A stretch of DNA of 64,000 bases, from the NCBI RefSeq assembly GCF_023023025.1, contig NZ_CP095481.1:7453001-7517000 (forward strand), given 5' to 3'. Position 1 is the first letter of the stretch; the number at the start of each line of letters is the position of its first letter. Positions 1 through 64,000 of the stretch are shown piece by piece. A model generated the notes under the pieces. That model had not been told where the DNA came from and did not search any database. It saw only the letters and a list, made by a program, of their open reading frames with translations. The DNA is from Amycolatopsis sp. WQ 127309. GTDB taxonomy: Bacteria > Actinomycetota > Actinomycetes > Mycobacteriales > Pseudonocardiaceae. The position numbers and the translations under genes are program-made.

Positions 1-2
1 GC

Positions 3-2564
3 GAGGTGACCGGCGTGCTGGCGATGGTCGGCTGCGCGGCCGAGCTGGGCACCCCGGATCCGGCGCGGTCCGGGGACCTGGTCCTGACGCTGTCGGGAGT
101 GGTCGCCGAGCTGGCGTCGGTCCCGGACCCGCCGAGGTTGTGGCTGGTCAGCGCGGGCGCGGCGGCGGTCGAGCCGGGCGAGACCGGCCACCCGGAACTG
201 GCGGCGCTGCGGGGGCTGGTGCGCGTGCTGGCGTTCGAGCACCCGGAGCTGCGGGTGAGCCAGCTGGACTTCGACGCCGAACCCGACCCCGCGCGCCTGT
301 GGGTGGCCGAGCTGCAGGACGAGATCCGCGCGGACGGCCCGGACGACGAGATCGCCTGGCGCGAAGGCATCCGCCACGCTCGCCGCTTGGCGCGTCCGGA
401 TCTGCTCGAACCGTCCGGCGCGCCCGTGGTTCGTGACGGTGCCTACCTCATCACCGGTGGCCTGGGCGGGCTCGGCCTGGTCGCCGCGAAGTGGCTTGCC
501 GACCGCGGCGCGACCCGGCTGATCCTCTCCGGCCGTCGCGGCCCCACTCCCGAGACCGACGCTTTCCTGCGCGACCTCGGCGTCGACGTCCGGGTCGTCA
601 CCGGAGACGTCGCCGAACCCGGCACCGCCGAGCGGCTCGTCGCGGCCGCCGGGGACCTGCCCCTGCGCGGCGTCCTGCACGCGGCCGGCGCCCTCGCCGA
701 CGGTGCCGCGATCGCCCTCACCCCGGAAGCCGTCGAGACCGTCTGGCGGCCCAAGGCCCTCGGCGCCTGGCGGCTCCACGAAGCGACCGCGGGCCACGAC
801 CTCGACTGGTGGCTCGTCTACTCCTCGGCCGCCGCACTGTTCGGCTCCCCGGGCCAGGCCGCCTACGCCACCGCGAACGCCTGGGCCGACGCCCTCGTCG
901 CGTGGCGCCGTGGCCGCGGACTGCCCGCCGCGACGATCAACTGGGGTGCCTGGGGCGAAGCCGGTGCCGTCACCGGCAGCCGGAACCCGGTGCTCGACCC
1001 GCTCGGCACCGCGGAAGCCCTCGACGCGCTCGAAACCGTGCTCGGCGGCGATCGCGAAGCGACCGGCGTCGCCCGCGTCGACACCGAAACCGTGCTGGCG
1101 CTCTTCCCGCGGCTGGCCGAACGGCCGTTCTTCGAACTGTTCGTCCCGGCCGAAGCAGCCAGCGGCACCGAACCGTCCACATGGGACGGCATGGCCGCAC
1201 TGCGCGCGGACGAACCGGAGCGGGCCCGGAAGGCGATGGCCGACCACCTCGCGGCCCTCGTGGCCGGGCTGATGGGCTTCGCCGCCGGTGACGTCGACCG
1301 GAACGCGCCGCTGACCAGCCTCGGGCTGGACTCGCTGATGGCGATGCGGGCCCGCGGCGCCGTGGAGCGCGACTTCGGCCTGCCGCTGCCGGTGCCCCTG
1401 CTGCTGCGCGGCGCGAGCCTCGCCGAGATCGCCGGGCACCTCGCCGAGCAGGCCGGGTTCGGCGCGGGTGCGCCGGCCGAGCCGAGTCACGCCGTGCTCG
1501 GGCCGCGCGATCCCGCCGAACGCTGGGTCGCCCGGCACTGGCAGGCCGTCCTCGGCGGGCCGGAACCGGGTGTCTACGACGACTTCTTCGCCGTCGGCGG
1601 CGACCAGGACGCCGCGGACCGGCTGCGGGCCGCGTTCACCGAGGACCTCGACGAGGTGCCCGAAGCGGACCTGCTGTTCGCCACGCCCACCATCGCCGCG
1701 CTGGCCGACCAGCTGCGCGCCGAGGTCGAGGGCTTCGGCGGCGGCCCGGTGCGGCTGCTGCGCGACGGCGTCGCGGCCGGCCCCGTCTTCCTGTTCCACC
1801 CGGCCGGCGGCCCGACGAGCGTCTACCAGGAGCTCGTCCGCCTGCTGCCCGAAGGCCAACCGGCCTACGGGCTGGAGCGGATCGACGAAGAGGACACCGT
1901 CGAGGGCAAGGCGGCGTGTTACGTCGAGCTGATCCGCGAGATCCAGCCGCACGGGCCCTACCGGCTGGGCGGCTGGTCCTTCGGCGGCTGCCTCGCCTAC
2001 GAGACCGCCAAGCGGCTGACCGACGCGGGGGAGAGTGTCGGCGTCGTCTTCATGATCGACACGATCCTGCCGCTGCCCGCGCCGGACACCCCCGTGCAGG
2101 ACCTGCTCCTCGAACGCTTCGACCGGTTCGCCGAACACATCGAACTGACCTACGGCGTGCCCCTGGAGATCCCGCGGGCCGAGCTCCGGCAGCTCGGCGA
2201 GCACGACCAGATCCGGCTCGTGATGAGCCGGCTGGCCGCCCAGGTGCCCGGGATGGGCCAGGGCGTCCTGCACCACCAGTACACGTCCTACCTGGACGCC
2301 CGCGTCGCCGAACGGTACGTCCCCGAGCCGTACGCCGGGAAGGTGCTGCTGCTGCGGGCCCAGGACCCGCACCCGCTCACGACCACGCTCGATCCGCGGT
2401 ACCTGCGCACCGACGACCCCCTCGGCTGGGACGCGCACTGCGCCGACCTGGAGATCGTCCGGGTGCCCGGTGACCACCTCTCGATGATCGACCCGCCGCA
2501 CGTGGCGGTGATCGCGGCCGCCCTGTCCGCCCGCCTCGCCGGTCAGCACGCAGGAAAGGGATGA
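3..2564 (+). CDS. Type I polyketide synthase, C-terminal part (KR-ACP-degenerate carrier-TE), 5' end outside window
   Basis: The reading frame is open from the window edge, so KS and AT domains presumably lie upstream. Counting from the GTG at 6, a ketoreductase follows a structural subdomain: the NADPH loop GGLGGLG starts at residue 151, with the SS...Y287...N catalytic set in a GSPGQAAYATAN motif. The Leu-Asp-Asp and Trp markers of ordinary modular B- and A-type KRs are absent. A carrier domain has GLDSL with Ser443. A second carrier-like domain (about 505-575) reads DDFFAVGGDQD, with Gln534 where the phosphopantetheine serine should be. The thioesterase has GWSFGG (Ser658) and GDH (His824), so the product is released by hydrolysis or transfer. 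The stop codon overlaps the next gene, an acyl-CoA carboxylase subunit that probably supplies an extender unit. The product is unknown. Confidence 0.93.
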   Translation, partial: EVTGVLAMVGCAAELGTPDPARSGDLVLTLSGVVAELASVPDPPRLWLVSAGAAAVEPGETGHPELAALRGLVRVLAFEHPELRVSQLDFDAEPDPARLWVAELQDEIRADGPDDEIAWREGIRHARRLARPDLLEPSGAPVVRDGAYLITGGLGGLGLVAAKWLADRGATRLILSGRRGPTPETDAFLRDLGVDVRVVTGDVAEPGTAERLVAAAGDLPLRGVLHAAGALADGAAIALTPEAVETVWRPKALGAWRLHEATAGHDLDWWLVYSSAAALFGSPGQAAYATANAWADALVAWRRGRGLPAATINWGAWGEAGAVTGSRNPVLDPLGTAEALDALETVLGGDREATGVARVDTETVLALFPRLAERPFFELFVPAEAASGTEPSTWDGMAALRADEPERARKAMADHLAALVAGLMGFAAGDVDRNAPLTSLGLDSLMAMRARGAVERDFGLPLPVPLLLRGASLAEIAGHLAEQAGFGAGAPAEPSHAVLGPRDPAERWVARHWQAVLGGPEPGVYDDFFAVGGDQDAADRLRAAFTEDLDEVPEADLLFATPTIAALADQLRAEVEGFGGGPVRLLRDGVAAGPVFLFHPAGGPTSVYQELVRLLPEGQPAYGLERIDEEDTVEGKAACYVELIREIQPHGPYRLGGWSFGGCLAYETAKRLTDAGESVGVVFMIDTILPLPAPDTPVQDLLLERFDRFAEHIELTYGVPLEIPRAELRQLGEHDQIRLVMSRLAAQVPGMGQGVLHHQYTSYLDARVAERYVPEPYAGKVLLLRAQDPHPLTTTLDPRYLRTDDPLGWDAHCADLEIVRVPGDHLSMIDPPHVAVIAAALSARLAGQHAGKG

Positions 2565-2566
2565 CG

Positions 2567-4156
2567 ATGACACTCGAAGACCTCTCCTTCACGCCGACGA
2601 CGTCGTTCCGGATCGCCGACCTGGCCTCCCGCCAGGACGAGGTCGTCCGGATCGCCGAGAAGCGCGCGATCGACCGGCAGCACGCCAAGGGCAAGCTGAC
2701 CGCCCGCGAACGGATCGACCTGCTGGTCGACCCCGGCTCGTTCGTCGAGCTCGACCAGTTCGCCCGGCACCGCTGCACCGAGTTCGGGATGGACGCCAAC
2801 CGCCCCTACGGCGACGGCGTCGTGACCGGTCACGCCACTGTGGACGGTCGCCAGATCTGCCTCTTCTCCCAGGACTTCAGCGTCTTCGGCGGCAGCATGG
2901 GGGAGGTCTTCGGCGAGAAGGTTCTCAAGGTGATGGACCTGGCCATGACGCTCGGCTGCCCGGTCGTCGGCATCAACGACTCCGGCGGCGCGCGGATCCA
3001 GGAAGGCGTCGTCTCGCTCGCCTACTACGCGGAACTGGGCCGCCGCAACGCCCACGCGTCCGGCGTGATCCCGCAGATCTCGATGATCATGGGCCCGTGC
3101 GCGGGCGGCGCGGTCTACTCGCCCGCGATCACCGACTTCACCGTGATGGTCGACGAGACGTCGCACATGTTCGTCACCGGCCCGGACGTCGTGCACGCCG
3201 TGACCGGCGAGCGCGTGACCGCGCAGCAGCTCGGCGGCGCGGGCACCAACAGCGAGGTCGCCGGCAACGCCCACCACCGGGCGCTCGACGAGGAAGACGC
3301 GATCGAGTGGGTGCAGACCCTGCTCGGTTACCTGCCCTCGAACAACCTCGACCTCGCCCCGGAGTACGCCGACGACACCGCTCCCGAGCTGACGGCGGCG
3401 GACCTGGAGCTCGACCGGCTGGTGCCGGACTCGCTCAACCAGGCCTACGACATGACCGAGGTGCTCGCGCGGCTCGTCGACGACGGCGAGTTCACCGAGA
3501 TCCACAGCGCCTTCGCGCCCAACATGATCTGCGCGTTCGCCCGGATCGAGGGCCGCTCGGTCGGCGTCGTGGCCAACCAGCCGCGGCACCAGGCCGGCGT
3601 CATCGACATCGACGCGTCCGAGAAGGCCGCGCGCTTCGTCCGGTTCTGCGACGCGTTCGGCATCCCGATCCTCACCCTCGCCGACGTCCCCGGCTACCTG
3701 CCCGGCGTGGACCAGGAACGCGGCGGCATCATCCGCCGCGGCGCCAAGCTGATCTACGCCTACGCCGAGGCGACCGTGCCGAAGGTGACCGTGGTGACGC
3801 GCAAGGCCTACGGCGGCGGCTACGCCGTGATGGGCTCCAAGCACCTCGGCGCCGACGTCAACCTGGCCTGGCCGACGGCCGAGATCGCGGTGATGGGCGC
3901 CGAGGGCGCGGTGCAGGTGCTGCACCGGCGTGAGCTCGCCGGGCTGCCCGAGGCGGAGCGGGCCACCGCCCGGCGCCGGCTCACCGAGGAGTACCGCGAG
4001 CGCCACGCGAGCCCGTACCTGGCCGCCGAGCGCGGCTACGTCGACCAGGTCGTCGCACCGTCGCAGACCCGCCTCCAGGTGGCCCGCGCGCTGCGCACGC
4101 TGCGGACCAAGCGGCAGACCCTGCCGGCCAAGAAGCACGGGAACATCCCGCTGTGA
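2567..4156 (+). CDS. Acyl-CoA carboxylase carboxyltransferase (beta) subunit, AccD/PccB type
   Basis: This is the carboxyltransferase subunit that moves CO2 from biotin to an acyl-CoA, making malonyl-, methylmalonyl- or longer-chain carboxyacyl-CoA. It needs a biotinylated alpha subunit encoded elsewhere. Length (about 530 residues) and motifs match: GGARIQEGV for one oxyanion loop, DVPGYLPGVDQERGGIIRRGAK for the acyl pocket region (quoted only in part here as a motif), GGGYAVMGSK, and a C-terminal KKHGNIPL as in PccB. The ATG at 2561 overlaps the PKS stop (ATGA). The ATG at 2567 lies 7 bases after AGGAAAGG and is preferred. Coupling to the PKS suggests a dedicated extender supply, like AccD4 beside Pks13. 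Substrate cannot be read from sequence alone. Confidence 0.93.
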   Translation: MTLEDLSFTPTTSFRIADLASRQDEVVRIAEKRAIDRQHAKGKLTARERIDLLVDPGSFVELDQFARHRCTEFGMDANRPYGDGVVTGHATVDGRQICLFSQDFSVFGGSMGEVFGEKVLKVMDLAMTLGCPVVGINDSGGARIQEGVVSLAYYAELGRRNAHASGVIPQISMIMGPCAGGAVYSPAITDFTVMVDETSHMFVTGPDVVHAVTGERVTAQQLGGAGTNSEVAGNAHHRALDEEDAIEWVQTLLGYLPSNNLDLAPEYADDTAPELTAADLELDRLVPDSLNQAYDMTEVLARLVDDGEFTEIHSAFAPNMICAFARIEGRSVGVVANQPRHQAGVIDIDASEKAARFVRFCDAFGIPILTLADVPGYLPGVDQERGGIIRRGAKLIYAYAEATVPKVTVVTRKAYGGGYAVMGSKHLGADVNLAWPTAEIAVMGAEGAVQVLHRRELAGLPEAERATARRRLTEEYRERHASPYLAAERGYVDQVVAPSQTRLQVARALRTLRTKRQTLPAKKHGNIPL

Positions 4157-4169
4157 GAACGGAGAACAG

Positions 4170-5174
4170 ATGAACCTCGAGCGGGCCGGGCGCCGACGTC
4201 GTCGCCGGGCAGGACTGGCAGTGCTCTTCGCGGCGGTGCTCCTCGGCACAGGTGCCAGTCCGGTGGCCGCCGCGGCTCCGGTGACCGCCGACGACGGCGC
4301 GAAGGTGACCCAGGAGACCTGGCTGGACGCGCGCACCGTCGACCTCAAGATCAGCTCGCCCGCCCTGGGCACCACCGGGATGGTCCGGCTGATCGTGCCC
4401 ACCGGCTGGCAGGCGCAGCCGACGCGGACCTGGCCGACGCTGTACCTGCTGCACGGCTGCTGCGAGCCGGTGGACTACAAGTCCTGGGACCAGTTCACCG
4501 ACGTCAAGGCGTTCACCGCGACCAAGGACGTCATCCTCGTCATGCCGACCGACGGCGCGGCCGGGATGTACAGCAAGTGGTGGAACTTCGGCCTGAAGAG
4601 CACTCCCGACTGGGACACGTTCCACACCGCCGAGGTCCGCCAGATCGTCGAGCGCGGTTACCACGGCGGCACGCGCCGCGCGGTCGCCGGCGTGTCGATC
4701 GGCGGGTACGGCGCACTCGCGTACGCCTTCCAGCACAAGGGGATGTTCGGTGCGGCCGCCTCCTACAGCGGGGTGCCCAACACGCTCTTCCCGGGCACCG
4801 CCGGCGTCATCAAGGGCATCCTGGCGCGCGCGGGATTCTACAACTTCTTCGACCTGTGGGGCGACGAGGTGGCGACCTGGCCGATCTGGTCGGCGCACAA
4901 CCCCTACGACCACACCGACGCCCTGCGCGGCACCGCGCTCTACCTCTCGTGCGGCAACGGCCAGACCGGCCCGCTCGACCCGCCGGGGCAGTCCGACCCG
5001 CTGGAGCCGTCGGCGCTGCTGACGTCCCAGAGCTTCACGGACAAGCTGAAGTCGCAGGGGATCCCGGCGACCGTCGACTACTACGGCCCCGGCACCCACA
5101 GCTGGCCGTACTGGCAGCGCGCCCTGCACAACTCCTGGCCGATCCTCGCGACCGCGCTCGGCCTGCCCGTGTGA
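4170..5174 (+). CDS. Secreted esterase, antigen 85/mycolyltransferase-like alpha/beta hydrolase
   Basis: A 334-residue exported protein of the esterase D/antigen 85 family. The N-terminus has a run of arginines, a hydrophobic stretch and an Ala-rich cleavage region ending near AAAAPV, so it is exported. The fold motifs are TLYLLHGC, GVSIGGYGAL (nucleophile Ser) and a C-terminal GTHSWPYW carrying the catalytic His. The last motif closely matches the HSWEYW of mycobacterial antigen 85 acyltransferases. The ATG follows GGAG by 5 bases, 13 bases after the carboxylase stop, so it is in the same operon. The family contains both hydrolases and acyltransferases. Context with a PKS and carboxylase favours transfer or release of a complex lipid, but this is inference. 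Confidence 0.87.
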   Translation: MNLERAGRRRRRRAGLAVLFAAVLLGTGASPVAAAAPVTADDGAKVTQETWLDARTVDLKISSPALGTTGMVRLIVPTGWQAQPTRTWPTLYLLHGCCEPVDYKSWDQFTDVKAFTATKDVILVMPTDGAAGMYSKWWNFGLKSTPDWDTFHTAEVRQIVERGYHGGTRRAVAGVSIGGYGALAYAFQHKGMFGAAASYSGVPNTLFPGTAGVIKGILARAGFYNFFDLWGDEVATWPIWSAHNPYDHTDALRGTALYLSCGNGQTGPLDPPGQSDPLEPSALLTSQSFTDKLKSQGIPATVDYYGPGTHSWPYWQRALHNSWPILATALGLPV

Positions 5175-5200
5175 AAGTCCTTTCCCCGATGGAGGTTCCG

Positions 5201-6421
5201 GTGAAACGCAAAGTCCTGCTCGCGCTGCTGAGCTTGTCGACGCTGGCGGCGGGAGTGGCCGTCGTCGGCTCCCCGGCGGCCGCCGCGCCCGTCCCCGCGG
5301 CCACGGCGGCCGTGGGCCTGCCCGGCCCGTTCGACGACTCCTTCTACAAGGCCCCGGCGCCGCTGCCGGCCGGGCAGCCCGGTGACGTCCTCCGCTGGCG
5401 CCCGTCGGTGCCGCTGATGAACGCCGCCAACGCCGACGCCTGGGAAGTCATGTACCTCTCGACCAACGGGCAGGGCAAGCCGGACGCGGTGACCGGCACG
5501 ATCCTCGTCCCGAAGGGCGTCGACCCGGCGAAGGCGCCGATCATCGGCTACGGCGTCGGCACGCAGGGCCCGGCGTTCAAGTGCACGCCGTCCAAGGCGA
5601 TCGAGCGTGGCACGCTCTACGACCAGCCGGCCATCAACGACTCGCTCGCCAGCGGGTACGCCGTCGCCGTCACCGACTACGAGGGCTATTCGCCGACGAC
5701 GGTGCCGACCTACATCACCGGCCAGTCGATGGGCCCGGCCGTGATCGACTCGGTCCGCGCGGCGCAGCGTTTCTCCCCGGCCAAGCTGTCGAAGGCCGCC
5801 AAGGTCATCTTCCAGGGCTACTCCCAGGGCGGCGGCGGAGCCATGTGGGCAGGGGAGAAGCAGCCCACCTACGCACCGGAGCTGAACCTGGTCGGCGTCG
5901 CGGCGGGCGGCGTCCCGGCCGACCTGACCGCGGTCGCCAAGGGCCTCGACGGCTACATCGGCTTCGGCTTCCTCGCCTTCGCCGCGGTCGGTCTCGACGC
6001 CGCGTACCCGGACCTGAAGCTGGACTCCTACCTCAACGACACCGGCCGCCAGCAGCTGAACGACGCCAAGAAGAACGCCTGCGTCGTCGAGCTGCTGACC
6101 AACTACCCGTTCAAGAAGATCAGCGACTACACGACGTCCAACCCGCTGGACACCCCACAGTGGAAGGCGCGGCTCGCGCAGAACAAGCTCGGCGCGAACC
6201 CGCCGCGCGTGCCGGTGTTCCAGTACCACGCGAGCACCGACGAGATCGTGAACACGCCGCAGGCCGACGCGCTGCACAAGACCTACTGCGCCGCCGGGGT
6301 CCGCGAGCAGTGGAACACCTACGTCTCCGACCACCTGTCCGGCATCTTCGCCGGCAACGGGGACGCGCACCAGTGGATCGTCAAGCGGTTCGCCGGTGAC
6401 CAGGCGCCGTCCAACTGCTGA
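5201..6421 (+). CDS. Secreted lipase, LIP (Candida-type) family
   Basis: A 406-residue secretory lipase. A GTG start 5 bases after GGAGG begins a Sec signal peptide (KRK, hydrophobic core, AAAAP), so the start at 5201 is preferred over the in-frame ATG at 5189. The nucleophile sits in GYSQGG. A later HASTDEIV carries the likely acid, and DAHQW near the end the likely His. These are the landmarks of the LIP family of triacylglycerol lipases, also common in actinomycetes and mycobacteria. It lies 26 bases after the Ag85-like gene and is probably co-transcribed with it, so the two may act on the same envelope or external lipid. Confidence 0.88.
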   Translation: MKRKVLLALLSLSTLAAGVAVVGSPAAAAPVPAATAAVGLPGPFDDSFYKAPAPLPAGQPGDVLRWRPSVPLMNAANADAWEVMYLSTNGQGKPDAVTGTILVPKGVDPAKAPIIGYGVGTQGPAFKCTPSKAIERGTLYDQPAINDSLASGYAVAVTDYEGYSPTTVPTYITGQSMGPAVIDSVRAAQRFSPAKLSKAAKVIFQGYSQGGGGAMWAGEKQPTYAPELNLVGVAAGGVPADLTAVAKGLDGYIGFGFLAFAAVGLDAAYPDLKLDSYLNDTGRQQLNDAKKNACVVELLTNYPFKKISDYTTSNPLDTPQWKARLAQNKLGANPPRVPVFQYHASTDEIVNTPQADALHKTYCAAGVREQWNTYVSDHLSGIFAGNGDAHQWIVKRFAGDQAPSNC

Positions 6422-6433
6422 TCGGCGAGGCGC

Positions 6434-6781
6434 GTGAACGATGAGGAACAGGAGTGCCTGGCCGCGCGGCTGCGCGCGTGCCGGGAACGCCTCGGGCTGA
6501 CCCAGCGCGCGGTCGCCGACCGGCTCGGCGTGCCGCGGTCGGCGGTCTCCGGGATCGAAGCGGGCACGCGCAAGGTCGACAGCCTGGAGCTCAAGGCCCT
6601 CGCCGGGCTCTACCAGCGACCGGTCGGCTTCTTCCTGGAGGAGGCCGCCGGCCACCCGTCCGAGCCGGCGCGCCTGCTGCGGCTCTACCAGTGCCTCGCC
6701 GCGGCGGACCGCACCCGGCTCGTCGAGTACGCCGAACTGCTCGAAATCGCGCGTACGGCCCACCGTTTCACCGTTCGTTAG
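6434..6781 (+). CDS. Small XRE-family transcriptional regulator
   Basis: A 115-residue protein with an N-terminal helix-turn-helix of the Xre/Cro type: LRACRERLGLTQRAVADRLGV and SAVSGIEAGTRKV form the two helices and recognition segment. The remainder is a short helical tail that could dimerise. The GTG start is 12 bases after the lipase stop, preceded by GGCGAGG. It may autoregulate the lipase operon or the next gene, but no operator was identified. Confidence 0.85.
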   Translation: MNDEEQECLAARLRACRERLGLTQRAVADRLGVPRSAVSGIEAGTRKVDSLELKALAGLYQRPVGFFLEEAAGHPSEPARLLRLYQCLAAADRTRLVEYAELLEIARTAHRFTVR

Positions 6782-6813
6782 GTTCCGTCACCATCCACAA
6801 AGGAGTGGTTCCC

Positions 6814-7440
6814 ATGTCCCACGGCATCCGTCCCCTCGGCGTGCTGGCGGTGGCCGGCGCGGCCGCGGTGGCCCTCGCGGCCCCGGCGTCCGCGGCGGTC
6901 GTCCCGGTCAACCTGGACTGCCAGGCCAACGCGCCGATCGTCGGCCCGCAGCAGGCGAACCTGGTCCAGGGCACCGACGTCACGGCCCCGGCCACGGTCG
7001 CGCCGGGCGCGGCGTTCGACATCATCGTCGACCCGGCGCCGAACACCGTGCCGGCCACGGTCGCGGGCTTCAAGCTCAAGCAGGTCAAGAACTTCGCGCT
7101 GAAGCTGCCGGTCCCGGCGAACTCGACGTACGTGAGCGCGGCCCTGTCGGGCGGCTCCGGCCTGGGCTCGAGCGCCCCGACGATCGCGGTCTCCGGCGGC
7201 GTGGCCACGCTGAGCTTCCCCGGCCCGATCGCCGGCGGCGCGGCGTTCGAGCTGCCGACCATCACGTTCCACCTGAAGGCCGGCACCTCGGGCACCATCA
7301 AGACCCAGCTGGCCGGCACGAGCTACAGCAACCCGGGCCTCACGTTCACCTCGGTGGTCAACCAGATCTTCGACATCTCCGCCCCGACGGCCTGCTTCCC
7401 CAACCCGAGCCCCATCTTCACCACGACGACGATCGCCTGA
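6814..7440 (+). CDS. Secreted beta-sandwich protein of unknown function
   Basis: A 208-residue protein with a clean Sec signal peptide (basic start, Ala/Val core, ASAAV cleavage site). ATG at 6814 follows AGGAG by 8 bases. The mature part is rich in Val, Thr, Gly and Ala with alternating hydrophobic residues, suggesting one beta-sandwich. One Cys lies near the N-terminus (LDCQAN) and one near the C-terminus (TACFPN), a likely disulfide. No catalytic motif is visible. It ends before a strong hairpin and is the last gene of the lipid-type region. A cell-surface role is inferred only from export. Confidence 0.8.
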   Translation: MSHGIRPLGVLAVAGAAAVALAAPASAAVVPVNLDCQANAPIVGPQQANLVQGTDVTAPATVAPGAAFDIIVDPAPNTVPATVAGFKLKQVKNFALKLPVPANSTYVSAALSGGSGLGSSAPTIAVSGGVATLSFPGPIAGGAAFELPTITFHLKAGTSGTIKTQLAGTSYSNPGLTFTSVVNQIFDISAPTACFPNPSPIFTTTTIA

Positions 7441-7451
7441 CCCAGGTACGG

Positions 7452-7491
7452 GGCCGTGGCGGCCGGGTGACAAACCCCGGCCGCCACGGCC
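7452..7491. terminator. Perfect 16-bp hairpin terminator
   Basis: The arms 7452-7467 and 7476-7491 are exact reverse complements with an 8-base loop (TGACAAAC). It lies 11 bases after the secreted-protein stop. There is no U tract, as is usual in actinomycetes. It can act in both directions and would originally have ended the PucR-type gene on the minus strand. Confidence 0.8.
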
Positions 7492-7494
7492 TGT

Positions 7495-7620
7495 TCACGG
7501 CTGGGCGACGTCGACGGGCCGGGTGCCGCGCAGGCGGTGGGCGTGTAGCGCGAGTTGCATGTCCAGCCGCTGGGCGGGGTCGTTCAGGCGGTCGCCGAGG
7601 TAGGTTCGGTCAGCTGGTTC
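7495..7620 (-). pseudogene. Duplicated 3' end of the PucR-type regulator gene
   Basis: This segment is nearly identical to 7717-7840, the 3' end of the regulator gene. It still encodes the same last 33 or so residues in the same relative frame (from GDRLNDPAQ to VDVAQP) with its own TGA. The copy spacing is 222 bp, exactly 74 codons. Over the last 60 bases most differences are synonymous; the final residue changes Ala to Pro. Upstream of the copy the similarity stops after a small indel. It has no start of its own and is a gene remnant. Confidence 0.82.
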
Positions 7621-7716
7621 GCTGCGGTGGGCTCAGACCGGGGCCATGCCGGCGACGCCCGGCCGGCCACGCGCGAGGGCGCAAGTCCAAGCGTCCGAGC
7701 CCGTCACCGCGCCCGT

Positions 7717-7840
7717 TCACGCCTGGGCGACATCGACGGGCCGGGTCCCGCGCAGGCGGTGGGCGTGTAGGGCGAGTTGCATGTCCAGCCGCTGGGCGGG
7801 GTCGTTCAGGCGGTCGCCGAACAGTTCCGTCAGCTGGTTC
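7717..7840. repeat. Direct repeat copy 2 (active 3' end of regulator)
   Basis: This is the partner of 7495-7620. The repeat spans the final HTH helix codons and the stop. The pair forms a 222-bp-period direct repeat that could recombine. Confidence 0.8.
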
Positions 7841-8967
7841 AGCCGGTACCGCACCGTCTGCGGGTGGATCTTCAGCACCTCCGCGATCTCCGGCGTGCTG
7901 CCCCGCGACTCCAGCCACGCCATCAGCGTCTCGCCGAGGCGCTCCTGCTGCTTCGCGGTCAGGCCGACCAGCGGGCCGAGGACCTTGCGGCTCAGCTCGG
8001 TGAGCAGGAAGTCGTCGTGCATCAGCCAGACCGTGCTCAAGTGGTCCGTGCTGTGCACGACCGGGCTCGGCTCGATCACCCGTTGCCGCATCAATTGCAG
8101 CGTCCGGCACGCCCAGCTCAACGACGTCGCCGCGTCGGCCAGCGGCACCCGCGGCCCGACCGCCAGGAGCCAGCCCTTCAACGCGGGCTGCAGCAGCCGC
8201 AGGTCGCGCTCCAGGTTGGCCGACACCAGGCACGGCTGGGTGCTCTCCAGGTCGACCAGGACGTCCGCGTGCAGCGGCAGGCCCTGCAGGTCACCGTGCT
8301 GGTCGTCGGGGGATTCCAGCGCCACGGCGTTGACGTGCTCCGGGAGCTTCCACTCGGCCGCCTTCGCCGTGGCGGCGATGCTCTGCGGGGACGACGGCGG
8401 CGTCGCGAGGATCAGTTCCAGCAGCCGCCGGCGGCGCCGCTCGAGCGTGCCCGCGGCCTTCGTCTGGGCCACCGTGTACCCCTCGACCGAGTACGACGAG
8501 ATCTCCTCGATCACGGCGAAGATCGCTTCGGCGCAGACGCACAGCAGCGGCGTGGGCATGCCGGTGCGCTGGCCCCACGCCGCGATGTAGCGCCACGCGG
8601 CCTGGCCGCCGACGCGGTAGGAGGCCTGCAGCGAGTCCAGGCTGCCGCCGCCCTTGTGGACGCCGCGGCCCACCTCGCGGAACATCGCCCCCCACTTGTC
8701 CTGAGTGGACGGCCGGCCGCCGATGCTGTCGATCGAGCCGATGACGGCTTCCTCGATGGCCTTGATGATGACCGAGCCGAAGCCGCCTTCCAGGGGCTTG
8801 GCGTACTCGGGCACCTCGCGCTGGATCGCTTCGAGGATCTTCTTGCCCAGGTTGTCCGTGTGCGGCCGGAACCGCCGCGCGACCTCGCCGGGCAGGGACA
8901 CCCACAGCGTCCGGGCCTGGCTGCCCGTCTCCGGCGCCGGGCGTCCGCGCTCCGCCGGCTCGTTCAT
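7717..8967 (-). CDS. PucR/CdaR-type transcriptional regulator
   Basis: A 416-residue cytoplasmic regulator. The N-terminal and central parts are helical and resemble the domain commonly found before the PucR C-terminal helix-turn-helix in actinomycetes. The C-terminal 60 residues (TPEIAEVLKIHPQTVRYRLN, then LFGDRLNDPAQRLDMQLAL) are the typical PucR HTH of purine-catabolism and sugar-diacid regulators. The ATG at 8967 follows AAGGAG. No metabolic genes lie immediately divergent, so the target is unclear; such proteins often control distant or adjacent redox genes. Confidence 0.88.
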   Translation of the reverse strand: MNEPAERGRPAPETGSQARTLWVSLPGEVARRFRPHTDNLGKKILEAIQREVPEYAKPLEGGFGSVIIKAIEEAVIGSIDSIGGRPSTQDKWGAMFREVGRGVHKGGGSLDSLQASYRVGGQAAWRYIAAWGQRTGMPTPLLCVCAEAIFAVIEEISSYSVEGYTVAQTKAAGTLERRRRRLLELILATPPSSPQSIAATAKAAEWKLPEHVNAVALESPDDQHGDLQGLPLHADVLVDLESTQPCLVSANLERDLRLLQPALKGWLLAVGPRVPLADAATSLSWACRTLQLMRQRVIEPSPVVHSTDHLSTVWLMHDDFLLTELSRKVLGPLVGLTAKQQERLGETLMAWLESRGSTPEIAEVLKIHPQTVRYRLNQLTELFGDRLNDPAQRLDMQLALHAHRLRGTRPVDVAQA

Positions 8968-9112
8968 GTCGAAGCTCCTTCGCTCCACTGCCCCGTTTGC
9001 CATGCACTCACGCGCCGGGCGCGGACGCAAAACGGCCCGGACCGGCTGAGCCGGGGTGATGAATCCGGGGGACGCGGTTGTGTGCGGCTGCTAAAGACGC
9101 GACGATCGGGGC

Positions 9113-9584
9113 ATGGGTGCTCAGCGGTTCCGCGCCGTCATCGCCGCAGGCAGCCGGGGTGCCGGCGTCATCGAGGTGCCGTTCGACCCGGACGAGACGT
9201 GGGGCGCGAAAGCCGACCACCCGGTGGGTGGCACGATCGGCGACCGCCGCGTCCGCGGGAGGCTGGCTCCCGGCGACACCGGGTGGGCACTGACCGTGAC
9301 GCCGTTGTGGCTGCGCGACACCGCCGTCGCGATCGGCGACGAGGTGACCGTCGAACTCGCCCCGGAGGGGCCGCAACGCGGTGACCTCGCCGAAGACCTC
9401 GCCGCGGCGCTGGCCGCCGACCCGGCGGCGGCCGCGTTCTTCGACACGCTGGCGCAGTTTCTACCGCAAGGCGTACCTGCGCTGGATCGACGGGACCAAG
9501 GGCAAACCGGACGTCCGCGCGGCCCGGATCGCCGAGGTGGTCGGCCTGCTCGCCGACGGCGTCAAGGAGCGCCCGCGGCCGTAG
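9113..9584 (+). pseudogene. YdeI/OmpD-associated (DUF1905-type) protein gene with a frameshift
   Basis: The ATG at 9113 opens a DUF1905-like beta-barrel sequence (RFRAVIAAGSRGAGVIEVPF...WALTVTPLWLRD). It reads to FFDTLAQF. The expected continuation, YRKAYLRWIDGTKGKPDVRA, is in the next frame and ends at the TAG at 9582-9584. One extra T in the TTT at 9458-9460 explains the break: removing it gives one protein of about 156 residues with the family's usual C-terminal helix. Read literally, the first frame instead runs on to about 9649 with unrelated sequence. This is either a real mutation or a sequencing error. Confidence 0.75.
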
Positions 9585-9594
9585 AGTTCGCCGC

Positions 9595-10203
9595 ATGCGA
9601 AAACTGGCATTGGCCGGAGCCGCGGTGCTGGCCTGGGGCGAGTGGCTGAACCGGCGCTGGTCTCGCACCCTCGTCGGACGCGGTGCGGGCGCGTCCGAAG
9701 CCGTGGTCGTGCTGGGCTACCGGAACCCGCGGCCGACGGCGAACGTCGTCAACCGCTGGCGGGTGCGCGCGGGACTCCGGTCCGCGGCCGCTGACGCCCG
9801 CGTGATCTTCAGCGGTGGTCCCACCGGAGACGGAGCCGCGGAGGCCCGGTTGATGGCCGACTACGCGAAGGCGGTGCTCGAGTTCGACGGCCCGGTGCTC
9901 CTCGAAGACCGGAGCACGACGACCTGGGAGAACATCACGAACGTGCTCCCGCTCCTCGAGGACGTCGACCGCATCAAGATCGTCTCCCAGCCGGCGCACG
10001 CGCTCAAGGCCCGCGCGTACCTGCGGCGGCAACGCCCTGATCTCGCCGAGCGGCTCGTGCGGGCGGACGACTACCGCTTCGGCGAGTGGCTGCTCGGCAA
10101 ACCCCTGCTGGCGTTCTACGGGCTGTGGACGCTCCGCAGGCTCACGGCCGGCGAACGGAAGGTCGCGCCCGGGCCGGAAACCCGGCCCGGGCCCGCTGGG
10201 TGA
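9595..10203 (+). CDS. YdcF/SanA-like DUF218 protein
   Basis: A 202-residue DUF218 protein. The first 20 residues are hydrophobic (LALAGAAVLAWGEWLN) and may be a membrane anchor. The core shows VVVLGY, VIFSGGP, EDRSTTTWENI and VSQPAHALKARAYLRR, the conserved stations of the YdcF/ElyC/SanA family, which is linked to envelope integrity in other bacteria. Its exact reaction is not known. The stop directly abuts the stop of the convergent serine hydrolase gene, and a hairpin overlaps its last codons. Confidence 0.85.
   Translation: MRKLALAGAAVLAWGEWLNRRWSRTLVGRGAGASEAVVVLGYRNPRPTANVVNRWRVRAGLRSAAADARVIFSGGPTGDGAAEARLMADYAKAVLEFDGPVLLEDRSTTTWENITNVLPLLEDVDRIKIVSQPAHALKARAYLRRQRPDLAERLVRADDYRFGEWLLGKPLLAFYGLWTLRRLTAGERKVAPGPETRPGPAG
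10167..10192. terminator. 11-bp hairpin inside the 3' end of the ydcF-like gene
   Basis: Arms 10167-10177 and 10182-10192 (GCCCGGGCCGG and its complement) flank an AAAC loop. The hairpin lies between two convergent genes that have no gap and is probably a shared bidirectional terminator. Confidence 0.65.
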
Positions 10204-11346
10204 TCACCGGCAGAACGCGGTGTCCACAGTGGCCACGACGGCCTTCGCCGCCTGGTCCGCGTCGCCGAAGGTGCCCGGCAACGCCGTCACCGCGAGCCCG
10301 ACGGACCGGCCGTCGTCCGTGGTGCCGCCCCGGGTTTCGTACCCCTCGATGTCACCGCCGTGGCCCCAGTACGCGCCGCCGCAGCTGAGCGGGACGCGGA
10401 ACAGGCCGAGGCCGTAGCGCCACCCGGGCAGCAGCGGCGCGTCGACCGTCTTGCGCATCTCGGCCAGCTGCGCGGGCGGGAGCAGCCGGCCGTCGAGCAG
10501 CGCGCGGGAGACCTGCGCGAGGTCGCTCGGCGTCGAGATCAGCTGGCCGGCCGCGCCGCCCCAGGACGGGTCCATCTCGGTGGCGTCGACGATCGTGGGA
10601 TCGGTGAAGGTGCGGGTCGCGTAACCCCGCGGGTGGGGTCCGTGGATGGTCTGGTCCCCGGGCTGCGGCCAGTAGGTGTGGCGCAGCCCCGCCTTCTCGA
10701 TGACGCGTTCGGTGATCTGCTCCTGCACCGGGCGTTCGGTCACGCGCTCGATGAGCATGCCCGCCAGGAGGTAGTTGGTGTTGCTGTACTCCCACCGCGT
10801 GCCGGGCGCGAACTTCGCCGGGTGGGCGAGGGCCGCGGCGAGCAGGTCGTGGGGCTGGAAGAACTTGTGCTGGATCTTCCCGAAGTCCTCCAGTCCGATG
10901 TACTCGGTGTAGTTCGGCAGCCCGCTGGTGTGCTGCAGCAGCTGCCGGACGGTGATCTTCGTGCCGTCGATGCCTTCGCCGCGCACCACGCCGGGCAGGT
11001 ACTTCTCGATGGGCGCGTCCAGGTCGACCTTGCCCTCGGCCACGAGCTGCAGGACCACGGTCGCGGTGAACGTCTTCGTGTTGCTGCCCGCCCGGACCTC
11101 GCCGTCACGCGGCACCGGGACCCGGCCGCCGAGCCGGGCAGAGCCGGAGACCAGCGACGTCGTCCGGCCGTCCTTGGTCACGGAGGCGAGCGCGGCGGGG
11201 AACTTCTCCTGGCTCACCAGCGAGTCCAGGCTCTGTTGGACCGCGGATTTCGGGGGCGGGCCCGCCGCTGCCGCCGTCGTCAGGGCGGCCCCGAGTGCCC
11301 CCGCCACGGTCAGCACCACTACGCCCTTGCGCACCGTCGTCTGCAT
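10204..11346 (-). CDS. Secreted serine hydrolase, class C beta-lactamase/D-Ala-D-Ala carboxypeptidase family
   Basis: A 380-residue exported penicillin-recognising hydrolase. ATG at 11346 follows AAGGAG and opens a Sec signal peptide (VVVLTVAGALGAALTTAAAAGP). The active-site motifs are SNTK (Ser-x-x-Lys), YSNTNY (Tyr-x-Asn) and HGGD near the C-terminus, as in the S12 family, for example the Streptomyces R61 DD-peptidase. The substrate could be a peptidoglycan stem peptide, a beta-lactam or an ester. The family does not distinguish these. It is transcribed alone from this strand. Confidence 0.88.
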   Translation of the reverse strand: MQTTVRKGVVVLTVAGALGAALTTAAAAGPPPKSAVQQSLDSLVSQEKFPAALASVTKDGRTTSLVSGSARLGGRVPVPRDGEVRAGSNTKTFTATVVLQLVAEGKVDLDAPIEKYLPGVVRGEGIDGTKITVRQLLQHTSGLPNYTEYIGLEDFGKIQHKFFQPHDLLAAALAHPAKFAPGTRWEYSNTNYLLAGMLIERVTERPVQEQITERVIEKAGLRHTYWPQPGDQTIHGPHPRGYATRTFTDPTIVDATEMDPSWGGAAGQLISTPSDLAQVSRALLDGRLLPPAQLAEMRKTVDAPLLPGWRYGLGLFRVPLSCGGAYWGHGGDIEGYETRGGTTDDGRSVGLAVTALPGTFGDADQAAKAVVATVDTAFCR

Positions 11347-11419
11347 CAGCTCTCCTTCGCCGAACCGGATTCGATGGCCCAATGCTGGTCGAATCCGGCA
11401 CGAAGATCAGTAGCGCTGC

Positions 11420-11764
11420 CTACCGGACGCCGGGTGGTGCAGGCGCTACCTCGACGAGCTGAACCAAGGCCCCGGCGTCGGAAGTGCTGTGCTGGGCCAG
11501 TTCGGTGAAGAAGTGCGCGACGTGCCCGGTGGCCAGGTGCACGCGGAACGCTTCGGTGTCGGCGTAGATCTCGTAGAGGTAGAAGACGCCGGGGTTCGCG
11601 ACGTCCCGGAACGGTCGGAACTCGCGGCAGCCCGGCTCGCCCCGTACCGCGGTGGTGAGCGTCGCGATGGCGGCGGCGAGCTGCTCCTCGTGACCGGGCA
11701 CCGCCCGGACGACGGCGACCATGGGCCGTTCGCCGGGCGGGAGGTCCGCGGCGACCTCGGGCAT
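11420..11764 (-). CDS. Antibiotic biosynthesis monooxygenase (ABM) domain protein
   Basis: A 114-residue protein of the dimeric ferredoxin-like ABM fold. The pattern VAVVRAVPGHEEQLAAAI, then EPGCREF, YLYEIYAD and HLATGHVAHF is typical. Members act on quinones or as cofactor-free oxygenases. The ATG at 11764 follows GGGAG and begins 8 bases after the metallohydrolase stop; a second Met at 11722 is a weaker choice. It is the last gene of a three-gene operon repressed by the divergent MarR. Confidence 0.82.
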   Translation of the reverse strand: MPEVAADLPPGERPMVAVVRAVPGHEEQLAAAIATLTTAVRGEPGCREFRPFRDVANPGVFYLYEIYADTEAFRVHLATGHVAHFFTELAQHSTSDAGALVQLVEVAPAPPGVR

Positions 11765-11772
11765 GAACTCCC

Positions 11773-12528
11773 TCACGGGACCAGCACCGGGGTGCCGGGC
11801 AGGACCAGCCGGACCTCGATCTCCGGCGCGAGCCGCGCGACCGCGTCGGCGTAGTGGCGCGGATCCTGGTCGCCCTTGGTGATCATCCGGTCGCCCAGCT
11901 GTCCACTGTGGAACGCGTAGTGGTGCGGCACGGCCAGCGTCGGCTTCAGCGCGGCCGTCAGCCCGGCGGCCTCTTCGGCGTCCATGACGACCTGCTGGAG
12001 GTTCATCGGCCGGATGCACAGGCCGTTGGTCGGCAGGATGGCCAGGTCGACGTGCCCGAAGCGCTCCGGGATCGTGTCGAGCTCGGGGACGCGCAGCGAG
12101 TCGCCGCCGAAGAACACCGTGCGGCCGCCCGCCTGGATCACGAAGGTGACCTCGTGGACGCCGTGCTTGCCCGGCGCCGCGGTCACGGTCAGCTCGCCGA
12201 CCGTGGTGGCTTCCCACGCCTCGACGACGCGGACGTCGCGGAAACCCTTGTCCCGCGCGATGGTCGCGACGGTACCCGGCCCGATCAGCGGGGTGTCGAG
12301 GTCGAAGCCGCCGGCGACGAGCGCGTCGAGGTCGCAGTGGTCGTAGTGCTCGTGGGTGACGACGACCGCGTCGAGTCGGCCAAGGTCTTCGACGCGGGAG
12401 ACGACCGGTTCGCCCTGGTAGTAGGTGGCGGTCTGGGTGAACCACGGGTCCGTGAGGACGCGGAGCCCGCCGATGTCGATCAGCTGGCAGGCGTGCCCGA
12501 TCCGGGTCACGCTCAACGAGGTGCTCAT
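11773..12528 (-). CDS. MBL-fold metallohydrolase, UlaG-like
   Basis: A 251-residue metallo-beta-lactamase-fold hydrolase. Residues THEHYDHCD give the two-metal HxHxDH motif. The later GGDSL and PHHYAFHSG supply the remaining ligands. It resembles UlaG/N-acyl-phosphatidylethanolamine phospholipase-like enzymes rather than true beta-lactamases. It sits in the middle of an operon, 17 bases after the alpha/beta hydrolase gene. The substrate is unknown. Confidence 0.87.
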   Translation of the reverse strand: MSTSLSVTRIGHACQLIDIGGLRVLTDPWFTQTATYYQGEPVVSRVEDLGRLDAVVVTHEHYDHCDLDALVAGGFDLDTPLIGPGTVATIARDKGFRDVRVVEAWEATTVGELTVTAAPGKHGVHEVTFVIQAGGRTVFFGGDSLRVPELDTIPERFGHVDLAILPTNGLCIRPMNLQQVVMDAEEAAGLTAALKPTLAVPHHYAFHSGQLGDRMITKGDQDPRHYADAVARLAPEIEVRLVLPGTPVLVP

Positions 12529-12545
12529 GCGGTTTCTCCTTGCCG

Positions 12546-13331
12546 TCAGTTGCCGAGGTCGAGCAGGGCGCCGAGCAGCTCTTCGGGCGTCTCGAACTGG
12601 GGGAGGTGGCCGCTGCGGGGGAGCAGGGTGAACTTGGCCATCGGGATCGCGGCGGCGAAGGCGCGGCCGTAGTCCGGGGTGACGATGCCGTCGCTCTCGC
12701 CCCAGATGACGTGGACCGGGATGTCGAGGCCGCCGAGCCGCTTGGCCAGCGTCGGGTCGGCCATGGCCGCGCCGGTGTAGCCGAGGAGGGCGACGACGTC
12801 CGGGCTCGGGCCGGTGCCCCCGGCCGGCGGCACCGGCGCCCGGCTCGGGTCGTGCCAGGAGAGGGCCCGCAGCTCGTCCGGGGTCAGGCCCCGGACGTCG
12901 GTCACCGGGTGGCCGTCGACCTCGATGCCGACGCCGTCGACGATCACCGCGCCGCTGACGCGGGGGCTCTCGAGCAGGGCGATCTCGGCGGCCAGCCAGC
13001 CGCCGAAGGAGTTGCCGAGCACGGTGACGTCGGTGAGGTCGAGCTCCTCGAGCATCGCGACGTAGACCTTGGCCAGCTCGGTGACGTTCGTCAGGCCGTC
13101 GGGCTTCTGCGTGCCGCTGAAGCCGGGGTGGGTGGGCAGCAGCACCCGGGAGTGGGTGCGCTCGGCGAGCAGGTCGGCGAAGCCGGCCATCGTCGCGACG
13201 CCGCCACCGCCGTGCAGCAGCAGGAACGGCCGGGTGCGGTCGCGGTCCTGGAGCGTCACCTCGGCGGTGCCGAACGTGTGGGTCCCGGTGCGGACGGGCC
13301 GGAGCGAACCGGCCGGGGAGAGCGTGGTCAT
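12546..13331 (-). CDS. Alpha/beta hydrolase
   Basis: A 261-residue cytoplasmic alpha/beta hydrolase and first gene of the operon. The oxyanion motif is LLLHGGGG, the nucleophile elbow GNSFGG, the acid GESDGIV and the His RSGHLPQFE. It belongs to the broad group of C-C bond hydrolases and esterases similar to BphD/MhpC. With an ABM monooxygenase and a metallohydrolase downstream, the operon could degrade or detoxify an aromatic or quinone compound sensed by the MarR. This is inference. Confidence 0.87.
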   Translation of the reverse strand: MTTLSPAGSLRPVRTGTHTFGTAEVTLQDRDRTRPFLLLHGGGGVATMAGFADLLAERTHSRVLLPTHPGFSGTQKPDGLTNVTELAKVYVAMLEELDLTDVTVLGNSFGGWLAAEIALLESPRVSGAVIVDGVGIEVDGHPVTDVRGLTPDELRALSWHDPSRAPVPPAGGTGPSPDVVALLGYTGAAMADPTLAKRLGGLDIPVHVIWGESDGIVTPDYGRAFAAAIPMAKFTLLPRSGHLPQFETPEELLGALLDLGN

Positions 13332-13356
13332 GGTGCCTTCTTCGGTCTCGGCGGGG

Positions 13357-13394
13357 CTTACCTAAGGAACCTTAGATCAGCTTCCTTAGATAAG
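13357..13394. promoter_or_regulatory. Probable MarR operator, inverted repeat
   Basis: CTTACCTAAGGAA (13357-13369) is matched 12 of 13 by the reverse complement of TTCCTTAGATAAG (13382-13394). Inside it, CTAAGG-AA-CCTTAG (13362-13375) forms a shorter palindrome. The site fills the 94-bp gap between the divergent hydrolase operon and the MarR gene, the usual position for self-repression. Confidence 0.75.
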
Positions 13395-13425
13395 CAAGCT
13401 GTCCCCGATGAGTTAGGGTGAAGGC

Positions 13426-13848
13426 ATGACGTATCCCCCGGCAGAGGTCGCACTGGCCGTGAAGCGCCTGCAGTACCGCCACCACCGCGCGCTGAGCCGG
13501 GCACTGGCGCCGCTGGGGCTTTCCCTCGTGCAGTGGGACACCTTGCGCCACCTGCACCGCGAGCCGGAGGCGTCGCTGCACGACCTCGCCGCGCTGACCT
13601 TCCAGACCGACCAGTCCTTCGGGTCACTGGCCACCCGGATGGCTGACCGCGGCCTGATCGAGCGCGTCCCGGGACCCGGCCGGGCCGTGCGGCACCGGCT
13701 CACCGAAGAGGGCGCGCGGCTGCGCGCCGAAGGCCAGGACCGCGTGGACGGCGTCTTCGGGTCCTCCTTCGCGGACCTGACGCCCGCCCAGCTCGACCAG
13801 CTGGGCGGGCTCTTGGACCGCGCCCTCGGCCCCGACCCGACCGCGTGA
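13426..13848 (+). CDS. MarR-family transcriptional regulator
   Basis: A 140-residue winged-helix regulator. The recognition region is LHDLAALTFQTDQSFGSLATRM, followed by a wing (ERVPGPGRAVRHRLTEEG), bounded by dimerisation helices. It is divergent from the alpha/beta hydrolase operon and probably represses both it and itself through the inverted repeat between them. It would release DNA on binding a small phenolic or oxidant-type ligand, as MarR proteins generally do. Confidence 0.9.
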   Translation: MTYPPAEVALAVKRLQYRHHRALSRALAPLGLSLVQWDTLRHLHREPEASLHDLAALTFQTDQSFGSLATRMADRGLIERVPGPGRAVRHRLTEEGARLRAEGQDRVDGVFGSSFADLTPAQLDQLGGLLDRALGPDPTA

Positions 13849-13871
13849 GCGGCGCCCGAGCAGGAGGACAC

Positions 13872-14615
13872 GTGAAGGTCCTGATCACCAACGACGACGG
13901 CGTCGAGTCGCCGGGGCTGCACGCCCTGGCCCGCGGCGCGCGGGACCACGGCTGGGACGTCGTCGTCGCCGCGCCCGCCGAGGAGGCGAGCGGCACCGGC
14001 GCGGGGCTGACCGCCGCCGCGGGGGACACCCGGCGGGTCGCGGTCGAGCGGCGGGAGGTGCCGGGCCTGGCCGGTGTTCCGGTGTACGCGGTCGCCGCGC
14101 ACCCCGGGCTCATCGCCCTGCTGGCGGCGCAGGGCGCGTTCGGCGAGCCGCCGGAGGTCGTGCTGTCCGGGATCAACCTCGGCGCGAACACCGGCCGCGC
14201 GGTCCTGCACTCGGGCACGGTGGGCGCGGCGCTGACGGCGTCATTGCACGGCGCCCGCGCGCTGGCCGTGTCGCTCGACGTCGCCCCGGACGACGAAACC
14301 GACCCGCACTGGGACACCGCCGTCACGGTCGCGGCGGGCTTGTTCGACCGGCTCGCGGCCCTGCCGCCGGGATCGGTGCTGAACCTCAACGTGCCGGACC
14401 GCGCGGAGTCCGGCCCGCCGCGGCGAGCCGGGCTGGCCGAGTCCGGCACCGTGCAAGTCCACGTCGAGGACACCGGCGACGGCACGATCGCGCTGTCGGC
14501 CGAACTGGTCGGGGACGATCTGAAACCGGGCAGCGATGCCGCGCTGCTGGCCGAAGGCCACGCGACGGTCACCGCGCTGCGCTCGGTCGCGGAGGATCCC
14601 GACCTCGTCTGGTGA
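13872..14615 (+). CDS. surE: 5'/3'-nucleotidase SurE
   Basis: A 247-residue metal-dependent nucleotidase that removes phosphate from nucleoside monophosphates. The start motif VLITNDDGVESPG carries the metal-binding Asp pair (residues 8-9), and SGINLGANTG and HSGTVGAAL are the other conserved SurE stations. The GTG at 13872 follows CAGGAGG by 4 bases and is preferred over an in-frame ATG at 13845 that overlaps the MarR stop. It lies 23 bases after the MarR gene and may be co-transcribed with it. Confidence 0.92.
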   Translation: MKVLITNDDGVESPGLHALARGARDHGWDVVVAAPAEEASGTGAGLTAAAGDTRRVAVERREVPGLAGVPVYAVAAHPGLIALLAAQGAFGEPPEVVLSGINLGANTGRAVLHSGTVGAALTASLHGARALAVSLDVAPDDETDPHWDTAVTVAAGLFDRLAALPPGSVLNLNVPDRAESGPPRRAGLAESGTVQVHVEDTGDGTIALSAELVGDDLKPGSDAALLAEGHATVTALRSVAEDPDLVW

Positions 14616-14620
14616 CGCTC

Positions 14621-15271
14621 TCAGGCGGCGGCCGCCGAGCGGCGGGCCGCCACCGACCAGATCAAGCCCTTCCGCAGCCCCGGCAGCACCGTGTCGACGT
14701 GGTCGGCGATCGCCCGGAACGCCTTCCGGTGCGCGCGCCGCTCCTTGGGCGTGAAGACGGTGTGGACGTCGCCGTTGGCGGCGAACAACGCCAGGCTCGT
14801 GTCCTCGATGGCCACCCCGGCCGGGTCGTGCCCGCCCAGCACCGCGTTCCGCACGCGCTCGCGCAGCGTCCGGGCCCGGTCGGGATCGGTCACCGTGACG
14901 CGGCGGACCGGGAACAGGCCCAGCGCCCGGCGGCGCTCGACCGCCAGGGCGCCGGCCGCTTCGAGCTGGTCGCGGACGGCGGCTTCGGCCTGGTGCCAGT
15001 CGCGGTCCAGGACGCTCGCCCAGCGCCGCGGCCGGTCCGGCGGGACGCCGTCGAGGACCTGGGCGAGAAACGGGTCGTCCGGGGTGCGCGCGGCCTGCGG
15101 CGTGCGGCCGGCCTTGCCGTCGAGGTCCTGGAGGAGCCCGCCGAGGGTCAGCTCGGCCACCGCGGCCGCCCGCAGCAGCGGCCCGCGGGCCAGCACGCTG
15201 GCCGGGTCGAGCCGGTTCTTGTCTCCGTCCCAGCACAACAGGTACATCCGCTGGGGCAGGGGCTGTTTCAT
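14621..15271 (-). CDS. GPP34 (Golgi phosphoprotein 3-like) family protein
   Basis: A 216-residue helical protein of the GPP34 family, related to eukaryotic GOLPH3 and common in actinomycetes. Typical features are MYLLCWD near the start, AAAVAELTLGGLL, and a long helical body ending with VLPGLRKGLIWSV. The bacterial role is not established; the eukaryotic relatives bind phosphoinositides. ATG at 15271 follows GAGGAG. Its stop lies 5 bases from the SurE stop, so the two genes converge. Confidence 0.85.
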   Translation of the reverse strand: MKQPLPQRMYLLCWDGDKNRLDPASVLARGPLLRAAAVAELTLGGLLQDLDGKAGRTPQAARTPDDPFLAQVLDGVPPDRPRRWASVLDRDWHQAEAAVRDQLEAAGALAVERRRALGLFPVRRVTVTDPDRARTLRERVRNAVLGGHDPAGVAIEDTSLALFAANGDVHTVFTPKERRAHRKAFRAIADHVDTVLPGLRKGLIWSVAARRSAAAA

Positions 15272-15422
15272 GACGCTCCTCGCGGGTCGGCGCGGACACC
15301 TCGGCCGAACAGGAATACCCCGGCGGCCACGTTTCCGACCGCGTCGAGGCCATTCGTCACCGGAATGCGCGGCCCCGGGGTCGGCGTGTCGGGGCCGGTG
15401 TGGTCCGACCGGGTGTACCGCC

Positions 15423-18400
15423 GTGTCAGACTTCGCGGCGATGTACACCCCAGCCGATCTCGCCGACCTGCTCGAATGCGAACACCGCAGCGTCCTGAAC
15501 CAGGCGGTGGCCGCGGGCCTGCCGGGCGCGCCACGGCCCGGCCCGACGCCCGACGAACAGGGCCGCAGCGCGGCGGAGACCATGCTCGCCGGGTTCCGCG
15601 CCGAAGGCCGCGCGGTGGCCGAGATCGACGTCCGCGACCTGGCCGCCGCCGCGAAGGCGACCGAAGCGGCGTTGCGGGACGGCGTCCCGGTGATCCACCG
15701 GGCCGTCCTGCACGACGGTGACTTCTCGGGCCGTGCGGACTTCCTGGTCCAGGACGGCGAAGGCCGGTACGAGGTCTACGACGCGAAGCCGGCCCGCCAG
15801 GCGAAGCCCGCCGCGGTGGTGCAGCTGACGGCGTTCGCCGACGCGCTGACCCGGGCCGGCCGGCCGGCCGGGCCCCACCTGCACCTGCGCCAAGCCGACG
15901 GCGGCACCCGCACCCTGCGCGTCGACGACTTCCGGCCCCTGGTCGACCGCCTGCGGACCCGGCTGCGCGGCCGGGTGCCGAGCCTGCCCGCGCAGCTGTG
16001 GGCCGACGACCGCCCGGCCTGCGCGAGCTGCGGGTTCGCCCAGCACTGCACGTCGGCCCGGGAGGCCGACCGCGATCTTTCGCTCGTCGCCGGGATGCGC
16101 GGCGACCAGCGCCGCAAGCTCGTCGCCGCCGGGCTCGGCTCGATCGACGCGCTGGCCGCGGCCGGGCCGGCCGACCGGCCGCGCGACCTGTCCGTCACGG
16201 CGTTCGCGGCCCTGCGCGCCCAGGCCGCGCTGCAGGTCCGGCAGGACAGGACCGGCGACGTCTCCTACGAGATCGTCGAGCCCGGGGTGCTGGCCGAGCT
16301 GCCGGCCCCCGCGCCGGGCGACGTCTTCCTCGACCTCGCGGGCGATCCGCACGCGTTGTCGGGCGAGGGCCTGGAGTACCTCTTCGGCGCGGTCACCACG
16401 GAAGACGGCCAGGCGTTCACGCCGTTCTGGGCGCACAGCCGCGCCCAGGAGAAGCGGGCGTTCGAGGAGTTCGTCGACTTCGCCGAGGCGCGCGTCGCCG
16501 AGCACCCCGGCTCGCACGTCTACCACTACGCGCCCTACGAGGTCACCGCGATCAAGCGGCTCGCGGCGGTGCACGGCACCCGCGAGGAGGCCGTCGACCA
16601 GCTGCTGCGCGGCGGCGCGGTCGTGGACCTGTACGCCGTGGTGCGCAAGGCGTTGCGCGTGTCCCAGCGGTCCTACTCGATCCGCTACCTCGAAGCGCTC
16701 TACATGCCCGGCGCGCGCGAGGGCAGCGGGAAGACCGCCGTGTCGGACGTCGAGGCCTACGAGGAGTACCTGGCGCTGTCCGGGGAACCGGAGCGCGCCG
16801 GGGAGATCCTGCGCGGCATCGCCGACACCACCGAGTACGACTGCGTCTCGACGCTGCGGCTGTTCGAGTTCCTCCACCAGATCCGGGCCGACGCCGGGAT
16901 CGACCTCCCGGAGCCGGTCGAGGAGTCCGCCGAGGACGCGCTGATCCGGCAGACCGAAGAGGACGTCGCCGCCGAGCGGCGCGCCGAACGGGCCGCGCAG
17001 CTGGCCGCGCTGGTCGACCCGCTGCTCGACGGCCTGCCCGACGACCCGGGCGCCTTCACCCCCGACGAACGCGCCCGCGCGCTGCTGGCGGCGTCGGTCG
17101 GCTACCACCGCCGCGAGACCAACCCGGCGTGGTGGGAGTACTTCCGGCAGCTGGCCGCGCCGCTCGGCGACCTCGAGGTCGACACCGCCTGCGCGGTGCC
17201 GGTGGCGCTGGACGCGGGGGAGTGGGTCCCGCCGGCCGGGCGCGTCCGCAACGCGAAGCGGACGCTGCTGCTGACGTGCGACCCGGACCGGCCGCACCCG
17301 TTCGCGCCGGGCGACGACGTCCGGCTGCGCTACGGCGCCACCGCCCGCGACGCCAAGGTCGTCGCCGCGACGGCCGTGGAGCTGACGCTCGAAGAGAGCT
17401 GCCCGCCCGACGCCACCACCGGCGACCGGCCGACCGCCGTGCTGCCCGGCAGCCCGGTGCGCCCGTCGCCGAAGGACGAGGCCGTCGCCGATCTCGCCCG
17501 CCTTGTGGTCGACGCGCTTCCGGTGCTGCCGCGCCACCCCGGCGTCGACCTGCTCCGCCGGACGTCGCCGCGGCTGCTCGGCGGCGCCGCGCTGCCGGAG
17601 CCGGGCGACGACCTGGTCCGCACGGTGATCGAGGCCGTCGACGAGCTGGACGGCTCTGCGCTCGCCGTGCAGGGGCCGCCGGGCGCGGGCAAGACGTACC
17701 TCGCCGGGCGGCTGATCGCCCACCTCGTGCGCGCCGGACGGACCGTCGCGGTCACGTCCAACAGCCACAAGGCCGTGGAAAACGTGCTGAGCGCGGCGAT
17801 GAAGAGCGCGCCCGAGCTGCCGTGCGCCAAGCGCGCGAAGCGGACGCCGGACCCGGCCGCGCCGTGGGACCAGCCGAAGAGCAACCCGGCGCTGGTGAAT
17901 TGGCGCCTGGAGCACGACAACGGGCACCTGGTCGGCGGGACGGCGTGGACGTTCGCCAACGCCGCGATCCGCGAGGAACCGTTCGACCTGCTGATCATCG
18001 ACGAGGCCGGCCAGTTCGCCCTCGCCGACGCGCTCGCCGTGTCGATGTGCGCCAGGAACGTCCTGCTGCTGGGCGATCCGCAGCAGCTGCCGCAGGTCGT
18101 GCAGGGCACGCACCCGGCGGGCGCGGAGGCGTCGGCGCTGGGGCACCTGATCGGCGAGGCCGACATCATGCCGCCGGCGCTGGGCTACTTCCTCGACGAG
18201 ACGCGGCGGATGCACCCGGCCGTGTGCGAGCCGGTGTCGAACCTGTCCTACGCCGGGCGCCTCCACGCCCACCCGTCGGCCGCCGAGCGCGCCATCGAGG
18301 GCGTCGACGCGGGCCTGTACCTGGCCGAGGTCGACCACCACGGCAACACGACCCGCTCGGTGGAGGAAGCCGCGGCCGTCACGGCGATCGTCGCCGGCCT

Positions 18401-18818
18401 GCACGGTCGTTTGTGGACGGACCACGGGACGCCCCGGCCGCTCGGCGACGCCGACATCGTCGTCGTCGCGCCGTACAACCTGCAGGCGCGCACGGTGACG
18501 CGGGCGTTGGAGGAAGCCGGGTTCCCCGGCGTCCGGGTCGGCACGGTCGACCGGTTCCAGGGCCAGGAAGCGCCGGTGGTGATCACCACGATGACGTCGT
18601 CGTCGGCGGTCGACCTGCCGCGCGGGCTGGACTTCCTGCTCTCGCGCAACCGCCTCAACGTCGCCCTGTCGCGGGCCCAGGCGCTGGCGATCCTCGTGTG
18701 CTCACCGAGGCTCGTCGAGGCCGACATCCGGACGGTGGACCAGATGCGGCTGGTCGCGGGCATGATCGGCCTGATGACCGGCGCCGATCCCTGGCCGGTC
18801 ACACCGTCAAGTCCGTGA
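15423..18818 (+). CDS. TM0106-family RecB-like nuclease fused to an SF1 DNA/RNA helicase
   Basis: A 1,131-residue two-part enzyme. The N-terminal half is a RecB-like nuclease of the TM0106 type: an Asp/Lys motif (GRADFLV..YEVYDAKPAR) and four Cys that probably bind an iron-sulfur cluster or zinc (LLECEH near the start, then CASCGFAQHC). A RNase H-like segment follows (DVFLDLAGDP...HYAPYE). The C-terminal third is an SF1 helicase with Walker A QGPPGAGKTYLA, Walker B LLIIDEAGQ, GDPQQLPQV, and motifs V-VI in VDRFQGQE and LSRNRLNVALSRAQ. It probably acts in DNA repair or defence. The GTG at 15423 is used; ATG at 15441 is equally possible, and neither has a strong ribosome site. Confidence 0.88.
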   Translation: MSDFAAMYTPADLADLLECEHRSVLNQAVAAGLPGAPRPGPTPDEQGRSAAETMLAGFRAEGRAVAEIDVRDLAAAAKATEAALRDGVPVIHRAVLHDGDFSGRADFLVQDGEGRYEVYDAKPARQAKPAAVVQLTAFADALTRAGRPAGPHLHLRQADGGTRTLRVDDFRPLVDRLRTRLRGRVPSLPAQLWADDRPACASCGFAQHCTSAREADRDLSLVAGMRGDQRRKLVAAGLGSIDALAAAGPADRPRDLSVTAFAALRAQAALQVRQDRTGDVSYEIVEPGVLAELPAPAPGDVFLDLAGDPHALSGEGLEYLFGAVTTEDGQAFTPFWAHSRAQEKRAFEEFVDFAEARVAEHPGSHVYHYAPYEVTAIKRLAAVHGTREEAVDQLLRGGAVVDLYAVVRKALRVSQRSYSIRYLEALYMPGAREGSGKTAVSDVEAYEEYLALSGEPERAGEILRGIADTTEYDCVSTLRLFEFLHQIRADAGIDLPEPVEESAEDALIRQTEEDVAAERRAERAAQLAALVDPLLDGLPDDPGAFTPDERARALLAASVGYHRRETNPAWWEYFRQLAAPLGDLEVDTACAVPVALDAGEWVPPAGRVRNAKRTLLLTCDPDRPHPFAPGDDVRLRYGATARDAKVVAATAVELTLEESCPPDATTGDRPTAVLPGSPVRPSPKDEAVADLARLVVDALPVLPRHPGVDLLRRTSPRLLGGAALPEPGDDLVRTVIEAVDELDGSALAVQGPPGAGKTYLAGRLIAHLVRAGRTVAVTSNSHKAVENVLSAAMKSAPELPCAKRAKRTPDPAAPWDQPKSNPALVNWRLEHDNGHLVGGTAWTFANAAIREEPFDLLIIDEAGQFALADALAVSMCARNVLLLGDPQQLPQVVQGTHPAGAEASALGHLIGEADIMPPALGYFLDETRRMHPAVCEPVSNLSYAGRLHAHPSAAERAIEGVDAGLYLAEVDHHGNTTRSVEEAAAVTAIVAGLHGRLWTDHGTPRPLGDADIVVVAPYNLQARTVTRALEEAGFPGVRVGTVDRFQGQEAPVVITTMTSSSAVDLPRGLDFLLSRNRLNVALSRAQALAILVCSPRLVEADIRTVDQMRLVAGMIGLMTGADPWPVTPSSP

Positions 18819-18867
18819 ATGCCACATCGAGGGACACTTAGTCCCTCGATGTGGCATTCACGGACTT
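18809..18867. terminator. 27-bp perfect hairpin between convergent genes
   Basis: Arms 18809-18835 and 18841-18867 are exact reverse complements around a 5-base ACTTA loop. The left arm contains the helicase stop codon and the right arm ends 11 bases before the TetR stop. It is likely a bidirectional terminator, but the arm length and sequence (GTCCGTGAATGCCACATC...) are far beyond what termination needs and suggest a dispersed palindromic element. Confidence 0.85.
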
Positions 18868-18878
18868 CGGTGGTCTGA

Positions 18879-19520
18879 TCACCGGGTGGCGTCGCGGAGG
18901 CCGGCTTCGGCGAAGGCGACCACCTCGTCGACCAGGCCGGACAGCTCGCTCGCCGCCGACGTGGCCTTCGCCTGGCCTTCCCGGGTCACGTAGATCTCGC
19001 GCAGGCCCGTGACGACCGTGGCGGCGGCGAGGCGGGGGAGCAGCGCGTCCGGCGGCCGGCCGATGTCCTCGCCGATTCCCGTGGCCACCAGGAGTTCCAG
19101 GTCGCGGTAGCCGGCGCGGGCGCGGCCGCGCAGGTCGTCGTCCTCCATCAGCAGCCGGGCGCGCAAAGCTCGGCGACGCCACACCTGCGCGGGGTCGGCC
19201 TCCTGCTCGAGGTCGCTCGCGTCGAGGGCGCGCATGGTCGCGTGTATCCAGTCGCGCAGCGCCTCCAGCGTGCCGGCCGGCCGCTCGCGCAGGTGCCGGC
19301 CGAGGGACTCGGGGTCGAACGGGTCGTCGGCGAACAGCAGGTCGTCCTTGGCGGGGAAGTGCAGCGTGACCGTGCGGGTCGCGACGTCGGCGCTCGCGGC
19401 GATCTGCGCGATCGTCGTGTCCCGGTAGCCCTGGCTCGCGAAGAGCTCCAAGGCCGCTTCCTGGATGCGGGCGCGGGTCAGGGCCTTCTTGCGCTCACGG
19501 CGGCTGTCTCCGGCGATCAT
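18879..19520 (-). CDS. TetR-family regulator
   Basis: A 213-residue TetR protein. The N-terminal HTH is IQEAALELFASQGYRDTTIAQIAA followed by the recognition helix region TRTVTLHFPAKDDLLF. The C-terminal ligand domain is unassigned. It is divergent from the SDR gene with a 52-bp gap that holds an AT-rich promoter-like stretch (TATTAAT, TACTGTTAT), so it most likely represses the SDR gene and itself. Confidence 0.88.
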   Translation of the reverse strand: MIAGDSRRERKKALTRARIQEAALELFASQGYRDTTIAQIAASADVATRTVTLHFPAKDDLLFADDPFDPESLGRHLRERPAGTLEALRDWIHATMRALDASDLEQEADPAQVWRRRALRARLLMEDDDLRGRARAGYRDLELLVATGIGEDIGRPPDALLPRLAAATVVTGLREIYVTREGQAKATSAASELSGLVDEVVAFAEAGLRDATR

Positions 19521-19572
19521 GACCGAACACTACCACTCGGCCTATTAATGCAGTCCGTGCTACTGTTATGTC

Positions 19573-20391
19573 ATGACGCAGCGAACTGAGACGAAGAGCT
19601 GGTTGATCACGGGAACGTCGAAGGGCTTCGGCCGCGAATGGGCCGAAGCGGCGCTCGAGCGGGGTGATCGGGTCGCGGCCACCGCGCGCGACGTCGAGAG
19701 CCTGCGCCCGCTCGTCGAGCGCTTCGGCGACGCCGTGCTGCCGCTGCGGCTGGACATCACGGACCGCGCGGCGGCGGTCGCGGCCGTCGAAGCGACGGTG
19801 GCGAAGTTCGGGACCCTGGACGTCCTGGTGAACAACGCCGGTTACGGGCACTTCGGCATGGTCGAGGAACTCACCGAAGCGGAGATCCGCGCGGAACTCG
19901 ACACGAACTTCTTCGGCACGCTCTGGCTGACCCAGGCGGCGCTGCCGGTCATGCGCCGGCAGGGCCGCGGCCGGATCATCCAGGTCACCAGCGAGGGCGG
20001 CGTCCGCGCGTTCCCCGGCATCGGGGCCTACCACGCGTCGAAGTGGGCGGTGGAAGGGCTTTCGGAGTCCCTGCGGCAGGAGGTGGCGGCGTTCGGGATC
20101 GACGTCATCTGCCTGGAGCCCGGCCCGTACCGGACGGACTTCGGCGGCGCCAGCGTCCGGACCAGCGCCCCGGACCCGGACTACGACGCCGTCCGCGAGG
20201 CGGGCCGGATCGAGTGGGACCTGGGCGATCCCCGGGCGACCCGCGGGCCGCTGCTGCAACTGGCGGACACCGAGAAGCCGCCGAAGCGGGTCTTCTTCGG
20301 CAAGTCCCTCGCCGCGGTCGAAGAGGAGTACCGCGAGCGCCTGGAAACCTGGCGCGAGTGGGAACCCCTCGCCCAGGCGGCATTCGGCTGA
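19573..20391 (+). CDS. Short-chain dehydrogenase/reductase
   Basis: A 272-residue classical SDR. The cofactor motif TGTSKGFG near residue 13, the NNAG motif, and a catalytic Ser (VTSEGG) with YHASK are present. An Arg after the second strand (ATARD) suggests NADP(H). The C-terminal extension after TDFGG is like that of SDRs often annotated as oxidoreductases of unknown substrate. It is divergent from TetR and is probably its target. Confidence 0.9.
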   Translation: MTQRTETKSWLITGTSKGFGREWAEAALERGDRVAATARDVESLRPLVERFGDAVLPLRLDITDRAAAVAAVEATVAKFGTLDVLVNNAGYGHFGMVEELTEAEIRAELDTNFFGTLWLTQAALPVMRRQGRGRIIQVTSEGGVRAFPGIGAYHASKWAVEGLSESLRQEVAAFGIDVICLEPGPYRTDFGGASVRTSAPDPDYDAVREAGRIEWDLGDPRATRGPLLQLADTEKPPKRVFFGKSLAAVEEEYRERLETWREWEPLAQAAFG

Positions 20392-20419
20392 ACCCCCGGG
20401 TTCGTGGTTCGCTGGGGGG

Positions 20420-21034
20420 ATGACGAAGGCGGAGCGGTGGCGGCGGTACTGGGACCGCAAGTCCGCGACCTACGACGCGGAGATGGACGTCTGGGACCGC
20501 CGCCTCTTCGGCGACTCGCGGGCGTGGGTGTGCGGGCAGGCGTCGGGTGACGTGCTCGAGGTCGCCGTCGGGACCGGGTTGAACCTGCCGAACTACCCCG
20601 CCGGCGTCCGGCTGACCGGCCTCGACCTCAGCGCCGCAATGCTGGACCTCGCCCGCGACCGCGCGGAGAAGCTCGGCCGCGCGATCACGCTCCAGCAGGG
20701 CAGTGCGCACGAGCTGCCGTTCGCCGACGCGTCCTTCGACACCGTCGTCTGCACCTTCGGCCTCTGCGCGATCCCGGACCACGCGGCCGCGGTGGGGGAG
20801 ATGGCCCGGGTGCTGCGGCCCGCCGGCCGGCTGATCCTGGTGGACCACGTGGCGAGTTCGGTGTGGCCGGTGCGGGGGATGCAGTGGCTGGTCGAGCTGG
20901 CCAGCGTGCCCCTGGCCGGCGAGCACTTCCGGCGCCGGCCGCTGAAGGACGTCGAGGCGCTGGGGCTGGTCGTCGAACGGCGGGAGCGGTTCAAGGCGGG
21001 ACTCGTCGAGCGGCTGGTCGCCCGTCATGGATGA
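20420..21034 (+). CDS. Class I SAM-dependent methyltransferase
   Basis: A 204-residue methyltransferase. SAM-binding motif I is VLEVAVGTGLNLPNY, the acidic residue LTGLDLS, and motif IV DTVVCTFGLCAIPD. It resembles UbiE/PmtA-type lipid or small-molecule methyltransferases. The substrate cannot be assigned. It starts 29 bases after the SDR and its stop overlaps the following DksA-type gene by 8 bases, so the three are probably co-transcribed. Confidence 0.88.
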   Translation: MTKAERWRRYWDRKSATYDAEMDVWDRRLFGDSRAWVCGQASGDVLEVAVGTGLNLPNYPAGVRLTGLDLSAAMLDLARDRAEKLGRAITLQQGSAHELPFADASFDTVVCTFGLCAIPDHAAAVGEMARVLRPAGRLILVDHVASSVWPVRGMQWLVELASVPLAGEHFRRRPLKDVEALGLVVERRERFKAGLVERLVARHG

Positions 21035-21377
21035 GCGCGTCGCGACGGAGCTGATCGCGCGGGCCCGTGCCGAGACCGAGCGGCTGGCCGCCTCGCTGGC
21101 CCGGCAGCGCGACGGCATCGTCGAGGCGTCGGAGTTCACCAGCAACGACGACGAGCACGACCCGGAAGGCGCCACGATCGCGTTCGAACGGGCACAGGTC
21201 CAGGCGATGCTGCGGCAGGCCCATGACGACCTCGCGGACCTCGGCCGCGCCGCCGAGCGGGTGCGCGCCGGCACGTACGAGACCTGCGAACGCTGCGGCG
21301 GCCCGATCGCCGAAGAGCGCCTCGCCGCCCTCCCGGCGACGCGGATCTGCATCGCCTGCGCGAACAAGAAGCGCTGA
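21027..21377 (+). CDS. DksA/TraR C4 zinc-finger protein
   Basis: A 116-residue protein with a coiled-coil N-terminal half and a C-terminal four-cysteine zinc finger (CERCGG ... CIACANKKR). DksA/TraR proteins enter the RNA polymerase secondary channel and tune transcription; small actinobacterial members such as RbpA-independent DksA-like proteins have less clear roles. The ATG overlaps the methyltransferase stop. Confidence 0.88.
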   Translation: MDERVATELIARARAETERLAASLARQRDGIVEASEFTSNDDEHDPEGATIAFERAQVQAMLRQAHDDLADLGRAAERVRAGTYETCERCGGPIAEERLAALPATRICIACANKKR

Positions 21378-21470
21378 GCTGATCGAGTGTCTTCTTCGAC
21401 ATCATCCGGACAGGAATGACGCCGTTTCTTGTTTCACCGCCGGGATGGTTGTAGACAGTCCCTCGGCTGA

Positions 21471-21484
21471 TTGAAACGTTTTTA
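21471..21484. promoter_or_regulatory. LacI-type operator upstream of the GH78 gene
   Basis: TTGAAACGTTTTTA has the ACGT-centred arms (TGAAACGTTT) of LacI-family operators. It lies 18 bases before the start codon at 21503, where bound repressor would block transcription or initiation. No lacI gene is nearby. Confidence 0.55.
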
Positions 21485-21502
21485 TGGCGTCAGGAGACGT
21501 TC

Positions 21503-24500
21503 ATGCGCCGGTCGGGAACCTCGATGAAGAGACGGGCGGTCGTCGTCGCGCTCGCACTCGCCGCGGCGGTCGTGCCCGCCACGACCGCGAGCGCGGAACC
21601 GGCGCACGGAGGCCCGCTGCCACCGACCGCGCTGCGGGCCGACGGCCAGGCCTCGAACGTCCTGGCCGGCAGTCCCCGGCCGACGCTGGCGTGGACGGTC
21701 AACGACCTCGGTCGCGCGGAAACCCAGACGGCGTACGAGATCCGCGTCGACGGCCCGCGGTCCCACTGGGACTCCGGCCGGGTGGTTTCGGGCAACTCGG
21801 TCGATGTCGCCTATACCGGGCCCGCGTTGGACAGCGACCGCACCTACGAATGGTCGGTGCGGACCTGGAACAGCGAAGGCCGGCAGTCGCCGTGGTCGGC
21901 GCCCGCCCGCTTCGACACCGGCTTGCTGCAGCCGGCCGACTGGTCCGCCTGGTGGCTGCAGGTCGACGACGGCGCGCTCGTCCGCGGCGGCTTCGACGTC
22001 ACCAAGCCCGTCGCCCGCGCCCGGCTGTACTTCGGCGCGCAGGGCGTCGCCGAACCGCACCTCAACGGCGCCCGCGTCCAGCCCCAGCAGGTGCTCGACT
22101 CCGCCGTCACCGACTACGCCGCCCGCGTGCTCTACCGCGACCTCGACGTCACGAAGCTGCTCAAACCCGGCCACAACGCGCTCGCGTTCATGGCCGGCAA
22201 GGGCCAGTACACCGGCCGGCCCGCGCTCGTCGCCCAGGTCGACGTCACCTACACCGACGGCTCGACCGCGCGGTTCGGCACCGGCACCGACTGGAAGGCC
22301 CACGCCGGCCCGGTGACCGGCGACGACTTCTACTACGGCGAAACCTACGACGCCCGCAAGGAGATCGCGGGCTGGGACACCGCCGGGTTCGACGCCGGCG
22401 CCTGGCCCGCCGCGCACGCCGTCGCCCCCGCGTCCCACCGCCGGAGTCTGGCGCAGGGCAAGCTGGTGACGGCCTCGGACACGACCACCTGCTGCGGCTG
22501 GTCCCCGGCGGCCGCGACCGACGGCATCGACGGCTCGATCGACGCGTCCGAGGGCTACCACTCCGCCATCGAATCCAGTGCCGACAACACGAAGTGGGCC
22601 CAGGTCGACCTCGGCTCGGCCCAACGCCTCGGCTCGGTGACGCTGTTCCCGGCGCGCCCGACCAACGACACCTCGGGTGACGTCGTCGGCGCCGGCTTCC
22701 CGGTGCGCTACCGGGTCCAGGTCAGCGACGACCCGGCGTTCGCCACCGCGACGACCGTCGCCGACCGCACCGGCGCCGACCAGGCCAACCCCGGCACCGC
22801 GGCCGTCACCCTGCCCGCGAACGTCACCGGCCGGTACGTCCGGGTGACCGCGACGAAACTCGCCTGCGCCGGCACCAGCTGCACCTTCCGGCTGGCCGAG
22901 ATCGGCGTCCACGGCCCGAATCCCGCCGTCGTCAGCAGCGGCGTCACGCAGCTGCAGGCCGACGTCACCCCGCCGACCCGGATCGTCGCGAACCACGACC
23001 CGGTCAAGGAAACCCGGCCCGCGCCGGGGGTGCGCGTCTACGACTTCGGCCAGAACCGCACCGGCCAGGCGACGCTGCGGGCCGCGCAGCCCGCCGGCAC
23101 GACGGCGTCGCTGAAGAAGGGCGAGATCCTCGACGCGAACGGCCGCGTCTCGACCGCGAACATCAGCTTCAACGGCGCCGAGCCGCCGCGGCAGACCGAC
23201 CACTACACGTTCAGCGGCACCGGCACCGAGACGTACCTGCCGCACTTCAACTACGCGGGCTTCCGCTACGCCGAGCTGACCGGCGTGCCCGACGACGCCG
23301 CCGTCACCGTGACCGCGCAGGAGATCCACACCGATGTCGCCGCGACGGGCCGGTTCGGCACCTCGGACCCGGGGCTCGACCAGATCCAGGCCGCCGTCAC
23401 GCAGACCCAGCTGAACAACCTCGAGTCGATCCAGATGGACTGCCCGACCCGGGAACGCCACGGCTGGCTCGGCGACGCCGCCGACTCGGACCAGGAGGCG
23501 ATGGCCAACTTCGACATGCAGGCGTTCTACACGAAGTGGCTCGGCGACATGGTCACCAGCGCCGGCGCCGACGGCAGCCTGCCGTCGGTCGCGCCGGTCA
23601 ACGGCCGCACGGACTGGCTCACCGACCCGGCGTGGGGCACGGCGTACCCGCAGATCATCTGGGACTCCTACACCCAGTACGGCAACGCGCAGCTGCTCGC
23701 CACCCACTACGACCACGTCAAGGCGTGGGTCGACTACCTCGGCGCCATCAGCGACGCCGACCACGTCGTCGTCAACCCGCCGACGTCCTGGGGTGACGAC
23801 TGGCTCTCGACGGTCAGCACGCCGCACGGCTACTTCCAGACCGGCTTCTCCTACCTCGACGCGCAGCTGCTCGCGAAGATGGCCGCAGCACTGGGAAACC
23901 GGGCCGACGCCACCAAGTACAACGCGCTGGCCGCGCAGATCGCCACGGGCTTCCTCAAGCGTTTCTACTCCGCCGAGACCGGCGTCTTCGGCACCGGGAC
24001 GCAGCTGTCCTACGCCCTGCCGCTGGTGTTCGGGCTCGTCCCGGCCGGCCGCGAGCAGTCCACAGTGGACCGCCTGGTCGCCGACGTCGCCGCGCACCAG
24101 AACCACGTCACGACCGGCTTCGTCGGCACCACGCTGGTGTTCCAGGCGCTGGGCAAGTACCAGCGCAACGACGTCGCGCTCGCGATCGCGCAGCGCACCG
24201 ACTACCCGAGCTTCGGCTACATGGTGAACCAGGGCCCCGGGACGATCTGGGAGAAGTGGGACAACTCCTCGGCGCCGGACGGCACGTCGTCGAAGGACCA
24301 CATCGGGCTCGGCGGCGCGATCGGCCAGTGGTTCCAGCAGCAGCTCGCCGGGATCCAGCCCGGCACCCCCGGCTGGCGCGAGTTCACCCTCGCCCCCGCC
24401 GTCGCCGGGAACCTCACCCACGTGACGGCGCAGCAGCAGACCGTCCGGGGGACCGTGGTGAGTGCGTGGCAGCGTGACGGCAGCACCCTCACCTACCACG

Positions 24501-25429
24501 CCACGGTTCCGGTCGGCGCGAAGGCGACGATCCGGCTGCCGCTGCTCGGCGGCAAGCAGTCGTCCGTGCGGGAGAACGGCCGGACGATCTTCGCCGACGG
24601 CCACGCCGCCCAGGCCGACCCCGGCCTGACGGTCGGCCGGGCCGACGACGAGACGCTCACCCTGACCGCCGGTTCGGGCGACTACACGTTCACCGTGACG
24701 CCGCCGCGCACGCCGTTCACCCGGCTCGCGCTCACCACGGGCACACCCGCCGCGATCACCGCGGGCGGCAGCGGTGACGTCCCGGTCGTCGTCGAGGGAC
24801 GGTCCACTGTGGCCGGTCAGGCGACCCTCGGCGCGCAGGTGCCCGCGGGCTGGACCGCCACGACGACCGCGATCCCGTTGACCCCGGCCACCTCCGAGAC
24901 GCCGGGCAGTGTGCGGATCACCGTGCCCGCCGGCGCCAAGAGCGGCCTCTACCCGGTGACGCTGACCGTGAAGCCACCACGCGGTGAGGCGGTGAAGACG
25001 ACCGTGAACGTGCCGGTGTTCGGCAGCTGGGCGAGCGGCGCGACGGCGACGGCGTCGAGTGAGCACGCACCGAACGTCGTCGACGGCGCCACCCGCACCT
25101 ACCTGGCGTCGAACGCGATCGACCACGACCTCGCGACCTTCTGGAACGACGACACCGACAGCCAGTACCCGGACACGCTCACCGTCACGGCGCCCGCCGC
25201 GACCGCGCTGACCGGCGTCGGCTTCGCGTCCAACCCGGACGGCGTCCCGACCGACTTCACCGTGCAGACCTGGGACGGCGCTCAGTGGGCCGACCAGGTC
25301 CACGTCACCGGCAACACCGCCGTCCACCGGTGGATCCCGTTCCCGGCGCCGGTGACCACGACCCAGGTGCGGATCGCCGTCGCGGCCGCGCAGAACAGTT
25401 TCTCGAGGATCGCGGAGGTGACGCCGTGA
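21503..25429 (+). CDS. Secreted alpha-L-rhamnosidase, GH78, with discoidin-type domains
   Basis: A 1,308-residue exported enzyme that cleaves terminal alpha-L-rhamnose. ATG at 21503 lies 8 bases after AGGAG and a Sec signal peptide ends near ASAEP. In order: an N-terminal Ig-like domain (from LRADG), a GH78 N-terminal beta domain (DWSAWWLQ), an inserted F5/8-type discoidin domain (about 315-470), the GH78 concanavalin-like domain with FGQNRTGQA, the (alpha/alpha)6 barrel with DCPTRERHGWLGD (Glu651) and GTIWEKWD (Glu917), a C-terminal beta domain, then a NEW3-like segment and a second discoidin-type domain. The added carbohydrate-binding domains suggest a polysaccharide substrate such as rhamnogalacturonan. 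The stop overlaps the GH3 gene. Confidence 0.93.
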   Translation: MRRSGTSMKRRAVVVALALAAAVVPATTASAEPAHGGPLPPTALRADGQASNVLAGSPRPTLAWTVNDLGRAETQTAYEIRVDGPRSHWDSGRVVSGNSVDVAYTGPALDSDRTYEWSVRTWNSEGRQSPWSAPARFDTGLLQPADWSAWWLQVDDGALVRGGFDVTKPVARARLYFGAQGVAEPHLNGARVQPQQVLDSAVTDYAARVLYRDLDVTKLLKPGHNALAFMAGKGQYTGRPALVAQVDVTYTDGSTARFGTGTDWKAHAGPVTGDDFYYGETYDARKEIAGWDTAGFDAGAWPAAHAVAPASHRRSLAQGKLVTASDTTTCCGWSPAAATDGIDGSIDASEGYHSAIESSADNTKWAQVDLGSAQRLGSVTLFPARPTNDTSGDVVGAGFPVRYRVQVSDDPAFATATTVADRTGADQANPGTAAVTLPANVTGRYVRVTATKLACAGTSCTFRLAEIGVHGPNPAVVSSGVTQLQADVTPPTRIVANHDPVKETRPAPGVRVYDFGQNRTGQATLRAAQPAGTTASLKKGEILDANGRVSTANISFNGAEPPRQTDHYTFSGTGTETYLPHFNYAGFRYAELTGVPDDAAVTVTAQEIHTDVAATGRFGTSDPGLDQIQAAVTQTQLNNLESIQMDCPTRERHGWLGDAADSDQEAMANFDMQAFYTKWLGDMVTSAGADGSLPSVAPVNGRTDWLTDPAWGTAYPQIIWDSYTQYGNAQLLATHYDHVKAWVDYLGAISDADHVVVNPPTSWGDDWLSTVSTPHGYFQTGFSYLDAQLLAKMAAALGNRADATKYNALAAQIATGFLKRFYSAETGVFGTGTQLSYALPLVFGLVPAGREQSTVDRLVADVAAHQNHVTTGFVGTTLVFQALGKYQRNDVALAIAQRTDYPSFGYMVNQGPGTIWEKWDNSSAPDGTSSKDHIGLGGAIGQWFQQQLAGIQPGTPGWREFTLAPAVAGNLTHVTAQQQTVRGTVVSAWQRDGSTLTYHATVPVGAKATIRLPLLGGKQSSVRENGRTIFADGHAAQADPGLTVGRADDETLTLTAGSGDYTFTVTPPRTPFTRLALTTGTPAAITAGGSGDVPVVVEGRSTVAGQATLGAQVPAGWTATTTAIPLTPATSETPGSVRITVPAGAKSGLYPVTLTVKPPRGEAVKTTVNVPVFGSWASGATATASSEHAPNVVDGATRTYLASNAIDHDLATFWNDDTDSQYPDTLTVTAPAATALTGVGFASNPDGVPTDFTVQTWDGAQWADQVHVTGNTAVHRWIPFPAPVTTTQVRIAVAAAQNSFSRIAEVTP

Positions 25430-28400
25430 TACGGCGTGGAGCAGCCCTGATCGCGGCCGTGCTGATCACCGGCACGACCGTCCCCGCAGCGGCCGAGGCC
25501 GCGCCCGCTTCGCCTTCCGCTTGTCCCTGGGTGGGGTCCCACGCGCCCGTGGACAAGCGGGTGGCGCAGGTGCTCGGGCAGATGACGCTCGACGAGAAGA
25601 TCACGATGGTGCACGGCACCGCCGCCGGCGGCTACACCGGCCGCGTCGCGGGCGACGATCGGCTGTGCATCCCGTCGCTGAAGATGGAGGACGGCCCGCT
25701 GGGCGTCAACCTGGGCAACACCACCCAGCTGCCCGCCGCGTCCGCCGTCGCCGCGTCGTTCGACGCGGGGTTGGCCAAGACCTACGGGTCGGTGATCGGC
25801 GCCGAGGACAAGACGAAGGGCGTCGACGTCGACCTCGGCCCGACCATCAACATCGTGCGTGACCCGCGCTGGGGCCGCGCGTTCGAGTCCTACAGCGAAG
25901 ATCCGTACCTGGCCGGGCAGCTGGGCGCGGCCGACATCGACGGCGTCCAGTCCCAGGGCGTGATGGCGCAGGTGAAGCACTGGGCCGTCTACAACCAGGA
26001 GGAGAACCGCAACACCACCGCCGACAACGCGGTGATCGACGACCGGACCGTGCACGAGATCTACGCCAGCGCGTTTGGGAACGTCGTCGCGAAGGCCAAG
26101 CCGTCGTCGGCGATGTGCTCGTACTCCTCGATCAACGGCACCTACGCGTGTGAGAACCCGTACCTCAACGACATCCTGAAGCAGGACTTCGGGTTCGACG
26201 GCTTCATCACCTCCGACTGGGGTGCCACGCACAGCGCGGCCCCGTCGGCGAACGCCGGGATGGACATGGAGATGCCCGGCCAGGACTTCTTCGGCGCCAC
26301 GCTGAAGACGGCCGTCCAAAGTGGACAGGTGCCGCAGTCCCGGCTGGACGACATGGTCACCCGCATCCTGCGCGAGGAGTTCCGCTTCGGGCTGTTCGAC
26401 CACCCGTCGCCCGACACGCTCGACGCGGCCGCGTCGACCGCCGCGCACCTCGCGGTGGCCAAGAAGGCCGCCGAAGACGGCACGGTCCTGCTCAAGAACG
26501 ACGGCTTGCTGCCGCTGGACGCGCGCAAGCTGCGCTCGGTCGCGGTGATCGGCGACGGCGCGGGCAAGAACACGCTCAGCTCCGGCGGCGGCAGCGCGCA
26601 CATCGCCGGCACCGGCACGGTCACGCCGTTGGACGGCATCAAGGCGCGCGCCGGCTCGGGCATCGACGTCGAGTACGCGCAGGGCAACCTCGGCACCGGC
26701 AGCGCGCTGCCCCCGATCGAGAGCAGTGCGCTCAAGCCGCCGTCGGGGACCGGCAGCGGGCTGCAGGGGGACTACTACGCGAACACCGACTCGTCCGGGA
26801 CGCCGGTGGTGACCCGCACCGACCCGCAGGTGGCGTTCACCTTCAGCGGGGCGCCCGCGCCGGGCGTGCCCGCGACGAACTTCTCGGCCAAGTGGACCGG
26901 CACCCTCACCGCGCCCGCGACCGGCACCTACACCCTCGGCCTGACCAGCGACGACGGCAGCCGGCTGCTCGTCGGCGGGCAGCAGGTGATCGACAACTGG
27001 GGTGACCACGGCGCGCAGACCAAGACCGCGCAGGTCCCGCTCACCGCGGGGCAGCCGGTCCAGGTCGAGGTCGACTACTACCAGGGCGGCGGCGACGCCT
27101 CGGTCAGCCTCGGCTGGCTGCCGCCGGGGGAGGACCTCGCCGGGCAGGCGGCCGCGCTCGCCGCGAAGTCCGACGTCGCGGTCGTCTACGCCAACGACTA
27201 CGAGTCCGAAGGCGGCGACCTCGACGACATCGACCTGCCCGCCGACCAGAACAAGCTGATCGACGCCGTCGCGGCGGCCAACCCGAACACCGTCGTCGTG
27301 CTCAACACCGGCTCCGCCGTGACGATGCCGTGGCTGGCGAAGGTCAAGGGCGTCTTCGAGGCGTGGTACCCGGGCCAGGAAGCGGGGCACGCGATCGCGT
27401 CGCTGCTCTTCGGCGACGTCGCGCCGTCCGGCAAGCTGCCGGTGACGTTCCCGGCGTCGCTCGGCCAGGTGCCCGCGTCGACGCCGGAGCAGTGGCCGGG
27501 TGTCGACGGCAAGGTCCAGTACTCCGAGGGTCTCGACGTCGGCTACCGCTGGTACGACCGGAAGAACCTGACGCCGTTGTACCCCTTCGGTTTCGGGCTC
27601 TCGTACACGAACTTCCGGTTCTCGAACCTGAAGGTGGACGGCGACACCCTGCGGGAGAACGGCCGGATCTCGGTCAGCGCCGACGTCACCAACACCGGTG
27701 CGCGGCGCGGCGCCGAGGTCGCCCAGCTGTACCTGAGCGATCCGGCGTCCACCGGCGAGCCGGTCAACCAGCTCAAGGGCTTCCAGAAGGTGGACCTCCA
27801 GCCGCGCCAGACGCAACGGGTCCGGTTCGAGCTGACCGCGCAGGACGCGTCGTACTGGAGCACCGACGCACACGCGTGGGAACTCGGCGTCGGCCGGTAC
27901 ACCGTCCGCGTCGGCGACTCGTCCCGGAACCTCCCGCTGTCGGGCGGTTTCCGCGTCGACCACACCACCGGGCCGCGGTTCACGAAGGTGGCCGCGCCCG
28001 CGATCGCGGCGCCCGGCAAGACCCTCTCGGTGACGACCACCTTCACCAACGGCGCCACCGAAGCCGTGCACGACGCGGTGACGACTCTGGCTGTCCCGGC
28101 GGGCTGGAAGGCGACCCCGCGCACCCCGGCGGTCGTCCGGACGGTCCGGCCGGGGGAGTCGGTGCCGACGACCTGGGCGGTGACGGCCGGCGCTTCGGCG
28201 GCGCCCGGCCCGGTCTCGCTGTCCGCCACCACCCGGTACGCGGGTGGCTCGGTCCGGGGCACGGCGTCCACGCAGGTCGCCTACCCGAACCTGGCCGCGG
28301 CGTACACGGACGTCGGCGTCACCGACGACGCCGACCCGGCGCCGGGCAACCTCGACGGCGCGGGCTTCAGCTTCTCCGCCCAGGCCCTGGACTCGGTGGG

Positions 28401-28836
28401 CGTCCACCCCGGCGGCCCGGTCACGAGCGGCGCGGCGACGTTCACCTGGCCGGACGTCCCGGCGGGTCAGCGGGACACGGTGACCACGGCCGGTCAGAGC
28501 GTCAGCCTCACCGGCTCGGGGACGGCGCTGAACCTGCTGACCACCGGCACGAACGGCACCCAGAGCGGCCCGGTCACCGTGACCTACGCCGACGGCACGA
28601 CGTCCACCTCGACGCTCACCGTCGCGGACTGGTACGCGAACCAGGCCGTGGCCGGCTGCGTGCTCGTGGCGACGACGCCGTACTGGAACCGCCCCGCGGG
28701 AAGTACGTACCCGCACGACCAGAAGGTGAGTCTCTACGCGGCTTCCGTGCCGCTGACGGCGTCGAAGCAGGTCGCGTACGTGACGCTGCCGTCGAACAAG
28801 CAGCTGCACGTCTTCGCGACGGCGTTCACCGCGTGA
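25426..28836 (+). CDS. Secreted GH3 beta-glycosidase with PA14 and C-terminal domains
   Basis: A 1,136-residue exported GH3 enzyme (beta-glucosidase-like). The GTG at 25426 overlaps the GH78 stop (GTGA) and lies 6 bases after GGAGG, giving a signal peptide (ALIAAVLITGTTVPAAAEA). The barrel has MEDGPLGVN, KHWAVYNQEENR and the nucleophile Asp264 in TSDWGATH. A PA14 module (about 443-570; LTSDDGSRLLVGG) is inserted in the second domain. An Fn3-like domain (FGFGLSYTNF) follows, then a NEW3-like segment and a C-terminal beta domain ending in YVTLPSNKQLHVF, often seen at the end of actinobacterial glycosidases. Coupling to GH78 suggests removal of a glycan exposed by the rhamnosidase, or the reverse. 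Confidence 0.92.
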   Translation: MIRRGAALIAAVLITGTTVPAAAEAAPASPSACPWVGSHAPVDKRVAQVLGQMTLDEKITMVHGTAAGGYTGRVAGDDRLCIPSLKMEDGPLGVNLGNTTQLPAASAVAASFDAGLAKTYGSVIGAEDKTKGVDVDLGPTINIVRDPRWGRAFESYSEDPYLAGQLGAADIDGVQSQGVMAQVKHWAVYNQEENRNTTADNAVIDDRTVHEIYASAFGNVVAKAKPSSAMCSYSSINGTYACENPYLNDILKQDFGFDGFITSDWGATHSAAPSANAGMDMEMPGQDFFGATLKTAVQSGQVPQSRLDDMVTRILREEFRFGLFDHPSPDTLDAAASTAAHLAVAKKAAEDGTVLLKNDGLLPLDARKLRSVAVIGDGAGKNTLSSGGGSAHIAGTGTVTPLDGIKARAGSGIDVEYAQGNLGTGSALPPIESSALKPPSGTGSGLQGDYYANTDSSGTPVVTRTDPQVAFTFSGAPAPGVPATNFSAKWTGTLTAPATGTYTLGLTSDDGSRLLVGGQQVIDNWGDHGAQTKTAQVPLTAGQPVQVEVDYYQGGGDASVSLGWLPPGEDLAGQAAALAAKSDVAVVYANDYESEGGDLDDIDLPADQNKLIDAVAAANPNTVVVLNTGSAVTMPWLAKVKGVFEAWYPGQEAGHAIASLLFGDVAPSGKLPVTFPASLGQVPASTPEQWPGVDGKVQYSEGLDVGYRWYDRKNLTPLYPFGFGLSYTNFRFSNLKVDGDTLRENGRISVSADVTNTGARRGAEVAQLYLSDPASTGEPVNQLKGFQKVDLQPRQTQRVRFELTAQDASYWSTDAHAWELGVGRYTVRVGDSSRNLPLSGGFRVDHTTGPRFTKVAAPAIAAPGKTLSVTTTFTNGATEAVHDAVTTLAVPAGWKATPRTPAVVRTVRPGESVPTTWAVTAGASAAPGPVSLSATTRYAGGSVRGTASTQVAYPNLAAAYTDVGVTDDADPAPGNLDGAGFSFSAQALDSVGVHPGGPVTSGAATFTWPDVPAGQRDTVTTAGQSVSLTGSGTALNLLTTGTNGTQSGPVTVTYADGTTSTSTLTVADWYANQAVAGCVLVATTPYWNRPAGSTYPHDQKVSLYAASVPLTASKQVAYVTLPSNKQLHVFATAFTA

Positions 28837-29644
28837 AGCCGTAGCGCAGGAACCGCATGGCGTCGCGGACCGGCGGCACGTGGGCGAACGCCCGCGTGAC
28901 CGCCCGGGCCGCGGCGCCGTTCTGGTGCCCGCCGATCAGGTCGACGGCGGACCGTTCGTCGAGCAGCCGCAGCGGCGGGTGCTCGGTGGCGAAGGCTTCC
29001 GGCGCGGGCATCGCCCAGCGGAAGCCGGTGTCCGCGCGGCGCATCGAGGGCTGCAGGCCCGCGACCGTCTTGACCCACGGCGCGACGCCGTCGAAGACCA
29101 GCCGGCCGCTGGGGAAGTGCCGCAGCGCCCGGTCGACCAGCCGGTCCACGTCGTCCGGGGCGAGGTACATCAGCAGCCCTTCGGCGAGTACCAGCGCGGG
29201 CCGGTCGGCCGGGATCTCGTCCCACCACGCGGCTTCGGTGACCGACGAGCCCACGGTGCGGACGCCCTCGATCGGTCCGTAGAGGCGTTCGCGGAGTTCG
29301 ATGACGTCGGGGTAGTCGACGTCGATCCATTGCGCGGTCGCCGGGCGCTCGATGCGCAGCGGGCGGCTGTCCAGGCCGCACGCCAGGTGCAGCACCAGGC
29401 CGTCGGGGTGGCCGGCGAGGAAGTCGCGGGTCCAGGCGTCGAACTGGCGGGCCCGGGTGGCGATCAGCGGCGCGTTGCCCTTGAGGTTGCCGAGCCGGCC
29501 GAAGTCGTAGTCGATCCGGTCGACGACGTCCTGCGCGAACGGGTCACCGAGGATCGGCGTCGTGCGGAGGTTGTCGAGGGCGCGCAGGTACAGCGCCATC
29601 AGCAGGGTTTCCTTCTCCTGGCTCAGGCGGACCTGTTCGGTCAT
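28826..29644 (-). CDS. LCMT/Ppm-type class I SAM-dependent methyltransferase
   Basis: A 272-residue leucine-carboxyl-methyltransferase-fold protein. It shows the family's VRLSQEKETLLMALYLRALD start, ACGLDSRPLR for the SAM pocket, the DVDYPDV acidic motif and LVLAEGLLMYL. Actinobacterial members methylate small molecules or unknown targets. Its 3' end overlaps the convergent GH3 gene by 11 bases. Its 5' end overlaps the upstream MarR-type gene by 101 bases, an unusual arrangement. Confidence 0.87.
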   Translation of the reverse strand: MTEQVRLSQEKETLLMALYLRALDNLRTTPILGDPFAQDVVDRIDYDFGRLGNLKGNAPLIATRARQFDAWTRDFLAGHPDGLVLHLACGLDSRPLRIERPATAQWIDVDYPDVIELRERLYGPIEGVRTVGSSVTEAAWWDEIPADRPALVLAEGLLMYLAPDDVDRLVDRALRHFPSGRLVFDGVAPWVKTVAGLQPSMRRADTGFRWAMPAPEAFATEHPPLRLLDERSAVDLIGGHQNGAAARAVTRAFAHVPPVRDAMRFLRYGFTR

Positions 29645-30080
29645 CGGGGTCTCCGTTCTCCGGCGGCCGCAGGAGCGAGCCGACCCAGTGGTAGACGGAT
29701 TGCGCGGCGCGCAGCCGGGACGCGCGTTCGGCGTCGCGGCCGACGAGGTCGAGGCCCTGGTGGAGGACGTCCTCGAAGGCGCTCATGCCTTCGATGCGCC
29801 GGCGGACGGCGGTTTCCCAGCCCTGGTCGTCGAGCCGGTAGTAGGCGGTGCGGTCACCGGCGCGGGTGTAGCGGCGGACGAGCCCGGTGGCGGTCAGGGA
29901 GCGGATGTTCGCCGTCATCGACGCGCGGCTCGCCTTGATCCCGGCGGCGATGTCGGCCGCGGACTGTTCGGCGGGCTCGCAGATCATCAGCCAGCCGAGG
30001 ATGCGCCCGGTGATCGGCGGCAGCCCTTCCTGGCGCGCGAAGAAGGCCGAGACCTGCTCGATCCAGGCTTCCTCGTTCAC
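29544..30080 (-). CDS. GbsR/MarR-type regulator with an extended tail
   Basis: A winged-helix regulator read from GTG at 30080, 8 bases after GGAGG. The HTH is AADIAAGIKASRASMTANIRS, with a wing (RYTRAGDRTAYYRLDD). The fold appears complete by VGSLLRPP, about residue 140. The last 38 residues are Pro/Gly-rich and are read out of frame through the start of the methyltransferase gene, so a lost stop codon or a frameshift near 29660 is possible. It probably regulates the methyltransferase gene it overlaps. Confidence 0.78.
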   Translation of the reverse strand: MNEEAWIEQVSAFFARQEGLPPITGRILGWLMICEPAEQSAADIAAGIKASRASMTANIRSLTATGLVRRYTRAGDRTAYYRLDDQGWETAVRRRIEGMSAFEDVLHQGLDLVGRDAERASRLRAAQSVYHWVGSLLRPPENGDPDDRTGPPEPGEGNPADGAVPARPRQPPHDADPR

Positions 30081-30223
30081 CCGCGTCTCCCTCCAGTCAT
30101 TACAGTCATGACTGTAACACGTGTCGGATGTGACCCGGCTCACTCGCGGACGAAGTTTCTGTGATCCAGGATGGTCGGGCCCGGTCTCCTGGTCGTACGG
30201 GAATTCGTCGGCGGAGTGAGGGT

Positions 30224-32083
30224 GTGGACGTGATCGGTCAGAAGCGGCTCGAGCAGGTGGACGTGTCGCAGGTGGTCGCCGCGCGAGCCGGCGACAGCAC
30301 GGCGCTCGACGCGCTGGTCGCGGCGTACCTGCCGCTGGTCTACAGCATCGCCGGCCGCGCACTCTCGTCGGACGCCGACGTCGACGACGTCGTCCAGGAG
30401 ACGATGCTGCGCGTCCTGCGGGGCATCGAGACCCTGCGCGAGCCCGCCAGGTTCCGGTCGTGGCTGGTCGCAGTGACGATCAACCAGATCCGCGAGCACC
30501 ACCGCCGCCGAAGCGCGGCCCCGGACCCGCTGGCCGAGTACGACGAGCGCCCGGACCCGGCCGCCGAGTTCGCCGAGACGGCGTTGGCCCGGCTGCACAT
30601 AGCGGAGCAACGCCGCGAGGTCGACGAGGCGGCCCGCTGGCTGGACCCCGCGGACCGCGAACTGCTGGCCCTGTGGACCCTCGAGCGCGCCGGGCACCTG
30701 ACCCGCACGGAGGTCGCGGAGGCCCTGCGCCTGGACGCCCACCTGGTGACGGTCCGGGTGAGCAGGCTGAAGACCCGCCTGGAGACGATCCGCCCGTTGG
30801 TGCGCGCGCTGACGGCCGAGCCGCGCTGCGCCCGCCTGGACCAGGCATCATCGGGCTGGTCGGGCCGCCCGGGACCGCTGTGGCGCAAGCGGTTCCTGCG
30901 CCACGTGGAGGAGTGCGTGCGTTGCCGCCGCGAGACGGACGACGCGGTCCCGGTGGACAGGATCCTCACGGGCGCGGCGTTGCTGGTGCTCCCGGCCGGG
31001 TACTTGCCGCAACTACTGGCGAACCTGTGGGACGTGGTCTCGGGATCGGCGGTAGGCGGCCCGCTCGCGGCCGGTGGCAGTACGGCTGCGGGTGGTGGTG
31101 CGAGTGCTGCAGGTGGTGCCGCGGGCAGTGGCGCAAGCGGTGCCGTGGGCGGTGGTGGCGTTGGGAGTGGGGCAAGCGCCGCCGCCGGGAGTGGTGGTGC
31201 CGCCGGAGGCGGCACGGCTGCGGGTGCTGGTGCCGGGAGTGCTGCGGGTGGTGCCGTAAGTGGTGCGGTCGCGAGTGCGGGCGCCGCAGCCGGAGTTGGC
31301 CCGGGCGCTGCCGTAGGAGCTGGTGCCGTCGCCGCGGGTGGTGCTGTGGCGGCCGGTTCCCTTGCCCGGCTTCTCGCCGCGAAGCCTTTTCTCGCGGCGG
31401 CCGGCGCTGCGGTCGTCTGCGCGCTCGGCGTGGCCGGGGCCGTGGCGCTTTCCCAGCCGGGGCAGCCGATCCAGCCGCCGGCCGCGCTGTCCGGGGGTGT
31501 CTCCCGTCCTGCTCCGGTGCCCGAGACCAAGCCCGGCACCACCGCAGCCCCGACCTCCGCCCCGGTGGCGAGCACCTCGGCGCCGGCGTCCACACAAGCG
31601 AGTTCGACGCCGACGCCCGCCGCACCGCCGGCCCCGAGTTCGGCGAAACCGCGCGTCCTGACGCCCGAGGAACGGGTCCTCGCCCTGATCAACGACCAGC
31701 GCGCCGCCGCGGGGCTGCCCGCGCTGCGGATGGATCCCGCGCTCGTCACCGGAGCCGCGGCGCACAACCGGACGATGGCCGGCGGCTGCGGCCTGTCGCA
31801 CCAGTGCCCCGGCGAGGCCCCGCTAGGCGACCGCGAGCACGCGGCGGGCGCACAGTGGAACTCGGCGGGCGAGAACATCGGCACGGGTGGCCCCGTAGCC
31901 GACGCGACCGACCCGATCGCCCGGATGGCCCTAGGTCTGACCCAGAGCATGATCGACGAGAAGCCCCCGAACGACGGCCACCGCCGCAACATCCTGAGCA
32001 CCTCCTTCACCCGCATCGGCATCGTGGTCACCCGCGACTCCCACGGTTCGGTCTGGCTGACCCAGGATTTCGCCGGCAGCTGA
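30224..32083 (+). CDS. Membrane-tethered ECF sigma factor with zinc anti-sigma motif and extracytoplasmic CAP domain
   Basis: A 619-residue fusion. Residues about 30-95 are sigma region 2 (YSIAGRALSSDADVDDVVQE, FRSWLVAVTINQIREH) and 145-190 region 4 (WLDPADRELLALW, VSRLKTRLE). Next is HVEECVRC with His227, Cys231 and Cys234, the HX3CX2C signature of zinc-binding anti-sigma factors. A long Gly/Ala/Ser linker (about 275-385), one clear membrane segment (about 389-409), a Pro/Thr/Ala stalk, and a CAP/SCP domain (about 485-617; HNRTMAGG, AGENIG, GHRRNILS) follow. The GTG at 30224, 7 bases after GGAG, is preferred over the upstream ATG at 30161. The layout implies a sigma factor held at the membrane by its own anti-sigma and sensor region. 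Confidence 0.87.
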   Translation: MDVIGQKRLEQVDVSQVVAARAGDSTALDALVAAYLPLVYSIAGRALSSDADVDDVVQETMLRVLRGIETLREPARFRSWLVAVTINQIREHHRRRSAAPDPLAEYDERPDPAAEFAETALARLHIAEQRREVDEAARWLDPADRELLALWTLERAGHLTRTEVAEALRLDAHLVTVRVSRLKTRLETIRPLVRALTAEPRCARLDQASSGWSGRPGPLWRKRFLRHVEECVRCRRETDDAVPVDRILTGAALLVLPAGYLPQLLANLWDVVSGSAVGGPLAAGGSTAAGGGASAAGGAAGSGASGAVGGGGVGSGASAAAGSGGAAGGGTAAGAGAGSAAGGAVSGAVASAGAAAGVGPGAAVGAGAVAAGGAVAAGSLARLLAAKPFLAAAGAAVVCALGVAGAVALSQPGQPIQPPAALSGGVSRPAPVPETKPGTTAAPTSAPVASTSAPASTQASSTPTPAAPPAPSSAKPRVLTPEERVLALINDQRAAAGLPALRMDPALVTGAAAHNRTMAGGCGLSHQCPGEAPLGDREHAAGAQWNSAGENIGTGGPVADATDPIARMALGLTQSMIDEKPPNDGHRRNILSTSFTRIGIVVTRDSHGSVWLTQDFAGS

Positions 32084-32099
32084 CGCGGGCGCCATCGAA

Positions 32100-32700
32100 C
32101 CGGCGAAGGCACCCAAGCTCCCCGGCGAGCCGGGTGACCTCCCGGAGAACCCGGCCTGCCGCAATCCGTGACCTCGCCAGCCCGGCCGGGCGAGACCGGC
32201 GAACCCGGCGATCCGGCGCTCGCCGACCCGGTGGCCAGCTGCTCGGCGACCGCCAGCCCAGCCGGGCGAGACCGGCGAACCCGGCGATCCGGTGAATTCG
32301 GCGCTCGCCGACCCGGTGATCAGCTGCCCGGGGACCGCGCCAGCCCGGCCGGGCGAGACCCGGCAAACCCGAGCGCCCCGGCGGATCCAGGGCTCAGTGA
32401 CCTGGTGGCCAGCTACTCGGGGACCGCGCCAACCCAGCCGGGCAAGAGCCGGCGAACCCAAGCAACCCGGCGTATCCAGCGACCCAGTGCCTGGCGACCC
32501 AGTGCCCAGCCGCTCGGTGACCAGCTACTCGGCGACCCCGTGAACCCGGCAAACCCGGCGTCTCAGCGACCGGCGAACCCGGCGAAACCCCGGCGAACCC
32601 AGCAAACCTTCAGAGAGCCCAGCGACCCCATCAACCGACCCAGCGACCCGGCAACCCGGCAACTCGGCGACCCCATCAACCGACCCAGCGACCCGGCCTA
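32100..32700. repeat. Degenerate tandem repeat region (minisatellite-like)
   Basis: About 600 bp of diverged units of roughly 80-110 bp built from phrases such as CCAGCCGGGCGAGACC, GGCGAACCCGGCGATCC, CTCGCCGACCCGGTG and CAGCTACTCGG. A perfect 30-bp unit occurs at 32623-32652 and 32668-32697. Several frames stay open across the repeats on both strands, but none has a ribosome site or a recognisable product. The region separates the sigma-CAP gene from the GH87-like gene and looks non-coding. Confidence 0.75.
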
Positions 32701-32815
32701 CCCTCGCCATCACAACCTCCGTCCTTTGTAGACCGACAAGCGCGCGCGACCAAACGGCGTCCTCCTGATGGAGCAACGCTGCTTAGTCGTAAATTTACTC
32801 ATCCATGTCAAGTTC

Positions 32816-32843
32816 TTGCATGTTGTCTCTCGGTTGTTGCATG
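32816..32843. promoter_or_regulatory. Two TTGCATG direct repeats, 21-bp period, upstream of the GH87-like gene
   Basis: TTGCATG occurs at 32816-32822 and 32837-32843, two helical turns apart, in an AT-richer stretch before the start at 32894. This is a plausible binding site for a regulator of the glycosidase. The factor is not known. Confidence 0.4.
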
Positions 32844-32893
32844 CTCGTACGACTCTGGCTCCCCTCCTGCTGTCTCGAAGAAGAGAAGACGCC

Positions 32894-35800
32894 ATGACTC
32901 GTATGCGCCTGTCCCGGCTCGTCGCAGGTCTCCTCGCCGCGGGGCTCACCCTCACCGGGCTCGCCTCCGCGGCCGGTGCGCCACCACCGCCACCACCCTC
33001 GGATACCGCCCAAGTCCGGCCGGCCGCGCTCGCGGACGTGCCGCTGACCCGCACCGTGTCGGCCAGCAGTGCGCTGCCCGGCTATCCCGTCGCCAACACC
33101 GTCGACGGCAACCAGGACACCTACTGGGAGTCCGCGAACAACGCCTTCCCGCAGTGGCTCCAAGCCGACCTCGGGTCGGCCAAGACGCTCTCGCGGGTCG
33201 TGCTGAAACTGCCCGCGGCCTGGGAGTCCCGCACCCAGACCCTCGCCGTGCGCGGCAGCGCCGACGGCACCTCGTTCACCGACCTCGCCGCCTCGAAGGG
33301 CTATGCGTTCGGGGGCACCGTGACGATCCCGGTGACGGCGTCGGCCCGGTACGTGCGGCTGAACATCACCGCCAACACGCAGTGGCCCGCCGCGCAGCTC
33401 TCGGAGTTCGAGCTCTACGGCGCGGACACCGGCGACACGCAGGCCCCGACCGCGCCGGCGAACCTCGCGCTGACCGAGCCCGGCTCCGGCCGGATCGGGC
33501 TGAGCTGGTCGGCCTCGACCGACAACGTCGGCGTCACCGGCTACACCGTCTACCGGGACAACACGCCCGTCACGACGGTCACCGGCACCACCTTCGGTGA
33601 GACGCGCCCCGCGGGCACCCGCGTCGAGTACTTCGTGCGAGCCAAGGACGCCGCCGGCAACGAGTCCGCCGACAGCAACCACGTGGTGCGCCAAGGCACC
33701 CAGGCCGGCCAGAACCTCGCCGCCGGCAAGCCGATCGAGGCGTCGTCGACGGTCAACGACTTCGTCGCCACCAACGCCAACGACGGCAACACCGCCACGT
33801 ACTGGGAGTCCGCCGCGGGCTACCCGAACACGCTGACGGTGAAGCTCGGCGCCAACGCCGACCTCGACTCGGTCGTCGTGAAGCTCAACCCGGACGCGGC
33901 CTGGGGCGCGCGGACGCAGAACTTCGAGGTCCTCGGCCGTGACCAGGGTGCGACCGCGTTCACGTCGCTGAAGGCCCGCGCCGACTACCGCTTCGACCCG
34001 GCCGGCAACCAGAACTCGGTGACCGTCCCGGTCAGCGGGCGGGCCGCGGACGTCCGGCTGCAGTTCTCCGCCAACTCCGGCGCGCCCGGCGGGCAGGTCG
34101 CCGAGTTCCAGGTGCTCGGCACCCCGGCGCCGAACCCGGACCTCGTCGTCACCGGCACGTCCTGGACGCCGGCGAACCCGACCGAGACCAGCCAGGTCGC
34201 GGTGTCGGCGACGGTCAAGAACGCGGGGACCGCGAACGCGGCCGCGACCACCGTGAACGTCAGCCTCGGCGGCACGGTCGTCGGCAACGCGGCCGTCGGC
34301 GCGCTCGCCGCGGGCGCGTCCACCACGGTGACGGTGAACGCGGGCACTCGGCCGCAGGGCACCTACAGCGTGTCCGCGACCGTCGACCCGGCCAACACCG
34401 TGGTCGAGCAGAACGACACCAACAACACCTACACCTCACCGACACAGCTCGTCATCGCACAGGCGCCGGGGCCGGACCTCGAGGTCACCGGCATCACGTC
34501 GAACCCGCCGAACCCGGCGGTCGGCGCGGCCGTGTCGTTCACCGTCGCGGTGCACAACCGCGGCACGAGCAGCGCGGGCGCGTCCGTCACCCGGGTGACC
34601 GTCGGCGCCACCACGCTCGACGCCACCACCGCCGCGATCGCGGCCGGTGCCACGGCGAACGTCGCGGTGCCGGGCACCTGGACCGCCACCAACGGCGGCG
34701 CCACCCTGACCGCGACGGCCGACGCGACGAACACCGTCGCGGAGACCAGCGAGTCCAACAACGCGCTCTCGCGGGCGATCGTCGTGGGCCGCGGCGCGGC
34801 GGTGCCGTACACCGAGTACGAGGCGGAAGCCGCGCAGTACCAAGGAGAACTGCTGACGGCCGACCCGCTGCGCACGTTCGGGCACACGAACTTCGCGACC
34901 GAGTCCTCGGGCCGCCAGTCCGTGCGGCTGGCGAGCCAGGGCCAGTACGTCGAGGTCACGTCGACGAACCAGTCGAACTCGATCGTCGTGCGCAACTCGG
35001 TGCCCGACGCCGCGGCCGGCGGCGGCCAGGACTACACGCTCAGCCTGTACGTCAACGGCGCGTTCGCCCAGAAGCTGACGCTCTCCTCGACGCACAGCTG
35101 GCTCTACGGCACCACCGACGACCCGGAGGGCCTCACCAACCGGCCCGGGGGAGACGCGCGGCGGCTGTTCGACGAGTCGCACGCGCTGCTGGCGCAGTCG
35201 TACCCGCCGGGCACGAAGTTCAAGCTGCAGCGGGACAGCGGTGACAACGCGGCGTTCTACGTCCTGGACCTGGTCGACCTGGAGCAGGTCGCCCCGGCGA
35301 CGGCCAAGCCGGCCGAGTGCACCTCGATCACCGAGTACGGCGCGGTGCCGAACGACGGCGTCGACGACTCCACGGCGATCCAGCGCGCGGTGACCGACGA
35401 CCAGAACGGCGTCATCGCGTGCGTGTGGATCCCCGAAGGGCAGTGGCGGCAGGAGAAGAAGATCCTGACCGACGACCCGAACGTGCCCAACGGCGGCGGC
35501 CAGTACAACCAGATCGGCATCTCCAACGTGACGGTCAAGGGGGCCGGCATGTGGCGCTCGCAGCTGTACTCGCTGATCCAGCCGCAGGACGCGGGCACGA
35601 TCAACCACCCGCACGAGGGCAACTTCGGGTTCGACATCGACAAGAACGTGCAGCTTTCCGACATCGCCATCTTCGGGTCCGGCCGGATCCGCGGCGGCGA
35701 CGGCAACGCCGAGGGCGGCGTCGGCCTCAACGGCCGGTTCGGCACGGGCACGAAGATCGCGAACGTCTGGATCGAGCACGCGAACGTGGGCGTGTGGGTC

Positions 35801-36583
35801 GGCCGGGACTACGGCAACATCCCGGCGCTGTGGGGGCCGGCCGACGGCCTCGAGTTCAGCGGCGTGCGGATCCGCGACACCTACGCCGACGGCATCAACC
35901 TCACGAACGGCAGCCGGAACTCGCGGGTGTTCAACTCGTCGTTCCGCACCACCGGTGACGACTCGCTCGCGGTGTGGGCGAGCCAGTACGTGAAGGACCC
36001 GTCGGTGGACATCGGGCACGACAACGTGTTCACCAACAACACGATCCAGCTTCCGTGGCGCGCCAACGGGATCGCGATCTACGGCGGGTACGGCAACAAG
36101 ATCGAGAACAACCTCGTCTACGACACGATGAACTACCCGGGCATCATGCTGGCGACCGACCACGACCCGCTGCCGTTCTCCGGGCAGACGACGATCGCCA
36201 ACAACGCCCTCTACCGCTGCGGCGGCGTGTTCTGGGGCGAGCAGCAGAAGTTCGGCGCGATCACGTTCTTCGCGCAGAGCAAGGACATCCCGGGGGTGAC
36301 GTTGCGGGACACCGAGATCCACGACTCGACCTACGACGGCATCCAGTTCAAGACGGGCGGCGGCGTCGTGACCGCGGCCGTCACGAACGTCAAGATCGAC
36401 AAGTCGAACAACGGCGCGGGCATCCTCGCGATGAGTGGCGCCCGCGGCAGCGCGACGCTGACGAACGTGGCGATCACCAACTCGTCGACGGGCAACGTCG
36501 TCGTCGAGCCGGGTTCGCAGTTCGTGATCAACGGCGCGCCGATCCCGGCAGTGGTCGCCTCAGGCCGCCGCGAAACGAGGTAA
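32894..36583 (+). CDS. Secreted multidomain beta-helix glycosidase, GH87-like
   Basis: A 1,229-residue exported protein with a Sec signal peptide. Domains in order: discoidin/CBM32-like (about 45-180), Fn3 (about 185-270), a second discoidin-like domain (about 275-410), two CARDB domains (about 415-635), a CBM35/CBM6-like domain (YTEYEAEAAQYQG onward), and a right-handed beta-helix beginning CTSITEYGAVPNDGVDDSTAIQ. The helix contains RDTYADGINLTNGSRNSRVF and TGDDSLAVW, which resemble GH87 alpha-1,3-glucanases/mycodextranases more than pectinases. A fungal alpha-1,3-glucan substrate is likely but not certain. ATG at 32894 has only a weak purine-rich ribosome site. Confidence 0.82.
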   Translation: MTRMRLSRLVAGLLAAGLTLTGLASAAGAPPPPPPSDTAQVRPAALADVPLTRTVSASSALPGYPVANTVDGNQDTYWESANNAFPQWLQADLGSAKTLSRVVLKLPAAWESRTQTLAVRGSADGTSFTDLAASKGYAFGGTVTIPVTASARYVRLNITANTQWPAAQLSEFELYGADTGDTQAPTAPANLALTEPGSGRIGLSWSASTDNVGVTGYTVYRDNTPVTTVTGTTFGETRPAGTRVEYFVRAKDAAGNESADSNHVVRQGTQAGQNLAAGKPIEASSTVNDFVATNANDGNTATYWESAAGYPNTLTVKLGANADLDSVVVKLNPDAAWGARTQNFEVLGRDQGATAFTSLKARADYRFDPAGNQNSVTVPVSGRAADVRLQFSANSGAPGGQVAEFQVLGTPAPNPDLVVTGTSWTPANPTETSQVAVSATVKNAGTANAAATTVNVSLGGTVVGNAAVGALAAGASTTVTVNAGTRPQGTYSVSATVDPANTVVEQNDTNNTYTSPTQLVIAQAPGPDLEVTGITSNPPNPAVGAAVSFTVAVHNRGTSSAGASVTRVTVGATTLDATTAAIAAGATANVAVPGTWTATNGGATLTATADATNTVAETSESNNALSRAIVVGRGAAVPYTEYEAEAAQYQGELLTADPLRTFGHTNFATESSGRQSVRLASQGQYVEVTSTNQSNSIVVRNSVPDAAAGGGQDYTLSLYVNGAFAQKLTLSSTHSWLYGTTDDPEGLTNRPGGDARRLFDESHALLAQSYPPGTKFKLQRDSGDNAAFYVLDLVDLEQVAPATAKPAECTSITEYGAVPNDGVDDSTAIQRAVTDDQNGVIACVWIPEGQWRQEKKILTDDPNVPNGGGQYNQIGISNVTVKGAGMWRSQLYSLIQPQDAGTINHPHEGNFGFDIDKNVQLSDIAIFGSGRIRGGDGNAEGGVGLNGRFGTGTKIANVWIEHANVGVWVGRDYGNIPALWGPADGLEFSGVRIRDTYADGINLTNGSRNSRVFNSSFRTTGDDSLAVWASQYVKDPSVDIGHDNVFTNNTIQLPWRANGIAIYGGYGNKIENNLVYDTMNYPGIMLATDHDPLPFSGQTTIANNALYRCGGVFWGEQQKFGAITFFAQSKDIPGVTLRDTEIHDSTYDGIQFKTGGGVVTAAVTNVKIDKSNNGAGILAMSGARGSATLTNVAITNSSTGNVVVEPGSQFVINGAPIPAVVASGRRETR

Positions 36584-36590
36584 CGCTGGT

Positions 36591-36617
36591 GCCGGGGCGG
36601 GTGAGAGCCGCCCCGGC
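36591..36617. terminator. 10-bp hairpin between convergent genes
   Basis: GCCGGGGCGG (36591-36600) pairs with CCGCCCCGGC (36608-36617) around a 7-base loop. It lies directly between the GH87-like gene and the convergent cyclase gene and probably terminates both. Confidence 0.75.
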
Positions 36618-36618
36618 G

Positions 36619-37428
36619 TCACTCGTAGCGGGGGACCACCGCGAACACCTCGAGATCGGTGGGCGCGCCCTTCGCGCGGAACTTGCGGCGACGGCGGACG
36701 GTGAACCGGTCGCGGTCGAGGTTCGCCAGGACGTCGCCGGTGATGAGGACCTCGCCGCCGCCGGCCGCGTCCATGATCCGGGCGGCGATGTTGACGTCGA
36801 CGCCGAAGTAGTCGCGGCCGACCCGGCGGGGGCGGCCGGTGTGCAGGCCCGCGCGCAGCTGGGGGCGGTAGCCGTCGAGGTCGATCGCGCTGACCGCGCC
36901 GCACGTCTCGTACGCCGCTTCGACCGCGGCCGCGGGGTCGGCGAAGGCGGCCATCAGCCCGTCGCCGAGGCCCTTCACGACGCGGCCGCGGTGACGGGCG
37001 ATCGTCGCCTCGCTCGCGGTCGACACCGCGCGCAGGAGTTCGAGCGCCCGCGCGTCGCCGGCGTCGAGGGCCCAGCTGGAGAAGCCGACCAGGTCGGTGA
37101 ACACGATCGTCGTCTCGCCGGTGTCGCTTTCGCGGCCCTGGGCGACGGCCTGCCACACCTGCACCGCCGCGAGCCCGAGTTCACGCATCGCGCTGGGCTG
37201 CTCGGCTTTCGCCTCGGCCAGCAGCCGCGCCACCCGGTCGGAGGGGTGGCCCGCGGTGGTCGACAGCGCGTCGCCGAGGTCGCGGTCGCCGGGCACCAGC
37301 CGCCGCACGACGCGGGCGGACCGCACCAGGCCCGGTCGCCGGTCGGCGGCCCGCAGCAGGTCGACGAACCGGGCGGCTTTCCGCGTCCGGTCCGGCTGTC
37401 CGTCGTGGCTGTCCGTCACCAGCCGCAT
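36619..37428 (-). CDS. Class III adenylate/guanylate cyclase
   Basis: A 269-residue protein with an N-terminal helical region of about 100 residues and a class III cyclase domain. FTDLVGFS carries the first metal Asp, KGLGDGLMAAF the Lys and second Asp, and GRDYFGVDVNIAARI the Asp/Asn/Arg residues of the active site. The complete set suggests active synthesis of cAMP, with the Lys-Asp pair favouring ATP. No membrane segment is seen. A 6-bp palindrome (GCTACC-GGGA-GGTAGC, 37429-37444) sits immediately upstream of the start codon. Confidence 0.88.
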   Translation of the reverse strand: MRLVTDSHDGQPDRTRKAARFVDLLRAADRRPGLVRSARVVRRLVPGDRDLGDALSTTAGHPSDRVARLLAEAKAEQPSAMRELGLAAVQVWQAVAQGRESDTGETTIVFTDLVGFSSWALDAGDARALELLRAVSTASEATIARHRGRVVKGLGDGLMAAFADPAAAVEAAYETCGAVSAIDLDGYRPQLRAGLHTGRPRRVGRDYFGVDVNIAARIMDAAGGGEVLITGDVLANLDRDRFTVRRRRKFRAKGAPTDLEVFAVVPRYE

Positions 37429-37487
37429 GCTACCGGGAGGTAGCCTCCCCGGCGGCCGGAACGTGACGGGCTCCGCTCACGCGTTGA

Positions 37488-38396
37488 TCAACCGGGTACC
37501 AGGGTGTGCTTGATCGACTCCAGGTAGCTCGCCAGCGTGACTGGCTTCCGCCCGGTCAGCTCCGCGTACCGGTCCGGATCCGGCGTCATGCGCGTCCCGC
37601 GCCGGAGCACGCCCGCCGCCACGTTCGGGATGTGGGCCGCCATGTCCGCGTTCAAGGCGCCTTCGGCGATCGCGGTCAGCTCGTCCCGCCACTCGGCCAC
37701 GCCGATCGGCTCGAACCGCACGGGCTTCCCGAGCACGCCGGTCAGCACGTCGGCGATTTCCTGGTGGGTCCGCAGTTCCGTGCCGGGGATCTCGGCGAGC
37801 GCACCGTCGAACAGCTCGGGCCTGAGCAACGCGCAGGCCGCCAGCTCCGCGGCGTCCGAGCCGTTGATCCAGGACAGCGCCGACGCGCCGAACGCGGTGC
37901 GGATCACGGCGTCGCCGGCGAGGGACCGGCCGTGCAGGAGCGGCAGGTTCTCGTGGAACAGCGCCATGATCCGCAGCACGAAAACGTCGATGCCGGCCCA
38001 GCGCAGGACCTCTTCGGCCAGCCACTGCTCCCGGCCGAGCGCACTCGGGTGCTCGGGGTGCGCGGGGCCCATCGACATCACGACGGTGCGGATCGGGCGA
38101 CCCGTCCGCCGGATCGCCTCGGCCCAGTTCGCCGCGGCCGAGGTGACCCCGCCGGCGACCGGGTAGGCGAAGTAGGCCTGCTCGACGCCGTCCAGCGCCG
38201 GTTCGAGGGTGCGCCGGTCGTGGAGGTCGCCGAGCACGACGTCGACACCCAGGGTCCGCAGCGCGCGGCTGGCGTCCGATTCGCGGCGCACCAGGATCCG
38301 CACCGGGACGCCCTGCTCCAGCAGCCGCTGGGTCAGGTGGGTCCCGGTACCCCCGTGCCGTCCGCCCGCACCCGTGACGAGAACCGTTCCGGTCAT
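37488..38396 (-). CDS. NmrA-family NAD(P)-binding protein
   Basis: A 302-residue atypical SDR. The N-terminal VLVTGAGGRHGGTGTHL is the dinucleotide motif, followed by RILVRRESDASRAL (NADP preference) and LGDLHDRRTLEPAL. The Tyr-x-x-x-Lys pair is absent, as in NmrA/HSCARG redox sensors and some quinone reductases. The ATG at 38396 follows GGAGC. It could report the NADPH/NADP ratio or reduce a quinone. Confidence 0.87.
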   Translation of the reverse strand: MTGTVLVTGAGGRHGGTGTHLTQRLLEQGVPVRILVRRESDASRALRTLGVDVVLGDLHDRRTLEPALDGVEQAYFAYPVAGGVTSAAANWAEAIRRTGRPIRTVVMSMGPAHPEHPSALGREQWLAEEVLRWAGIDVFVLRIMALFHENLPLLHGRSLAGDAVIRTAFGASALSWINGSDAAELAACALLRPELFDGALAEIPGTELRTHQEIADVLTGVLGKPVRFEPIGVAEWRDELTAIAEGALNADMAAHIPNVAAGVLRRGTRMTPDPDRYAELTGRKPVTLASYLESIKHTLVPG

Positions 38397-38498
38397 CTTG
38401 CTCCGTCCGTCGAAAGTGACGGTGACATGCTAAGTCCGGAAAGACAACTCAGGCGAGTGTGCTGCGCCACAGCAAACGCCGTGAGCGTGTGACGGCTA

Positions 38499-38909
38499 TC
38501 AGTCGTCGTCCTTGGCGGGGCGGGTGAGGTCGATCTCGGCCCACACGGTCTTGCCCGTGCTGCGCTGCCGCTGGCCCCAGGAGACCGTGATCGCGTCGAC
38601 GACTTCGAGGCCGTGGCCGCCGCTGTCCGACGGCGTGCGGCGGCACGCGGGGTCCAGGCAGGCGTCGTCGACCTCGAGGCAGATCCAGCCGCGTTTGCGT
38701 AGCAACCGGACCTGACGCGGGGGTTCGCCGTGCCGGAGGGCGTTCGAGGTCAGCTCGTCGAGCACCAGGACGACGTCGAGGCGCTGGTGCTCGGGCAGGT
38801 CCCGCAGCACGCGGTGGGCCCACGCCCGGACCGCGGGCAGCTCGCCGAAGTCGTCGGCGACCTCCAGTGCGACCACTCGCAGGTCGTCGTGGGTGCGTGT
38901 CGGCTGCAT
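38499..38909 (-). CDS. SpoIIAB/RsbW-like ATP-binding protein (anti-sigma kinase type)
   Basis: A 136-residue GHKL ATPase of the HATPase_c_2 group. The N box is LDELTSNALRHG, the G1 box EVDDACLDP and the G2 region GGHGLEVVDAI. Such small stand-alone proteins bind sigma factors or phosphorylate anti-sigma antagonists, and are abundant in streptomycete-like actinomycetes. An AGGAGG lies upstream of the ATG at 38909. No sigma or antagonist gene adjoins it, so its partner is unknown. Confidence 0.86.
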   Translation of the reverse strand: MQPTRTHDDLRVVALEVADDFGELPAVRAWAHRVLRDLPEHQRLDVVLVLDELTSNALRHGEPPRQVRLLRKRGWICLEVDDACLDPACRRTPSDSGGHGLEVVDAITVSWGQRQRSTGKTVWAEIDLTRPAKDDD

Positions 38910-39528
38910 CGCGGCCTTGTCCTCCTAGATCACCGTTCCGCGCCTGGTGGGGGCTCGTCCCTCGGCCGGTCCGGCGCCGGGCCGTGGGTGCGGCCGGCGC
39001 ACCCACGACCCGGTGTGCGGTCCCGGTGCCGCCGCGTCGAGGGGGGAGTGAACGCGACGGAACCCGGGACCTCGGCCCGCTCGCGAGGGGAGAAAGCCGA
39101 GCGGGTCGCACTGACGGAATTCCCGCACCGGACGTGGTGCGAAACCTGGCATTCCGGTGAACCGCCGGATCGGCCCGACCGCGGGTCCGTGTCCCCCTGC
39201 CCGCCGCGGATCTTCCCGTTGCGTCTGGTGTCCTGAATGGACGGTGGCCTTCCGGCACGCCGATGCCGGTGCCCGCGAGGCCCGGGACGGTCGGGGGGAA
39301 GCCGTCCCGGGCCGCGGACACCGGCACCGGTGGTCGACGACGACCGCGCCTGTGGTCTCCGTCTGCTGAAGAAGACGCGATTCGCTGCGTGAGCGTTACA
39401 GCCGTCGGGCCCGGACGGCCGGCCCCCGGGTACATCTCACGGTGGGGAGCCGGCCGTCCGGTGACGCGATGGGCTCCTCGGCAGGACCCATCGCGGTCGG
39501 TTCGCGTCCTGCTACGCGGCTCTCGGAC
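38910..39528. other. Gene-free 620-bp stretch with two hairpins
   Basis: No open frame here has a ribosome site or a recognisable product. Two structured spots stand out: a 12-bp stem (39279-39290 with 39302-39313, GGCCCGGGACGG arms, 11-base loop) and a 13-bp stem (39411-39423 with 39449-39461, CCGGACGGCCGGC arms, 25-base loop). The second lies just past the 3' end of the SRPBCC gene and may terminate it. The rest may hold promoters for the ATPase gene. Confidence 0.55.
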
Positions 39529-40002
39529 CTACTTCGTGTGCTGACCCGGGCGGTCGACGTCGCCGCGCCAGGCGCCGGTCTCGTGACCGTCGCGGGTTTC
39601 GATGAACTTCTTGAAGCGGTCGAGGTCACCCTGGACGCGGTGGTCGAGGATGCCGCTCTTGTCGGCGACGTTCTCGACGAAGCCCTCGGGGTCGATGTCC
39701 ATCTGGACGGTGACTCGGGTGTGGGTGTCGTCGAGGCGGTGCACGGTCACGACGCCGGCGTGGTTCGGGCCGGTGTCGGACTTCCAAGCGACCCGCTCGT
39801 CGCGGTTCTGCTCGGTGATCGTGGCGTCGAACTGCTTGGTGACGCCGGCGACGCTGATGGTCCAGTGGGTGTGGGTGTCGTCCACCTGGTCGATGCGGTC
39901 GACGCCGTCCATGAACCGGGGGAAGTCGGTGAACTGCGTCCACTGGTTGTAGACGGTGCTCACATCGGCTTCGACGTCGACGGACTTGGTGATCGTGCTC
40001 AT
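39529..40002 (-). CDS. SRPBCC-fold protein (polyketide cyclase/dehydrase-like)
   Basis: A 157-residue START-like protein. It begins TITKSVDVEADVSTVYNQW and continues TDFPRFMDGV, the typical first helix and strand of cytoplasmic SRPBCC proteins of the 'polyketide cyclase/dehydrase and lipid transport' group. The ATG at 40002 follows AAGGAG at 11 bases. Members bind hydrophobic ligands. There is no PKS close by, so the ligand is unknown. Confidence 0.87.
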   Translation of the reverse strand: MSTITKSVDVEADVSTVYNQWTQFTDFPRFMDGVDRIDQVDDTHTHWTISVAGVTKQFDATITEQNRDERVAWKSDTGPNHAGVVTVHRLDDTHTRVTVQMDIDPEGFVENVADKSGILDHRVQGDLDRFKKFIETRDGHETGAWRGDVDRPGQHTK

Positions 40003-40139
40003 GCCGCGGTCAGCTCCTTCTCGTGGTTCCGGGTACCGCACCTGCAGTGCACGGCCACCCCACGGCTACCCGCTCGGCGGGAGACCAAACCGATCCGGAT
40101 TCGATGCATCGCACTTGTTCGTCCACAGTGGATTCGTGG

Positions 40140-40595
40140 TCACGGCTGGACGCGCGCCCGCCGGCCGACGGCGAGGTCGCCCAGCCGCGCCAGCGACTCG
40201 GCGTTGCGCGGCCGCAGCAGCAGTCCCTGGACGGCCTCGGGCAGCACCTTGGCCGGCCCGCGCACGACGTGCTCGGTCATCCGGACCAGCGTCCGCGTGC
40301 CGCCGTCGTGCGGGACGAGCGTGAGGCCGACCGCGGCGGCCCCGGTCGGCCACGCCTTCGCCTCCAGCGACAGCGAGACGCCGGTCTCCACCGCGACGAC
40401 CGTGGTCTCGTCCTGCAGCTGCAGCGGCCAGGAACCGACGCTGTGGTGGATCCGGCTCCCGACGGCGGGCCAGCCCGCGTCGACGGCCCGGATGTGGGAG
40501 CTGCCCACCACCCACCCGCCGTAGGACCAGCCGTCGGCGAGTACGGCGAAAACGGTCTGCGGTGGTGCGTCGACCACCCGGCTGACCTCGGTCAT
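40140..40595 (-). CDS. SRPBCC-fold protein
   Basis: A 151-residue protein starting TEVSRVVDAPPQTVFAVLADGWSYGGWVVG, again an SRPBCC start, with a central RTLVRMTEHVVRGP strand-helix segment. It is a distant homolog of the neighbouring gene downstream on this strand, 137 bases away. The function is presumably binding of a small hydrophobic molecule. Confidence 0.84.
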   Translation of the reverse strand: MTEVSRVVDAPPQTVFAVLADGWSYGGWVVGSSHIRAVDAGWPAVGSRIHHSVGSWPLQLQDETTVVAVETGVSLSLEAKAWPTGAAAVGLTLVPHDGGTRTLVRMTEHVVRGPAKVLPEAVQGLLLRPRNAESLARLGDLAVGRRARVQP

Positions 40596-40714
40596 GGGGC
40601 TCTCCGTTCGTTCTGCGCGAAGCCGGCCGGGTACCCCGTGCCGGGCCGTCCCACGCGGCCGCGTCCGGGAAACCCGATCGGCACGATCGGACACCGGCGG
40701 CTACCGTGACGCCC

Positions 40715-41146
40715 ATGGAGTCCTCGGAACCGGACCTGATCCGGGCGCTGGAGCGCGGGCTCGGTGCGTACGTCCAAGCCGTCGCCGCCGCGATCGGAGT
40801 CCCCGCGGAGGGCACGACGGTGGAGATCAGCGACACGGCCACGGCTTACCTCGGGCTGTCGCGGCCCTGGCCGGGCCGCCCGCGGCACGACGTGATGCTG
40901 GTGTGGAGCGAACGCCGCGGCTGGACGGTCGCGGTGGAGACCGCGCCCATCGAGGACCCGGTCGTGCTCGCGCGCTGGCCGGGTGACGAGCTCGTCCCGC
41001 CGCCGGAAGAGGTGGCGCGCTTCGTCGATGACGCCGCCGCGGGCCGCAGTGCCGGCAAGGACCGCGTGACGGCGGTCCCCGTCACCCGCCGGATCCTGGC
41101 CGAGCGCCTCGACGAGTACGTCCCGCTGCCGTCCGACCAGGTGTAG
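40715..41146 (+). CDS. DUF6292-like protein
   Basis: A 143-residue soluble protein beginning ESSEPDLIRALERGLGAYVQAV and containing HDVMLVWSERRGWTVAVET and ARWPGDELVPPP. This pattern resembles a family of unknown function found in Pseudonocardiales. ATG at 40715 is used; a GTG at 40706 is in frame. No catalytic residues are obvious. The family name is from memory of the pattern and should be treated as tentative. Confidence 0.72.
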   Translation: MESSEPDLIRALERGLGAYVQAVAAAIGVPAEGTTVEISDTATAYLGLSRPWPGRPRHDVMLVWSERRGWTVAVETAPIEDPVVLARWPGDELVPPPEEVARFVDDAAAGRSAGKDRVTAVPVTRRILAERLDEYVPLPSDQV

Positions 41147-41232
41147 CCCCGGGATTTCTGTCCGCTCAAGTCTCGCGAAACCCCCCGATCCGCCGTTGTG
41201 GCCGGCGTCACGCCTGTGCCACGGTCGATGCT

Positions 41233-41244
41233 GACAACGTTGTC
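41233..41244. promoter_or_regulatory. LacI-type operator upstream of the GH32 gene
   Basis: GACAACGTTGTC is a perfect 12-bp palindrome centred on ACGT, ending 18 bases before the start codon. The position is the same as that of the site before the GH78 gene. It probably binds a LacI-family fructan or sucrose regulator encoded elsewhere. Confidence 0.6.
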
Positions 41245-41262
41245 TCCGAAGGGTGGGACCTC

Positions 41263-43662
41263 GTGGTTCGCATCGCCCGCGTGTCGCTCGTCGTCCTGCT
41301 CGCCGCCTTGGCGGTCTTCGTGCCCGTGGCTCCCGCGAGCGCGGGCACCGTGGCCGACTACCCGGAGTTCCCCTACCCGGCGACCACCTACCAGGAGCCG
41401 TTCCGGGGGCAGTTCCACTTCAGCTCGCAGGCCGGGTGGATGAACGACCCCAACGGGCTGGTCTACGCCAACGGCCTCTACCACTTCTTCTACCAGCACA
41501 ACCCGCACGGGCTCGAGTGGGACACCATGCACTGGGGTCACGCCACCAGCCCGGACCTGGTGCACTGGACGCAGAAACCGATCGCGCTGGAACCCGGCGT
41601 GCACCCCGGCACCCTGTTCTCCGGCGGCGGGGTCGTCGACCGGGACAACACCTCGGGGCTGAAGACCGGCGCGCTCGACCCGATCGTCGTGTTCACCAAC
41701 ACCGACGGCGTCAGCGTCTACTACAGCAACGACAACGGCCGCAGCTTCCAGCCGTACGACCAGGGGCGCAAGCAGATCGAGATCCCGGCGGAGAGCCGGG
41801 ACCCGAAGGTGGTCTGGGACGCCGCCCGCCACCGGTGGGCCATGGTCGTCTGGTCGAACCGGGGCGGTTACGGCGTCGACCTCTACACCTCGCCCGACCT
41901 GCTGCACTGGAGTTTCGCCAGCCGGTACGCGGCGGACTGGCTCTTCGAGTGCCCGGACCTGTTCCCGATGACGCTCGACGGGGTGCAGCAGTGGGTGCTG
42001 ACGTCGGGGACGAGCGAGTACGTCGTCGGCTCGTTCGACGGCACGACGTTCCGCACCGACCGGCCGCAGCCGAAGAAGATGAACCAGGGCACCACGTTCG
42101 CCGGCGGCACGTTCTACGCCGCCGAGACGTTCTCGAACGCCCCGGACGGCCGCGTCGTGCAGATGGCGTGGCAGGGCGGCAACCGCGGCAGCACCTGGAC
42201 CGGCGACGCCACCTTCCCGGCGGAGCTGAAGCTCGTCGGCTCGCCCGACGGCCCGCGGATCACGCGGACGCCGGTCACCGAGCTGGACTCGCTGCGCGCC
42301 GACAGCCGGAGCTGGCAGAACCAGCCGGTGAGCCCCGGGACCAACCTCTTCGGCGGGATCCTCGCCGACACCTACGAGATCACCGCGACCTTCGACGTCG
42401 CGAGCGCGACCGCCGGGCAGTTCGGGTTCGCGCTGCACAGCCGCTCCGACGGCAGCGCCGACCGGACCGTGGCCTACGACCGCGCGGCGGGCACGCTCTA
42501 CGGGAAGCCGCTGGCGCCCACCAACGGCGAGGTCACCATGCGGCTGCTGGTGGACCGCGGCCAGCTCGAGGTCTTCGGCGACGGCGGGCGGTTCTCCGTC
42601 GCCGACAACGTGAACTTCGACTCCGCCGCGGTCAGCCAGGGCATCCGGCTGTTCGCGACCGGGGGACAGGTGCGGCTCAAGAGCGCGAAGTTCACCCGGC
42701 TGAGCACGAGCTGGGGCACCGCGCAGTCGACGCTGGAGAGCACCCTGGCGGGCCCGTGGCACGCGGCCGGCGGCTCGTGGACCGACACCAGCGGCGGCAA
42801 GCAGGCCCAGGCCGGCGGCGACGCCTTCTACCTCAGCGCGAGCACCGCGGCCGACGCCGTCTACCAGGGCGACGTCCGGCTCGACACCGCGCAGGCCGCT
42901 GGGCTGACGTTCCGGGCGACCGACGACGGCGCCGGCTACACCGCGAACATCGACACGAGCGGGGTGGTCAAGCTGTGGCGCCCCGGCCGCGACATCGCGA
43001 CCTACGCCACGCCCATCGCGGCCGGCAGCACCCACCACCTGGAGGTGCGCACGACCGGCGCCCGCATCCAGGTCCTGCTCGACCACGGCACCACCCCGGT
43101 CATCGACGCGACCGACGACGTCTACGCGTCGGGCCGCTTCGGCGCGAACGCCTACCACGGCACGGCGACCGTGCAGAACCTGAACACCGGTCCCGGCGGC
43201 CTCGACGCGTTCACCTCCGGCGCCTGGACCGCCCGGGGCGGCACCTGGACCACCACCCCGGACGGCCTGCGCGGCCGCTCGCCCGACAACGGCTTCTACC
43301 TGAGCGACCGCACCGGAACGGACTTCACCTACGACGGCGACGTCTCGGTCACCAACGGCACCGCGGCCGGCCTGACCTTCCGCGCGGCCGCCGACGGCAC
43401 CGGCTACACCGCGAACGTCGACAGCAGCGGAGTGGTCAAGCTCTGGCGGCCAGGCCGCGACATCGCGACGTACGCGACGCCGATCACCGAGGGCCGCACG
43501 TACCACCTGACGGTGCGGACGACGGGCACCCGCATCCAGGTCTGGCTCGACCACGGCGCCACCCCGATCATCGACGCGACGGACACCGCGTACGCCGCCG
43601 GGAGGTTCGGGGTGAACGGCTACGCGGGCAACACGCTCGCCCAGCACCTGGCGGTCACCTGA
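41263..43662 (+). CDS. Secreted GH32 fructan hydrolase (levanase/inulinase type) with two tandem C-terminal modules
   Basis: A 799-residue exported enzyme. After a signal peptide (VVLLAALAVFVPVAPASAG) the five-bladed propeller has WMNDPNG with nucleophile Asp62, RDPKV with Asp180, and ECPDLF with acid/base Glu229, the complete GH32 triad. A beta-sandwich (to about 485) follows. Two copies of a 150-residue LamG/DUF1080-like module lie at about 495-645 and 648-799; they share GVVKLWRPGRDIATYATPI exactly. The GTG at 41263 follows GGGTGGGA. Without biochemical data, levan, inulin and sucrose cannot be told apart. Confidence 0.92.
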   Translation: MVRIARVSLVVLLAALAVFVPVAPASAGTVADYPEFPYPATTYQEPFRGQFHFSSQAGWMNDPNGLVYANGLYHFFYQHNPHGLEWDTMHWGHATSPDLVHWTQKPIALEPGVHPGTLFSGGGVVDRDNTSGLKTGALDPIVVFTNTDGVSVYYSNDNGRSFQPYDQGRKQIEIPAESRDPKVVWDAARHRWAMVVWSNRGGYGVDLYTSPDLLHWSFASRYAADWLFECPDLFPMTLDGVQQWVLTSGTSEYVVGSFDGTTFRTDRPQPKKMNQGTTFAGGTFYAAETFSNAPDGRVVQMAWQGGNRGSTWTGDATFPAELKLVGSPDGPRITRTPVTELDSLRADSRSWQNQPVSPGTNLFGGILADTYEITATFDVASATAGQFGFALHSRSDGSADRTVAYDRAAGTLYGKPLAPTNGEVTMRLLVDRGQLEVFGDGGRFSVADNVNFDSAAVSQGIRLFATGGQVRLKSAKFTRLSTSWGTAQSTLESTLAGPWHAAGGSWTDTSGGKQAQAGGDAFYLSASTAADAVYQGDVRLDTAQAAGLTFRATDDGAGYTANIDTSGVVKLWRPGRDIATYATPIAAGSTHHLEVRTTGARIQVLLDHGTTPVIDATDDVYASGRFGANAYHGTATVQNLNTGPGGLDAFTSGAWTARGGTWTTTPDGLRGRSPDNGFYLSDRTGTDFTYDGDVSVTNGTAAGLTFRAAADGTGYTANVDSSGVVKLWRPGRDIATYATPITEGRTYHLTVRTTGTRIQVWLDHGATPIIDATDTAYAAGRFGVNGYAGNTLAQHLAVT

Positions 43663-43663
43663 T

Positions 43664-44341
43664 TCACCAGCCCAGTTCGGCGTCGTCCTCCTGGAACGTG
43701 CCGGTGGGGCCGTCCTCGCCGATGACGGCCATCCGGACGATCGTCCGGGCGCTGACCTCGACCGGGCGGCCGTGGGGGTTCTCGATGCCGCCGAGCAGGG
43801 TCGCCGTGTAGCCCGGCTCGACGGCGTTGAACTTGACCTCCGGCACCGCCCGCGCGTACTGGACCGTGAGCATCGAGACCGCCGCCTTGCTCGCGCCGTA
43901 GACGATCGCCGAGACCTGCGACGCGGGCCGCGCGGGGTCGTGGTTGGCCGTGAACGAGCCCAGCGCGCTGGAGATGTTGACGACGACCGGGTTGGCCGAC
44001 TTCCGCAGCAGCGGCAGCGCCGCCTCGGTGACGCGGACGATCCCGACCGCGTTCGTGTCGAACACCGCCAGCGCCTCCGGGCCGTTGAGGGCGAGCAGGG
44101 CGATGCCGGCGTTGTTGACGAGCACGTCGAGCCCGCCTTCGAGCCGGTCGAAGGCCGCCGCGACGGACGCGTCGTCGGTGACGTCCAGCTGGACGAACCG
44201 GGCGCCGACCTCGTCGGCGGCCGCGCGGCCGCCGACGGCGTCACGGGCGCCGAGGTAGACGGTGTGCCCGGCGGCGACGAGCTGGCGGGCGGTTTCCTTG
44301 CCGAGGCCCCGGTTGGCCCCGGTGATCAATGTCGTGGTCAT
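43664..44341 (-). CDS. Short-chain dehydrogenase/reductase
   Basis: A 225-residue SDR. TGANRGLG is the cofactor loop, with GARD following the second strand, VNNAG, a Ser in NISSALG and the YGASK catalytic pair. The short length matches the SDRs related to carbonyl reductases. It is divergent from the XRE regulator gene, which presumably controls it. The stop is one base from the GH32 stop. Confidence 0.89.
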   Translation of the reverse strand: MTTTLITGANRGLGKETARQLVAAGHTVYLGARDAVGGRAAADEVGARFVQLDVTDDASVAAAFDRLEGGLDVLVNNAGIALLALNGPEALAVFDTNAVGIVRVTEAALPLLRKSANPVVVNISSALGSFTANHDPARPASQVSAIVYGASKAAVSMLTVQYARAVPEVKFNAVEPGYTATLLGGIENPHGRPVEVSARTIVRMAVIGEDGPTGTFQEDDAELGW

Positions 44342-44442
44342 GACCCGAGCTTCCGAGGCCGGGAGCAGGTTAGGCAGTCGTGCCGTTTTCGTAGGACTGC
44401 CAGGGCCAGGACAAGGCGGCCGCGGTCGCGCACACTGGAGGC

Positions 44443-45282
44443 GTGGAGACGTGGGAGTTCGGCCGGATGGTGCGCCGCTGGCGCGACCGCGTCGCACCCG
44501 AGACGGCCGGGGTCCCGGTGGGCCGCCGTCGCCGGGCGACCGGCCTGCGCCGTGAAGAGCTGGCCGGCCTCGCGGGGATCTCCGCCGACTACCTGACCCG
44601 GCTCGAACAGGGGCGCGCGACCTCGCCGTCGGTGCAGGTCGTCGAGGCGCTGGCGCGCGCCCTCCGGCTGGCCGACGGTGAGCGTGACCTGCTGTTCCGC
44701 CTGGCCGGGCACGTCGCGCCCGGGCTCGACGTCGTCCCGTCGCGGATCACCCCGAGCGTCCAGCGCCTGCTCGACCGGCTGGCGCACACGCCGGTCGCCG
44801 TCTACGACGCCACCTGGACGCTCGTCGTGGCCAACGCGCCCTACGACGCGCTGATGGGGGAGACGACGGCCTGGCGCGGGATCGAACGCAACGCCGTCTG
44901 GCGCCACCTCGCCGGCCCCGGCACCCGCGCCGTCCACACCCCGGAGGAGCACGCCGGCTTCGTGGCGCAGCTGGTCGCCGACCTGCGGCTGAACGTGGCG
45001 CGGTACCCGGCCGACCGGAGCGTCACCCGGCTCGTCGAACAGCTGTCGCGGAGCCCGCGGTTCGTCGAGCTCTGGGACGCCGGTGCCCCCGAGCCGAGCC
45101 AGGAGACGTCGCGGCACAAGGTCGTCGACCACCCGCTGGTCGGCCGCATCACCCTCGACTGCGACACGCTCATCGTGGCCGCCGACGACCTGCGCATCAT
45201 GGTCTACACGGCCGAACCGGGCACCGAGGACGCCGAGCGCCTCGACCTGGCGATCGTGCTCGGCACGCAGACGCTCGTCTGA
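44443..45282 (+). CDS. XRE-family regulator with MmyB-like ligand domain
   Basis: A 279-residue regulator. The N-terminal XRE HTH is LRREELAGLAGISADYLTRLEQGR. The C-terminal part from about residue 105 (PVAVYDATWTLVVANAPYDALMG ... HKVVDHPLVGRITLDCDTL) is the MmyB-like domain, a PAS-like fold that can bind fatty acids. Such regulators usually control a divergent SDR gene, as seen here. The GTG start at 44443 lies about 100 bases from the SDR start. Confidence 0.9.
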   Translation: METWEFGRMVRRWRDRVAPETAGVPVGRRRRATGLRREELAGLAGISADYLTRLEQGRATSPSVQVVEALARALRLADGERDLLFRLAGHVAPGLDVVPSRITPSVQRLLDRLAHTPVAVYDATWTLVVANAPYDALMGETTAWRGIERNAVWRHLAGPGTRAVHTPEEHAGFVAQLVADLRLNVARYPADRSVTRLVEQLSRSPRFVELWDAGAPEPSQETSRHKVVDHPLVGRITLDCDTLIVAADDLRIMVYTAEPGTEDAERLDLAIVLGTQTLV

Positions 45283-45391
45283 CGCGCCGTTGACCTGGGC
45301 TTCACCCGCTGTTCCCCCGCGGCGGTAGTGGTTGCCCGGCGGCGCGGGCGATACTGGCGCGGATCCCGGCCACCACACCTCCGGAGTGCTC

Positions 45392-47404
45392 ATGACGGAC
45401 GTCAACCGCAGGCGGTTCTTGCAGCTGACCGGCGGCACCGCTGCCCTTTCGGTCCTTTCGGGCAGCATCGCCCGCGCGGCGGAGATCCCCGCCCACCACC
45501 GCACGGGCACCCTGCGCGACGTCGAGCACATCGTGGTCCTGATGCAGGAGAACCGGTCGTTCGACCACTACTTCGGCACGATGCGCGGCGTCCGCGGCTT
45601 CGGCGACCCGCGGCCGGCGACGCTGCAGTCCGGCAAACCCGTCTGGGCGCAGTCCGACGGCAGTCGCGACATCTTGCCCTTCCACCCCGACGCGGACAAC
45701 TTGGGCCTGCAGTTCATCCAGGATCTCCCACACAGCTGGAACGACACGCACACGGCGTGGAACCGGGGCAAGTACGACAAGTGGGTCCCCGCCAAGGGCT
45801 CGACCACGATGGCGTACCTGACGCGCGAGGACATCCCGTTCCACTACGCGCTGGCCGACGCGTTCACGATCTGCGACGCCTACCACTGCTCGTTCATGGG
45901 CTCGACCGACCCGAACCGCTACTACATGTGGACCGGCTTCACCGGCAACGACGGCACCGGCGGCGGACCGGTCCTGGGCAACGACGAAAAGGGCTACTCC
46001 TGGACGACCTACCCCGAGCGGCTCGAGAAGGCCGGGGTGTCGTGGAAGATCTACCAGGACGTCGGCGACGGCCTCGACGCCGCCGGTGGCTGGGGCTGGA
46101 TCGACGACGCCTACCGCGGCAACTACGGCGACAACTCGTTGCTGTACTTCAACTCCTTCCGCAACGCCAAGCCCGGCGACCCGCTCTACGACAAGGCCCG
46201 CACCGGCACGAACGCGAAGGCGGGCGACGGCTACTTCGACCGGCTGCGCGCCGACGTCAAGGCCGGGACGCTGCCCCAGGTCTCGTGGATCACGGCCCCG
46301 GAGGCGTTCTGCGAGCACCCGAACTGGCCGGTCAACTACGGCGCCTGGTACCTCGCGCAGGTGCTCGACGCGCTCACCGCGAACCCGGAGGTCTGGAGCA
46401 AGACCGCCCTGTTCGTCACCTACGACGAGAACGACGGCTTCTTCGACCACGTGCTCCCGCCGTACGCGACGGCCGGGCAGTCCACTGTGGACACGACCGG
46501 CGAGATCTTCGCGGGGTCGGCGTCGAACCCGGCCGGCCCGTACGGCCTCGGCCAGCGCGTGCCGATGACGGTCGTGTCGCCGTGGAGCAAGGGCGGCTGG
46601 GTGTGCTCGGAGACGTTCGACCACACGTCGATCATCCGGTTCATCGAACGGCGGTTCGGGGTGCAGGAACCGAACATCACGCCGTGGCGGCGCTCGGTCT
46701 GCGGCGACCTGACGTCGGCGTTCGACTTCGCGCGCACCGACGCCCACGTGCCGCGGCTGCCGGACACGGCCGCCTACGCGCCGCCGGACCGCGAGCGGCA
46801 CCCGGACTACGTGCCCGCGGTGCCCGCGAAGGGCGTGCTGCCCAAACAGGAACACGGGCTGCGCCCGGCGCGGGCGCTGCCGTACGACCTGGCGGCCGAC
46901 GCCCGGGTGCACGGTGACCAGCTGACGCTGACCTTCGCCAACCACGGCCGGGCGGGCGCGGCGTTCGTCGTGACGTCGCCGTCGGCCGACCCGCGGACCT
47001 ACACCGTGGGCGCGGGCCGCTCGCTGTCCGGCGCGCTGCCCGCGGCCGGCGGGTACGACTTCACCGCCCACGGCCCGAACAGCTTCCTGCGGCAGTTCCG
47101 GGGCACGACGGCCGGGCCCGAGGTGAGCCTGCGCCAGGACGGCGGGTGCGTCGAGCTGACCCTGACCAACACCGGGTCCGCCACCGTGCGGCTGACGATC
47201 ACCGACGCCTACGGGCGCCGGTCGGCGACCCGGCAGTTGCGCCCGGGCGCGCGGACCGTCGAGAAGGTGGACACCGGGCGGAGCAATGAGTGGTACGACG
47301 TCTCCGTGACGTCGGATAAGGACCCGAAGTTCCTGCGCCGCTTGGCCGGGCACGTTGAGAACGGCCGTCCCAGCACCAGCGACCCGGCGATCCTCACCCG
47401 GTGA
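45392..47404 (+). CDS. Tat-exported phosphocholine-specific phospholipase C
   Basis: A 670-residue exported phosphoesterase. ATG at 45392 lies 5 bases after GGAG and gives a twin-arginine signal (NRRRFLQLTGGTAALSVL). The catalytic part has HIVVLMQENRSFDHYFG, the metal and nucleophile motif of the phospholipase C/acid phosphatase family, plus FMGSTDPNRYYMW and YDENDGFFDHV. Two C-terminal DUF756-type beta domains begin near 490 and 585. Members hydrolyse phosphatidylcholine or sphingomyelin and aid phosphate and membrane-lipid acquisition. The two DUF756 domains place it in the larger bacterial group. Confidence 0.93.
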   Translation: MTDVNRRRFLQLTGGTAALSVLSGSIARAAEIPAHHRTGTLRDVEHIVVLMQENRSFDHYFGTMRGVRGFGDPRPATLQSGKPVWAQSDGSRDILPFHPDADNLGLQFIQDLPHSWNDTHTAWNRGKYDKWVPAKGSTTMAYLTREDIPFHYALADAFTICDAYHCSFMGSTDPNRYYMWTGFTGNDGTGGGPVLGNDEKGYSWTTYPERLEKAGVSWKIYQDVGDGLDAAGGWGWIDDAYRGNYGDNSLLYFNSFRNAKPGDPLYDKARTGTNAKAGDGYFDRLRADVKAGTLPQVSWITAPEAFCEHPNWPVNYGAWYLAQVLDALTANPEVWSKTALFVTYDENDGFFDHVLPPYATAGQSTVDTTGEIFAGSASNPAGPYGLGQRVPMTVVSPWSKGGWVCSETFDHTSIIRFIERRFGVQEPNITPWRRSVCGDLTSAFDFARTDAHVPRLPDTAAYAPPDRERHPDYVPAVPAKGVLPKQEHGLRPARALPYDLAADARVHGDQLTLTFANHGRAGAAFVVTSPSADPRTYTVGAGRSLSGALPAAGGYDFTAHGPNSFLRQFRGTTAGPEVSLRQDGGCVELTLTNTGSATVRLTITDAYGRRSATRQLRPGARTVEKVDTGRSNEWYDVSVTSDKDPKFLRRLAGHVENGRPSTSDPAILTR

Positions 47405-47485
47405 GCCGATAGGGCTGTCCCGTCGGACAGGATGCCGGTCATGCCTTGACGGGTATGACCGGCGTCACGTAACTTCCGCCGTGTC

Positions 47486-47499
47486 TTGAATCGTTTCAA
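47486..47499. promoter_or_regulatory. LacI-type operator upstream of the GH106 gene
   Basis: TTGAATCGTTTCAA has perfect TTGAA/TTCAA arms around a TCGT centre, ending 21 bases before the start codon. It resembles the site before the GH78 gene (TTGAAACGTTTTTA). The two rhamnosidases may share a regulator. Confidence 0.6.
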
Positions 47500-47520
47500 T
47501 CCACGGTCGGGGGATCAACG

Positions 47521-50500
47521 GTGATCGAAAACGACCCGGTAGGCACCACTTCGATCGGCGGGGAGTTCCGGCTGTCCCGGCGGCGCGCGCTCGCGCTCGC
47601 CTCGGCCGCGGCCATCGCCGGCACGGCCGGCGGGTGGCCGATCGCCTACGCCGCACCGGAAACCGACGGCGCGGCGGGCCGGTTCGCCGACCCGCGCCCG
47701 GACTCGCGGCCCACCGTGCTGTGGTTCTGGAACGGCACCGTCACCACCGCGCTGGTGGCCGACGGGCTGGCGGACCTGCGCGACAAGGGCGTGCACGAGG
47801 TCCTGGTCTTCCCGTTCGACACGGCGGCGCTGAAGCCGGCGTTCTTCACCGAAGACTGGTTCACGATCATCGAGTTCACCCTGCGCGAGGCGCAGCGGCA
47901 CGGCATGCACCTGTGGCTGTTCAACGACGACTACTTCCCGAGCGGCCGCGCCGGTGGCCTCGTCGTCGACGGCGGAAAGGTCGGCGACCGCGTCTACCAG
48001 CCGCGGCCCGACCTGCGCCTCAAGGGCGTCGGGCGCCAGGTCCTGACCGTCCCCGGCGGGGTGCCGGTGCCGCTGGTGAGCCGGGGGCTCTCGGTGTCGG
48101 GCGGGCGGTTGCTGGTCGACGCCGCGGCCCGCGACGGCGTCACCCTGCTGCGCGAAGGGGCCGGGTGGCAGGACTGCGACGTCGTGGCGAAGGTCCGCGT
48201 GGAAAGCGCGACCGCCGGGCTCATGGTGCGCAGTGCTGACGCGGACAACGGCGTCCTGGCCGACCTGCGCAGCGACGGCGCCGTCGACGTCTGGCAGCAG
48301 TCCGGCGGCGCGTTCACGCAGCTCCGGGGCGGCGCTGCGGTCCCGGGCTTCGACCCCGCCGCCGACCACGAGCTGGCCGTGCGCGTCCGCGGAACGACCC
48401 TGACCGTGACGCTGGACGGCGTCGCGCAGCCCGCGGTGGACGGCCTGAAGTACGCCACCGGCCGGGTCGGCGTGCGCTCGGTGGCGTCCCAGCGCTCGTC
48501 GTGGGACAGCCTGACCGTGCGCGACGCGACCGGCACTGTCCTCTACACGGAGACGTTCGACAGCGCCGCCGCCCTCGACGGCTTCGACCTGCCCGCGACC
48601 GGCGTGCCGCTGGTCGCCGCGGCGGCCCGGCCGGCGTCCTCGACGGATCCCGCCACGCTGGTGGACCTGACCGCGCAGGCCCGCGCGGGCGGCACGTGGA
48701 CGCCGCCCGCCGGGACCTGGCAGCTGGACCTGTTCACCGTCCGCGACCTGAGCACGCCCACCGGCACCGGCCGCGCCTACCTCGACCTGCTCGACGACGA
48801 AGCGGTGCGGCTGTTCCTCGACGCCGTGCCGGGGGAGTACGTGCGCCGGTTCCCGTGGGCGCCGGGTGCGGTCCTGCGCGGCTTCGCCGACGACGAGCCC
48901 TACCTCGCTTCGGCCGACGGGCCGTTCAACACGGTGCCCTGGTCGCCCACGCTGGACGCGGAGCTGCACGCGCTCGGGACGTCGCCGGGCGTCGCGCTGA
49001 CCGCGGTGCACGACGCCGGTCTCGGCGACGCCGGCCTGCGGCTGCGGGGGCTCTTCTGGCGCGCGGTCAGCAACCGGTTCGCGGCCGCGTACTACAAGAG
49101 CCAGGGCCAGTGGCTGGGCTCGCGCGGGTTGAAGCTGATCTCCAACCCGCTGTGGGACGAGTACGGCCCGGGTGAGCAGCTGCGCAGCTCCGGCAACCTG
49201 AACACGAACAACCAGTGGGCGCAGGTGCCGGGCACCGACCTCATCTTCGACCACTACCAGCGGGGCTACCACCGCACGCTGTCGCGCTGGCCGGCCAGCA
49301 CCGCGCACCAGCTCGGGCTGGAGCGCGTCTACCTGGAGGCGATGGGCGGCACCGGCTGGCCGGTCACGCCGTCGTTCGTCCGCGAGGTCGTCGGGGCGTT
49401 CGCCGTGCGCGGGGTCAACCACACGCTGCTGCACGCGCGGTTCAGCGACGAGAACCAGATCGTCTACCCGCCGCCGTTCCAGCCGGCCAACCCGTGGTGG
49501 GCGGTGTCCGCGCCGCTGAACGACTGGATCGGCCGGCTGATGGAGGCGTGCCGCGCGCCGGCGCGTGCCCGCACCGCGCTGCTGCAGCCGCAGCGCGCCG
49601 TCGAGTCCACACAGGACACCCCGGCGATGGCCGACCTCGACACGGCGTTCCTGACCACCGCCCACGCGCTGGAGGACGTCCAGGTCGACTTCGACTTCCT
49701 CGACGAAGGCGCGCTCGACGCCGACCCGGCGCTGCGGACGCACGCCCGGCCGACCGGCTCGAAGCTGGTCGTCGGGCAGCAGGCGTACGGGATCGTCGTG
49801 GTGCCCCGGACGCCGAACCTCGCCGTCGGGACCGTGCGGACGCTGATCCGGTTCGTCCGCGGCGGCGGCACGGTGGTTCTCGTCGGCGCACCGCCGAGCC
49901 GGGAGGCCGGCGGGAACGACGCGGGCCTGCGGGCCGCGCTGGCCGAGTTGTTCACCGCGCGCACGGCGGTGCGGGCGGCCGACCCGGTGGCGGCCGCGAC
50001 CGCGGTGGCCGCCGCGGGTGGTGCGGCGGCGACGCTGGAGCCGCGCCACGACGACGTCCGGGTGCTGCGCCTGGAAAGCGCCGGCCGGCCGCTGTTCGTC
50101 GTGCTCAACGAGCGCGCCGACGCCGTGGAGCTGACCGCGACGTTCCCGGCGACCGGCGTGCCCGAGGTGTGGGACCCCGACACCGGCACGACGGCACCTG
50201 TGGGCGTCTGGCGACGGGCGTCGTCCGGGAACACGGCGACCGTCCTGCGCCTGGAACCGAAAGCCACGCTGCTGGTCGTGTTCCGCGCGGGCGCGGAGCC
50301 CGCGCACGCGGTGAGCGCGTCGGCGCCGGTGGAGCGGGTGCGTGCCGACGGCCGGGCCGCGACCTTGCGCGTGATCGCCCCGGGATCGGTCGGCGTTACG
50401 GTGAATGGGGGTGGCCGGACGTTTTCCGGAACGGCCACGGTTTCCGATCCGCTCACGGCCATTCCGTCCGGCGGGGACTGGGTGTTCCGCTTCGATCGTC

Positions 50501-50874
50501 CGGGCGCATCGGCGACAACGCGTCCTCTGGGGTCCTGGACCGAGGTGGACCCGGCGTATTCGGGATCGGCTTGGTACGAAAAGGACTTCGATGTCACGGC
50601 GGCGACGTTGTCCGGTCGCAAGTGGACGCTCGACCTCGGCGAAGTCCACGAGGTGGCCGAAATCGAGGTCAACGGGAAGCTGCTCGGATCCCGGTTGTGG
50701 GCGCCGTACCGAGTGGACGTCACGGCGGCGCTGCGCGCCGGCCGCAACAAAGTACGGGTGCGGGTCACCAACACCGGGGCGAACGCGCGGGGCGAGGTGC
50801 TCTCGTCCGGCCTGATCGGCCCGGTGAGCCTGCGGCCGCACCGCCTCGTCGACGTCGTGCTGTCCCGGCACTGA
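47521..50874 (+). CDS. Exported GH106 alpha-L-rhamnosidase
   Basis: A 1,117-residue exported enzyme. A twin-arginine-like signal (RLSRRRALALASAAAIAG) is followed by the GH106 barrel beginning PTVLWFWNGTVTTALVADGL and continuing LWLFNDDYFPSGRAGG. A LamG/DUF1080-like module (about 215-360; GLMVRSADADNGVLADLRS) is inserted. Later features are RGFADDEPYLASADG, DLIFDHYQRGY, and a C-terminal GH2-like sugar-binding domain (SAWYEKDFDV ... VEINGKLLG-type strand). GH106 enzymes remove terminal alpha-L-rhamnose from pectin side chains and arabinogalactan. The GTG at 47521 lies 7 bases after a GGGGGA. The operator upstream suggests rhamnose-linked induction. Confidence 0.85.
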   Translation: MIENDPVGTTSIGGEFRLSRRRALALASAAAIAGTAGGWPIAYAAPETDGAAGRFADPRPDSRPTVLWFWNGTVTTALVADGLADLRDKGVHEVLVFPFDTAALKPAFFTEDWFTIIEFTLREAQRHGMHLWLFNDDYFPSGRAGGLVVDGGKVGDRVYQPRPDLRLKGVGRQVLTVPGGVPVPLVSRGLSVSGGRLLVDAAARDGVTLLREGAGWQDCDVVAKVRVESATAGLMVRSADADNGVLADLRSDGAVDVWQQSGGAFTQLRGGAAVPGFDPAADHELAVRVRGTTLTVTLDGVAQPAVDGLKYATGRVGVRSVASQRSSWDSLTVRDATGTVLYTETFDSAAALDGFDLPATGVPLVAAAARPASSTDPATLVDLTAQARAGGTWTPPAGTWQLDLFTVRDLSTPTGTGRAYLDLLDDEAVRLFLDAVPGEYVRRFPWAPGAVLRGFADDEPYLASADGPFNTVPWSPTLDAELHALGTSPGVALTAVHDAGLGDAGLRLRGLFWRAVSNRFAAAYYKSQGQWLGSRGLKLISNPLWDEYGPGEQLRSSGNLNTNNQWAQVPGTDLIFDHYQRGYHRTLSRWPASTAHQLGLERVYLEAMGGTGWPVTPSFVREVVGAFAVRGVNHTLLHARFSDENQIVYPPPFQPANPWWAVSAPLNDWIGRLMEACRAPARARTALLQPQRAVESTQDTPAMADLDTAFLTTAHALEDVQVDFDFLDEGALDADPALRTHARPTGSKLVVGQQAYGIVVVPRTPNLAVGTVRTLIRFVRGGGTVVLVGAPPSREAGGNDAGLRAALAELFTARTAVRAADPVAAATAVAAAGGAAATLEPRHDDVRVLRLESAGRPLFVVLNERADAVELTATFPATGVPEVWDPDTGTTAPVGVWRRASSGNTATVLRLEPKATLLVVFRAGAEPAHAVSASAPVERVRADGRAATLRVIAPGSVGVTVNGGGRTFSGTATVSDPLTAIPSGGDWVFRFDRPGASATTRPLGSWTEVDPAYSGSAWYEKDFDVTAATLSGRKWTLDLGEVHEVAEIEVNGKLLGSRLWAPYRVDVTAALRAGRNKVRVRVTNTGANARGEVLSSGLIGPVSLRPHRLVDVVLSRH

Positions 50875-51178
50875 CGGCGGCCTGCGGCATTCGGACGCAG
50901 CCGTGAGGGGCAATCAGTCCAACGCAATTTCGTGACGAGCAATCCACGATTGTGATACATTGTCCTTTAGGGACGGTGCGCAGGCTTCCCGCCTCTACTT
51001 ATCCGCCACGAACGGACATCGAGTGGTGTAGACGACCGGCGGCTGGATTGGTTACGGCTCGCGGACGTGTCGATCAGTTGAGATTGCTCACTGCGGTTTC
51101 CGGCCGCATCCGGTTTTCGATGGGGTCTTTCGGTGCATTCCTAGCAAGTCGAATTCGGACTTCGAAAGGAGCACAACA
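50875..51178. other. 304-bp promoter region with a half copy of a dispersed repeat
   Basis: This gap is clearly less GC-rich than its surroundings, as expected for a strong promoter and long leader of the secreted protein gene; no boxes could be assigned with confidence. Near the 5' end AGCCGTGAGGGGCA (50899-50912) matches one arm of the long hairpin at 56548-56596. No gene is seen. Confidence 0.5.
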
Positions 51179-51739
51179 GTGAGAATCGGAAAGCTCGGCC
51201 GCTCCGCGGTCGTCGCCCTGCTGGTCACGGCTCTCGTCGGCTTCTTCGCCGGTGCGGGCACGGCTTCCGCGGCTCCGGCCCCGGCGGCCCAGGCCGCTCC
51301 GGCGCTGACCGCGCCGATCACCGGCACGTTCACCGACGCGTCGGGCGGCACCGGCACGGCGGTCGGCAGCTTCACGCCGACCGGCTTCACCACCGATGGC
51401 ACCAGCACACTGGCCAACGGTGTCGCCGACCTGACCATGGTCGACTCCGCCGGCCAGCAGGTCGGCACCGTTTCCCAGGCCGTCACCGTTCCGGTCGGCG
51501 TCGCCGCGGCGTCCTGCCAGATCCTCGACCTGGTGCTCGGCCCGCTCGACCTCGACCTGCTCGGCCTGGTCGTGCACCTGAACCAGGTGCACCTGAACAT
51601 CACGGCCGACGCCGGTCCCGGCAACCTGCTGGGCAACCTCCTGTGCGCGATCGCGGGCCTGCTCGACCCGGGCCCCTTGAGCAACCTGCAGGCGCTGGTC
51701 AACTTGCTGAACCAGATCCTCGCGATCCTCGGCGGCTGA
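51179..51739 (+). CDS. Small secreted protein of unknown function
   Basis: A 186-residue exported protein. The GTG at 51179 follows GAAAGGAGC and a Sec signal ends near TASAAP. The mature part starts ITGTFTDASGGTGTAVGSF, with a beta-rich region, then LDLVLGPLDLDLLGLVVHLNQVHLNITADAG and a C-terminal hydrophobic Leu/Asn-rich tail. Two Cys (SCQIL, LLCAI) could form a disulfide. The pattern recurs in actinomycete cell-surface proteins without known activity. It is transcribed alone. Confidence 0.82.
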   Translation: MRIGKLGRSAVVALLVTALVGFFAGAGTASAAPAPAAQAAPALTAPITGTFTDASGGTGTAVGSFTPTGFTTDGTSTLANGVADLTMVDSAGQQVGTVSQAVTVPVGVAAASCQILDLVLGPLDLDLLGLVVHLNQVHLNITADAGPGNLLGNLLCAIAGLLDPGPLSNLQALVNLLNQILAILGG

Positions 51740-51779
51740 CCATCCACATCGGACACTCCGGCTGAACCGGAGTGACGGA

Positions 51780-51810
51780 ACGGCCCACCCGGAAACCCCG
51801 GGTGGGCCGT
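51780..51810. terminator. 13-bp hairpin between convergent genes
   Basis: ACGGCCCACCCGG (51780-51792) pairs perfectly with CCGGGTGGGCCGT (51798-51810) around AAACC. It lies between the secreted-protein gene and the convergent multicopper oxidase gene and likely terminates both. Confidence 0.82.
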
Positions 51811-51823
51811 CGTCGCGTGCGCG

Positions 51824-53419
51824 TCACTCCGTCGAGAAGTCCGCCATCATCGCCATGTCCTCGTGCTCCAGGTTGTGGCAGTGCAGCATGTACCGGCCCG
51901 CGTAGTCGGTGAACTTCACCGCCACCTCGACCGCCTCCGACGGGCGGACGTCGACGGTGTCCTTCCAGCCCGCGTCGTACGGGCCCGGCGCGTGGCCGTT
52001 GCGGCTCAGCACCTGGAAGTGGTTCAGGTGCAGGTGCACCGGGTGGTGGACGTCGCTCGTGAAGCGCCAGATCTCCGTCGTGCCCAGCTTGGCGCGGGCC
52101 AGGTCGCGGCCCGGCGTGTACGGGGCGCCGTTGATCGTCCAGGAACCCGACGACTTCTGGAACAGGAAGTCCCGCGTCGTGGTGGCGCTGGTCCGGTTCA
52201 GGACGGCGACCTCCGACAGCTTCGCCGGGACGTGGCTGTCGTCGGCCACCCGGCCGTCGGTGCCGACGTCGAAGCACATCACCTCGGCCGTCGCGCCGGA
52301 GCCGAGCTTGTTGACGAGCCGGACGCGCGTGCCCGGTGCGTAGCGGGCGAAGTCGATCACGACGTCGAAGCGTTCGGCGGGGGAGAGGTCGATGCTGTCG
52401 TGCGTCAGCGGGCTCGCCAGCAGACCGCCGTCGCCGCCGATCTGGACCAGGGCGCCGCCGCCCGGCGGCTGCGGGTCCAGCGCCAGTGAGTACCGGCGGG
52501 CGTTGGAGCCGTTGAGGATCCGGAAGCGGTACCGGGCGCGGTCGGCGCGCAGTACCGGCCACGGCGCGCCGTTGACGAGGATGACGTCGCCGAGCACACC
52601 GTCCATGTAGGCCGGTGAGACGCCGGGCAGCTGCTGCCCGCCGGCGAGCGCGGGGTAGGTGAAGCTGCCGTCCGCGCCGAACGACCGGTCGCAGATCATC
52701 AGCGGGATGTCCCGCTTCCCTTGTGGCAGCGGCAAAGCCGCCTCTTCGTCGTCCGTCACGAGGTGGAACCCGGCCAGGCCCTGCCACACGTTGGCGGCGG
52801 TGAAGCCCATCCGGTGGTCGTGGTACCAGAGCGTCGCGGCGCGCTGGTCGAGCGGGTAGGTGTGGGTCCGGCTGGTCTGCCCGCCGCCGGTGTCGATCTT
52901 CGCCATGCCCGCCATCGCCGCCATGCCGGCCATCCCCGGCGCGGTGCTCGTCTGCTCGCCGCCGACGGGGTGCACGAGCTCGGTGGGGTAGCCGTCGCTG
53001 TCGGCCGGGGTGTGCCCGCCGTGCAGGTGCACCACGGTCGGGTGCGGCAGCTGGTTGGTGTGCTTCACGACGGCTTTGCGCCCGGCGGGCGTTCGCAAGG
53101 TGGGGCCGGGAAAGCTGCCCTGGTAGGTCCACGCCTCGGTGGTCAGCCCGGGCAGGATGCCCAGCGACGCCGGGCGCTGGACGATCTCGTAGAAGTCCGT
53201 CGTCGCGTCGCTGCGCACCGGCGCGAGCACCGGCGGGATCGGCAGTTCGGCGCGGAACGCCGTCGGCACGGGGGCCCGGCTCGACAGCAGCAGCCCGGGC
53301 TGGCCGTCGGCGAACAGCTCGCGCAGGAACGGCGTCCCGGCGACGGCGAGCGCCCCGGCGCCGGCCAGGGCCACGGTACCGACGCCGAGGAACCGGCGGC
53401 GGCTCATCCCGGGGCTCAC
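51824..53419 (-). CDS. Tat-exported multicopper oxidase with a Met-rich loop
   Basis: A 531-residue exported oxidase. The GTG at 53419 overlaps the upstream gene stop (GTGA); ATG at 53407 is an alternative. The Tat signal is SRRRFLGVGTVAL. Copper ligands appear as HLHGGH, YHDH, HPVHLHLNHF and HCHNLEHEDMAMM, the complete T1/T2/T3 set. Between the first two motifs lies GMAGMAAMAGMAK, a Met-rich stretch like those of CueO cuprous oxidases. The enzyme could therefore oxidise Cu(I), or act on phenols. It is the second gene of a two-gene operon. Confidence 0.92.
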   Translation of the reverse strand: MSPGMSRRRFLGVGTVALAGAGALAVAGTPFLRELFADGQPGLLLSSRAPVPTAFRAELPIPPVLAPVRSDATTDFYEIVQRPASLGILPGLTTEAWTYQGSFPGPTLRTPAGRKAVVKHTNQLPHPTVVHLHGGHTPADSDGYPTELVHPVGGEQTSTAPGMAGMAAMAGMAKIDTGGGQTSRTHTYPLDQRAATLWYHDHRMGFTAANVWQGLAGFHLVTDDEEAALPLPQGKRDIPLMICDRSFGADGSFTYPALAGGQQLPGVSPAYMDGVLGDVILVNGAPWPVLRADRARYRFRILNGSNARRYSLALDPQPPGGGALVQIGGDGGLLASPLTHDSIDLSPAERFDVVIDFARYAPGTRVRLVNKLGSGATAEVMCFDVGTDGRVADDSHVPAKLSEVAVLNRTSATTTRDFLFQKSSGSWTINGAPYTPGRDLARAKLGTTEIWRFTSDVHHPVHLHLNHFQVLSRNGHAPGPYDAGWKDTVDVRPSEAVEVAVKFTDYAGRYMLHCHNLEHEDMAMMADFSTE

Positions 53420-53829
53420 GCCGGGACCCCGGCGTAACGCGCCACCGGCTGCTTGGCCCAGGAGAGCATGACGATCCGCACGACGAGGTAGAGCAGCGCG
53501 GCGCCGAGCGGCACGTGGACGACCAGGTCCCGGGTGAAGCCCAGCACGATCTGCGCGGCGCAGAGCACGAGCGCCAGCGCGGCGAACAGGGCGGGGCGGC
53601 CCGGCCCGCGGCCCCCGCGCCACACGACCAGCGCCGCCAGCAGCGTCGGCAGCAGGGCCAGCGCGAAGAGCATGCCCGACATGCGGTGTGCGGACAGCAT
53701 CGAATAGTGGCCCTGCAGGAAGGCGCCGGCCAGCACCGGCTGCAGGCAGGCGAGCGCGGCCGCCACGACGGCGCTCGCCCGGAGCAGCAGGAGCGCGCCG
53801 CGGCTGATCGGGTTGTGGACAGGGTCCAT
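53416..53829 (-). CDS. Four-helix membrane protein
   Basis: A 137-residue integral membrane protein with about four hydrophobic segments (ALLLLRASAVVAAALACLQPVL, MSGMLFALALLPTLLAALVVW, ALFAALALVLCAAQIVLGF, VPLGAALLYLVVRIVML). His residues (HYSMLSAHRM, VVHVPLG) could bind haem or copper. It is translationally coupled to the multicopper oxidase gene and may deliver electrons or copper to it. The family was not recognised. Confidence 0.75.
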   Translation of the reverse strand: MDPVHNPISRGALLLLRASAVVAAALACLQPVLAGAFLQGHYSMLSAHRMSGMLFALALLPTLLAALVVWRGGRGPGRPALFAALALVLCAAQIVLGFTRDLVVHVPLGAALLYLVVRIVMLSWAKQPVARYAGVPA

Positions 53830-53936
53830 CACAAGACTCGTTTCTCCGTGGGGACTTCGGGAGGAAGCAACCAGTCTTCGGTCACTGAAAAATTACTGTA
53901 GCAGAAAATATCCGGGCGGTGCACTAAGCTGGTGCC

Positions 53937-54653
53937 ATGAGTCCGCGAACGGTGAACTGGGCGGCCTCGCGCACCCGGCGCAACGGGGAGCCCGAGGTCG
54001 AGGGACTGCGCGAGCGCAAGAAGCGGCTGATGCGTCAGCAGCTCTCGGACACGGCGACGGAGATGTTCGTCGAGCGGGGCTTCGACGCCGTGCGCGTGAC
54101 GGAGATCGCCGAGGCGTGCGGGGTGTCGGAGAAGACCGTCTTCAACTACTTCCCGACCAAGGAGTCGCTGATCCTCGACCACCCGGACGCGGCGCTGACC
54201 GCGTTGCGGACCGACCTGGCCGAGCCCGGCGTGTCCCCGGTCGAGGCGACGTTGCGGATCCTCGCGGAGGAGCGCGCCGCCGTCCTGTCCTGGCTCGCGG
54301 AGCAGGACGACCCGGCCGAGGCGGTCACGAAGTCCCGGCGCTTCGGGCTGCTGATCGCGACCACGCCGGCCCTGCGCGCGCACCGCCTGGAGATGACCGA
54401 ACAGCTCGTCGTGGTCGCCGCCGAGGCGCTGGCCGAGCGGGCCGGCACCACCCCGGACGACCCCGAACCGCGGGTGCTGGCGACTGCGCTCGTCGCGCTC
54501 TGGCAGATCCAGTTCCGGTCGATGGCCAAACACCTCGACGTCACCCGCACGGCGGAGGAGGTCGAGGACCTGGTCTCGGCCGACGTCGGACGCGCGGCGG
54601 GGCTCGTCGAAGCCGGGTTAGCGGCTCTCCCGGAGTTCGCGGGAGGGGCCTGA
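53937..54653 (+). CDS. TetR-family regulator
   Basis: A 238-residue TetR protein with the HTH DTATEMFVERGFDAVRVTEIAE and the recognition part VSEKTVFNYFPTKESLI. It is divergent from the membrane-protein/multicopper oxidase operon and likely controls it; the 107-bp gap is AT-rich (CACTGAAAAATTACTG). A TTA leucine codon at 54618-54620 (codon 228) is notable, since TTA is rare and may depend on the bldA tRNA in streptomycete relatives. Confidence 0.88.
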   Translation: MSPRTVNWAASRTRRNGEPEVEGLRERKKRLMRQQLSDTATEMFVERGFDAVRVTEIAEACGVSEKTVFNYFPTKESLILDHPDAALTALRTDLAEPGVSPVEATLRILAEERAAVLSWLAEQDDPAEAVTKSRRFGLLIATTPALRAHRLEMTEQLVVVAAEALAERAGTTPDDPEPRVLATALVALWQIQFRSMAKHLDVTRTAEEVEDLVSADVGRAAGLVEAGLAALPEFAGGA

Positions 54654-54654
54654 G

Positions 54655-54996
54655 CTACTTCGTGGCCGAGCGCCGCCGGGCGACGTGGTGCGCGATGGCG
54701 GTCGCGACGCCGACCGCGGTGAAGACGCCGGTGGCGACCGGGCTCAGGAACTTCGACAGGCTCGGCGCGTCGCTCGGGCCGAGCAGCCAGAACGCGAGCG
54801 ACCCGGCGTAGACCGCGGTGAGGGCGGCGGTCGGCCAGCGGACGGCGCGCAGGCGGGGTTCGCGCAGCGTGCCGATCAGCACGACGATGATCGGGATCCC
54901 GGCGAGCAGGGCGAACTGCCCGGCGACGAAGACCGGGACGGCCCAGGCCGCGACGAGGACGGCGAGCGAGGTCTTGCGGGCGGTGGCGGTGGTCAT
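54655..54996 (-). CDS. Small membrane protein
   Basis: A 113-residue protein with about four hydrophobic segments (LAVLVAAWAVPVFVAG, LLAGIPIIVVLIGTL, ALTAVYAGSLAFWLL, GVFTAVGVATAIAHHVA). ATG at 54996 lies 6 bases after AGGAG. It follows the secreted SRPBCC gene by 25 bases in the same operon. The family was not recognised. Confidence 0.75.
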   Translation of the reverse strand: MTTATARKTSLAVLVAAWAVPVFVAGQFALLAGIPIIVVLIGTLREPRLRAVRWPTAALTAVYAGSLAFWLLGPSDAPSLSKFLSPVATGVFTAVGVATAIAHHVARRRSATK

Positions 54997-55021
54997 CGGT
55001 TTCTCCTGATGGTTGCTTGGT

Positions 55022-55615
55022 TCAGCGGGCTTCGGCGGTGGTCTTGAGTGCGGCCAGCCAGGCGTCGAGGCCCGGGGCGAGGTACTGGATGGCCGTGGCC
55101 GGGTCGGCTTCGATCTGCTGGCCGGTCCAGCTCTCCTCGGTGCGGACGAGGACGCCGCCGCGCACCGGCGTGAAGTTCCAGACGTGGACGCCGCGGTCGA
55201 TGCTCAGGCCGTCGCCGATCGCCGGCCCGGTCCAGCGGACGCACCGGCCGGGCGTGACCTGCTGGACGGTCGAGGTGATGACGAGGGTCGTCGCGGGAGT
55301 GGTGGGTGTGGCCGGGGCCGGGGTGGTCCACCGGAAGCGCGAGCCCGGCCGCAGCGGGCCGGGATCGAGCCGCTTCGCGCTGGTGACGGCGTTCTGCCAG
55401 GACGGCCAGCCCTCGACGGTGGTGTGCAGTTTCCAGACGGTGCTCAGCGGCGCCTTGATCAGCGTCTCGGTCCGGTAGTGGAGCTGGGCGGCGGGGTCGA
55501 TGCCGGTGCCGTGGCAGGTCATGCTCGTCGCCGCTTCGGCCGGGGTGACGGCGGTGACGCCGAACATCCCGGCGGCGGCCAGCGGGATCGCGATCAGTGC
55601 GGAACGGAAGCTCAT
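55022..55615 (-). CDS. Exported SRPBCC-fold protein
   Basis: A 197-residue protein with a Sec signal peptide (ALIAIPLAAAGMFGVTAVTPAEAATS) before an SRPBCC domain (ETLIKAPLSTVWKLHTTVEGWPSWQ ... EESWTGQQI). Most SRPBCC proteins are cytoplasmic, so an exported member is unusual and might bind an extracellular or surface lipid. AAGGAGGG precedes the ATG at 55615. Its promoter lies inside the operator shared with the divergent TetR gene. Confidence 0.85.
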   Translation of the reverse strand: MSFRSALIAIPLAAAGMFGVTAVTPAEAATSMTCHGTGIDPAAQLHYRTETLIKAPLSTVWKLHTTVEGWPSWQNAVTSAKRLDPGPLRPGSRFRWTTPAPATPTTPATTLVITSTVQQVTPGRCVRWTGPAIGDGLSIDRGVHVWNFTPVRGGVLVRTEESWTGQQIEADPATAIQYLAPGLDAWLAALKTTAEAR

Positions 55616-55646
55616 CGGGCCCTCCTTGTTAGTGGTCGTCGTGTTG

Positions 55647-55704
55647 GTTAGAAGCTATAACTACGCTGGCGTGAGTGTCAATAGGAAAAGTGATAGCCTC
55701 TAAC
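55647..55704. promoter_or_regulatory. Pair of TetR operators
   Basis: GTTAGAAGCTATAAC (55647-55661) and GTGATAGCCTCTAAC (55690-55704) are inverted copies that match in 13 of 15 positions. One overlaps the -10 of the SRPBCC gene and the other directly abuts the TetR start codon. This supports mutual and autogenous control. Confidence 0.75.
55654..55681 (-). promoter_or_regulatory. Sigma-70-like promoter of the exported SRPBCC gene
   Basis: On the minus strand TTGACA (55681-55676) is followed after 16 bases by TATAGC (55659-55654). The boxes lie within the TetR operator region, so a bound repressor would cover the promoter. Confidence 0.65.
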
Positions 55705-55706
55705 TC

Positions 55707-56354
55707 ATGACGGACCCAGCTGGTCAGAGCCCCCGTGAGCGCTACCGGGCTCAGGTGCGCGCGGAGATCAAGCAGCACGCGTGGGAGCAGATCGCCGCGG
55801 CGGGCGTGCCGGCGCTGTCGCTCAACGCGATCGCCAAGCAGGTGGGCATGAGCGGCCCCGCGCTGTACCGCTACTTCGCGAGCCGCGACGAGCTGATCAC
55901 GGCGTTGATCCGCGACGCCTACCGAAGCCTCGCCGACACGGTCCGCGCGGCCCGCTCCGCAGGCGCGGACCTGGCGGCACTGGCCCACGTCGTACGGGAC
56001 TGGGCTCGAAGCGACCCGCAGCGGTATTTCCTCATCTACGGCACGCCGGTCCCGGGCTACCACGCCCCGGACGACATCACGGCGATCTCGTTCGAGGTCA
56101 TGACGGTGCTCCTGGACGCGGCCGGCGTGCTCCCAGAGGACCACTCGCCAACCCCGTTCGACAAGCACCTGGAGACCCACCGCGACTGGGCCGCAGACCA
56201 CCCGGCGGGGGCCGCGACACTGCACCGAGCGCTGGCGTTCTGGACCCGCCTGCACGGCGTGCTGTCCCTGGAACTGGCGGGCCACTTCGCGGGCATGAAG
56301 TTCGACCCGGACCTGCTGATCGACGAGGAACTCAAGGCACTACTGGAAAAGTGA
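55707..56354 (+). CDS. TetR-family regulator with a WHG-type C-terminal domain
   Basis: A 215-residue TetR protein. The HTH is QHAWEQIAAAGVPALSLNAIAK, followed by MSGPALYRYFASRDELI. The C-terminal region with YGTPVPGYHAP resembles the WHG-type ligand domain. It is divergent from the exported SRPBCC operon. There is no ribosome site before the ATG at 55707, and an operator ends 3 bases before it, so its mRNA may be leaderless. Confidence 0.88.
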   Translation: MTDPAGQSPRERYRAQVRAEIKQHAWEQIAAAGVPALSLNAIAKQVGMSGPALYRYFASRDELITALIRDAYRSLADTVRAARSAGADLAALAHVVRDWARSDPQRYFLIYGTPVPGYHAPDDITAISFEVMTVLLDAAGVLPEDHSPTPFDKHLETHRDWAADHPAGAATLHRALAFWTRLHGVLSLELAGHFAGMKFDPDLLIDEELKALLEK

Positions 56355-56439
56355 CCGTCCGGCTTGCGTGGGGCTCACGACAACCCACGGCAGAACCCGA
56401 CGGCCGGGAAGTCGGACCCGGCGCCTCACGGACGGCCCG

Positions 56440-56740
56440 GAGAACCTGCCCGCCGGGAGCGGCCAGCTCCCCGCCGGGGGCGGCCAACGTGCCGCCATGA
56501 GCGGCAAGGCGCGCCACCGCGGGCTGGTCGGCTGCCCGGACCAAAGCCGTGAGGGGCACCCTCATGGCTCTTATGTCCCTGAGGGTGCCCCTCACGACAG
56601 ACCGATCCGACGGCCCGCGGCCGACTAGCTGCCGGGAGCGGCCAACGTGCGACCGGCGTGGCCGCCGGGAGTGGCCAACACGGTGACGGGAGCGGCTAAG
56701 TTGCCACCGGGAGTGGCCAACACGTTGACCGGGCGACCCG
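56440..56740. repeat. Degenerate repeats of a GCCGGGAGNGGCCAAC phrase
   Basis: The gap between the TetR and ligase genes contains about six variants of CCGGGAG(C/T)GGCCAAC(A/G)(C/T)G, for example near 56453, 56474, 56632, 56664, 56687 and 56707. None forms a plausible gene. Confidence 0.6.
56548..56596. repeat. 17-bp perfect inverted repeat with 15-base loop
   Basis: CGTGAGGGGCACCCTCA (56548-56564) pairs perfectly with its reverse complement at 56580-56596. The hairpin lies about 195 bases after the TetR gene, too far to be its simple terminator. One arm recurs at 50899-50912, so it looks like a dispersed palindromic element. Confidence 0.75.
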
Positions 56741-56757
56741 GGGTCAGAGGTCAGCGC

Positions 56758-58749
56758 CTAGACGATGCCGGCGTTGATCAGTAGGGGCCAGATCTCGCCC
56801 TGGTCCTTTACCTCTACGCCTAGCTTCTCCGCCTTTGTCAGCTTGCTCGCCCCGACGTCGGCGCCCGTGATGAGCAGGTCCGTGGTCGCCGAGACCGAGG
56901 ATGCCGTGGTGGCGCCCGCTTTTTCGCACAGGCGCTGGAATGTCGGGCGGGGGACCTTCTCGCCCGAACGCGGGTCGTTGATGCCGCCCGTGATCACCAC
57001 CGTCTTGCCCGCCAACGGGGCGCCCGCCGCTACTACCGGGGGGAGGTCCTCCTCGCGTACGTCCAGTGACACTCCCGCTTTGCGCAGCCGCTCGAGTTCC
57101 GGGCGCAGCCGGGTGAGGTGCTCGATCAGGGACGTCGCCACCTTCGGGCCGATGTCCTCCACCGCGACCAGGCCGTCGACGCCCGCGTCCACGACGTCTT
57201 CCAGGGAACCGAAGCCGGCTCGGCACAGGCGGGCGGCGGTGCCTTCCGACGCCATCGGGATCGCCAGGCCGATCAGCGCTCGGCGCAGGCCGACCTGGCG
57301 GCTCGTGTCGATCGACTCGATCATCCTGGTGGCCGAGACCTCGCCGATGCGGTCGTACTCCAGCAGGGTTTCCTTGGTCAGCCCGTAGAAGTCCGACGGC
57401 TGCTCCAGGATCCCCGTCTCCGCCAGCCGTTCGATCCACACGCCGCCGATGGCGTCGATGTCCGCCGCGGCGCGTGATGCCCAGTGGATCAGCCGACGGA
57501 CGGTCTGGGCGGGGCAGGCGACGTTGGTGCAGAACAGTTCCCGGCTGTTGCCCTGCTCGGTCAGCGGATGCCCGCACGACGGGCACACCGTCGGCGGCAC
57601 GATCTCCTGCTCCGCGCCCGTGCGCTTCGAGGCGTCGAGCACCCCGGCGACGAACGGGATCACGTCACCCGCGCGGCGCACCAGCACCGTGTCGCCGATC
57701 TTGATGCCGCGGGCGCGGATGACCTCCTGGTTGGCCAGGGTCGCGCGGGTGACGGTGGTGCCGCCCACGAACACCGGCTCCAGCCAGGCGACCGGGGCGA
57801 TCTTGCCCGTCTTGCCGACGTCCCAGACCACATCGGACAGCACGGTGGTCTTCTCTTCCGCGGCGAACTTGAACGCCAGCGCGCCACGGGGCGAGCTCGA
57901 CCGGGTGCCGGCGGCGGCGTAGGCGTCCCGGTCGGCCAGGCGCAGCACAGCGCCGTCGAGGTCGTAGTCCAGGTCGTTGCGCTGCTGCTCGATCGTGGTG
58001 ATCACGTCTTGTGCGGCCTCGGCCTCCGTGCAGCGCCGCATGTCGGCCGCGGTGAACCCGAGGGACGCCAGTGCGCTGCCGAGGTCGGTTTCCGCGCTGT
58101 CGGGGTCGGTGTAAAGGTCGAAGGCGAAGAACCGCAGGTTCCGGCCGGCGACGGTGGCCGGGTCCTTGGCCCGCAGCGTGCCCGCGGCGGCGTTGCGCGG
58201 GTTGATCAGCGGCTTGTCCGGGTGCGCGGTGTTGTAGGCGGCGAAGGTGGACCGCAGCATCACGGCCTCGCCGCGCACCTCGACGCGGCCCGGGGCGTCG
58301 ACGCGGTCCGGGATGCCGTCGGTCAGCGCCCGCACGAGCTTCGTGACGTCGTCGCCGGTCGTCCCGTCGCCGCGGGTGATCGCCCGGGCCAGCCGGCCCT
58401 TCTCGTAGACCAGCGCCAGCGACAGCCCGTCCAGCTTCGGCATGACGACCACCGGCTGGCCGGGGAAGCGCTCGAAGAACGCCACGACCTGCTCCGGCCG
58501 GGTCGCCTTCTCCAGCGACAGCATCGGGCGCGAGTGCCGGATCGGCGCGTGCAGCACCGCGGGCGCGCCCACCTGGTCCAGCGGGTTCGGGTCCGGCGCG
58601 AGGTCCGGGTTCGCCTCGATCAGGCCACGCAGCTCGTCCTCGACGGCGTCGTACTCCGCGTCCGCCACCGTGGGCGAGCCCCGGTAGTAGGCGTCGCGCA
58701 TGACGACGATCCGATCGGCGAGTTCCTGGATGCGTTCCCGAGCGTTCAC
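56758..58749 (-). CDS. NAD-dependent DNA ligase, divergent LigA type
   Basis: A 663-residue ligase that seals nicks using NAD+. The N-terminal Ia domain, the adenylation motif MPKLDGLSL (Lys nucleophile), TRGDGTTGDDVT, NPRNAAAGTLRA, DGAVLRL and FKFAAEEKTT are in order, followed by a four-Cys zinc finger (CPSCG ... CTNVACP), helix-hairpin-helix repeats and a BRCT domain. The KLDG motif context and later motifs differ from housekeeping LigA (usually ELKIDGLA and DGVVVK), so it may be a second ligase. The GTG at 58749 has a weak ribosome site and starts 10 bases after a LysR gene. Confidence 0.86.
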   Translation of the reverse strand: MNARERIQELADRIVVMRDAYYRGSPTVADAEYDAVEDELRGLIEANPDLAPDPNPLDQVGAPAVLHAPIRHSRPMLSLEKATRPEQVVAFFERFPGQPVVVMPKLDGLSLALVYEKGRLARAITRGDGTTGDDVTKLVRALTDGIPDRVDAPGRVEVRGEAVMLRSTFAAYNTAHPDKPLINPRNAAAGTLRAKDPATVAGRNLRFFAFDLYTDPDSAETDLGSALASLGFTAADMRRCTEAEAAQDVITTIEQQRNDLDYDLDGAVLRLADRDAYAAAGTRSSSPRGALAFKFAAEEKTTVLSDVVWDVGKTGKIAPVAWLEPVFVGGTTVTRATLANQEVIRARGIKIGDTVLVRRAGDVIPFVAGVLDASKRTGAEQEIVPPTVCPSCGHPLTEQGNSRELFCTNVACPAQTVRRLIHWASRAAADIDAIGGVWIERLAETGILEQPSDFYGLTKETLLEYDRIGEVSATRMIESIDTSRQVGLRRALIGLAIPMASEGTAARLCRAGFGSLEDVVDAGVDGLVAVEDIGPKVATSLIEHLTRLRPELERLRKAGVSLDVREEDLPPVVAAGAPLAGKTVVITGGINDPRSGEKVPRPTFQRLCEKAGATTASSVSATTDLLITGADVGASKLTKAEKLGVEVKDQGEIWPLLINAGIV

Positions 58750-58759
58750 GGACCAGACG

Positions 58760-59650
58760 TTACCGGGGACCACCGACAGAAAGGACGTCCCGGATCGTGT
58801 CGCGCAACCACGTGTGGGCACTGTCGCGGTCGTGGCGGGCGTGCCAGGCCAGCACCGCGGGGATCTCCGGCGTCGGCACGGGAAGCGGCCACCCGCGCAG
58901 CTCCGGGCCGAGCCGGGCGGCGGCCATCCCGGGGACGACGGTGACGAGCTCGGCGGTGGTGACGGCGGCCAGGGCCATGGCCAAAGTGGGCACGATGAGA
59001 GAGACGCGCCGGGCGGTGCCGTGCGCCTCGAGGACGTCGTCGATGCGGTCGCGACGGCGGCCGCGGCGGGAGACGACGACGTGGGGCAGCGCGGTGAACC
59101 CGGCCGTCGTCGCCGGGTCGACGGCGAGGTCGTGGCGGCCGGCGGTGACCAGGGTGTCGGTCAGGACGGTCGCCGAGCGGACGTCGGCGGGGTGCGTCGT
59201 CTCGTCGGTCAGCCGGACGTCGACGGTGCCCCGGCGCAGCCCGTCGGCGTCGGTGTCCGCCTCGCCGAGCACCCGCAGGCAGACGCCCGGGGCGGCCGCC
59301 GCGACGCGGGTGATCAGGCGGGGGACCAGCGCGCTCGCCACGACGTCGTTGCACTGCAGCGTGAACGTGCGGTCCAGGGTCGTCAGGTCGAGCTCGGTCC
59401 CCGCGGTGAAGATCGTCTGGGCGCGCGTGACCAGCTGGTGCACCTCGTCGCGGATCCGCTCGGCGTAGGGCGTCGGCAGCATCACCCGGCCGGCGCGGAC
59501 GAGGATCTCGTCGCCGGTCGCGCGCCGGATGCGCCCGAGCGTCCGGCTCATGGCCGGCTGGGAGAGGTGGAGCCGGTCCGCGGCGGCGCCGACGCCGCCT
59601 TCGTCGAGCAGGACGTCCAGCGCGACCAGCAGGTTCAGATCAAGATGCAC
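58760..59650 (-). CDS. LysR-family regulator
   Basis: A 296-residue LysR protein: the winged HTH is LLVALDVLLDEGGVGAAADRLHLSQPAMSRTLGRIR, followed by a periplasmic-binding-like effector domain. GTG at 59650 begins at the usual distance from the HTH; an ATG at 59677 would add nine residues. It is divergent from the FAD monooxygenase gene, its probable target. Downstream, 10 bases separate it from the DNA ligase gene. Confidence 0.88.
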   Translation of the reverse strand: MHLDLNLLVALDVLLDEGGVGAAADRLHLSQPAMSRTLGRIRRATGDEILVRAGRVMLPTPYAERIRDEVHQLVTRAQTIFTAGTELDLTTLDRTFTLQCNDVVASALVPRLITRVAAAAPGVCLRVLGEADTDADGLRRGTVDVRLTDETTHPADVRSATVLTDTLVTAGRHDLAVDPATTAGFTALPHVVVSRRGRRRDRIDDVLEAHGTARRVSLIVPTLAMALAAVTTAELVTVVPGMAAARLGPELRGWPLPVPTPEIPAVLAWHARHDRDSAHTWLRDTIRDVLSVGGPR

Positions 59651-59739
59651 CCAGGTAATGCTACAGATAGCGAACATGCATTTTCCATTATGACGCCGTC
59701 GTCCTTGACTGGAGGCAGGAGCGAACGAAGGAGCGGGAC

Positions 59740-60825
59740 ATGCACACAGTGATCGCCGGTGGTGGCCTCGTCGGGCTCACCACCGCCGCGGCCCTGCGGC
59801 GGATCGGGCACGACGTCACCGTCCTGGAGCAGGCGCCCGGGATCCGCGCCGCCGGGGCCGGGATCGGCTTGTGGGCCAACGCGATCCGGGTGCTCGAAGA
59901 CGCCGGCGTCGATGTCCGCGTGCTCGGGCAGGAGATCAACGCGTGGTTCTTCGACCCGGCCGGGAAGCCGTTGCGCGCCAAGGGGTACGACGACTCCGAC
60001 CACCGCTTCCTGCTGGTGCCCCGGCCGGCGCTGAACACGCTGCTCGCCGACGTCATCGGCCGCGACCGGATCCGGCTCTCGGCCCGGCTGACCGGGTTCG
60101 AGGACCGCGCGGACGAGGTCGTCGTCCACCTCGACGGCGGCGAGAGCCTGCACGCCGACCTGCTGATCGGCGCCGACGGCGTGTACTCACGGGTCCGCTC
60201 GCAGTTGCTGCCGGGCACCGACGCCCAGGCGCACGCCGGGCACTACGCGTGGCGCGCGATCGTGCCGGCCGGGGACGAACGCCCCGAAGGCACCGTGCTG
60301 ACCATCGGGACGGACGGCACGCGCGGCGGCTACACCCGCGTCGCGGAAGGACAGACCATGTGGATGGTCAACCAGTTCGAGGCCGGGCCGTTGCCGGGGA
60401 GCAAGCGCGACCGCGCTCTGGCGCGCGCCCGCAACCTCGCCGACGCGGGCTGGCACGACGAGCTGCTGCGGATGATCGCGGCCACCCCCGAGGACGCGAT
60501 CCTCGAGAACCGGATCATGCTCGTGCCCCCGCTGCCGCGCTGGACCGGCTCGCGCGTGGCGCTCATCGGCGACGCCGCCCACGGCCTCTCGCCCCACATC
60601 GCCGCGGGCGGCACCCTCGGCGTCGAGGACGCCGGTGTGCTCCGGACCGCGCTGGCGTCAGCGGACTTGGCTGAGGCGCTCAAGCAGTACGAACACGCCC
60701 GCATCGCCCGGTTCGAGCGGGTCCGGGAGTTCTCCGCCGCGGTCGAAGCAGCCGCAGGTCCCGCTGAGTTCGCGGCGCGGTACGCCGCGTTCAGCCACTG
60801 GATGCTGACCACTACACCGGTCTGA
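59740..60825 (+). CDS. FAD-dependent aromatic monooxygenase
   Basis: A 361-residue class A flavoprotein hydroxylase. The Rossmann motif is GGGLVGLTTAAAL, the DG motif IGADGVYSRVR and the GD motif LIGDAAHGLSP, all present. Such enzymes hydroxylate aromatic or polyketide-like substrates using NAD(P)H. The divergent LysR gene probably senses the substrate. It could also take part in the metabolism of neighbouring small molecules, but no pathway is evident. Confidence 0.9.
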   Translation: MHTVIAGGGLVGLTTAAALRRIGHDVTVLEQAPGIRAAGAGIGLWANAIRVLEDAGVDVRVLGQEINAWFFDPAGKPLRAKGYDDSDHRFLLVPRPALNTLLADVIGRDRIRLSARLTGFEDRADEVVVHLDGGESLHADLLIGADGVYSRVRSQLLPGTDAQAHAGHYAWRAIVPAGDERPEGTVLTIGTDGTRGGYTRVAEGQTMWMVNQFEAGPLPGSKRDRALARARNLADAGWHDELLRMIAATPEDAILENRIMLVPPLPRWTGSRVALIGDAAHGLSPHIAAGGTLGVEDAGVLRTALASADLAEALKQYEHARIARFERVREFSAAVEAAAGPAEFAARYAAFSHWMLTTTPV

Positions 60826-60898
60826 AGGAACGGAACGCGGTGGGCACGATCCGAGACGTCCGGTCACCCGAACGGCTTTTCTTGCCAGAATCGGGGAC

Positions 60899-60967
60899 AT
60901 GGAGATCACGACCAGCAACGCGTCATACGTACTGATCGACGATGCTCGCACCCGGGGTGAGGCGTGA
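60899..60967 (+). CDS. 22-residue peptide overlapping the methyltransferase start
   Basis: ATG at 60899 encodes a 22-residue peptide with SYVLIDDARTRGEA at its end; its stop overlaps the methyltransferase GTG (GTGA). There is no clear ribosome site beyond GGGGAC. It could be a leader peptide that couples translation, a very short RiPP precursor or a chance reading frame. The exact overlap argues for translation. Confidence 0.4.
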   Translation: MEITTSNASYVLIDDARTRGEA

Positions 60968-62010
60968 ACACGACAGCCGCCACGTCCTACCGCGACGCGA
61001 AAGCCCACTACACCTCGCCCAAGCGCCGGGATCCGGTGAAGACCATGCTCGAAGAGGTGGTCACGCACCGGGTCCTGCGCGACGCCGCCGACCTGGCCCG
61101 GCGCGGGCCGGACCAGCCGCTGCGGGTGGTCGACATCGGCGCCGGCACCGGCGACGGGCTCGCGCTGCTCACCGAGCCGCACGGTGACCTCGCCCCGGTG
61201 ACCGACGACAGCAGGCTCGCCTACGTCGGCGTCGACCTCGACCCCGGCATGGTCGAGACGGCGCGCTCGCTGCACGCCGGGCGGCCCGCCGAGTTCGAGG
61301 TCGCCGACATGCGCGCCGAGCTCCCCGCCGGCGACTTCGACCTCTACTTGTCTTGCGGGGTGCCCTATTCGCACCTGCCGCACGCCGACACGATCGACGT
61401 CCTGACCGGGCTCATGCGGCGGATCGTCGAGACCCGCGACAGCGCGGTGCTGATCGTCGACGTGCTGGGGCGCTACTCGGTCGAATGGACGCCGCGCTGG
61501 CCGGAGACGCGCTGGGCGTACAACATGAGCTTCTTCGAGGGGGCGAACGAGACCGTCCACGACCAGATGAGCTTCTACGACCGCGGATCCCTCGACGACG
61601 CCCTCGTGCAGGCCGCGATCGGCGCGGGCGCCCGGCTGGGTGCGGTCACCTTCACCGACCGGTCCGTGCTCGTCGGCCGGCACACCGCCACCCGCGCGTT
61701 CAACCAGGGCATCCCGCCGTACCGCACGCTGCTCAACGAGCTCGCGCGCGGCAACACCGACGTCGCTTCGGCGCAGCTGCGGTTCAAGCCGCCCGCGGGG
61801 GAGGTCCCGGCGCGGGTCGAGGCGTTCTTCGCGGCCTTCGCCGAGCGCTGGAACGGCGTCCTCGCGGCGGCGGGGGAGCTGCGCTCACCGGAGCAGGCGA
61901 AGCGGCTCGCGCAGGCGCTGTTCGCGTGTGAACAGCAGTCCCAGCAGGGCCTGGGGGTCGGCCACTCGCTGATGGCCACCGTGGTCGTCGAACGCCCGGC
62001 CGGCGGCTGA
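60964..62010 (+). CDS. Class I SAM-dependent methyltransferase
   Basis: A 348-residue methyltransferase. The SAM motifs are VVDIGAGTGDGLALL and VGVDLDPGM, with DLYLSCGVPYSHL as motif IV. A C-terminal helical extension of about 130 residues (from PPYRTLLNELARG) is unusually long for small-molecule methyltransferases. The GTG overlaps the stop of the 22-residue reading frame. No target is evident. The two peptide genes nearby make peptide methylation worth testing. Confidence 0.84.
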   Translation: MNTTAATSYRDAKAHYTSPKRRDPVKTMLEEVVTHRVLRDAADLARRGPDQPLRVVDIGAGTGDGLALLTEPHGDLAPVTDDSRLAYVGVDLDPGMVETARSLHAGRPAEFEVADMRAELPAGDFDLYLSCGVPYSHLPHADTIDVLTGLMRRIVETRDSAVLIVDVLGRYSVEWTPRWPETRWAYNMSFFEGANETVHDQMSFYDRGSLDDALVQAAIGAGARLGAVTFTDRSVLVGRHTATRAFNQGIPPYRTLLNELARGNTDVASAQLRFKPPAGEVPARVEAFFAAFAERWNGVLAAAGELRSPEQAKRLAQALFACEQQSQQGLGVGHSLMATVVVERPAGG

Positions 62011-62057
62011 GCCGGCGGCGCGGGCCGGCCACCGGGGCAGCCGGCCCGCGCTCGGGC

Positions 62058-62189
62058 TCACTGGCAGGCTTCGCAGTCCGGGTCGTCGATGCGGCAGGCG
62101 GCGCCGTCGGTGAGCGGGAAGTCGAAGTCGTCGAGCACGGGCACGACCGGCGTGGTCGACGCCTCGGGCGGCGTGGTGGTGGCGGACAT
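62058..62189 (-). CDS. 43-residue Cys-containing peptide, possible RiPP precursor or metal-binding peptide
   Basis: A 43-residue reading frame with a strong ribosome site (GAGGGAGTG before the ATG at 62189). The first half is Thr/Pro-rich with no Cys (SATTTPPEASTTP), followed by a leader-like acidic-hydrophobic stretch VLDDFDFPLTDG, then an Ala-rich joint and a Cys-containing C-terminus with Cys32, Cys39 and Cys42 (ACRIDDPDCEACQ). The layout is that of a leader plus a Cys-containing core. It has almost no Ser/Thr near the Cys, so a lanthipeptide is unlikely. No radical-SAM, cyclodehydratase or transporter gene is in the window, so a metal-binding peptide is an equal alternative. Confidence 0.55.
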   Translation of the reverse strand: MSATTTPPEASTTPVVPVLDDFDFPLTDGAACRIDDPDCEACQ

Positions 62190-62205
62190 GGCACTCCCTC
62201 GGATC

Positions 62206-62216
62206 GAAACGCTTTC
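62206..62216. promoter_or_regulatory. Possible LacI/cre-like site before the Cys peptide gene
   Basis: GAAACGCTTTC has 4-bp GAAA/TTTC arms and lies about 17 bases upstream of the peptide start codon on the minus strand. It is weaker than the three sites before the glycosidase genes. Confidence 0.3.
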
Positions 62217-62328
62217 TCTTCTGTTCAGCGCCGAAGATCGACAGGCATTCCGTGACGCGCGCCACACGGTCCCGCTCACCGAAACACGCGTGCGCGGCCG
62301 GTCGCCGGTCTTTGCTAGCTTCCCGGGA

Positions 62329-62922
62329 ATGCGCGCACGGGTTCCGTTTGCAGCTTTCGTCCTGGTGCTGGTGATGTCGCTGTTCGGGACGGCGAGCGCG
62401 TCAGCCGCCGGCTCGTGCGAGTGCGCGACGCCGTCGATCGACGGCTACCAGCAGTGGCTCGCCAGCGGCGAGGGCACGACGGTGCCGGCGACGGGCAGCC
62501 TGCTCATGCGCGACCACGGCCGGTACGCGGCGAAGGTGAGCTTCCTCAACGCTGAGTGGCACGTGGCCGTCCTGTGGCTCGGCAACCAGTTCGAGGCGCA
62601 GGCCGACCTGTCCCGGTCGGCGGGCTTCCGGCTGACCTACAGCGCGACCGACGACCTCTACGTCCAGCTGCGCCCGGCGTCGCACTGGAGCGGCGGCGAC
62701 AAGTGGCTGACGCTCGTGCCCTCGACGCACGGCAAGGTCGTGACGAGGTTCTTCAGCTTCGCGCCCCGCGCCTGGACGTCACTGCCCGAGCTGGGCACGC
62801 CGACGTACTCGTTCGCCTCGGCGCTGACCGAGGCCCGCGGCCTGGTGTTCGTCGGCAAGACGCCGAACGTGCTGGCCTTCCGCGGCCTGCACGTCGACGG
62901 CTACCGGCCGCCCTGCCTCTGA
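62329..62922 (+). CDS. Secreted protein of unknown function
   Basis: A 197-residue exported protein. The signal peptide is RVPFAAFVLVLVMSLFGTASASAAG and the mature protein begins SCECATP, with a further Cys at the extreme C-terminus (PPCL). Alternating hydrophobic residues suggest a beta-sandwich (KVSFLNAEWHVAVLWLGN). No catalytic residues are recognised. It is divergent from the 43-residue peptide gene across a 139-bp gap. A TAGCTT-like -10 lies about 15 bases before the ATG, so the mRNA may be nearly leaderless. Confidence 0.78.
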   Translation: MRARVPFAAFVLVLVMSLFGTASASAAGSCECATPSIDGYQQWLASGEGTTVPATGSLLMRDHGRYAAKVSFLNAEWHVAVLWLGNQFEAQADLSRSAGFRLTYSATDDLYVQLRPASHWSGGDKWLTLVPSTHGKVVTRFFSFAPRAWTSLPELGTPTYSFASALTEARGLVFVGKTPNVLAFRGLHVDGYRPPCL

Positions 62923-62935
62923 GTATCGTGGCCGG

Positions 62936-63325
62936 GTGAGCACGGAATCCGGGAACATCGCGCGGATGCGCGCGTTCGTCGAGCAGGTGCACGAGGGCGG
63001 CCGGGTCGAGCTGATCGACGACTTCGTCCACCCCGACTTCCGGAACCGGTCGGCGAAGAACGGCCTGCCGGACGATCGCCGGAGCGTGGCCGCGGTCACG
63101 CGGGCGCTGCACACCGCGTTCGCCGGCCTGAAGGTCGAGATCGTGCACTGCGTGGACACCGATGACGTCGTCGCCACCCACAAGATCTACCGCGGCCGCC
63201 ACGTCGGCGAGTGGCTGGGCACACCGCCTTCGGGCCAGGACGTCGAGTTCCGCGTGATGGACTTCGTGCGGATGCGCGACGGGCGGTTCGTCGAGCACTG
63301 GTCCGTCCTCGGACCGCCGCAGTAG
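62936..63325 (+). CDS. SnoaL-like/ester cyclase family protein
   Basis: A 129-residue protein of the NTF2-like fold. The helix RMRAFVEQVHEGGRVELIDDFVHPDF and strands HKIYRGRHVGEWLG and FRVMDFVRMRDGRFVEHWSV are typical of SnoaL-type polyketide cyclases and related ester cyclases, but most such orphans have unknown function. The GTG start lies 13 bases after the previous gene. It ends 8 bases from the convergent TetR gene. Confidence 0.86.
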   Translation: MSTESGNIARMRAFVEQVHEGGRVELIDDFVHPDFRNRSAKNGLPDDRRSVAAVTRALHTAFAGLKVEIVHCVDTDDVVATHKIYRGRHVGEWLGTPPSGQDVEFRVMDFVRMRDGRFVEHWSVLGPPQ

Positions 63326-63333
63326 CGCCGGGC

Positions 63334-63915
63334 TCAGCGAGCGGCCGGCCAGCCGTGGGTGAGGATCGCGAACGCGGCTTCGGCCGTCGCGACCGGATCC
63401 GCGGCACGCATCGCGAGCGCTGACGTCTCCAGGGCGAAGTGCGCCAGCGCGGCGCAGCCGGGATCGTCCTCGGGGGCCCCGGTTTCCGTGGCGAGCGCCC
63501 GCCTGAGCGCGTCTTCGTGGCGCATCCACATCCGGTGCCAGTACCGGCTCAGTGCGGGTGTCCGGTGCACGAGGTCCAGGAACGCCGACGCGCCTTCGGC
63601 CGCGACGCCCAGCCGGACGCGGGCGAGTGTGTGGTCCCGCAGCGCGTCCAGCACCGAGGTGCCGGACGCGCGGTCGCGCACGGCGGTGATCAGGCCCTCC
63701 TCGACGTCGCCGTCGCGGTCGAAGACCAGGGACTCCTTGGTGGGGAAGTGTTTCTGCAGGGTCGTGGTGGACACGTCGGCGGCCTCGGCGATCTCGCGGA
63801 CACCCACGTCGTCGAACCCGCGCTCGAGGAACAGGCGCAGGGCCGCGTCGGCCAGCGCCCGGTGGGTGGCCGCCTTCTTGCGCTCGCGCCGGCCCGGCCC
63901 GGTCTCCGTGGTCAT
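63334..63915 (-). CDS. TetR-family regulator
   Basis: A 193-residue TetR protein. The HTH is DAALRLFLERGFDDVGVREIAE, then VSTTTLQKHFPTKESLVFD. It is divergent from the gene that begins at 63984. A palindromic site lies between them, so that gene is the likely target. Confidence 0.88.
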   Translation of the reverse strand: MTTETGPGRRERKKAATHRALADAALRLFLERGFDDVGVREIAEAADVSTTTLQKHFPTKESLVFDRDGDVEEGLITAVRDRASGTSVLDALRDHTLARVRLGVAAEGASAFLDLVHRTPALSRYWHRMWMRHEDALRRALATETGAPEDDPGCAALAHFALETSALAMRAADPVATAEAAFAILTHGWPAAR

Positions 63916-63937
63916 GGCTTGACGATATCACTAGTTG

Positions 63938-63961
63938 CACGGTGTACTGAGTTGTACCGTG
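63938..63961. promoter_or_regulatory. Probable TetR operator
   Basis: CACGGT (63938-63943) and ACCGTG (63956-63961) are perfect inverted arms 12 bases apart, and the centre contains GTAC twice (63944-63947 and 63954-63957). The site lies between the TetR gene and the gene starting at 63984. Confidence 0.6.
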
Positions 63962-63983
63962 TCACTTTTAGAGGGAGTCTCCT

Positions 63984-64000
63984 ATGACCGCACGTGTCCC
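63984..64000 (+). CDS. Start of a gene cut by the window end
   Basis: ATG at 63984 lies 6 bases after GAGGGAG and begins MTARV. Only five codons are visible. It is divergent from the TetR gene and is probably its regulated partner, often an oxidoreductase or transporter. Confidence 0.6.

Follow-up and report, generated by a model that had tools for sequence, protein, structure and literature searches.

Proteins in which an ECF sigma factor is fused to a zinc domain and a membrane segment have been published for the groups ECF48, ECF52 (SCO4117) and ECF53, and the passages devoted to them present proteolytic release of the sigma part as expected rather than as shown (PMC8999054, PMC5826349). 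Some ECF52 and ECF53 proteins carry glycosyl hydrolase or carbohydrate-binding heads (PMC8999054, PMC10766802), which the passage concerned says lack experimental validation (PMC10766802). SCO4117 is termed the first characterized ECF52 member in a text that suggests autoregulation and proposes cleavage (PMC5826349). A further fused sigma factor, IutY, is described as activated by intramembrane cleavage, and oxidation-responsive zinc anti-sigma domains are likewise known (PMC8999054). RsgI factors are described as sensing substrates, being cut in their membrane helix and passing the signal on to a sigma factor (PMC12203970). The preliminary description of the locus analyzed here started from the view that sigma factor, anti-sigma factor and sensor are normally separate proteins, and saw the interest in the complete arrangement; with such fusions already published, what stands of this is a conserved one-chain layout with an unusual CAP head.

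The window, that is, the whole 64,000-nucleotide stretch of contig NZ_CP095481.1 of Amycolatopsis sp. WQ 127309, contains the following features (residues numbered from the GTG at 30224):

30156 to 30189, forward strand: predicted autoregulatory ECF promoter, TTTC-TGTGATC, 17-nt spacer, GTCTCC (phylogenetic footprint)
30160 to 30166 and 30184 to 30189, forward strand: its -35 and -10 (GTCTCC) elements
30213 to 30216, forward strand: GGAG, likely ribosome-binding site (sequence)
30224 to 32083, forward strand: one-chain sigma factor, zinc domain, TM and CAP protein, 619 aa, GTG start (sequence, Pfam)
30314 to 30514, forward strand: sigma region 2, residues 31-97 (Pfam Sigma70_r2, 1.6e-18)
30617 to 30814, forward strand: sigma region 4, approximate (TIGR02937, AF2 secondary structure, clade comparison)
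within 30617 to 30814, forward strand: recognition helix, residues ~172-197, with the clade-specific H173, T176 and S180
30815 to 31003, forward strand: fused zinc anti-sigma-type domain (motif conservation), putatively zinc-binding
30827 to 30829, 30902 to 30904, 30914 to 30916 and 30923 to 30925, forward strand: C202, H227, C231 and C234 of that domain, which also holds W212 and WRKR 220-223
31031 to 31369, forward strand: Gly/Ala-rich cytoplasmic tether, of variable length in relatives
31388 to 31444, forward strand: membrane helix, core residues 389-407, predicted N-in/C-out (hydropathy 2.26, charge)
31463 to 31663, forward strand: Pro/Ser/Thr-rich outer stalk (sequence)
31679 to 32071, forward strand: CAP (SCP/PR-1) head (Pfam, residue conservation, AF2, PDB matches)

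Scanning named genomes yielded at least 428 relatives, the best 80 of which were used; they come from Lentzea, Amycolatopsis, Streptomyces, Streptacidiphilus, Micromonospora, Actinoplanes and others. Two protein sets were drawn up: a first of 78, which was retrieved with CAP words and in which CAP heads are hence over-represented, and a second of 33 from profile searches, including the window protein and three further Amycolatopsis proteins. The 107 proteins compared below are the 112 from the window, the 80 loci and 31 additional loci minus L046, L074, L078, L111 and L113; L103, a relative that came up in one search and not in another, is left out of the counts of 107 and 112. With a sigma-plus-zinc profile at E up to 1e-40, the family is present in 4 of 80 Amycolatopsis genomes and, class-wide, in 24 of 296 spread over 6 of 115 genera (own genome included in each count), and 18 plasmid records match the sigma/zinc part. 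The own genome holds one strong family match, and three weaker ones (E 2.3e-13 or worse) that are partial.

Sigma regions 2 and 4 and the CAP domain do lie on a single chain, as the preliminary description had it: one open frame of 619 residues gives Pfam matches to Sigma70_r2 (E 1.6e-18, residues 31-97) and CAP (E 2.1e-12, residues 486-616), and the NCBIfam sigma70-ECF model TIGR02937 (E 3.2e-23) spans both sigma regions. The Pfam region-4 model gave no match to the window protein at E up to 1; the helix-turn-helix of region 4 is supported by AF2 helices at 161-167 and 172-197. The start at 30224 is favored because the alternative start, a GTG at 30161, falls inside the conserved promoter. 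A frameshift or internal start splitting the sigma from the CAP part was looked for, and the frame from 30224 to 32083 proved single and open throughout. Homologs bear out the same architecture, with sigma factor, zinc motif and C-terminal head in one frame in the relatives used, and Sigma70_r2 is present in all 78 proteins of the first set and 32 of the 33 of the second. The few exceptions are L046 and L078, whose tails are apparently out of frame (L078 also leaves its stretch), L111, whose head is not recognized, and L114, in which the sigma part is split; the frames of L074 and L113 extend past the end of their stretches. Two separate genes, or a frameshift, are therefore rejected, since the window protein and its relatives other than L046, L078, L111 and L114 each come from a single frame.

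The zinc anti-sigma (ZAS) family is defined by an HX3CX2C motif with an upstream fourth ligand. The zinc motif had been described as His227, Cys231 and Cys234, which are present as claimed; the description was incomplete in that a fourth residue, Cys202, is equally conserved, the signature C202-x24-H227-x3-C231-x2-C234 being found in all 107 proteins compared. The window protein thus has the ZAS-type feature of HX3CX2C with an upstream fourth residue and does not match the curated zinc anti-sigma profile, the Pfam zinc anti-sigma and zinc-finger models having given no hit at E up to 1. Further, W212 and WRKR 220-223 are invariant in the first set (78/78), and in the second set of 33 R221 alone is invariant, W212 and the rest of WRKR being kept in at least 90%. 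From this conservation we predict that C202, H227, C231 and C234 bind zinc, with C202 as the fourth ligand. The hydrophobic stretch at 247-265 is probably part of the zinc region; a second membrane helix at this position is not favored because the CAP head would then lie inside, in conflict with the charge pattern and the stalk.

An AF2 model of residues 1-274 (pLDDT 79.8; pTM 0.56, which is low) packs regions 2 and 4 in a manner resembling SigW/RsiW (rmsd 3.3 over 156), CnrH/CnrY (3.5 over 154) and RpoE/NepR (3.9 over 147), a comparison that spans mainly residues 7-192 and matches no solved anti-sigma factor to the zinc domain. SigK/RskA aligns with an rmsd of 8.6 over 132, alignments with SigE/RseA and AlgU/MucA are confined to region 2, and polymerase-bound ECF sigma factors, when aligned over both regions, give an rmsd of ~26. 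SigG1 (7qh5), an entry naming no anti-sigma factor, also matches the model (2.8 over 137), and AF2 may draw free ECF sigma factors closed anyway. The closed packing of the model speaks for a held-back sigma part, although the full set of structures is mixed.

The protein is most hydrophobic across residues 389-407 (mean hydropathy 2.26). This segment is preceded by 15 residues that include two K/R and followed by 15 that include none, a pattern that predicts the CAP end to be outside and agrees with the single membrane helix and extracytoplasmic CAP domain described earlier. The bias holds across the 107 family proteins, with more K/R before the helix in 98, fewer in 1 and equal numbers in 8; hence, we take the Gly/Ala tether to be inside and the Pro/Ser/Thr-rich stalk, which connects the helix to the CAP domain, to be outside together with the latter. 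The Gly/Ala linker is likewise present (70% G+A), with a length of 119 residues by the measure used here in place of the 110 previously given. Across the 107 proteins the tether ranges from 10 to 221 residues, with a median of 43 and a length of 28 in A. xylanica (L001).

The AF2 model of the CAP head (pLDDT 96.3) matches bacterial SCP proteins (PDB 4ifa, 4h0a, 4d53), GAPR-1, plant PR-1 and Pry1, with all of which the window head has the CAP fold in common; we know of no sigma fusions among these proteins. H514, H526, E550 and H586, which we take to line the CAP cavity, are conserved at 96-100% among 74 CAP-headed proteins, and this pattern of conservation would suit a working cavity. The suggestion that the CAP domain cuts an envelope ligand found no support in this analysis; the head may sense something. 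The own genome codes for three more CAP proteins (L081-L083; frames of 197-254 aa), which are not fused to a sigma factor, and a promoter-motif search of this genome gave no site for them.

The outer heads differ among the relatives (CAP, glycosidase, AbfB, beta-helix), so that the window protein is a CAP-headed variant within a wider family. Pfam recognizes CAP in 56, Glyco_hydro_cc in 10 and AbfB in 5 proteins of the CAP-enriched first set (n=78), and CAP in 21, Glyco_hydro_cc in 3, AbfB in 2 and a beta-helix in 1 of the second (n=33). Head types, called from Pfam matches and by eye, were placed on a quickly built tree of 108 sigma/zinc parts, where they track sigma clade, requiring 10 changes versus 31.9 in shuffles. 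The CAP heads fall in two starred clades and account for 3 changes, at least 2 of which are forced by starred branches; one of these clades contains a degenerate CAP-like head (L013). Among heads without a Pfam match, one unnamed type is common to nine proteins (L031, L053, L056, L063, L110, L112, L116, L117 and L118), and L034 and L039 have, as judged by eye, a lytic-transglycosylase-like and a repeat-rich one.

Upstream of the gene, an alignment of the family reveals a conserved block that persists where the flanks diverge. Counting element pairs de novo, TGTGA...GTCTC occurs in 25/29 members of the window's clade and GTTAT...TCTCC in 38/45 of the other CAP clade, 11/13 of the glycosidase-headed and 6/9 of those with the unnamed head type, whereas none of three shufflings gave more than 4; the 7 upstream regions of AbfB-headed members gave different pairs, mostly from close relatives. 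The pattern TTTCTGTNAYC-N15-18-GTCTCC, which was derived from the same upstream regions on which it was scored, is found within 2 mismatches upstream of 66/108 family genes (0 in 10 shufflings) and with up to 4 mismatches upstream of 90/108 (4.6 in shuffles). Hence, 42/108 genes have no site within 2 mismatches and 18/108 none within 4, and in the window's clade the site is absent from L026 and L029. The window site itself (30156-30189) is a perfect match.

The window's clade has TGTGA instead of TGTTAT in the -35 element, and this difference goes together with three residues of sigma region 4. Residue 173 is His in 30/30 members of the clade and 0/78 others, residue 176 is Thr in 29/30 versus 2/78, and residue 180 is Ser, Ala or Gly in 30/30, the others having Gln in 73/78 and Ala in 1; their spacing would place the three on one face of the recognition helix. 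Among sites within 2 mismatches, GA(C/T) follows TGT for 28/28 H173 proteins and 0/38 others, and with up to 4 mismatches for 28/28 versus 1/62 (GAC); the change is a single event on the tree, and these counts are therefore not independent. A joint shift of the -35 element and the helix that reads it is what would be expected of an autoregulated sigma factor.

A search of the own genome (11.1 Mb) for TGTGAYC-N16-18-GTCTCC gave a single site, that of the sigma gene itself. Each of three other gene-holding genomes has a site at the gene plus one further site elsewhere, and of four genomes without the sigma gene one has a site. The longer pattern, allowing up to 2 mismatches, gives five sites in the four gene-holding genomes, four of them at the gene. 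A search for sites away from the sigma gene, covering 81 stretches (1.06 Mb), found ones within 2 mismatches in L031, L045, L053, L059, L073 and L075; those in L046 and L074 lie ahead of their own sigma frames and were not counted. The L031 site is upstream of a protein with Alginate_lyase and AbfB domains, and those of L059 and L075 are upstream of AbfB proteins, the L059 one with a sub-cut-off GH43 Pfam match. Of the AbfB-headed chromosomal loci with flanks, 4/5 have a gene for an AbfB protein nearby, and 3/5 the motif with 2 mismatches.

Sixteen of the 18 plasmid records were examined, ten of them CAP-headed and four AbfB-headed. A second CAP gene lies in the stretch in 4/10 of the CAP-headed plasmid loci (L146, L149, L155 and L158), preceded by the motif with 0 mismatches in L146 and 1 each in L155 and L158, and not preceded by it in L149; the stretches of the other 6/10 hold no second CAP gene. 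Among 80 chromosomal loci, a second CAP place was found in L027 only, with no motif hit there. Two AbfB-headed plasmid loci (L153 and L159) adjoin GH10-GH62 genes and have weak sites with 2 and 3 mismatches, that of L153 preceding a small intervening gene; L147 has a GH10 gene nearby and L148 an adjoining beta-helix gene, neither with a site. Since such head-matching neighbors bear the motif, the head appears to indicate the subject of the system in part of the family; the window's own copy has no nearby head-matching gene with the motif. Near one CAP-headed sigma gene, a ricin-type lectin protein with a sub-cut-off Reprolysin match (L151:7383-9554) lies 3' of a 2-mismatch motif.

As to the surroundings in the window, a perfect 18-bp palindrome, TTACAGTCATGACTGTAA, at 30100-30117 lies between the sigma gene and a divergent MarR-like gene (~29544-30082, reverse strand). 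Its center is altered symmetrically in L127, and it is possibly a MarR operator. Just 5' of the -35 element, an inverted repeat like GTGACC-nn-GGTCAC (~30129-30143) is kept in Amycolatopsis and Lentzea relatives and is a possible second regulator site. An 89-bp tandem repeat in 3.3 copies follows the gene at 32189-32481, and the gene is flanked by those for a PA14-containing GH3 protein and for an alpha-1,3-glucanase carrying F5/8C and CARDB domains (25285-28836 and 32768-36583). A conserved operon was not found: in tblastx comparisons with 14 loci (pieces of at least 80 aa), the flanks match those of L127 (from the close relative G066) and none of the 13 others, among which L129 and L001 appear to share one place.

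Starting from the architecture, the topology signals, the zinc-motif conservation, the joint change of promoter and sigma region 4 and the nearby promoter copies in some relatives, as read from sequence comparison, we infer a one-component, membrane-tethered ECF sigma factor with a zinc lock, CAP sensing, release by cleavage and autoregulation, a reading that we regard as somewhat probable. The fused zinc domain (C202/H227/C231/C234) would hold both sigma regions in check at the membrane, and the CAP head on its Pro/Ser/Thr stalk would detect an envelope or surface ligand or state. In response to a signal the chain would be cut, initially on the outer side or at the edge of the membrane and next within the helix, and this, with loss of the zinc lock, would free the sigma part; such proteolytic release is plausible. 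The free sigma factor would read TGTGA(C/T)C-N17-GTCTCC and transcribe its own gene in positive feedback, and in some relatives it might also read a nearby gene with the head-type domain or for the same substrate class.

Alternatively, the sigma factor might be active while still tethered, a CAP ligand altering the zinc domain and the tether reaching polymerase and promoter with no cleavage at all. The long flexible cytoplasmic tether of the window protein (119 residues) and the single target site found in its genome would fit this idea, but tether length is not conserved (10-221, median 43; 28 in L001) and the fused IutY is described as activated by intramembrane cleavage (PMC8999054); we consider it unlikely. 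That the own-genome search yields the sigma gene alone would agree with the head being the output, such that the sigma factor mainly makes its own surface protein and the CAP, glycosidase or AbfB domain works outside, possibly once it has been shed. Matches to enzyme families (Glyco_hydro_cc, beta-helix) are seen for several heads, and a second CAP gene is missing from the vicinity of most CAP-headed relatives; in some relatives, however, the nearby motif-bearing gene encodes a separate protein with the same domain, which suits the head as sensor and the neighbor as effector, and we doubt that the head is mainly an output. A redox switch, in which cysteine oxidation inside frees the sigma factor and the CAP domain is a mere wall anchor, would have precedent in the oxidation-responsive zinc anti-sigma domains (PMC8999054). 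Yet, the heads vary, track sigma clades and are in some cases matched by nearby genes, which suggests outside sensing and makes the redox switch very improbable.

The locus could also be a self-contained one-gene circuit, a single polypeptide combining sensor, lock, transcription factor and surface output, with its own promoter as the only strong target in its genome, an outer domain that can be exchanged and that in some family members points to the nearby target gene, and a reading helix and -35 element shifted together in the window's CAP clade. We offer this fuller picture as a speculative one. Many actinobacteria are predicted to encode fused sigma/anti-sigma proteins, and the family offers a handle on them through its recognizable promoter, a head readable from the sequence and neighbors that sometimes hint at the substrate. 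It also presents a naturally occurring shift in promoter specificity, traced to a trio of recognition-helix residues, and, should the CAP head be the sensor, a bacterial CAP ligand could be sought with a reporter assay.

Going by titles among the matches listed, we found no text on a CAP/ECF-sigma fusion in open-access PMC, and the ECF classification papers may well cover CAP heads or the motif. IutY serves iron-starvation cell-surface signaling and has, to our knowledge, no zinc domain or CAP head, and SigI and RsgI are separate sigma and anti-sigma proteins of another family, with other domains. Like the window protein, IutY (Pseudomonas putida, ECF243) joins a sigma factor and a membrane anti-sigma factor in one chain, and it is described as freed by intramembrane proteolysis (PMC8999054); SigI/RsgI (Clostridium thermocellum) is similar in working mode (PMC12203970). 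The ECF52 protein SCO4117 (Streptomyces coelicolor), as presented in its description, agrees in domain order, having a sigma factor, zinc finger, membrane helix, proline-rich stalk and outer head in one gene (PMC5826349), but its head is a carbohydrate-binding one (smart00776, NPCBM-type) and that of the window protein is CAP. As ECF52 proxies we used three Streptomyces proteins (L124-L126), picked by architecture and distinct from SCO4117 itself, against which the window sigma part gave no blastp match at E up to 10; membership of ECF52 is rejected on this lack of similarity to the proxies together with the CAP head, and the window protein therefore belongs elsewhere. The three proteins have C-x25-H-x3-C-x2-C, a Gly/Ala tether and the same domain order in common with it, with no blastp similarity. 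Two separate origins of the common sigma/zinc/TM design, or very deep divergence, may lie behind this. For ECF53, CAP heads go unmentioned in the cited passages, and its zinc finger at the C-terminal end and its one or two membrane helices agree with the window protein (PMC8999054, PMC10766802); the GH or carbohydrate heads of some of its members are paralleled by the Glyco_hydro_cc and AbfB heads of the window's relatives. The zinc motif, the helix and the GH/AbfB heads in relatives are ECF53-type features and equally ECF52 features, hence not diagnostic; the window protein perhaps belongs to ECF53. The general design is a known one, and the CAP-headed version and the promoter for possible self-activation seem to be its new details.
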